The notes under the pieces were generated by a model. The model saw nothing but the letters and a program-made list of their open reading frames with translations. It ran no database searches and was not told where the DNA came from. 22,709 nt of DNA from Chitinophagia bacterium. Lineage in GTDB: Bacteria; Bacteroidota; Bacteroidia; Chitinophagales; Chitinophagaceae. Positions 1 through 22,709 of this stretch are shown one piece after another. Both the position numbers and the translations under genes were made by a program. The stretch spans positions 1 through 22,709 of the forward strand of contig RGVM01000005.1 in the NCBI GenBank assembly GCA_010027295.1, in the 5' to 3' direction. Position 1 is the first letter of the stretch; every line of letters begins with the position of its first letter.

Positions 1-2
1 AC

Positions 3-98
3 CTCAAATACCAGAACCGCCGCGCTGAATACGTCGAGAACTGGTTCCGACTGGTGAACTGGGAATTTGTGGGCCAACGGTTCGCACAGACCGCCTGA
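3..98 (+). CDS. C-terminal end of an unrecognised protein (partial)
   Basis: An open frame enters from the left edge and ends at a TGA at 96-98, giving about 31 residues that end in VNWEFVGQRFAQTA. The composition is protein-like (aromatic and charged residues, many Arg/Glu), which suggests the 3' end of a real gene whose body lies outside the window. I do not recognise the family. A reverse-strand open frame covers the same bases, so the coding strand is probable rather than certain. Confidence 0.4.
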   Translation, partial: LKYQNRRAEYVENWFRLVNWEFVGQRFAQTA

Positions 99-450
99 AT
101 TCGGTCATCAAGGCCCGATCGACCGCATGGACAGATACGCCACCCAACTCTGCAGTCGCATACACCGCCACGGAATACCCGTACCGCCAGCCGGATGCAA
201 GGATCCGGTCATCCGCCCTCACTCGAACAGGCACCCCCAAAATAGGCTCAGCCTTTGCCAGCACCTTCCGCTCAAGAGGCGGTCAGGCCGACAAAGGCTG
301 ATGTTTGACATGCAATCGTCAATCAAATGTAGCGGGACGCTGCATCAAAACAAATATTTTTTTTGTGTTTTTGCAACCACTTGACATCCAATCAGATTGG
401 ATAATCATTTGTTGATAGATTCGCACTAAAATATTAAACATCAATTACAT
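99..450. other. Intergenic region with no supported gene
   Basis: About 350 bases lie between the left-edge partial gene and the M20 dipeptidase. Bases 99-310 are GC-rich; an open frame on the minus strand (4-264) covers part of it but has no recognisable domain and overlaps the edge gene. Bases 330-450 are AT-rich and hold the probable promoter of the dipeptidase. No RNA gene or repeat was seen. Confidence 0.5.
397..423 (+). promoter_or_regulatory. Candidate Bacteroidota-type promoter of the M20 dipeptidase
   Basis: TAGATTCG at 416-423 matches the Bacteroidota -7 element TAnnTTTG with one difference (C for T). A TTG at 397-399 lies 16 bp upstream as a possible -33 element. The dipeptidase ATG follows at 451, leaving a leader of roughly 20 nt. 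The -33 spacing is shorter than the usual 19-21 bp, so this is tentative. Confidence 0.3.
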
Positions 451-1812
451 ATGCATAACCTGAATACATATCTGGAAGAGAACCGCAGCAGGTTCCTGGA
501 AGAGTTGCTGGCCCTGTTGCGCATCCCTTCCGTGAGTGCACGGAGTGAACATAAGGGTGATATGGCTGCCTGTGCCCAGGCTGTCTGCGACGCACTGAGA
601 AAGGCAGGTGCCGGCCGGGCGGAAGTGATACCGACGGCGGGGCATCCGATCGTCTATGGGGAGTTGATGACCGATCCCGACAGGCCCACCGTGCTGGTGT
701 ACGGACACTACGACGTGCAACCCGCCGACCCGCTAGAACTCTGGAACAGCGGTCCCTTCGACCCCGTGATACGCGACGGAAAAATATACGCGCGGGGTGC
801 CTGCGACGACAAGGGACAGTTCTACATGCATGTCAAGGCCCTGGAAGCGATGGTCGCGACGGGCAACCTGTCCACCAACATCAAGTTCTGCATCGAAGGG
901 GAAGAGGAAGTGGGGTCCCCCAACCTGGCGACGTTTGTACGGGAGAACCGGGAACTCCTCAAAGCCGACGTCATCCTAATCAGCGACACGGCTATGCTCT
1001 CGATGGAGCACCCTTCGATCGATATCGGCGTCCGCGGACTGAGTTATATAGAGGTCGTGGTGACGGGTCCCAACCGCGACCTGCACAGCGGTGTCTACGG
1101 AGGGGCGGTGGCCAACCCCGCCACCATGTTGGCGAAGATGATCGCATCCTGCCACGACGCCGACAACCGCGTCACCATCCCCGGCTTCTACGACGGCGTG
1201 GTCGAATCGACCCCGGAGGAACGTAGGCTCATGGCGGAAGCCCCGTTCGACGAATCGGAATTCTGCAAAGACCTGGGTATCGAAGCCGTCTGGGGCGAGA
1301 AGGGGTACACCACCCACGAGCGCACCGGCATCCGGCCAACACTCGAAGTCAACGGCATCTGGGGCGGCTACACGGGCGAGGGGTCCAAGACGGTCCTCCC
1401 CTCGAAAGCCCATGCCAAGATTTCCGCCCGGCTGGTGCCCAATCAATCGTCCGAACACATCACGAAGCTTCTCATGGAGCATTTCAGGAGTATCGCCCCG
1501 ATGGGCGTGACGGTCGAGGTCTTCGAGCATCACGGAGGAGAGCCTTACATGACGCCGATCGACTCCAAGGCCTACCGCTCCGCAGCCCGCGCCATCCGAG
1601 AGACCTTCGGCAAGGATCCCATACCGGTGAGGGGCGGCGGCTCGATTCCGATCTGCTCGCTGTTCGAGAAGGAACTCGGCTGCAAGATCGTGTTCATGGG
1701 CTTCGGTCTCGATAGCGACAACCTGCACTCGCCCAACGAGAAGTACGACATCGCCAACTTCTACAAGGGCATTGAGACGATCCCGCATTTCCACCGCTTC
1801 TTCGCGGAATGA
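451..1812 (+). CDS. M20 family dipeptidase
   Basis: A 453-residue zinc metallopeptidase of the M20 family, of the kind that hydrolyses dipeptides or short peptides in the cytoplasm. Metal and catalytic motifs are present in order: VYGHYDVQP (H86, D88), GACDDKGQ (D119/D120), EGEEEVGS (general base E151, metal ligand E152), ISDTA (D179), the dimerisation-domain RDLHSGVYGG near 210-218, and DNLHSPNE near the C terminus (last metal-binding His). Length is typical of the PepV/CNDP-like subfamily. There is no signal peptide. The start ATG at 451 gives the usual N-terminal helix before RIPSVSA. It converges with dipeptidyl peptidase IV, 33 bp away; both could act in peptide use, but they are not co-transcribed. 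Confidence 0.93.
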   Translation: MHNLNTYLEENRSRFLEELLALLRIPSVSARSEHKGDMAACAQAVCDALRKAGAGRAEVIPTAGHPIVYGELMTDPDRPTVLVYGHYDVQPADPLELWNSGPFDPVIRDGKIYARGACDDKGQFYMHVKALEAMVATGNLSTNIKFCIEGEEEVGSPNLATFVRENRELLKADVILISDTAMLSMEHPSIDIGVRGLSYIEVVVTGPNRDLHSGVYGGAVANPATMLAKMIASCHDADNRVTIPGFYDGVVESTPEERRLMAEAPFDESEFCKDLGIEAVWGEKGYTTHERTGIRPTLEVNGIWGGYTGEGSKTVLPSKAHAKISARLVPNQSSEHITKLLMEHFRSIAPMGVTVEVFEHHGGEPYMTPIDSKAYRSAARAIRETFGKDPIPVRGGGSIPICSLFEKELGCKIVFMGFGLDSDNLHSPNEKYDIANFYKGIETIPHFHRFFAE

Positions 1813-1845
1813 CGGCAATGCATGAACGACAAATCAGAGTCCTGC

Positions 1846-4032
1846 TCACCGGCCGCCGGGCGGACAGTGCCGCCTCAGATATTCGGTGTACATCGTCGAG
1901 AGGTGCCGGCGCGTACCCTCGCCCTCTGACAGGCTGTGAGACCGGTTGGGGTAGGCCATCAGGCTGAACTGGCGGTTGTGACGCACCAGCTCGTCGACGA
2001 GCATTTCCGCATTCTGGTAATGCACGTTGTCGTCGGCGGTACCGTGGATATAAAGAAGGTTGCCCCTCAGGTTTCGGGCATACGTGATAGGCGAGCCTTC
2101 GACGAAGTCCTGACGGTTCTCCTGGGGCAGGCCCATGTACCGCTCCTGATAGATGTTGTCATAGGTGAGCTGGTTGGCAACGGCCGCGATGGCGATGCCC
2201 GTCCCGTAGATGTCGGGATGCCGGAACATCAGGTTGAGCGAGGCCGAGCCCCCGCCACTCCATCCCCAGACGGCCACGCGCGAAGTGTCGACATAAGACC
2301 GTTTCAGGAACTCGCGGGCGGCCATGCCCTGGTCGCGGATGTTGACCACGCCGATCTTGCGGTAGATGGACTTACGCCAGGCCCTGCCTTTGGGTGCGGG
2401 TGTGCCGCGGTTGTCGAGGGATACATAGATATACCCATCTTTCGACAGATCTCCGGCATAGAGCGGGTTCCTTCCCGTGCCCCATCGGTCGACGACCGTC
2501 TGGGCAGCCGGCTCGGAATACACATGGAATAGCACGGGATACTTTTTCCCGGGGTCGAACCCGGCAGGCCTGACCATCCAGCCGTCCATCTCGACGCCAT
2601 CGGCCGTCCGCAGACGGAAGAACTCCATGGGGTCGGGTTTCGAAGCCAGCGAGCGGATGGCGCCGGTCACCAGGCTTTCGCCATGCATGGTGCTGTGGGT
2701 AGGGAGTTCCACCCACTCGCTGACCAGTGCCACACGGTGTGAGGAGAAGCTGTGCAACGCAAAGGCCGCCCCGGGAGCCACCTCGTATTCGTGCGTACCC
2801 GGCTGACCAGAAGGTGTCAGGCGTTCGGGCGCAGAAGCCCCATCCATCCGCACGCGGTAGAGGTACTTCTGGGTGGCATCGTCAGGGGATGCCGAGAAAT
2901 AGATATAACCCGCCTTCTCGTCGATGCGGTGTATGTCCATCACATCGTAGTCGCCGGGCGTCAGCAACAGCTCCGCTCCCCCGTCCAGGGGGACGCGGTA
3001 CAGGTGCCGCCAGCCGTCCTTCTCGGAGACCCAGAGGAAGGACCGGCCCTTGTCGAGCCAGTCCCATCCACCATAGTCGTAATCACTGTCCCAGGAAGGC
3101 AGGATGTCGACCCATGCCGCATCCTTCTCCTCCTGCACGACCTTCGCACTCCCGTCGGTGGCGCTGCAGCGGTAGAGGATGCTGTGCTGCTGGCGCCTGT
3201 CGAGTTGCTGGACGATGACGCCCGACCCGTCGGGCAGCCATTCCATGCGGGGCAGGTAGTGCTGGCGTGGGTCGCCGGGGATGCGCATCCAACGGATGCC
3301 TCCGCCGGCCACGTCGAGGATGCCGATGCGTACGGCCGAGGGAGGCTCGCCGACCTTGGGGTATTCGACCGGGATGGTGCGCGAATACACCGAATCGGTG
3401 TTGTTGATCATGAGGAAGTCGCGCGTACCGGCGGCATCGACCTGCCAGAAGGCGATTTTCCTGCCGTCGGGACTCCATCGGAAGCCGTCGCGGCAAGCGA
3501 ACTCCTCCTCATAGACCCAGTCGAAAGTGCCGTTGATGAGCCGTCGGTGGCCATCCTTTGTCAGAGCCCGGTAAGTCCCACTGGCGAGGTCTTCGACATA
3601 CAGGTTGTAGCGGCTGACATAGGCGGCTTGTCGGCCGTCGGGCGATAGCTTGGCGAACATGAGCGACTGTTCGGGCAATCCCTTGCCCAGCCGGTGCCAG
3701 CGGCCCGAGGCCGTCTCCACGACGTGGTAGTCGCCGCGCGTGTGATAGCGCCAAACCCTGGCCGTGTTGGCGAAGAAGAGGAGGCTGCGGCCATCCGCGG
3801 AAGGAACGAACCCGTCCACCGCGGCGTCACCGATTCCCTTGCCGATGACATCCCCGGAAACCCTTGTGCGGCTTGCCAGTGAGGAAATGTCCGTCTCCAC
3901 CACCGCCCCGTCCTTCCATTCGACCATGCTGCGGCCGTCGGCGGACCAGTGGCGGAGCGCTGTCTTCTGCGCCTGTAGCGAGAGGGACAGGACAAGGAAC
4001 GGAAGGAGAATGAATGGCCGGAATGTCGCCAT
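1846..4032 (-). CDS. Dipeptidyl peptidase IV (S9B serine peptidase), secreted
   Basis: A 728-residue prolyl-type serine peptidase that removes X-Pro dipeptides from peptide N termini. A signal peptide covers about residues 1-21 (FILLPFLVLSLSLQAQ). A beta-propeller follows, with the S9B double-glutamate motif DWVYEEE at 171-177, which binds the substrate amino terminus. The alpha/beta-hydrolase domain carries the triad: Ser592 in GWSGGG (GWSYGG in most homologues), Asp668 in HGTADDNVH, and His699 in NRSHS. Full length for the family. It is expected in the periplasm or on the outer surface, as for other Bacteroidota peptidases that feed on proline-containing peptides. It is divergent from hslR, which starts 75 bp away. 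Confidence 0.95.
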   Translation of the reverse strand: MATFRPFILLPFLVLSLSLQAQKTALRHWSADGRSMVEWKDGAVVETDISSLASRTRVSGDVIGKGIGDAAVDGFVPSADGRSLLFFANTARVWRYHTRGDYHVVETASGRWHRLGKGLPEQSLMFAKLSPDGRQAAYVSRYNLYVEDLASGTYRALTKDGHRRLINGTFDWVYEEEFACRDGFRWSPDGRKIAFWQVDAAGTRDFLMINNTDSVYSRTIPVEYPKVGEPPSAVRIGILDVAGGGIRWMRIPGDPRQHYLPRMEWLPDGSGVIVQQLDRRQQHSILYRCSATDGSAKVVQEEKDAAWVDILPSWDSDYDYGGWDWLDKGRSFLWVSEKDGWRHLYRVPLDGGAELLLTPGDYDVMDIHRIDEKAGYIYFSASPDDATQKYLYRVRMDGASAPERLTPSGQPGTHEYEVAPGAAFALHSFSSHRVALVSEWVELPTHSTMHGESLVTGAIRSLASKPDPMEFFRLRTADGVEMDGWMVRPAGFDPGKKYPVLFHVYSEPAAQTVVDRWGTGRNPLYAGDLSKDGYIYVSLDNRGTPAPKGRAWRKSIYRKIGVVNIRDQGMAAREFLKRSYVDTSRVAVWGWSGGGSASLNLMFRHPDIYGTGIAIAAVANQLTYDNIYQERYMGLPQENRQDFVEGSPITYARNLRGNLLYIHGTADDNVHYQNAEMLVDELVRHNRQFSLMAYPNRSHSLSEGEGTRRHLSTMYTEYLRRHCPPGGR

Positions 4033-4082
4033 GGCTTTGATTTGTCACAAGGTACGGCATCCACCCGGTCGTGCGGATGCCA

Positions 4083-4090
4083 TACCTTCG
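4083..4090 (+). promoter_or_regulatory. Candidate -7 element upstream of hslR
   Basis: TACCTTCG lies 17 bp before the hslR ATG and fits TAnnTTTG with one change. No convincing -33 element was found at the expected spacing, so this rests on the -7 element alone. Confidence 0.2.
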
Positions 4091-4106
4091 TACCCACGAC
4101 CCGCAC

Positions 4107-4490
4107 ATGCCCGCCGCTGAAAAACTCAGGCTCGACAAGTACCTGTGGGCCATCCGGCTCTACAAGACGCGCAGCGCCGCCTCCGATGCCTGCGAAAAGG
4201 GTCGTGTGAAGCTGGAAGGGCAGTCCGTCAAGCCTTCCCGTGCCGTGAAAGTGGGGGATGTCTACGACCTGAAGACGGAGACACGTCGCTGGGTCGTCCG
4301 CGTCGAGTCGCTGCTCGGTCACCGCATGGCCTATGCGGAGGCCGTGAAGCATTATACCGACCTCACGCCCGAGGAGGAGCGGGAGCGCATCGCCTTCCAG
4401 GCGGCCGTCTTCCATACCGGCAAGCGGCAGAGCAAGATCGGCAGGCCCACCAAGAAGGACCGCCGCGAACTCGACGGGTTCATGGAATGA
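4107..4490 (+). CDS. hslR: S4-domain RNA-binding protein, Hsp15 family
   Basis: A 127-residue protein of the Hsp15/HslR family, which binds free 50S subunits carrying nascent chains after heat stress and helps recycle them. The S4 RNA-binding domain occupies about residues 5-65: LRLDKYLWAIRLYKTRSAA, then CEKGRVKLEGQSVKPSRAVKVGD. The C-terminal part is basic (GKRQSKIGRPTKKDRREL). The start is placed at ATG 4107, because this gives the family's usual short lead into KLRLDKYLW; an in-frame ATG at 4071 would add 12 residues that overlap the probable promoter. The final 78 bases are repeated almost exactly at 5310-5387, downstream of the toxin-antitoxin cassette, so the gene's present 3' end may have been supplied by the inserted element. 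Confidence 0.88.
   Translation: MPAAEKLRLDKYLWAIRLYKTRSAASDACEKGRVKLEGQSVKPSRAVKVGDVYDLKTETRRWVVRVESLLGHRMAYAEAVKHYTDLTPEEERERIAFQAAVFHTGKRQSKIGRPTKKDRRELDGFME
4413..4490 (+). repeat. Direct repeat, copy 1: 3' end of hslR
   Basis: These 78 bases encode HTGKRQSKIGRPTKKDRREL and the last residues plus stop of hslR. They match 5310-5387 at 76 of 78 positions (offset 897). Both differences are silent in the hslR frame (CGG/CGC arginine and ATC/ATT isoleucine). Similarity falls off sharply just outside both ends. Confidence 0.93.
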
Positions 4491-4681
4491 AGATGACAAG
4501 GACATGCACCAAGGAAATCATACTGCTGAAAATGAACAGGTCGGGTGAATTGCCTTGTTCGTGATAATCAGGGGCAGGGAATCGACAGGAGGGATGATAC
4601 AAAGGAAGAATGCTTGACTGGCGGCTCAACCCTTCATGTCGAAACATCGGAATCAACACATGTATTTCATAATTTGGACAG

Positions 4682-4906
4682 ATGGAACATTACTCCGCAA
4701 GGATCACGATCGACGCCAACACCCGGTTCGGCAGACCCTGCATACGCGGCCTGAGAATCAGTGTATATGACATTCTGGGCTGGCTAGCTTCCGGAATGAC
4801 ACGTGAAGACATCCTGAAAGACTTCCCGGAACTAACGGAGGAGGACATTCAGGCTGCACTTTCCTACGCAGCGGATAGGGAGCACACAATCCTCATTGCC
4901 TCTTGA
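4682..4906 (+). CDS. DUF433 antitoxin-like protein
   Basis: A 74-residue protein matching the DUF433 family, small winged-helix-like DNA-binding proteins usually found as the antitoxin half of pairs with DUF5615 PIN-like proteins. Family features are ITIDANTRFGRPCIRGLRIS near the N terminus, then VYDILGWLASGMTREDILKDFPELTEEDIQAALSYA split across the middle helices. It is full length. Its TGA stop overlaps the first codon of the downstream DUF5615 reading frame (TTGA at 4903-4906), showing the usual coupled arrangement. Codon use is more AT-rich than in the surrounding genes, in line with horizontal transfer. It probably represses its own operon; no operator was identified. Confidence 0.85.
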   Translation: MEHYSARITIDANTRFGRPCIRGLRISVYDILGWLASGMTREDILKDFPELTEEDIQAALSYAADREHTILIAS

Positions 4907-5250
4907 AACTCCTCTTCGACCAGAATATCTCTTTCAGGGTAGCCATCAGACTTTCATCTGAGTTCCCTGAATGCGCCCAAGTCAGGCAGCTCGGCCTCGA
5001 GAATAAAAGCGACCGTGAAATCTGGCAATTCGCCAAGTTGCATGCATACACCATCGTGACTTTCGATGCTGACTTCTAAGACCTCTCAAGATTATATGGT
5101 CATCCTCCGAAAGTAGTCTGGCTGAAGATTGGAAACACCTCAACCGAGAACCTCATCACCTTACTTCAAAACCTATCGTCGGAGATAAACGCATTCATCT
5201 CCGACAGCCATCACGCAACCGTCGGTTGCCTGGAAATCCATCAAGCCTGA
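4903..5250 (+). pseudogene. DUF5615 PIN-like toxin, interrupted by an internal stop
   Basis: Reading from a TTG at 4903 gives LKLLFDQNISFRVAIRL..., the signature start of DUF5615 (Mut7-C-like/PIN-like) nucleases, including the acidic residue after LLF. The frame continues to VTFDADF and then meets TAA at 5077-5079 (codon 59). After it the same frame goes on without a gap as DLSRLYGHPPKVVWLKIGN, the conserved C-terminal half, to a TGA at 5248-5250 (115 codons in all). Homologues generally have a tyrosine codon here (DADFYDLS), so a single TAC or TAT to TAA change explains the break. The usual ATG start also reads TTG. The toxin is probably inactive while its antitoxin is intact. Confidence 0.85.
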
Positions 5251-5309
5251 CGCGATCGGATGAAGGGAAAACGTGGCATCCGAAGCACCCATCCTCATCA
5301 ACTTTCTCA

Positions 5310-5387
5310 CATACCGGCAAGCGCCAGAGCAAGATTGGCAGGCCCACCAAGAAGGACCGCCGCGAACTCGACGGGTTCATGGAATGA
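5310..5387 (+). repeat. Direct repeat, copy 2: detached 3' end of hslR
   Basis: A second copy of the last 25 codons and stop of hslR, 76/78 identical to 4413-4490, with no gene body in front of it. It ends eight bases before the stop of the convergent DUF2490 gene. It may be the original chromosomal end of hslR, displaced when the cassette arrived, with the other copy supplied by the element. Confidence 0.93.
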
Positions 5388-5394
5388 GGCTGAC

Positions 5395-6072
5395 TCAATG
5401 CCTTCCGAAGGGAAGTGCGTTGAAGAATGCGATCTGTACCTGCGCCCTGCTCTTCGACTCCTGCACCTGTGTCATGACCCCAAGCTCCAGGCGAAGTTCC
5501 CTGCGCATCACAAAGCCCCCGGCGCCATAGACCCTGACACGGTCGAAAACGGGCTTGTCCAAGTGCAGGAAGATCTCGTTGTAGGCGGAGAGATAGAAGG
5601 CCCCGGCGTCCATGCGGGACTTGTTGAGGGGGAGGTTGAGCCCCAGGAAATACCGGAACCGGCTCCGAAAGCCCGTCTCGAGGAATCGCTGTTCCAGACG
5701 ATAGCGATGCTGCAGCGCCACCCTCTGGAACGACTGACGGGTGATGAACTGCTGGAAGATGCGGTGTTCGCTGGTCGTGCGCTTTACTCCTGTGGCAGGC
5801 AAGTAGGGTTCAGAAAGGATGAAGGCATACCCAAGCAGCAGGTTGTTGTTGCCCTCGGTGAGGTTCTTCCCGATGCCAGTCCGTAGCAGTAGCTGTTCGA
5901 GGTCGCCGATTGCATTGTAATTGCGGTACTGGGCCTCATTCCATAAGTTCCAGCCCCTGCCCAGAGGCTGGTTGCCGAAATACATCATCCAGTTGCCCAC
6001 TTGCGAGGACTGAGCCTGCACGCCTGCATGAATAAGCAGGCATATCGCTAACCGTAGTAAGCCTTGAGTCAT
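5395..6072 (-). CDS. DUF2490 family outer-membrane beta-barrel protein
   Basis: About 225 residues from the ATG at 6072 (MTQGLLRLAICLLIHAGVQAQ), which begins with a clean signal peptide ending near VQAQ. Two earlier in-frame ATGs at 6084 and 6105 would add residues before the signal peptide, and the second lies inside the upstream gene, so 6072 is preferred. The mature part has alternating aromatic/polar beta strands typical of DUF2490 (GNWMMYFGNQPLGRGW, ALQHRYRLEQRF, RFRYFLGLNLPL, YNEIFLH, RELRLELG) and ends in a strand with a C-terminal aromatic segment. It is probably an outer-membrane barrel of unknown function. It is the last gene of a tight three-gene minus-strand run (13 bp after the lipocalin-like gene). 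Confidence 0.8.
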   Translation of the reverse strand: MTQGLLRLAICLLIHAGVQAQSSQVGNWMMYFGNQPLGRGWNLWNEAQYRNYNAIGDLEQLLLRTGIGKNLTEGNNNLLLGYAFILSEPYLPATGVKRTTSEHRIFQQFITRQSFQRVALQHRYRLEQRFLETGFRSRFRYFLGLNLPLNKSRMDAGAFYLSAYNEIFLHLDKPVFDRVRVYGAGGFVMRRELRLELGVMTQVQESKSRAQVQIAFFNALPFGRH

Positions 6073-6085
6073 TCGAGTGCCCATC

Positions 6086-6781
6086 TCACCGGCTCCATCG
6101 TTCATTGATCGGGTCGCCCTTGGAACTCTTGCCCGAATGGAACCAGTGACGCCCCTCCACGCGACCGTCGAAGCTGAGGCTCATGCCCACGCGGGTGCTG
6201 TCGCGCGAGAAGAATTCGATGTGCTCCGTGTACTTGCCGTCGGCAAAGGTGTAGCGTCCGCCGCCGGTGCCGGAGAACTCGCCCGTCTCGGTGTTGATAG
6301 CGGCCCACTGGAAGCGCTGCCCTGACAGGAGTTTGATGGTCTTTCGCCCTCCGCGGGGCTGCATCTCGACCATCCTGCCACCCTGGTCCCGACCGGTGAT
6401 GCGCCAGTTGCCGGCGAGGGGACCCTGGCCGTCGTCGGTCCGGCGCCAGGTCTCCCGGGCACCCTCGCGCTCCAGCTGCAGGCGCTCTCTGCGGACATCG
6501 GCCTTCCAGGCATACGAAGTGCCGACCTTGGATTTGTCCGACGTGTGATACTCCACCTTCCCCTCCAACCTGCCGTCCTTCATCACGCAGGTACCGCCCT
6601 GCGTCTGTATGAATCGCCTGCCGGCGATGTCGAAACTGCTGAGGCTGAAATAGTCGTCGATGACGACCAGGGTGTGGGTGACACCGCCTTCCTTCATCTC
6701 CCAGGCGCCGACATGGCTTTTTTCCTGAGGCGTCCAGCCGAGGGTCGCAAGCGCCAGCATGGCGGCGAGCATCTTCTTCAT
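6086..6781 (-). CDS. Secreted protein with two tandem lipocalin-like domains
   Basis: A 231-residue exported protein. Residues 1-17 form a signal peptide (MKKMLAAMLALATLGWT). Two halves resemble each other: about 24-95 (HVGAWEMKEGG..., VMKDGRLEGKVEYHTSDKSKVGTSYAWKAD) and about 122-220 (LAGNWRITGRD..., YTFADGKYTEHIEFFSRDSTRVGMSLSFDG). Each has an opening G-x-W strand, a middle TF/VM-x-DG-[RK] turn, and a closing 'S[DR]DS-T/K-VG' segment, suggesting a duplicated small beta-barrel. Such proteins are common but uncharacterised in Bacteroidota; ligand unknown. It lies 13 bp after the aldose-epimerase gene and 13 bp before DUF2490, so the three are probably one operon. Confidence 0.75.
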   Translation of the reverse strand: MKKMLAAMLALATLGWTPQEKSHVGAWEMKEGGVTHTLVVIDDYFSLSSFDIAGRRFIQTQGGTCVMKDGRLEGKVEYHTSDKSKVGTSYAWKADVRRERLQLEREGARETWRRTDDGQGPLAGNWRITGRDQGGRMVEMQPRGGRKTIKLLSGQRFQWAAINTETGEFSGTGGGRYTFADGKYTEHIEFFSRDSTRVGMSLSFDGRVEGRHWFHSGKSSKGDPINERWSR

Positions 6782-6794
6782 ATCGATTTTGTAT

Positions 6795-7664
6795 TTATTT
6801 TCCTGTGAACGGTTCCACGGTCCACGACCTCTCCCAACACCCTCCGGGCTCCAGGGACAGGATGCCGGGCTTCCGGCTCAGTTCCCCGTCGGCATCGACG
6901 GGGTCGGCATGTCCCTGCCAGGGCTCGATGCAGAGGAAGGGGGCACCGATGGGCGCCCATATCCCCAGGTGCGGCCATCCGCCGATCCCGAACCGAAGGC
7001 CACGACCTCCCTTGTCGGACCGGAGGGTGAGGTGACTGGAGCGTAGTCCCTTGAGGACGACGGCATCCTCTGCAAAGAGGGCATGGCTCAGCTGCAACCG
7101 ATCCGAAGCCTGGAGGAAGCCCGGCTCCTCCCGGAGGAGCAGTCCGTCGAGCAGCTTCCACCGACCCGCCGTCTCCGATTGTTCGAAGTCCAGTTGGTAG
7201 TCCTCGTACGTCAGGCCCGGCTCCATCGGCAGGTTGAAGGCGGGATGCCCACCGATGGAAAAGTACATGGTTTCCTCCGACGGGTTGGCCACTGCATATT
7301 CGACCTCCAGCCCCGTGGCGTGCAGTACGTAACGGATGCGCAACTGGAAGCGGAAGGGATATACGAGCCGGGAGGCTTCATCGTCCTCCAGGGAGAAATG
7401 GGCCTCCCGTTCGGAGAGTACCCTGACTTGGAAAAGACGGTCACGGGCGAAGCCATGCCGCGGCAGCGTGTAGGTCATGCCGCGGTGGCGATAATGTCCC
7501 CCACGCAGTGACCCGACGATGGGGAAGAGAACCGGAGACTGCTTGCCCCAGAAGCGGGCATCCCCCGACCATAGGTACTCAAAGCCGTCAAACAGCAGGG
7601 AGGAGAGTTCGGCTCCCTGAGGCCTGATCCAGGCCTCCAGCGGACCGCAAACGAGTCGGATCAT
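6795..7664 (-). CDS. Aldose 1-epimerase family protein (LacX-like)
   Basis: A 289-residue protein of the aldose 1-epimerase/mutarotase superfamily, which interconverts alpha and beta anomers of free sugars or phosphosugars. The start at ATG 7664 (MIRLVCGPLEAWIRPQGAEL) is preferred over one six codons upstream because the family's first strand begins at once. Visible motifs are GAELSSL, WGKQSPVLFPIVGSLRGG, RHGFARDRLF (catalytic His region), IGGHPAFNLP (second His) and CIEPWQGHAD (near the catalytic acid region). This pattern fits the YeaD/LacX branch, including the FPIVG segment, rather than canonical GalM. There is no signal peptide, so it acts in the cytoplasm. It is the first gene of the minus-strand run with the lipocalin-like and DUF2490 genes. 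Confidence 0.85.
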   Translation of the reverse strand: MIRLVCGPLEAWIRPQGAELSSLLFDGFEYLWSGDARFWGKQSPVLFPIVGSLRGGHYRHRGMTYTLPRHGFARDRLFQVRVLSEREAHFSLEDDEASRLVYPFRFQLRIRYVLHATGLEVEYAVANPSEETMYFSIGGHPAFNLPMEPGLTYEDYQLDFEQSETAGRWKLLDGLLLREEPGFLQASDRLQLSHALFAEDAVVLKGLRSSHLTLRSDKGGRGLRFGIGGWPHLGIWAPIGAPFLCIEPWQGHADPVDADGELSRKPGILSLEPGGCWERSWTVEPFTGK

Positions 7665-7854
7665 AGCTCCAATATAATCCAATCCGGAAGAATCACGTTT
7701 CTGGTACAGCCCCCCTGTTATGGGGCGTCATTCTCCGGGAATGTTTGAAAATACAGTATTCGAAATTCGCATGGTAACCGATGAAACAAAAGGCCAAGCT
7801 CCCGTTCCTTTACTTCGTTGCATTTTTGATGGCACAAACACTACCTTTATTACC

Positions 7855-9189
7855 ATGAGGAACATCCATGTGACGGCGCTCCTGATGTTGGCCATTTTCG
7901 GCATCGTGGGGGCCTGCAAGAAGGAATCCACGGGCGGCAGTGCAGCCGAGGCGAGCTTCGACGTCATCCAGACAGAAGTGCTCAACAAGAGCTGCGCCCT
8001 CTCGGGTTGCCACGCCTCGACATCTGACGCGACCTTCGCACAGCATGGCCTGGTGCTCGCCCCCGGACAGGCCTACGACAACCTGGTGGGCAAGCCCTCG
8101 AAGAACGCCACCGCCGCCGGCATGAGCATGCCCCGGGTGAAGCCTTTCGACCCAGACAACAGCCTGCTCTACCACAAGATCGCCTGTCAGGCCGGCCACC
8201 ACAGCGCCAACTTCGGCAACCGCATGCCCATGGGCGGCGGCGTGCTGACGGCCGGACAGGTGGAGTTCATCCGTCAGTGGATCGCAGCCGGCGCCGAGAA
8301 ATCGAGTGCAAAAGTGCCCAAGTCGGTGCTGGACGACAAGTCGGCCTGCCAGCCGGCCGTGGTGCCCCTGGCACCGCCCGCCGCCAGCGAGGGTTTCCAG
8401 CTGAGCATCGCCCCCTTCGACATCATCAAGCAGTTCGAGCGTGAAGTATTCGTACGACAGAACACCCCCAACGCCACCGTCTACGTCAACCGGCTTGTGA
8501 TGCGGGGCGGAAGCAACAGCCACCACTTCCTTGTCTACACCTTCCGGAATAGTACGGGACTGCCCTCCACGGGCGTCCTCCGCGACATCCGAAACTCAGA
8601 CGGCAGCGTGAACCTACTAACCCTCGCGGAGATGCAGAACCATGTGTTCTTCGGAGGCACCATGGAGGCGGAGAAGGAAGTGGTCCTGCCCGCCGGAGTC
8701 GCGTTGAAACTCACGCCCAACACACCGCTCGACCTGAACGCCCACTACTTCAACAAGACGGACCTCACCCTCAAGGGCGCCAACTACGTGAACTTCTACA
8801 CCATCCCGGCCGCGTCCGTGCAGTTCGAGGCCAAGACCCTAGACCTGAACAACCAGGACATCACCACCCCCGCCGGACAGCGAAGGACTTTCACCAAGAC
8901 CTGGACCTTCAACACTGTGACCCGCGTCATCCAACTCACCTCGCACACGCACAAACTGGGCGAGAAATTCATCATCCGCATCGCCGGGGGCCCCCGGAAC
9001 GGGGAGATCGTGTACGAGAACACCGACTGGGAACACCCGCTGATCAAGAACTTTCCCACGCCCATTCTGCTGCAACCGGGCGAGGGCCTCACTTCCGAGG
9101 TCACCTTCAACAACACCACTTCCAAGTCCGTGGGATTCGGCCTCACCAGCGAGGACGAGATGAACATCATCTTCGGGTACTACTACTGA
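7855..9189 (+). CDS. Lipoprotein: c-type cytochrome motif fused to a PHM-like copper monooxygenase
   Basis: A 444-residue lipoprotein from ATG 7855; the frame is open further upstream, but only this start gives a signal peptide with a lipobox (MLAIFGIVGAC, lipidated Cys21). Residues 35-150 look like a small cytochrome c domain: a CX4CH haem site (C47, C52, H53) and a possible axial Met in RMPMGGG (124-126), followed by an end helix VEFIRQWIAAGA. Residues 180-444 match the type II copper, ascorbate-dependent monooxygenase fold (peptidylglycine hydroxylase): His pair H223-H224, H297 (NAHYFN), H364 and H366 (SHTHKLG), and Met436 (EDEMN). All six copper ligands expected in PHM are present. It is probably a periplasmic surface oxidase in which the haem domain supplies electrons. 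Substrate unknown. A strong terminator follows. Confidence 0.85.
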   Translation: MRNIHVTALLMLAIFGIVGACKKESTGGSAAEASFDVIQTEVLNKSCALSGCHASTSDATFAQHGLVLAPGQAYDNLVGKPSKNATAAGMSMPRVKPFDPDNSLLYHKIACQAGHHSANFGNRMPMGGGVLTAGQVEFIRQWIAAGAEKSSAKVPKSVLDDKSACQPAVVPLAPPAASEGFQLSIAPFDIIKQFEREVFVRQNTPNATVYVNRLVMRGGSNSHHFLVYTFRNSTGLPSTGVLRDIRNSDGSVNLLTLAEMQNHVFFGGTMEAEKEVVLPAGVALKLTPNTPLDLNAHYFNKTDLTLKGANYVNFYTIPAASVQFEAKTLDLNNQDITTPAGQRRTFTKTWTFNTVTRVIQLTSHTHKLGEKFIIRIAGGPRNGEIVYENTDWEHPLIKNFPTPILLQPGEGLTSEVTFNNTTSKSVGFGLTSEDEMNIIFGYYY

Positions 9190-9202
9190 CACGGTCATCT
9201 TC

Positions 9203-9249
9203 GAGGGAGGCAATCCGCCCGCCTCCGGCGGGTTGCCTCCCTCTTTTTT
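9203..9249 (+). terminator. Intrinsic terminator after the copper monooxygenase lipoprotein
   Basis: GAGGGAGGCAA at 9203-9213 pairs perfectly with 9233-9243, an inner CCGCC/GGCGG stem extends it, and six T residues follow at 9244-9249. It separates the lipoprotein from homoserine dehydrogenase. Confidence 0.9.
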
Positions 9250-9252
9250 CGG

Positions 9253-9260
9253 TACCTTCG
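9253..9260 (+). promoter_or_regulatory. Candidate -7 promoter element of homoserine dehydrogenase
   Basis: TACCTTCG lies 36 bp before the ATG, directly after the terminator, so the downstream gene needs its own promoter here. A TTG at 9233-9235 inside the terminator stem is 17 bp upstream. The element fits TAnnTTTG with one change. Confidence 0.35.
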
Positions 9261-9295
9261 CAACCCATAGAAACCATCCAAGCACAGGCATCCGC

Positions 9296-10552
9296 ATGGA
9301 AGCGCACAAACAACTGACCATCGGCCTATTCGGCTTCGGCGTCGTCGGAGAAGGCCTCTACAAAGTCCTGCAGCAGACCCCCTCCCTCAAGGCGAGCATC
9401 CGCCGCGTCTGCGTCAAGAACCCGGAGAAGCCCCGCAACGCGCCGTCCGAGCTGTTCACGACCGACAGGGACCTGCTGCTGAACGACCCCGAGATCAATG
9501 TGATCGTCGAAGTCATCAACGAGACCGAGGCCGCCCGCGAGATCGTCACCCGCGCCCTGCGCAATGGCAAGGACGTGGTCAGCGCCAGCAAGAAGATGCT
9601 CGCGGAGAACTTCCCCGAACTCCTTCGCCTTCAGGCCGAGACGGGCCGCTCACTCCTCTACGAGGCCTCAGCCTGCGCCTCCATACCCGTCATCCGCAAC
9701 CTCGAGGAGTACTACGACAACGACCTCCTGCACGGCATCCGGGGCATCGTCAACGGCTCCACCAACTTCATCCTCACGCGGATGTTCGAGGACCGCCTCG
9801 ACTTCCGTTCGGCCCTCCTCCTCGCCCAGCAGCTGGGCTTCGCCGAGAGCGACCCGGCCCTCGACGTGGAAGGCTGGGACGCCACCAACAAGTGGTCCCT
9901 GCTCCTTGCCCATGCCTACGGCATCGTGGAGCACCCCTCGCGCATCATCCGCGGCGGGATTGACCGCATCGCGCTGGGCGATGCGGTGGTCGCCAAGGAG
10001 AAGGGCATGTCCATCAAGCTCGTCGCCCAGGCGCAGAAGCTCGACAACGGCCGTGTGGCCGCCTTCGTGCTGCCGCAGTTCGTGCGCCAGGACGACCACC
10101 TGTCCTTCGTCCGAAACGAGTACAACGGCGTCGTGATAGAGAGCGGCTTCGCCGACAAGCAGTTCTTCTACGGCAAGGGCGCCGGCAGCTTCCCCACCGC
10201 ATCGGCCGTGCTGAGCGACATAGCGGCCCTCCGCTACCAGTACCGCTACGAGTACAAGAAGAAGTACCACCACGAGGCGCTGGCCCTCACCGACGACTTC
10301 CACCTCCGCGTCTATGTCAGCATGGACAACGGCACCCCCCTGCCCAAGCAGCATTTCGAGGCGCTGGAGGAATGGCATTCCGATGCCGACCGGAAGTACA
10401 TCGTGGGCATCCTGCCCTTCCGCTCGCTCCGCGCGTCGGACTGGTGGCGGCGCGACGGCATCTCGCTCATCCTCATGCCCGACCCGATGGTGGAGAGCAT
10501 GGAGCTCATGCGGTTGAAGAAGCTCAGCCTCGAACTGGCAGGCGTCTCCTGA
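9296..10552 (+). CDS. hom: Homoserine dehydrogenase
   Basis: A 418-residue enzyme that reduces aspartate-4-semialdehyde to homoserine with NAD(P)H in threonine and methionine synthesis. It has an N-terminal Rossmann fold with GLFGFGVVGEG (about residues 10-20) and the nucleotide-domain VSASKKMLAENF. The catalytic domain holds EASACASIPVIRNLE, GIVNGSTNFILTRM and the signature GFAESDPALDVEGWDATNK with the catalytic Asp and Lys. The C-terminal 90 residues follow GSFPTASAVLSDIAAL and do not show a clear ACT motif by eye. The start at ATG 9296 is chosen because the upstream frame runs through the terminator and promoter. It appears monocistronic; the aspartokinase is a separate gene elsewhere, unlike the ThrA fusion. 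Confidence 0.93.
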   Translation: MEAHKQLTIGLFGFGVVGEGLYKVLQQTPSLKASIRRVCVKNPEKPRNAPSELFTTDRDLLLNDPEINVIVEVINETEAAREIVTRALRNGKDVVSASKKMLAENFPELLRLQAETGRSLLYEASACASIPVIRNLEEYYDNDLLHGIRGIVNGSTNFILTRMFEDRLDFRSALLLAQQLGFAESDPALDVEGWDATNKWSLLLAHAYGIVEHPSRIIRGGIDRIALGDAVVAKEKGMSIKLVAQAQKLDNGRVAAFVLPQFVRQDDHLSFVRNEYNGVVIESGFADKQFFYGKGAGSFPTASAVLSDIAALRYQYRYEYKKKYHHEALALTDDFHLRVYVSMDNGTPLPKQHFEALEEWHSDADRKYIVGILPFRSLRASDWWRRDGISLILMPDPMVESMELMRLKKLSLELAGVS

Positions 10553-10581
10553 AAAAGCGGACGCCGCGGAGGTCCGCGGCG
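10552..10581 (-). terminator. Terminator hairpin at the 3' end of the Gfo/Idh/MocA gene
   Basis: CGCCGCGG (10562-10569) pairs perfectly with CCGCGGCG (10574-10581) around a 4-base loop. On the minus strand it is followed by TCCGC and a T5 run (plus-strand A5 at 10552-10556), which overlaps the stop of the convergent homoserine dehydrogenase. It may slow transcription from both sides, but only the minus strand has a T run. Confidence 0.65.
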
Positions 10582-10609
10582 CCTATGGGGTTGGTTGTCT
10601 TTAGGGATA

Positions 10610-11965
10610 CTAATATTGGAAGGGCTTGCCGCCGGCCATCACCTCCTGCGTCTTCTCATCGAAAGTCGCGCGTTGTCCGGAACGTGCCGCAGCGTTCGTC
10701 ATGATGCTCGCGATGGCGTGTGCATAGCCGGCTTCCACGGGGGCGTTGGGCTGCTTGCGGCTGCGTACGCACTCCATCCAATTGCGCATATGCGCCAGCG
10801 TCAGGTCGTCGGCGCCGGTGTTGGCGGCCGTCACGACTTCGACCGGGTTCTCCACCAGCGCCTTGTCGGGCAGCAGGTTCGGCTGCATCCCCATGGCATC
10901 GGCGAACCTCTTCGTGAGACCGCCCCTGGGGGAGATGCGGTTGGTGATGAGGTTGAGCTCGCCGCCATTGGAGTAATAGATCTCGGAGGGCTTGTCCTCG
11001 CCGTTGTGCATGCGGGAGGTGAAGACGACCTGGAAGCCCTTGGACATGTCGTTGGAGGGGCCGTAGTCCATGACGGCGGTGATGGTGTCCCAGTTGCGTC
11101 GGCCGTCCTTCCAGAAGTAGACGCCTCCGTTGGCGACGACGCTGCGCGGGTGTCCGAGCCCCGTGAACCAATGCACCGTGTCGATCTGGTGGCACATCCA
11201 CTGGCCGGGGAGTCCGCTGGAATAGGGCCAGAAGAGGCGGAACTCCAGGTATTTCCGGGGGTCCCAGCTGTCGGCGGGGCGGTTCATGAGGAAACGCTTC
11301 CAGTCGGTGTCCTCCTGGCGGAGCTTCTTGACGGCATCGACGCGCCTCCAGCGGCCGGGCTGGTTGACGTTCCAGGTGAGCTCGACCATGGTGATGTCGC
11401 CGAAGGCCCCGCTCTTGATGAACCGGTCGGCCTCCATGTAGTTGGGGCCGCTACGGCGCTGCGAGCCTACCTGCACGATGCGCTTGGTCTCGCGGACGGC
11501 CTTGAGGGCGGCGCGGTTGTCGGCCATGGTCTCGGCGAAGGGCTTCTCGACGTAGGCGTCGCGCCCGGCCTTCACGGCCTCTATGCAGTGGAGGGCGTGC
11601 TGGAAGTCGGCGGTGCTGATGATGACGGCGTCGACATCCTTCATGGCGTACAGGGCGTCGTTGTTGACGGCGGTGCGAATATCATGGCCCACCTTGGCCG
11701 AGAGCTGTGCCTTTGCCTCCTCGCGGCGCAGCGACCAGATGTCGGACACGGCGATGATGTCGAAGTTCATCTCCTTGTGGTGCGCGAGGAAGGAGGGCAG
11801 CAAGGCGCCCCGGAACCTGTCGGAGAAGCCGACGATGCCAACGTTGACACGGTCGTTGGCGCCGAGGATGCGGGCATAGGAGGCGGCGCTGAAGCCCATG
11901 GCGCCGGCATAGGTGGCGGCGGCGGCCTTGACGCCCTGTCCGATGAATTTCCTTCTGTTTGGCAT
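10610..11965 (-). CDS. Tat-exported Gfo/Idh/MocA family oxidoreductase
   Basis: A 451-residue NAD(P)-dependent sugar oxidoreductase. The N terminus carries a twin-arginine signal (NRRKFIGQ, residues 3-10, then an Ala-rich stretch to about 32), so it is folded with its cofactor before export. The Rossmann part begins with VNVGIVGFSDRFRG (41-53); the catalytic-lysine motif EKPFAET is at 140-146; the C-terminal alpha/beta domain follows (GQWMCHQIDTVHWFTG, YYSNGGELNL). Such exported enzymes in Bacteroidota oxidise or reduce sugar hydroxyls, often at C3. The DUF1080 gene lies 41 bp upstream on the same strand; DUF1080 proteins are 3-keto-glycoside hydrolases, so the two may form an oxidise-then-cleave route for glycosides in the periplasm. 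The exact substrate cannot be told. Confidence 0.9.
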   Translation of the reverse strand: MPNRRKFIGQGVKAAAATYAGAMGFSAASYARILGANDRVNVGIVGFSDRFRGALLPSFLAHHKEMNFDIIAVSDIWSLRREEAKAQLSAKVGHDIRTAVNNDALYAMKDVDAVIISTADFQHALHCIEAVKAGRDAYVEKPFAETMADNRAALKAVRETKRIVQVGSQRRSGPNYMEADRFIKSGAFGDITMVELTWNVNQPGRWRRVDAVKKLRQEDTDWKRFLMNRPADSWDPRKYLEFRLFWPYSSGLPGQWMCHQIDTVHWFTGLGHPRSVVANGGVYFWKDGRRNWDTITAVMDYGPSNDMSKGFQVVFTSRMHNGEDKPSEIYYSNGGELNLITNRISPRGGLTKRFADAMGMQPNLLPDKALVENPVEVVTAANTGADDLTLAHMRNWMECVRSRKQPNAPVEAGYAHAIASIMTNAAARSGQRATFDEKTQEVMAGGKPFQY

Positions 11966-12006
11966 GCGTATCGTTTTGGGTTGAATGCTTTACACCTGTC
12001 GACGGG

Positions 12007-13347
12007 TCATTTCAGTTCCCGGATCTTGATGGAGCGGAACTCCACCTGGTCGCCGTGGTCTTGCAGCAGGATGCGGCCCTGCGGTGCCATGCCGAAGTTC
12101 TTCCATTTCTCGTACTTGCTGCGCGCCACCAGCGCCTGGAACATCTGGTTGCCGCGGTCGTACTCCACGACGCGGTATCCGTTGAGGATATGCTCCACAT
12201 GGTTGTCCGGCCTCACGCGGATCATGCCGCGGTTCCATTCCCCGATCTTCCGCTTGGCCTGCGGATTCTTGTTGGCGGGGATCAGGTCGTAGAGCGAGCC
12301 CAGGGTGCGGTTGCCGGCCGTGCCCATCTTGGCATCGGGGTGCTTGTCGTCGTCGAGCACCTGGTACTCGAGTCCGATGGCCGAGCCTGTGTTGTTCTCC
12401 TGTTCGGTGACGAAGTACTTGACGCCGCTGTTGGCGCCATCGGTGAGGCGGAACTCGAACTGCAGCTCGAAGGCGCCGTACGTCTTCTCGGTGACGATGT
12501 CGCCGCCATGGGTGGACTCCGAACCGTCCATCTTGAGCACCCGCAGCACACCGTCGTCGATCACCCATCCCTTTTCGGGGAATGATGCCTTGTGGGCGCC
12601 CCGCCATCCCTGGGTGGTCTTGCCGTCCCAGAGGAGGGAGACACCCATGCGCTTCTCCGCCTCCGATACCTGGTTCTTGTTGAGGTTGACAATGAAGACG
12701 CCGGGGTCTTTCGAGAATTTGACGTTCTGCGTCTGGATCCGGATGTTGCGCCACTTGATTTGCTTGCCCACGTCTTCGGGACGGTAAACCTGGTGCACCT
12801 GCAGGGCGATGAAGCCGCGGGTCATCATCGTATCCACCAGGTGTGCGGCCGGCACGCCGTTGACGAAGGTGCGTACCTCCTTGCCGATGGCCTCGATGCG
12901 GTAGTGGTTCCATCCGGCCCGGCGGTAGGCGAAGCCTGCGGCGGGGTTGTACTCCAGCGAGTACAACCAAAGCCGGCGGCCTTCGTCGTAGATGCCGCCG
13001 CTCCAGCGGCGGTCGGAGGGGTCGATCTCCATCTGGTAGCCATGGACGCGGCCGTCCTTGTAGTCGGCACGACTTTCACTGCGGAATTGGATGCCGAAAT
13101 TCATGGTGCTGTCGGCCTGGAACTCGAGCTCAAGGATGAAGTCCTCGTAGTCTTTTTCGGTGGCCAGGAAGGAGTTCGGCTCCTTGGGCACCGCCGTGCC
13201 CACGATGATGCCGTTGACGACCTCGTACTTCGCCTTGCCGTTCAGTTGTTTCCAACCCTTGAGGTCCTTCCCGTTGAATAGGGAGGTCCACTGCGCCTGG
13301 GCACTGAAAGCCGACAGCAGCAGGATTGCCATGATGTGTCTTGTCAT
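12007..13347 (-). CDS. Secreted protein with two DUF1080 (3-keto-disaccharide hydrolase) domains
   Basis: A 446-residue exported protein. Signal peptide residues 1-19 (MTRHIMAILLLSAFSAQAQ). It carries two concanavalin-like DUF1080 domains: one at about 20-205, starting WTSLFNGKDLKGWKQ, with NFGIQFRSES and GYQMEIDPSDRRWSGGIYD; and one at about 238-446, starting LLWDGKTTQGWRG, with NSGVKYFV, IGLEYQVLDDDKHPDA and a closing LLQDHGDQVEFRSIKI. Members of the family have been shown to cleave 3-keto-glycosides by elimination. It is the first gene of a two-gene run with the Gfo/Idh/MocA oxidoreductase, which could make or process the 3-keto sugars. Double-domain versions are known in this phylum; whether both domains are active here is not clear. 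Confidence 0.9.
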   Translation of the reverse strand: MTRHIMAILLLSAFSAQAQWTSLFNGKDLKGWKQLNGKAKYEVVNGIIVGTAVPKEPNSFLATEKDYEDFILELEFQADSTMNFGIQFRSESRADYKDGRVHGYQMEIDPSDRRWSGGIYDEGRRLWLYSLEYNPAAGFAYRRAGWNHYRIEAIGKEVRTFVNGVPAAHLVDTMMTRGFIALQVHQVYRPEDVGKQIKWRNIRIQTQNVKFSKDPGVFIVNLNKNQVSEAEKRMGVSLLWDGKTTQGWRGAHKASFPEKGWVIDDGVLRVLKMDGSESTHGGDIVTEKTYGAFELQFEFRLTDGANSGVKYFVTEQENNTGSAIGLEYQVLDDDKHPDAKMGTAGNRTLGSLYDLIPANKNPQAKRKIGEWNRGMIRVRPDNHVEHILNGYRVVEYDRGNQMFQALVARSKYEKWKNFGMAPQGRILLQDHGDQVEFRSIKIRELK

Positions 13348-13639
13348 GCCTTTCTTTCTGGAAAATTAGGGAATGCGGGGCAGGCTTGGCGGCTATTTCT
13401 GTGAAAACGTTGTCGTAATCCCTCCAACCCCGGTGGATAGTACTAAGCTTATGCCAGATCTTATCTGAAAACGGCCGCAGGGAAGCGGTCCCGGCCGCGT
13501 TATTGACATGAGGTAGGCCAAAGAGTAGATTTCCAAATGAACCGGTGAGTTCACATGATGTGCCGACTCCGACAGTCCCCATCATCCTTCAAAGCCTGGG
13601 TCAGATATTTACTGACAGCCCTTTCTTTGATCCTGGACT
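13348..13639. other. Intergenic region with no supported gene
   Basis: This stretch lies between the divergent DUF1080 gene and the first small membrane ORF. No tRNA, terminator or exact TAnnTTTG element was found. Composition becomes less GC-rich here, and this continues to about 15420. Confidence 0.5.
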
Positions 13640-14203
13640 TTGTCTTTTCCCATTTCCAAGCATGGTACGGACTTGACTAGGGTGACATGCCCTATCATCT
13701 CCTATTTTTTATTGGGTCAGCGGGATAAAACGAATGTCTTCGCCCTCTTATCATCTATGGGGCGTACGTTTTGGGGATCGATGTTCGGATTCAGCGTGAT
13801 GACCTTCCGGCTTCTTGACATAACTTTTCTGGTCCTGATGCATTTACTCCCCCTTATGCTGCTCTTCAGAGGCGACGAGGATGTCTCTATAAGGTTCCCC
13901 CTCTCGGCACTGGGCCTCGTGATGGCTGTCAACATCACCTTGAACGTGTTGAGTTACGACAGCGTCAGCATATTCGTCTTCTGTCTGATCTACATGTTTA
14001 CTTATGCCTTCATTTTCACAAGAAGCAACACCTACGCTGCAACATATGCAATTACCTACCTCCTCCTTTTTGCGGCATACGATAACGCCCATCTATCAGA
14101 ACGGGCTGGAATATCATCTCAGAGACCGTTGAGAGTACTCGACGGGTTATGTGGCAACGACCAGCCTAAGGGGCTCACATGCCCCGGACATCCTAATCAA
14201 TAG
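13640..14203 (+). CDS. Hypothetical integral membrane protein (uncertain start and 3' end)
   Basis: The open frame runs from a TTG at 13640; a GTG at 13682 and the first ATG at 13757 are other possible starts. Residues about 15-150 hold four to five hydrophobic segments (for example MTFRLLDITFLVLMHLLPLMLLF interrupted by loops, FPLSALGLVMAVNITL, SIFVFCLIYMFTYAFIF, TYAITYLLLFAAY) separated by charged turns, a coherent membrane topology. After about 14100 the sequence turns polar and unstructured, as if the true end or a frameshift lies there. I do not recognise the family. It may be the first part of a membrane gene now split from the ORFs at 14290-14924. Confidence 0.4.
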   Translation: MSFPISKHGTDLTRVTCPIISYFLLGQRDKTNVFALLSSMGRTFWGSMFGFSVMTFRLLDITFLVLMHLLPLMLLFRGDEDVSIRFPLSALGLVMAVNITLNVLSYDSVSIFVFCLIYMFTYAFIFTRSNTYAATYAITYLLLFAAYDNAHLSERAGISSQRPLRVLDGLCGNDQPKGLTCPGHPNQ

Positions 14204-14289
14204 TACATGGTACGTGACCTGTATCCATTCTTCGTCATGACTCTGTCATCGGGCTCATCCTCCTTATCTGGAAGACAGTCGCAGGCAGG

Positions 14290-14718
14290 ATGCCGGAACT
14301 TCCCATACAGTGCAACCTCGCCGTCGGCCTCGTATTCGCATGGCTGACAAGTGACGCCAAACTCCTGAAGACGATGGCCATGGCCCTGCACTTGCTACTG
14401 TCTGGCAGATGGATCACGCAACGGCACCGCTACGGTTATTACATACTGCTCGGCGCCTTACAGGTTTTCTTCACTGTGGTGTTCAACGTCAACGCGTGGG
14501 ATCCCACCTTCCGCAGGAAATACCTGCTGCTAGTCACATCGGCGTCGCTCGTGACCACTATCGGCTGCCTAATCGCCTCCTGGAGGCGCGGTGACAGGCT
14601 GACAGCCCTTTTCTGCGTTTTCAGCGTGCTGCTCGCGGTCTTATGCCCCTCGGCTCCAATACCGGACTCTGGAAATCTGCACACATTTCCAGCTTCTCAG
14701 CACCGGTCCTATTCCTGA
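14290..14718 (+). CDS. Hypothetical membrane protein
   Basis: 142 residues from ATG 14290; the same frame is open back to 14218 with another hydrophobic stretch (VIGLILLIWKTVAG), so the start is unsure. Three further hydrophobic helices follow, with basic loops between them (RWITQRHRYGYYILLGALQ, FRRKYLLLVTSASLV, WRRGDRLTALF), giving a regular inside-positive pattern. The last 20 residues are polar. Its TGA (14716-14718) overlaps the ATG of the next frame (14718), which suggests translational coupling. No family was recognised. Confidence 0.4.
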   Translation: MPELPIQCNLAVGLVFAWLTSDAKLLKTMAMALHLLLSGRWITQRHRYGYYILLGALQVFFTVVFNVNAWDPTFRRKYLLLVTSASLVTTIGCLIASWRRGDRLTALFCVFSVLLAVLCPSAPIPDSGNLHTFPASQHRSYS

Positions 14719-14924
14719 TGGTTCATCTCATGGCCCTGCCCGGCACCCGGTTGCTCATGACTTCCTTGGCTGTCTGCATGACAGTCCTTTCGCTCATTCA
14801 CAAGACGGTCTTGGGAAAGACCTTCATGGAGGGAAGGATGCGTGAATTGACCGTACAGTTCGACGAGCCCCTCATCCGCGGCATGGCACCACACCTGTTC
14901 GAAAACAGAATCTCTATGGGATGA
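14718..14924 (+). CDS. Small hypothetical protein with one membrane segment
   Basis: 68 residues from ATG 14718 (MVHLMALPGTRLLMTSLAVC). A longer version from ATG 14643 would overlap the previous gene by 76 bases. One hydrophobic N-terminal segment precedes a charged tail (GKTFMEGRMRELTVQFDEPL). The start overlaps the preceding stop (TGATG), and the stop overlaps the next start (ATGA at 14921-14924). Such overlaps favour a real operon, but a frameshifted single gene would look similar. Unrecognised. Confidence 0.35.
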   Translation: MVHLMALPGTRLLMTSLAVCMTVLSLIHKTVLGKTFMEGRMRELTVQFDEPLIRGMAPHLFENRISMG

Positions 14925-15250
14925 GAAGAGTCATGGACAGTCTGCGTGCCGAGAACAACGGCAGATGGCCCGGTGTGATCGTGGGCCTGGTACAGGTACT
15001 CCAGTACCTCTCTGGTCAGCCTGAGCCCATCCATTACGGCTCCTGGCTGACGGACCAATCCGAGTACAAGGCGCAGGAACTTGCCGGATACATGAAGTCT
15101 GACAGTGCCCTTGTACATGTGATCCTGACCTTCTACTATCCGGATGATCCGAGGAAAAATCCTGCGAAAATGTTCATCTACAGAACGCTCCTCGATATGG
15201 GCTCCAGGGTCAGCCGGGAGGGCGTAAACTGTCAGGTATTGTCCCGGTAA
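14921..15250 (+). CDS. Small hypothetical soluble protein
   Basis: 109 residues beginning MRRVMDSLRAENNGRWPG, with no membrane segment and no recognised motif. The start overlaps the previous stop by four bases (ATGA), the commonest coupling in bacterial operons. The C-terminal part is Lys/Arg/Asp-rich (FYYPDDPRKNPAKMF). Probably co-expressed with the membrane ORFs before it. Function unknown. Confidence 0.4.
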   Translation: MRRVMDSLRAENNGRWPGVIVGLVQVLQYLSGQPEPIHYGSWLTDQSEYKAQELAGYMKSDSALVHVILTFYYPDDPRKNPAKMFIYRTLLDMGSRVSREGVNCQVLSR

Positions 15251-15459
15251 GTATACGGAAACCCTCCAAGCGAACTTCGCCGTGGAACAGCCAATACGTC
15301 CATGGTCAGGTAAGGATGTGCATCAGCGGGGAAATACATGGCTGAAAAGTTTAGGACAAAAGGCAAGCACCTTGGAAGATGCACCGGTATTTGCCCGTAG
15401 CTACCCGGAATCAACTGAACGTTACGGGTAATATGCGTCCTTCAAGGTGTTTTTTGCCT

Positions 15460-15467
15460 TACTTTCG
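15460..15467 (+). promoter_or_regulatory. Candidate -7 element of tRNA-Pro
   Basis: TACTTTCG ends nine bases before the tRNA 5' end and fits TAnnTTTG with one change, as at 416 and 9253. No clear TTTG at the -33 distance. Confidence 0.3.
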
Positions 15468-15475
15468 CAGGCGTC

Positions 15476-15549
15476 CGGGAAGTGGCGCAGCCCGGTAGCG
15501 CACCTGGTTTGGGACCAGGGGGCCGCAGGTTCGAATCCTGTCTTCCCGA
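15476..15549 (+). tRNA. tRNA-Pro(TGG)
   Basis: A full cloverleaf: acceptor CGGGAAG (15476-15482) pairs with CTTCCCG (15542-15548), discriminator A at 15549, D arm GCGC/GCGC with the GG of the D loop, anticodon stem CCTGG/CCAGG with loop TTTGGGA (anticodon TGG at 15510-15512), and T loop TTCGAAT. CCA is not encoded (CGA follows). A terminator follows directly. Confidence 0.97.
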
Positions 15550-15667
15550 CGAAATGACAAGCCCCGGGCGAAACAGCCCGGGGTTTTTTTAATTTGGAAG
15601 ACCGGCAAGCTTGCTTGATAGGGCGGACAGATAAAAAATCCACGCGAACGGAGTGAACCGGGGCTTT
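15534..15667 (+). repeat. Tandem repeat unit 1: tRNA-Pro 3' end, terminator and following sequence
   Basis: The stretch from the T loop of tRNA-Pro through its terminator and on to CGCGAACGGAGTGAACCGGGGC is repeated in diverged form at 15707-15818. In the first 55 bases about 46 match at a constant offset of 173. A later block (CGCGAACG...GGGGCT) aligns after an indel of about 18 bases. Confidence 0.7.
15562..15590 (+). terminator. Intrinsic terminator of tRNA-Pro
   Basis: CCCCGGGC (15562-15569) pairs perfectly with GCCCGGGG (15576-15583) around a 6-base loop, followed by seven T residues (15584-15590). Confidence 0.93.
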
Positions 15668-15706
15668 TCCGTTGTGGATTCCCCGTATCCTAGAATCGCC
15701 GCAAGC

Positions 15707-15818
15707 AATCCTGTCTACCCTACGAAACGACAAGTTCCGGGCAAAACAACCCGGGATTTTCGTTCTCGCCAGCAAGGGCTGACAAACGAAATACCTGCGC
15801 GAACGATGTAAGCAGGGG
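15707..15818 (+). repeat. Tandem repeat unit 2: degenerate copy of the tRNA-Pro 3' end and terminator
   Basis: It starts with AATCCTGTCTACCC (cf. AATCCTGTCTTCCC of the tRNA), continues with ACGAAACGACAAG and a second weaker hairpin (TTCCGGG/CCCGGGA with one G-T pair, at 15735-15756, then TTTT), and then a second CGCGAACG...GGGGCT block. It lacks the rest of the tRNA. This could be an old attachment-site remnant or a slipped duplication. Confidence 0.65.
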
Positions 15819-15878
15819 CTCTGGGTACTGTTTGATGCATGGCTGATGAATGCCAAAGATGCATTGTGGATTTTACGA

Positions 15879-15905
15879 TTGAAAATGGGGAAAACCGTAC
15901 ATTTG
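15879..15905 (+). promoter_or_regulatory. Promoter of the LytM-CapA operon
   Basis: TACATTTG at 15898-15905 is an exact match to the Bacteroidota -7 element TAnnTTTG. A TTG at 15879-15881 lies 16 bp upstream. It predicts a transcript start near 15911, which is inside the longest open frame of the next gene and so argues for a later translation start. Confidence 0.5.
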
Positions 15906-15934
15906 GAAAATTTTCTCGGAAAAACAATATTCCG

Positions 15935-16957
15935 GTGCGCGTTACGTTGCCTGCCATCCTCTTCTATGCATTACAGCTGACCCTTGCTCCGCGGCTAGGG
16001 CTCGCCGCCTTACGCGATCCAGCCAGCAACGACACCACCCTCAAGGCGCCCAGGCCCAAGTCATTCAGCATCAACGACTCCTCGCGTTTCGAAGCCTGGG
16101 ATCTGATTCTTAACCATCCCGTCTTCAACGAATGCTGGGACAACACCGAAACCTTTCCATACGAAAACACCAGGCTCACCGACCTGCCGGAACACATTGA
16201 AATCCCCCTTCTCCGCCAGGGTGAGCGCTTCACCCTGACCTGGTACGGACGGTTGAACTCCCCCTATGGTCCCCGCAAGGGACGTCATCATCATGGCCTC
16301 GACCTGCAGCTGCATACCGGGGACAGGGTATTCGCGGCCTTCGACGGAATCGTGCGTTATGCGAAATACAACCGCTCAGGCTTCGGGAACTGTATTGTCA
16401 TACGACACTACAACGGCCTGGAAACAGTCTACGCCCACCTGAGTAGGATCGAAGTGCCTGTCAACAGCCTGGTACGTAGCGGCGATCCCATCGGCCGGGG
16501 CGGTAACACAGGCAGGTCATTTGGTTCACACCTGCACTTCGAAGTGCGCTTCAAGGACTTTTCGATCGATCCGGAACGACTCATCGACGTCCATTCAGGT
16601 CAATTGAGAATGGACACCCTGCGATTCACCCGCCATTTGCTGGGGGGTCGCCGATACCCGGGGGACTTGCAGGACGGCACGGAATCTACTGACAGCAGCT
16701 TTGCCACATCCGAGTTGGGTGTACCTGTCTTCTTTTCGGAAACAGAGGATGAACCGGAACCCGTCGTGATCCCTGCCAAAACAAAGTCTGTCCCCAAGAG
16801 CAAGGCAAACAGTCCCGCATATTACACGATCCGGAAAGGCGACAACCTGGGGGTCATACAGCGCAGGACAGGAGTACCTCAGTCGCGTCTACGCAGCCTC
16901 AATCCCGGCATGAATGCAAGGAAGTTGCTTCCTGGAAAGAAGCTTCGCATTCGATGA
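15935..16957 (+). CDS. Secreted M23 (LytM) peptidase with C-terminal LysM domain
   Basis: About 340 residues from the GTG at 15935. The frame is open to an ATG at 15839, but those 32 residues are charged, precede a clear signal peptide (PAILFYALQLTLAPRLGLA) and overlap the promoter, so a GTG at 15935 or TTG at 15947 is preferred. Zinc ligands of the LytM domain are His119 and Asp123 (HHHGLDL), His168 (VYAHLS) and His201 in SHLHFE. The LysM domain lies at about 296-340 (YYTIRKGDNLGVIQRRTGVPQSRL...). It is probably a peptidoglycan hydrolase or a cell-division-type LytM regulator bound to the wall through LysM. All ligands are present, so catalysis is possible. It overlaps the CapA-like gene by four bases. 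Confidence 0.88.
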   Translation: MRVTLPAILFYALQLTLAPRLGLAALRDPASNDTTLKAPRPKSFSINDSSRFEAWDLILNHPVFNECWDNTETFPYENTRLTDLPEHIEIPLLRQGERFTLTWYGRLNSPYGPRKGRHHHGLDLQLHTGDRVFAAFDGIVRYAKYNRSGFGNCIVIRHYNGLETVYAHLSRIEVPVNSLVRSGDPIGRGGNTGRSFGSHLHFEVRFKDFSIDPERLIDVHSGQLRMDTLRFTRHLLGGRRYPGDLQDGTESTDSSFATSELGVPVFFSETEDEPEPVVIPAKTKSVPKSKANSPAYYTIRKGDNLGVIQRRTGVPQSRLRSLNPGMNARKLLPGKKLRIR

Positions 16958-18141
16958 GAAACCTCCCAGCCTTTCTTTGGGCAATCCTCTCGACGGCCTT
17001 CGCCCAGCAAAAGCCTACGGGGCCCCTACCCGCTCAACGAACCAGGGATACCGGCGCCCTTTACAGGGCTATCACACGGGAAGTCGACGTGGGCGCTTCG
17101 GAAGATACGGTTCGCATCGCGGTCGTTGGCGACCTCATGTGCCATTCCACCCAGTTCCAGGCTGCCAAGACTGAGAATGGGTATGACTTTCGGCCGGCCT
17201 TCCAGGCGGTGAAACCCTACCTCTCCTCCGCCGATCTGACATTCGGCAACCTCGAGACGGTCACAGCAGGTGCGGTGGAGAAATTCACCGGCTATCCCAC
17301 TTTCAACACCCCCGTCGAATATCTGGACGCCCTGTCGGACGCAGGTTTCGACGTCCTCACGACCGCCAATAACCATTCGCTCGACAGGCGCTTCATCGGA
17401 GTGGAACGTACGATCGAGGCCCTCGAAGCCAGAGGCCTCATGCACACCGGCACGGCCCGGACGGCCGAGGAGAGGGCCCGTCCGCTCATCGTCACCATTA
17501 AAGGGCTTCGATTGGGTATCCTAGCCTACACATATGGTACAAATGGCATCCCCATGCCCCAGGGGAAACCCTTTGCCGTGAACCTGATGGACACCCTCGT
17601 TATGGCTGGGGATATCCGTACCGCACGGGCTGGAGGCGCCGAAGCCATCGCAGTATTCCTGCACTGGGGACTTGAATACGAGCGTCTGCCCAACGCAAGC
17701 CAGAAGGCCGTCGCCGAATTCCTGGCCCGTCAGGAAGTGTCGCTCGTCATGGGGTCGCACTCGCATGTGCTCCAGCCGACCAGCTGGATAGGAGCTCCTG
17801 GCAACGGCAGCTTCGTGATCTACTCCTTGGGCAACTTCTTCTCCGGACAGCGGAGGGCCTATACCGATGCTGGCATTATCCTGCAACTGAGCCTCTTACG
17901 GGACCGCACGACAGGGAAGGTCCGCACCGGCGACGTTCGCTTCATCCCCACATATGTCTCCACCCTGAATGGATACAAGATCCTGCCGGTGGCTGACGCC
18001 CTGGAGAAGGCCGAGGCACTGGAGGCTTCCGCCAGGTCGGCCATAGCCACCGACCTGATCCGGATGAGGGCTGTCTGGTCAGAGACCTGTACACACCTCT
18101 CAGACAGTGCGACAGGCATACTGCCATACCGGGACAGATGA
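16954..18141 (+). CDS. CapA/PgsA-like metallophosphatase, secreted
   Basis: A 395-residue protein of the CapA (poly-gamma-glutamate biosynthesis, PGA_cap) family, with a calcineurin-like phosphoesterase fold. Signal peptide residues 1-17 (MRNLPAFLWAILSTAFA). Motifs in order: VVGDLMCH (metal Asp60), GNLET (Asn99, Glu101), TTANNHSLD (Asn140, His141), FLHWGLEY, GSHSHVLQP and IYSLGNFF. These are the metal-binding and signature residues of the family. In most bacteria without a polyglutamate capsule its true substrate is unknown; the overlap with a LytM peptidase gene (ATGA, 16954-16957) points to a cell-envelope role. There is no CapB or CapC nearby, so capsule synthesis should not be assumed. 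Confidence 0.88.
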   Translation: MRNLPAFLWAILSTAFAQQKPTGPLPAQRTRDTGALYRAITREVDVGASEDTVRIAVVGDLMCHSTQFQAAKTENGYDFRPAFQAVKPYLSSADLTFGNLETVTAGAVEKFTGYPTFNTPVEYLDALSDAGFDVLTTANNHSLDRRFIGVERTIEALEARGLMHTGTARTAEERARPLIVTIKGLRLGILAYTYGTNGIPMPQGKPFAVNLMDTLVMAGDIRTARAGGAEAIAVFLHWGLEYERLPNASQKAVAEFLARQEVSLVMGSHSHVLQPTSWIGAPGNGSFVIYSLGNFFSGQRRAYTDAGIILQLSLLRDRTTGKVRTGDVRFIPTYVSTLNGYKILPVADALEKAEALEASARSAIATDLIRMRAVWSETCTHLSDSATGILPYRDR

Positions 18142-18160
18142 TCCCATGGGGCCTGCCTAA

Positions 18161-18193
18161 ATAAAACCGGGCGGCATCTTCGAGGCCGCCCGG
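18161..18193 (-). terminator. Terminator after bactofilin
   Basis: CCGGGCGGC (18167-18175) and GCCGCCCGG (18185-18193) form a perfect 9-bp stem. On the minus strand it is followed by TTTTAT. It lies between the convergent CapA-like gene and bactofilin and fits best as the end of the minus-strand operon. Confidence 0.75.
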
Positions 18194-18230
18194 ATGACGA
18201 GTATTTGTTAGTCGACGCGTTCCGATACGA

Positions 18231-18926
18231 TCAGAACCAACGCCTGTCGCTCTCTACGACAAGGTCGGATGAGGCTCGCCGTTCTGGATTCGACTTGGGT
18301 AGAACCTCCTGCACAGGGGCATTATCCGGCACTTGGACAGACGATGCTTCGCCCGTTTGCTGCGAGAGGTCAACCCGCATCATGGCAGGCCTGTTTCCGG
18401 CATCCGCCGCATCTTCCATTCCCCCGTTGGCGACCTTTCGGGCCTTGACTTCCTCCGCCTCTCGCCTGGCCTTCAACGAGTAGATATTGTGCACATTGCT
18501 CCTGCCCTGTTTGATGATCTTCTCCTTCTCCTTGGTGGCGAACTCCGCCATGTCCTCTGGCTTCAGCTTCCTCATGTTCCCGCGGAAGGTCGACTCTTTC
18601 TCCACAAGCACGCTGGAGGCGTGGATATCACCCAGCATGACCGCCGTATCGAACACCTTCACATCCCCCGAGGCATATAGGTTGCCCTCGCAGTATCCGT
18701 AGAGGAGGATATCCTCCGCGAATACATTCCCCTTGATGATGGCATCGGGACCGACGATGATCCTCCGGCACTCGATGATCTGTCCCTCGAACCTCCCGTC
18801 GATGCGCCCGGAACTCGAACGCGCGACCAGGTCGCCGTAGAACTCCATGCCGGTGCTGATGAAAAAATTCTCGGGTGCGACTCTTTCGATGCGGGCGCTC
18901 AGGATACGTTTGAGGAAGGAGGTCAT
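18231..18926 (-). CDS. Bactofilin (polymer-forming cytoskeletal protein)
   Basis: A 231-residue bactofilin. The core at about residues 22-115 is a right-handed beta-helix of short repeated strands: STGMEFYGDLVARSSSGRIDG, FEGQIIECRRIIVGPDAIIKG, VFAEDILLYGYCEGNLYASG and DVKVFDTAVMLGDIHAS. Repeated G-x-I/V turns are diagnostic of the family. The C-terminal half (about 120-231) is charged and low-complexity, probably disordered, and longer than usual. Bactofilins polymerise without nucleotide and place wall enzymes or other proteins at membrane sites. It starts 66 bp downstream of the actin-like gene on the same strand, with no terminator seen between them, so the two are probably co-transcribed. 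A LytM peptidase is close by on the other strand, a partner type seen with bactofilins in other bacteria. Confidence 0.9.
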   Translation of the reverse strand: MTSFLKRILSARIERVAPENFFISTGMEFYGDLVARSSSGRIDGRFEGQIIECRRIIVGPDAIIKGNVFAEDILLYGYCEGNLYASGDVKVFDTAVMLGDIHASSVLVEKESTFRGNMRKLKPEDMAEFATKEKEKIIKQGRSNVHNIYSLKARREAEEVKARKVANGGMEDAADAGNRPAMMRVDLSQQTGEASSVQVPDNAPVQEVLPKSNPERRASSDLVVESDRRWF

Positions 18927-18992
18927 AGGGTACGAATTGAAGGGAGTCTCAAGGGATTCGGATACTCAGGAAAGTGTACCGGGAAAGGCGCC

Positions 18993-20027
18993 TTAGCCGT
19001 TGCGATTGACGGTGACGATTGTCGAGGAGTTGCCGATGTCGAGTCCGATGGAATTGGACACGGAACCGCCGAGGGATGCGGCATGATGGAAATATCCCAC
19101 ACTGGCGACGTTCTGGGGCTCAGACACCACTTCTACGGGTAGGAAGCCGTTGAATTCCTCCTCGAACTGCTCTCTAAGCTCGTTGAACAGGATGCCACCG
19201 CCCACGAGGTAGATGGCCGTGCAACGTTCGAAGTCCTGGTCGGTGAAATGCGAGCGGAAGTTCGGGGAGATGACCTGCTTGTAGTACTGCGTGAGTACTT
19301 CGCGGCGGATATCGCGGAGGTCGATGCGCTTGCGGTGGGCGATCATGAAACCCTTTACGAGCGAGTCATTTAGCTGGAACTCGTTCTTCATGTCGAGGTA
19401 GTGCAGCTTACTGAGCTCGCGCTGGGCGTTGTTGACCACATAGCGCATGCCCCTTGCGCTGAAGCATGTGCGCTGCACCAGTCCGTCGTCGGTCGCCATA
19501 CCACCCTCGGCCGTTCCGTAGCCCAGGCTGATGACGATGAAGTTCCTCGGGTTGCTGTCGGTCACGAGGTTGCCCTTTTTGATGCCGATCACGGCGCCCA
19601 CGATCTCGGGAATGACGTCGAAGCTCTTGAGTTCGATGTTGATGCTGCGGACCCCGCCTTCATGCTTATACGTCTCGTTGTTATAGTCTACCGTGAAGTA
19701 GCGCTGCTCGAGCATGCGTAGCAGGGGCTGGCGGTAGGCGTTATAGGTGGAGTAGGGAAGTCCCAGCGTGATGTTGAAGGGCTTCTCCACGGTCTCCGCG
19801 CAGTTGAGCAGGGCCGACTTGAAGAGGATCTCGAAATCGAGCTGGTCGGGAGCCGCGTTGATCACGCGCTGGGCATCGATACCGTTCTTCTTGGCGAGGT
19901 CTCCCACGAGGTACCACTGACCGTCCACTTTGACCTTCATGCCGGTAAGCAGGGAGGCGGCTGTGTTCTCTGTGTTCCCGTAAGCGGCTTCGAACACGCT
20001 GGGGAAAGAAAAGGAATGCGTTGACAT
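18993..20027 (-). CDS. Actin-like ATPase (ParM/Alp type), apparently circularly permuted
   Basis: 344 residues. Actin-fold motifs are present in an unusual order. The N terminus opens with THSFSFPSVFEAAYGN, and DGQWYLVGDLAKK follows near 35-47; in related proteins (archaeal Ta0583, ALP_N-type ParM) these come after the first hairpin. Phosphate-2 is VISLGYGTAEGG (165-176), with Ser167 where Asp is normal. The adenosine motif is IYLVGGGILF (272-281), then PQNVASVGYFHHA (305-315), which is usually close to the C terminus. Here a further Gly/Ser linker leads to IGLDIGNSSTIVTV (327-340), the phosphate-1 hairpin that belongs at the N terminus. The frame upstream of the ATG has no such motif before its stop near 20133. 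It is followed by bactofilin. Likely role: nucleotide-dependent filament for DNA or envelope positioning; function unproven. Confidence 0.8.
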   Translation of the reverse strand: MSTHSFSFPSVFEAAYGNTENTAASLLTGMKVKVDGQWYLVGDLAKKNGIDAQRVINAAPDQLDFEILFKSALLNCAETVEKPFNITLGLPYSTYNAYRQPLLRMLEQRYFTVDYNNETYKHEGGVRSINIELKSFDVIPEIVGAVIGIKKGNLVTDSNPRNFIVISLGYGTAEGGMATDDGLVQRTCFSARGMRYVVNNAQRELSKLHYLDMKNEFQLNDSLVKGFMIAHRKRIDLRDIRREVLTQYYKQVISPNFRSHFTDQDFERCTAIYLVGGGILFNELREQFEEEFNGFLPVEVVSEPQNVASVGYFHHAASLGGSVSNSIGLDIGNSSTIVTVNRNG

Positions 20028-20081
20028 AGCGAATCTGGGTTTTTGGTAAGATATTGTGTTTGAACGCTGTAGGTAAAAACG

Positions 20082-20114
20082 ACGTTCGTTCTCAAAAATT
20101 GCGCGGACGAACGT
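20082..20114. promoter_or_regulatory. Perfect inverted repeat upstream of the actin-like gene
   Basis: ACGTTCGT (20082-20089) and ACGAACGT (20107-20114) are exact reverse complements separated by 17 bp, 55 bp before the actin-like ATG. It could be an operator or an RNA hairpin; A/T runs flank both sides. No regulator is known. Confidence 0.35.
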
Positions 20115-20180
20115 ATTTTTTCCTGCAACGAGTCAATACCCTTGAGGGTTATTTCGACGAAAGAGAGGTGATATATAAGA

Positions 20181-20211
20181 ATAGAAAGGCCTTCCCTGGG
20201 GGAAGGCCTTA
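20181..20211 (-). terminator. Intrinsic terminator of tRNA-Ser
   Basis: AAGGCCTTCCC (20187-20197) pairs perfectly with GGGAAGGCCTT (20201-20211) with a 3-base loop. On the minus strand it is followed by TCTATTCTT. It lies 8 bases past the tRNA 3' end. Confidence 0.8.
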
Positions 20212-20219
20212 GCAATCTG

Positions 20220-20311
20220 TGGCGGTGAGGGCGGGATTCGAACCCGCGGTACAAGTTTCCCCGTACGGCAGTTTAGCAAACTACTGATTTCAGCCACTCA
20301 TCCACCTCACC
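20220..20311 (-). tRNA. tRNA-Ser(GCT)
   Basis: On the minus strand: acceptor GGTGAGG (from 20311) pairs with CCTCACC (20230-20224), discriminator G, and CCA is encoded (20222-20220). The anticodon loop TTGCTAA within GTTTGCTAAAC gives GCT. A long variable arm and the T loop TTCGAAT are present, as expected for a class II serine tRNA. Confidence 0.97.
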
Positions 20312-20352
20312 CTGATGTAGCCCCTTTGGCGGCATTCACCATTCGGGGACTG

Positions 20353-20384
20353 CAAATTTACGGAATGGGTCCGAGAACCCCAAA
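20353..20384 (-). promoter_or_regulatory. Bacteroidota promoter of tRNA-Ser
   Basis: On the minus strand TTTG (20384-20381), 20 bp, then TAAATTTG (20360-20353): an exact TTTG-N20-TAnnTTTG promoter. It predicts a start near 20346, about 35 nt before the tRNA 5' end, between dnaA and the tRNA. Confidence 0.75.
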
Positions 20385-20418
20385 CCGGTGGCATCCATAT
20401 CTGTCATCCCCGTCGGCC

Positions 20419-21852
20419 TCAGAGGGCTGCCAGCTGCACTTTCTGCTGGAGTTCGATCACATTCTCCCGGAAGATGGGGTCCGTATCCATCAGATCCTTG
20501 ACTGTCTGGCAGGAATGAATGACGGTCGTATGGTCCCTTCCACCGAAATGCTCCCCGATGGTCTTCAGCGAGTTCTTGGTGAAGATCTTGGCCAGGTACA
20601 TCGTGATCTGTCTGGCCTGTACGACCTCTCGCTTTCGGGTTTTCTGGAGCAGCTTGTCATATGACACGTCGTAGAAGTCGCAGACCATCTTCTGAATGTT
20701 CTCGATGGTGACCTCCTTGGATGTCGTACGGATGAAGTTCCGGAGCACTTTCTTGGCGAGTTCCAAGTCAATGTCCCGCTTGTTCAGGGACGACTGGGCC
20801 AGCAGCGATATGAGGGCGCCTTCAAGTTCCCGGACGTTTGTCTGGATGTTGTAGGCTATATATTTTACAACCTCTTTGGGCATCTCAAGTCCGTCGTTGC
20901 GCATCTTCTTCTCGAGTATCTCCATTCGGGTTTCATAGTCCGGTATCTGGAGGTCTGCGCTCAATCCCCATCGGAAGCGGCTCAAGAGCCGCTCCTGGAC
21001 ACCTTCGAGGTCCTTCGGAGGTTTGTCGGAGGTCAGGATGAGCTGCTTACCAGACTGGTGCAGGTGGTTGAAGATGGCGAAGAGTGCGTCCTGAGTCCTT
21101 TCAGCGCGACTGAAAAACTGGATGTCATCTATGATAAGGACATCGATGAGCTGGTAGAAGTGGATGAAGTCGTTGATGGCGTTGTTGCGGGAGTGGTCCT
21201 GAAACTGGTTGATGAACTTCTCAGAACTCACGTAGAGGACTACCTTGTTGGGGTGCAGTCGGGCCACCTCGTTGCCGATGGCCTGTGCCAGGTGGGTCTT
21301 GCCTAGGCCCACGCCGCCATAGATGACCAGTGGGTTGAAGGATGTCGTGCCGGGCTTCTCAGCAACCGTCTTGCCTGCCCTGCGGACGACCCGGTTACAG
21401 TCACCCTCCACGAAGGAGTCGAAGGTGTAGATGGGATTCAACTGTGAATCCACCTGCATCTTCTTGAGTCCCGGAATTACAAAGGGGTTCTTCAGTGGAT
21501 TGTGGATCACCAGCGGAAAGTCCATCTCATTGTTGGTATATGTCCGGAAACCCTGTCCGGCAACGTCCATCGTCAACGGCTTGTTGCCACCGCTGCCGCT
21601 GTCGACCATGATGCGGTACTCCAGCCGGGCATCCTTACCGAGCTCGCGTTTGAGGGTCTTTGCCAGCAGGTTCACATAATGCTCTTCCAGGTATTCGTAG
21701 AAGAACTGGCTGGGGACATGTATCGTCAGCACGTTGTCCTTGAGCGCTACCGGGCGTATGGGCTCGAACCAGGTCTTGAAATGCTGCCATTCCACGATAT
21801 CCCGTATGATCGCGAGACAGTTGTTCCAGACTTGTTCGTGAGTCTTCTGCAT
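20419..21852 (-). CDS. dnaA: Chromosomal replication initiator DnaA
   Basis: A 477-residue AAA+ protein that binds DnaA boxes at the origin and melts it. Domain I (about 1-80, VWNNCLAIIRDIVEWQHFKTWFEPI) is for oligomerisation and helicase contact, followed by a short linker. Domain III holds Walker A GGVGLGKTH (179-187), Walker B LIIDD (239-243) and sensor residues (LTSDKPPKDL, RLLSRF). Domain IV has the DNA-binding helix-turn-helix with GGRDHTTVIHS (437-447). All motifs are intact and the length is normal. It is followed by tRNA-Ser on the same strand. Its upstream region could contain the origin. Confidence 0.98.
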   Translation of the reverse strand: MQKTHEQVWNNCLAIIRDIVEWQHFKTWFEPIRPVALKDNVLTIHVPSQFFYEYLEEHYVNLLAKTLKRELGKDARLEYRIMVDSGSGGNKPLTMDVAGQGFRTYTNNEMDFPLVIHNPLKNPFVIPGLKKMQVDSQLNPIYTFDSFVEGDCNRVVRRAGKTVAEKPGTTSFNPLVIYGGVGLGKTHLAQAIGNEVARLHPNKVVLYVSSEKFINQFQDHSRNNAINDFIHFYQLIDVLIIDDIQFFSRAERTQDALFAIFNHLHQSGKQLILTSDKPPKDLEGVQERLLSRFRWGLSADLQIPDYETRMEILEKKMRNDGLEMPKEVVKYIAYNIQTNVRELEGALISLLAQSSLNKRDIDLELAKKVLRNFIRTTSKEVTIENIQKMVCDFYDVSYDKLLQKTRKREVVQARQITMYLAKIFTKNSLKTIGEHFGGRDHTTVIHSCQTVKDLMDTDPIFRENVIELQQKVQLAAL

Positions 21853-22152
21853 GGGATGGAGGGCGGTTGGATCTCAGAAAAAACTCATGGTCTCTCCGCA
21901 GATGCGAGCTCGCCCGCATAAATGCCACATACCCGTTCGGGGACGCGAGGACATTGGATTTAGAGATGAACGGTGTGCCTGACAGGAGCACAATTCGTCA
22001 TATCGGATGCTCTTCTGATTTCGAGTTATCCAGGCACATGAATGTAGGCATCCCGAATGGGTTTTCCACATCGTGTGGGATAAAAAATTTGCGTCGAGTC
22101 TTCAATCGGGTAGGGGGGCGAAAATAGGAGGGGCGGATGAAAAAAAAATTTT
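21853..22152. other. Region upstream of dnaA: possible DnaA-box cluster (candidate oriC)
   Basis: No gene is seen in these 300 bp. Three sequences resemble the DnaA box TTATCCACA: TTATCCAGG (22026-22034), TTTTCCACA (22062-22070) and, on the other strand, TGTGGGATAA (22074-22083). The last two form an inverted repeat (CCACA-TCG-TGTGG). AT-rich tracts follow, including A9T6 at 22140-22154. Box number is low, so an autoregulatory dnaA promoter is as likely as an origin. Confidence 0.35.
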
Positions 22153-22709
22153 TTAGTCCAATGTTTTTTTCTCAATTGTGAGGGTGTCAAAGCCATCTAT
22201 CCGATGGCCCCTACCGGACTCGAAAACATAATCCAGGCGACCCAGCCGAAGGCCCGCCCAGCCGACCTGGTTGACGGCCACGGTTCGGCCCAGGCGATTG
22301 CGGTAGATGCGCGGTGCATCGAAGAACCTGTGGGTATGGCCGCCGATGATCAGGTCTATGTTCTCCGTGTCCTGGGCCAGTCGCTCGTCGCTCACCTTCC
22401 CGTCCTTGTAGGCGTCCCCGAGATGGGACAGGCATACGACCAGGTCGCACCGCTCCCTGCGGCGCAGGATATGGGCCTGCCGGTCGGCCTCGGCGACGGG
22501 GTCGAGGTATCGGGTGGCCCCGTAAAGTTCCCGGGGCACGAGTCCATCCAGCTCGATGCCGACACCCACGATGCCGATGCGGAGGTCCCCCTTCCGTACC
22601 ACGAGCCGGGGCACATGGCATGCCTCCATCGGCGTCCCGCTGAAATCATAATTGCACAGGACGATGGGGAAGCGGGCATGGGCAGCGGTTTGTTCTGCGA
22701 AGTTGGCGA
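22153..22709 (-). CDS. UshA/5'-nucleotidase-type metallophosphatase (partial, N terminus outside window)
   Basis: The frame is open from the right edge to a TAA at 22153-22155, giving 184 residues of the C-terminal part of a calcineurin-like metallophosphatase domain. Motifs are IVLCNYDFSGTP (metal Asn), VVCLSHLGD (metal His) and IIGGHTHRFFD (catalytic GGHTH). The order and spacing match the N-terminal domain of UshA-like 5'-nucleotidases, and the protein stops right after that domain, so it lacks the usual C-terminal substrate-binding domain. In Bacteroidota these two domains are often separate neighbouring genes, and the partner may lie outside the window. It ends 300 bp before dnaA on the same strand. 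Confidence 0.85.
   Translation of the reverse strand, partial: ANFAEQTAAHARFPIVLCNYDFSGTPMEACHVPRLVVRKGDLRIGIVGVGIELDGLVPRELYGATRYLDPVAEADRQAHILRRRERCDLVVCLSHLGDAYKDGKVSDERLAQDTENIDLIIGGHTHRFFDAPRIYRNRLGRTVAVNQVGWAGLRLGRLDYVFESGRGHRIDGFDTLTIEKKTLD

Follow-up and report, generated by a model that had tools for sequence, protein, structure and literature searches.

Proteins of the actin superfamily carry phosphate-1 (P1), phosphate-2 and catalytic Glu motifs that have roles in the nucleotide pocket, and both termini of the actin fold lie in the same subdomain. The archaeal actin homologue Ta0583 shows the standard motif order. No member of this superfamily is known to us as a natural circular permutant, and a search of the open-access literature found no description of one. 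Excerpts of PMC1079889 served as the description of the actin-fold nucleotide motifs. According to excerpts of PMC12448750, bactofilins assemble independently of nucleotide, bind membranes and recruit clients; their C-terminal tails typically show little conservation, and the tail of Myxococcus BacP binds PadC. Here, we analyzed a 22,709-nucleotide stretch of DNA from a Chitinophagia bacterium (the window) that encodes an actin-like protein next to a bactofilin. The nearest solved relatives of this actin-like protein, by sequence and by fold, belong to the ParM/ALP_N family (by sequence 6ixw, E 3.4e-8).

Motif order and conservation of the actin-like gene

The gene and its motifs were located as follows (window coordinates; residue numbers of the encoded protein).

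18993..20027, minus strand: apparent circularly permuted actin-like protein and presumed ATPase, 344 aa with an ATG start (open reading frame, ALP_N match, alignments, fold search)
19014..19049, minus strand: P1 hairpin at the C terminus, residues 327-338, IGLDIGNSSTIV; D/G/N/T invariant, aligns to MreB 8-26
19050..19088, minus strand: linker connecting the final helix of a standard chain with the apparently moved hairpin, residues 314-326; length near-constant, sequence variable
19194..19208, minus strand: adenosine motif LVGGG, residues 274-278; GGG invariant, aligned with LTGGG of MreB
19506..19529, minus strand: phosphate-2 motif SLGYGTAE, residues 167-174; Ser replaces the first Asp of D-x-G-x-G-T (alignment with DIGGGTT of MreB)
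19605..19607, minus strand: Glu141; E in 29/29 aligned members, aligned with the Glu of HEP in MreB
19986..20018, minus strand: apparent new N terminus HSFSFPSVFEA, residues 4-14, the post-P1 segment in standard proteins (phage ParM alignment, ALP_N rotation)

Translation of the open reading frame agreed with a sequence-only reading of the window, which had named no strand and had placed the P1 motif IGLDIGNSST at residues 327-336 with no N-terminal copy and LVGGG at 274-278; VASVGYFHHA, which it took for the usual terminal segment, lies at 307-316. That the upstream in-frame stretch lacks a P1 motif was also correct, as the 35 open codons before the ATG contain no D-x-G. The same reading described the linker as Gly/Ser; this holds for the close relatives of the window protein, but not for the family, in which the linker sequence varies. 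Its length is nearly constant, the distance between a conserved GY/GF and the P1 glycine being 17-19 residues in 31/31 members.

In the 29-member family alignment (A3), D330, G332, N333 and T336 of P1 are invariant, as are E141 and the adenosine-motif GGG. E141 occupies the position of the catalytic Glu of MreB. The first position of phosphate-2, Asp in MreB, is S in 27 members, N in one and G in one, so that Asp is absent from 29/29. The pocket of the family thus appears to retain P1 and Glu with one carboxylate fewer, and loss of the phosphate-2 Asp suggests slow or altered hydrolysis and hence stable filaments.

A single-sequence search (E 1e-3) matched 8/40 genomes, the own genome included. 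One of these matches was a relic (G007), and another (G017) was rejected as no relative, being by eye a large ferredoxin-type oxidoreductase frame. The relic (L010:1465-1593, contig C3 of G007) consists of the last ~30 residues of such an actin, left between dnaA and a bactofilin. Profile searches at the same threshold matched 9/41 genus genomes, 23/395 phylum genomes and 5/395 class genomes, each count including the own genome. Both kinds of search together gave 36 intact genes in 34 genomes. Inspection of each sequence revealed a C-terminal D-[ILM]-G-N in 36/36 and an N-terminal P1 copy in none of these 36, indicating that the motif order proposed for the window protein is conserved in its homologues. 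In a pattern scan of 31 members, an additional D-x-G-x-x-x-T turned up in just three, which are near-identical to one another, at residue 259.

Averaged over positions, the most common residue had a frequency of 0.72 in the P1 segment (327-338) versus 0.36 in the preceding linker (314-326). Between the window gene and three close relatives, pN was 0.08-0.11 and pS 0.67-0.87 in the gene body, and the 13-codon hairpin followed the same trend (pN 0.07-0.14, pS 0.65-0.87), with dS near or beyond saturation in both. Among 385 phylum genomes, ALP_N matched 13 places in 12 genomes; all were genes of this family already found, their matches began at profile positions 15-21, and the sample showed no ALP_N protein in the standard order.

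Rotation tests and predicted fold

The ALP_N profile matched the window protein at 50.8 bits (cut-off 26.3, 2.7e-13), with residues 5-143 aligned to positions 18-147 of the 148-position profile and the first 17 positions left unmatched in the natural order. It also matched 26/29 family members (E up to 1). With the window protein, the MreB_Mbl profile reached 11 bits, below its cut-off of 27. A search with a rotated sequence had been proposed as a check. Placing the hairpin first raised the ALP_N score of the window protein to 62.7 bits and extended the match to profile position 1. The score rose in 4/4 natural/rotated pairs (the others from 53.6 to 64.4, 37.0 to 46.2 and 40.7 to 44.9).

The 29-row family profile was then compared with a profile of 27 MreB proteins (29 loci minus two whose frame did not show the selecting motif). 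In the natural order, the global alignment spanned 28 columns and set the C-terminal end of the family against the N-terminal end of MreB; after rotation, it spanned 285 columns (E 4.8e-9). Local scores were the same in both orders (46.4 and 46.5), and a second local match in the natural order aligned columns 318-336 to MreB 8-26, that is, both P1 hairpins. When the family profile was rotated at 38 cut points, the score against MreB peaked at 48.9 with a cut 30 columns from the end, compared with 28.2 for the natural order. Cuts 17-30 gave 42.9-48.9 and cut 39 gave 47.9, every other cut scoring at most 40.2. Against five standard ParM proteins, the same scan peaked at 93.1 with a cut at 23 columns, aligning 325 columns and covering template residues 1-339; the natural order scored 90.2 and left template residues 1-19 uncovered. 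An unrelated cut, 36 columns from the N end, scored 91.1, but over 273 columns against 325. The score margin of rotation is small in the ParM comparison, and full template coverage is the stronger point.

Scoring single proteins with HMMs gave a mixed picture. Two phage ParM proteins moved from 37.1 to 38.1 and from 41.5 to 41.8 on rotation, with means of 37.9 and 41.8 for scrambled hairpins, whereas the 27 MreB proteins averaged 18.7 in the natural order, 19.9 after rotation (25/27 rose) and 17.0 with scrambled hairpins. The rotated comparison supported the permutation in the profile-profile alignments and in the ALP_N rise, but not in the phage ParM single-protein scores, which were unchanged. 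Single-protein scoring was too weak to show a rotation that profile-profile alignment did show.

In an alignment with phage ParM, the family members lacked the N-terminal hairpin and began at the strand after it. This alignment and the ALP_N rotation bore out the proposal that the chain starts just after the usual position of the hairpin. With another choice of rows, MAFFT misaligned the standard N-terminal hairpin onto the N terminus of the family. A profile search of the PDB matched pCBH ParM (E 3.4e-8) from chain residue 27; with nine rotated sequences the match began at residue 10 (4.7e-9), and with the same nine unrotated it began at residue 27 (2.7e-8).

A structural model was predicted from an alignment that combined the window protein and three of its close relatives with four viral ParM rows of standard order; the N-terminal hairpin of the viral rows had been trimmed because MAFFT aligned it to the N terminus of the family. 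An earlier model, from the window protein and the three close relatives, was discarded (pLDDT 37). The model showed a two-domain actin fold. Its structural alignment range ended at residue 317-324, before the hairpin (327-340), and pLDDT was below 50 in the second strand of the hairpin and in most of residues 1-66.

By every sequence test except single-protein phage ParM scoring, the window protein appears to be a real and conserved circular permutant of the actin superfamily. The sequence-only reading of it as such is supported by motif order, gain on rotation and family-wide conservation. The chain would have a ParM/Ta0583-like actin fold in which beta-1 and beta-2, originally N-terminal, now lie at the C terminus and the chain begins between the old beta-2 and beta-3.

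Bactofilin neighbors and aromatic tails

The gene downstream of the window actin and two further sets of coordinates are needed here.

18231..18926, minus strand (that of the actin): downstream bactofilin, 231 aa; PF04519 at 68.5 bits, cut-off 27.9
18234..18257, minus strand: aromatic C-terminal tail of this bactofilin, ..VESDRRWF; nearly all complete adjacent bactofilins have W/F ends
L084:3847-5142, L085:2029-3387 and L086:8946-10250: Trp-ended actins of the family with a ~90-residue C-terminal extension

A bactofilin lay downstream on the same strand at 25/33 intact-actin loci, and at a 34th, G053; of the 36 actin genes, those of G068 and G186 (near-identical to G089) are not part of this count. 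The model used for neighboring bactofilins was built from 14 of these neighbors themselves. Pfam PF04519, which is independent of that model, was above cut-off at 13 such places in 18 genomes searched. By the first-ATG rule, the bactofilin start overlapped or abutted the actin stop in 4/25 rows. At three loci (L078, L079 and L081), a TPR-like gene separates the two and the bactofilin end is non-aromatic; their surroundings look by eye like a peptidase/bactofilin/ATP synthase cluster. Eight loci had no downstream bactofilin. Five of them (L068, L069, L071, L073 and L076) also lack an aromatic actin tail, and at the other three (L084-L086) the extended actin itself ends in GMW or GTW. In G202 and G250, two genomes of one genus, there are two actins of the family apiece, and a separate Trp-ended bactofilin follows each of the four (L074, L075, L091 and L092).

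Among complete, immediately adjacent bactofilins, 21/22 ended in W or F (7 genera and 7 families, G053 included). The adjacent bactofilin of L002 runs off its contig and is not among these 22, and that of L003 ends in K with HWF 22 residues earlier. The latter (L003:7130-9148) exceeds 650 residues and carries an acidic low-complexity extension. Other bactofilins of the same or sister genomes ended in W in 0/36 and in F in 1/36. A Fisher test gave 4e-8 on 20/22 (including the cut L002) versus 1/18, a merely indicative figure since the genes are related. The G007 bactofilin frame, beside the ~30-residue actin relic, ends in KKWKKL with similarity continuing beyond its TAA, and this bactofilin may itself be decaying or cut short.

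As bactofilin tails are usually poorly conserved and the BacP tail binds PadC, the conserved aromatic end is best read as a client-binding peptide, and its client would be the neighboring actin. The adjacency in several bacterial families suggests an unrecognised two-part cytoskeleton. No earlier sign of a dedicated actin-bactofilin pair is known to us, so the linkage, if true, would be the first as far as we know.

Elsewhere in the window, the gene for an M23 peptidase with LysM (15839-16957) and a capsule-type PGA_cap gene (16954-18141) overlap, and this pair (15839-18141) is convergent with the bactofilin. Four successive short plus-strand ORFs (13640-15250) resemble the remains of a membrane-protein gene; the first of them has no Pfam match.

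Proposed filament, alternative readings and known systems

We observed the motif order, the gain on rotation, family-wide conservation, the actin fold of the model and the bactofilin linkage. Our preferred explanation is a circularly permuted actin whose hairpin serves its own pocket and which forms an ATP-regulated filament beside a bactofilin; taken jointly, we put these elements at a probability of roughly 0.7. By folding back into subdomain IA of the same chain, the C-terminal hairpin would complete that chain's ATP pocket; being translated last, it would keep the pocket from closing before translation ends. The protein would bind and hydrolyse ATP, and ATP would drive filament assembly. 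The bactofilin would be a membrane-attached scaffold joined through its aromatic tail, and this tail may be a docking peptide, as may, in one family, the tail carried by the actin. The filaments would probably serve the envelope or cytoskeleton beside the membrane-bound bactofilin rather than DNA segregation.

Alternatively, the hairpin could complete a nucleotide site in the adjoining subunit and so couple ATP binding to polymerisation. It is terminal, sits on a linker of near-constant length, and a terminal element may be easier to donate than an internal one. However, the data give no pointer to exchange, and because the termini of actin folds share one subdomain, a short linker can be enough for the monomer to close its own site. 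We consider strand exchange unlikely.

A chromosomal ParM-like system for DNA segregation seems a somewhat poorer explanation. By profile, the family comes closest to ALP_N, to phage partition proteins (phrog_691, 25/29 members) and to ParM structures, dnaA adjoins the gene in the window and in G007, and L022 matches standard phage ParM proteins (best 3e-7). Yet in 25/33 loci a bactofilin lies downstream, the dnaA cluster is found at no other locus among those listed, and the gene is absent from 19/24 genus genomes of good quality (at least 90% complete, at most 5% contaminated). The window protein had no phage or plasmid match (E 1e-5), a plasmid search with L039 and a phage search with L028 gave no match, and viral contigs yielded no homologue with the window protein, the A3 family profile or a phage ParM. 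A tblastn match of L022 in Alicyclobacillus phage KKP_3916 (E 3e-7), which reached the C-terminal hairpin, was rejected as a standard-order ParM with a chance extension.

It is more doubtful still that the protein is a degenerate actin without a P1 hairpin, its C-terminal D-x-G-N-x-x-T being a convergent tail with another role such as partner binding. Loss of the phosphate-2 Asp, the position of the hairpin outside the aligned range of the model and the flat phage ParM scores would fit a degenerate actin. In contrast, the C-terminal segment (318-336) aligns to the MreB P1 hairpin (8-26) and restores ALP_N positions 1-17, and neither the P1 residues nor Glu141 vary among 29 members. An assembly error or wrong gene call is conceivable for a genome in 923 contigs, but it is refuted by the same motif order in 36/36 genes from 34 genomes, and amino-acid changes are few where silent ones are many.

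A bolder version of the permuted-actin reading is tentative and, in our judgment, has the odds against it: an ATP-regulated co-cytoskeleton of the actin and its dedicated bactofilin, in which the P1 latch is mobile between its own and a neighbor's site, the tail docks, and one family has fused the tail to the actin. If the permutation is true, the order of nucleotide motifs is fixed neither by folding nor by polymerisation, and nature provides a test of which terminus counts in filament contacts. It would also explain why searches that expect P1 first would miss these proteins. The bactofilin linkage, the aromatic tails and the loss of the phosphate-2 Asp are new, added to the permuted motif order.

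Compared with known systems, the protein shares the ALP_N profile, the actin fold, the adenosine motif and the overall length with the ParM/ALP_N family (pCBH ParM, Dh-cParM1 and phage partition proteins). It differs from them in its C-terminal P1 hairpin, its missing phosphate-2 Asp and its bactofilin neighbor. Ta0583 is archaeal, whereas this protein is bacterial and has P1 at the C terminus. With MreB it shares the D-x-G-x-x-x-T spacing of P1 and, once rotated, the 285-column profile alignment; the MreB of the window genome (G000, contig C143) is a separate gene with the standard motif order. The downstream gene belongs to the bactofilins (BacA, CcmA; PF04519), among which an aromatic C-terminal residue distinguishes the actin-adjacent copies.
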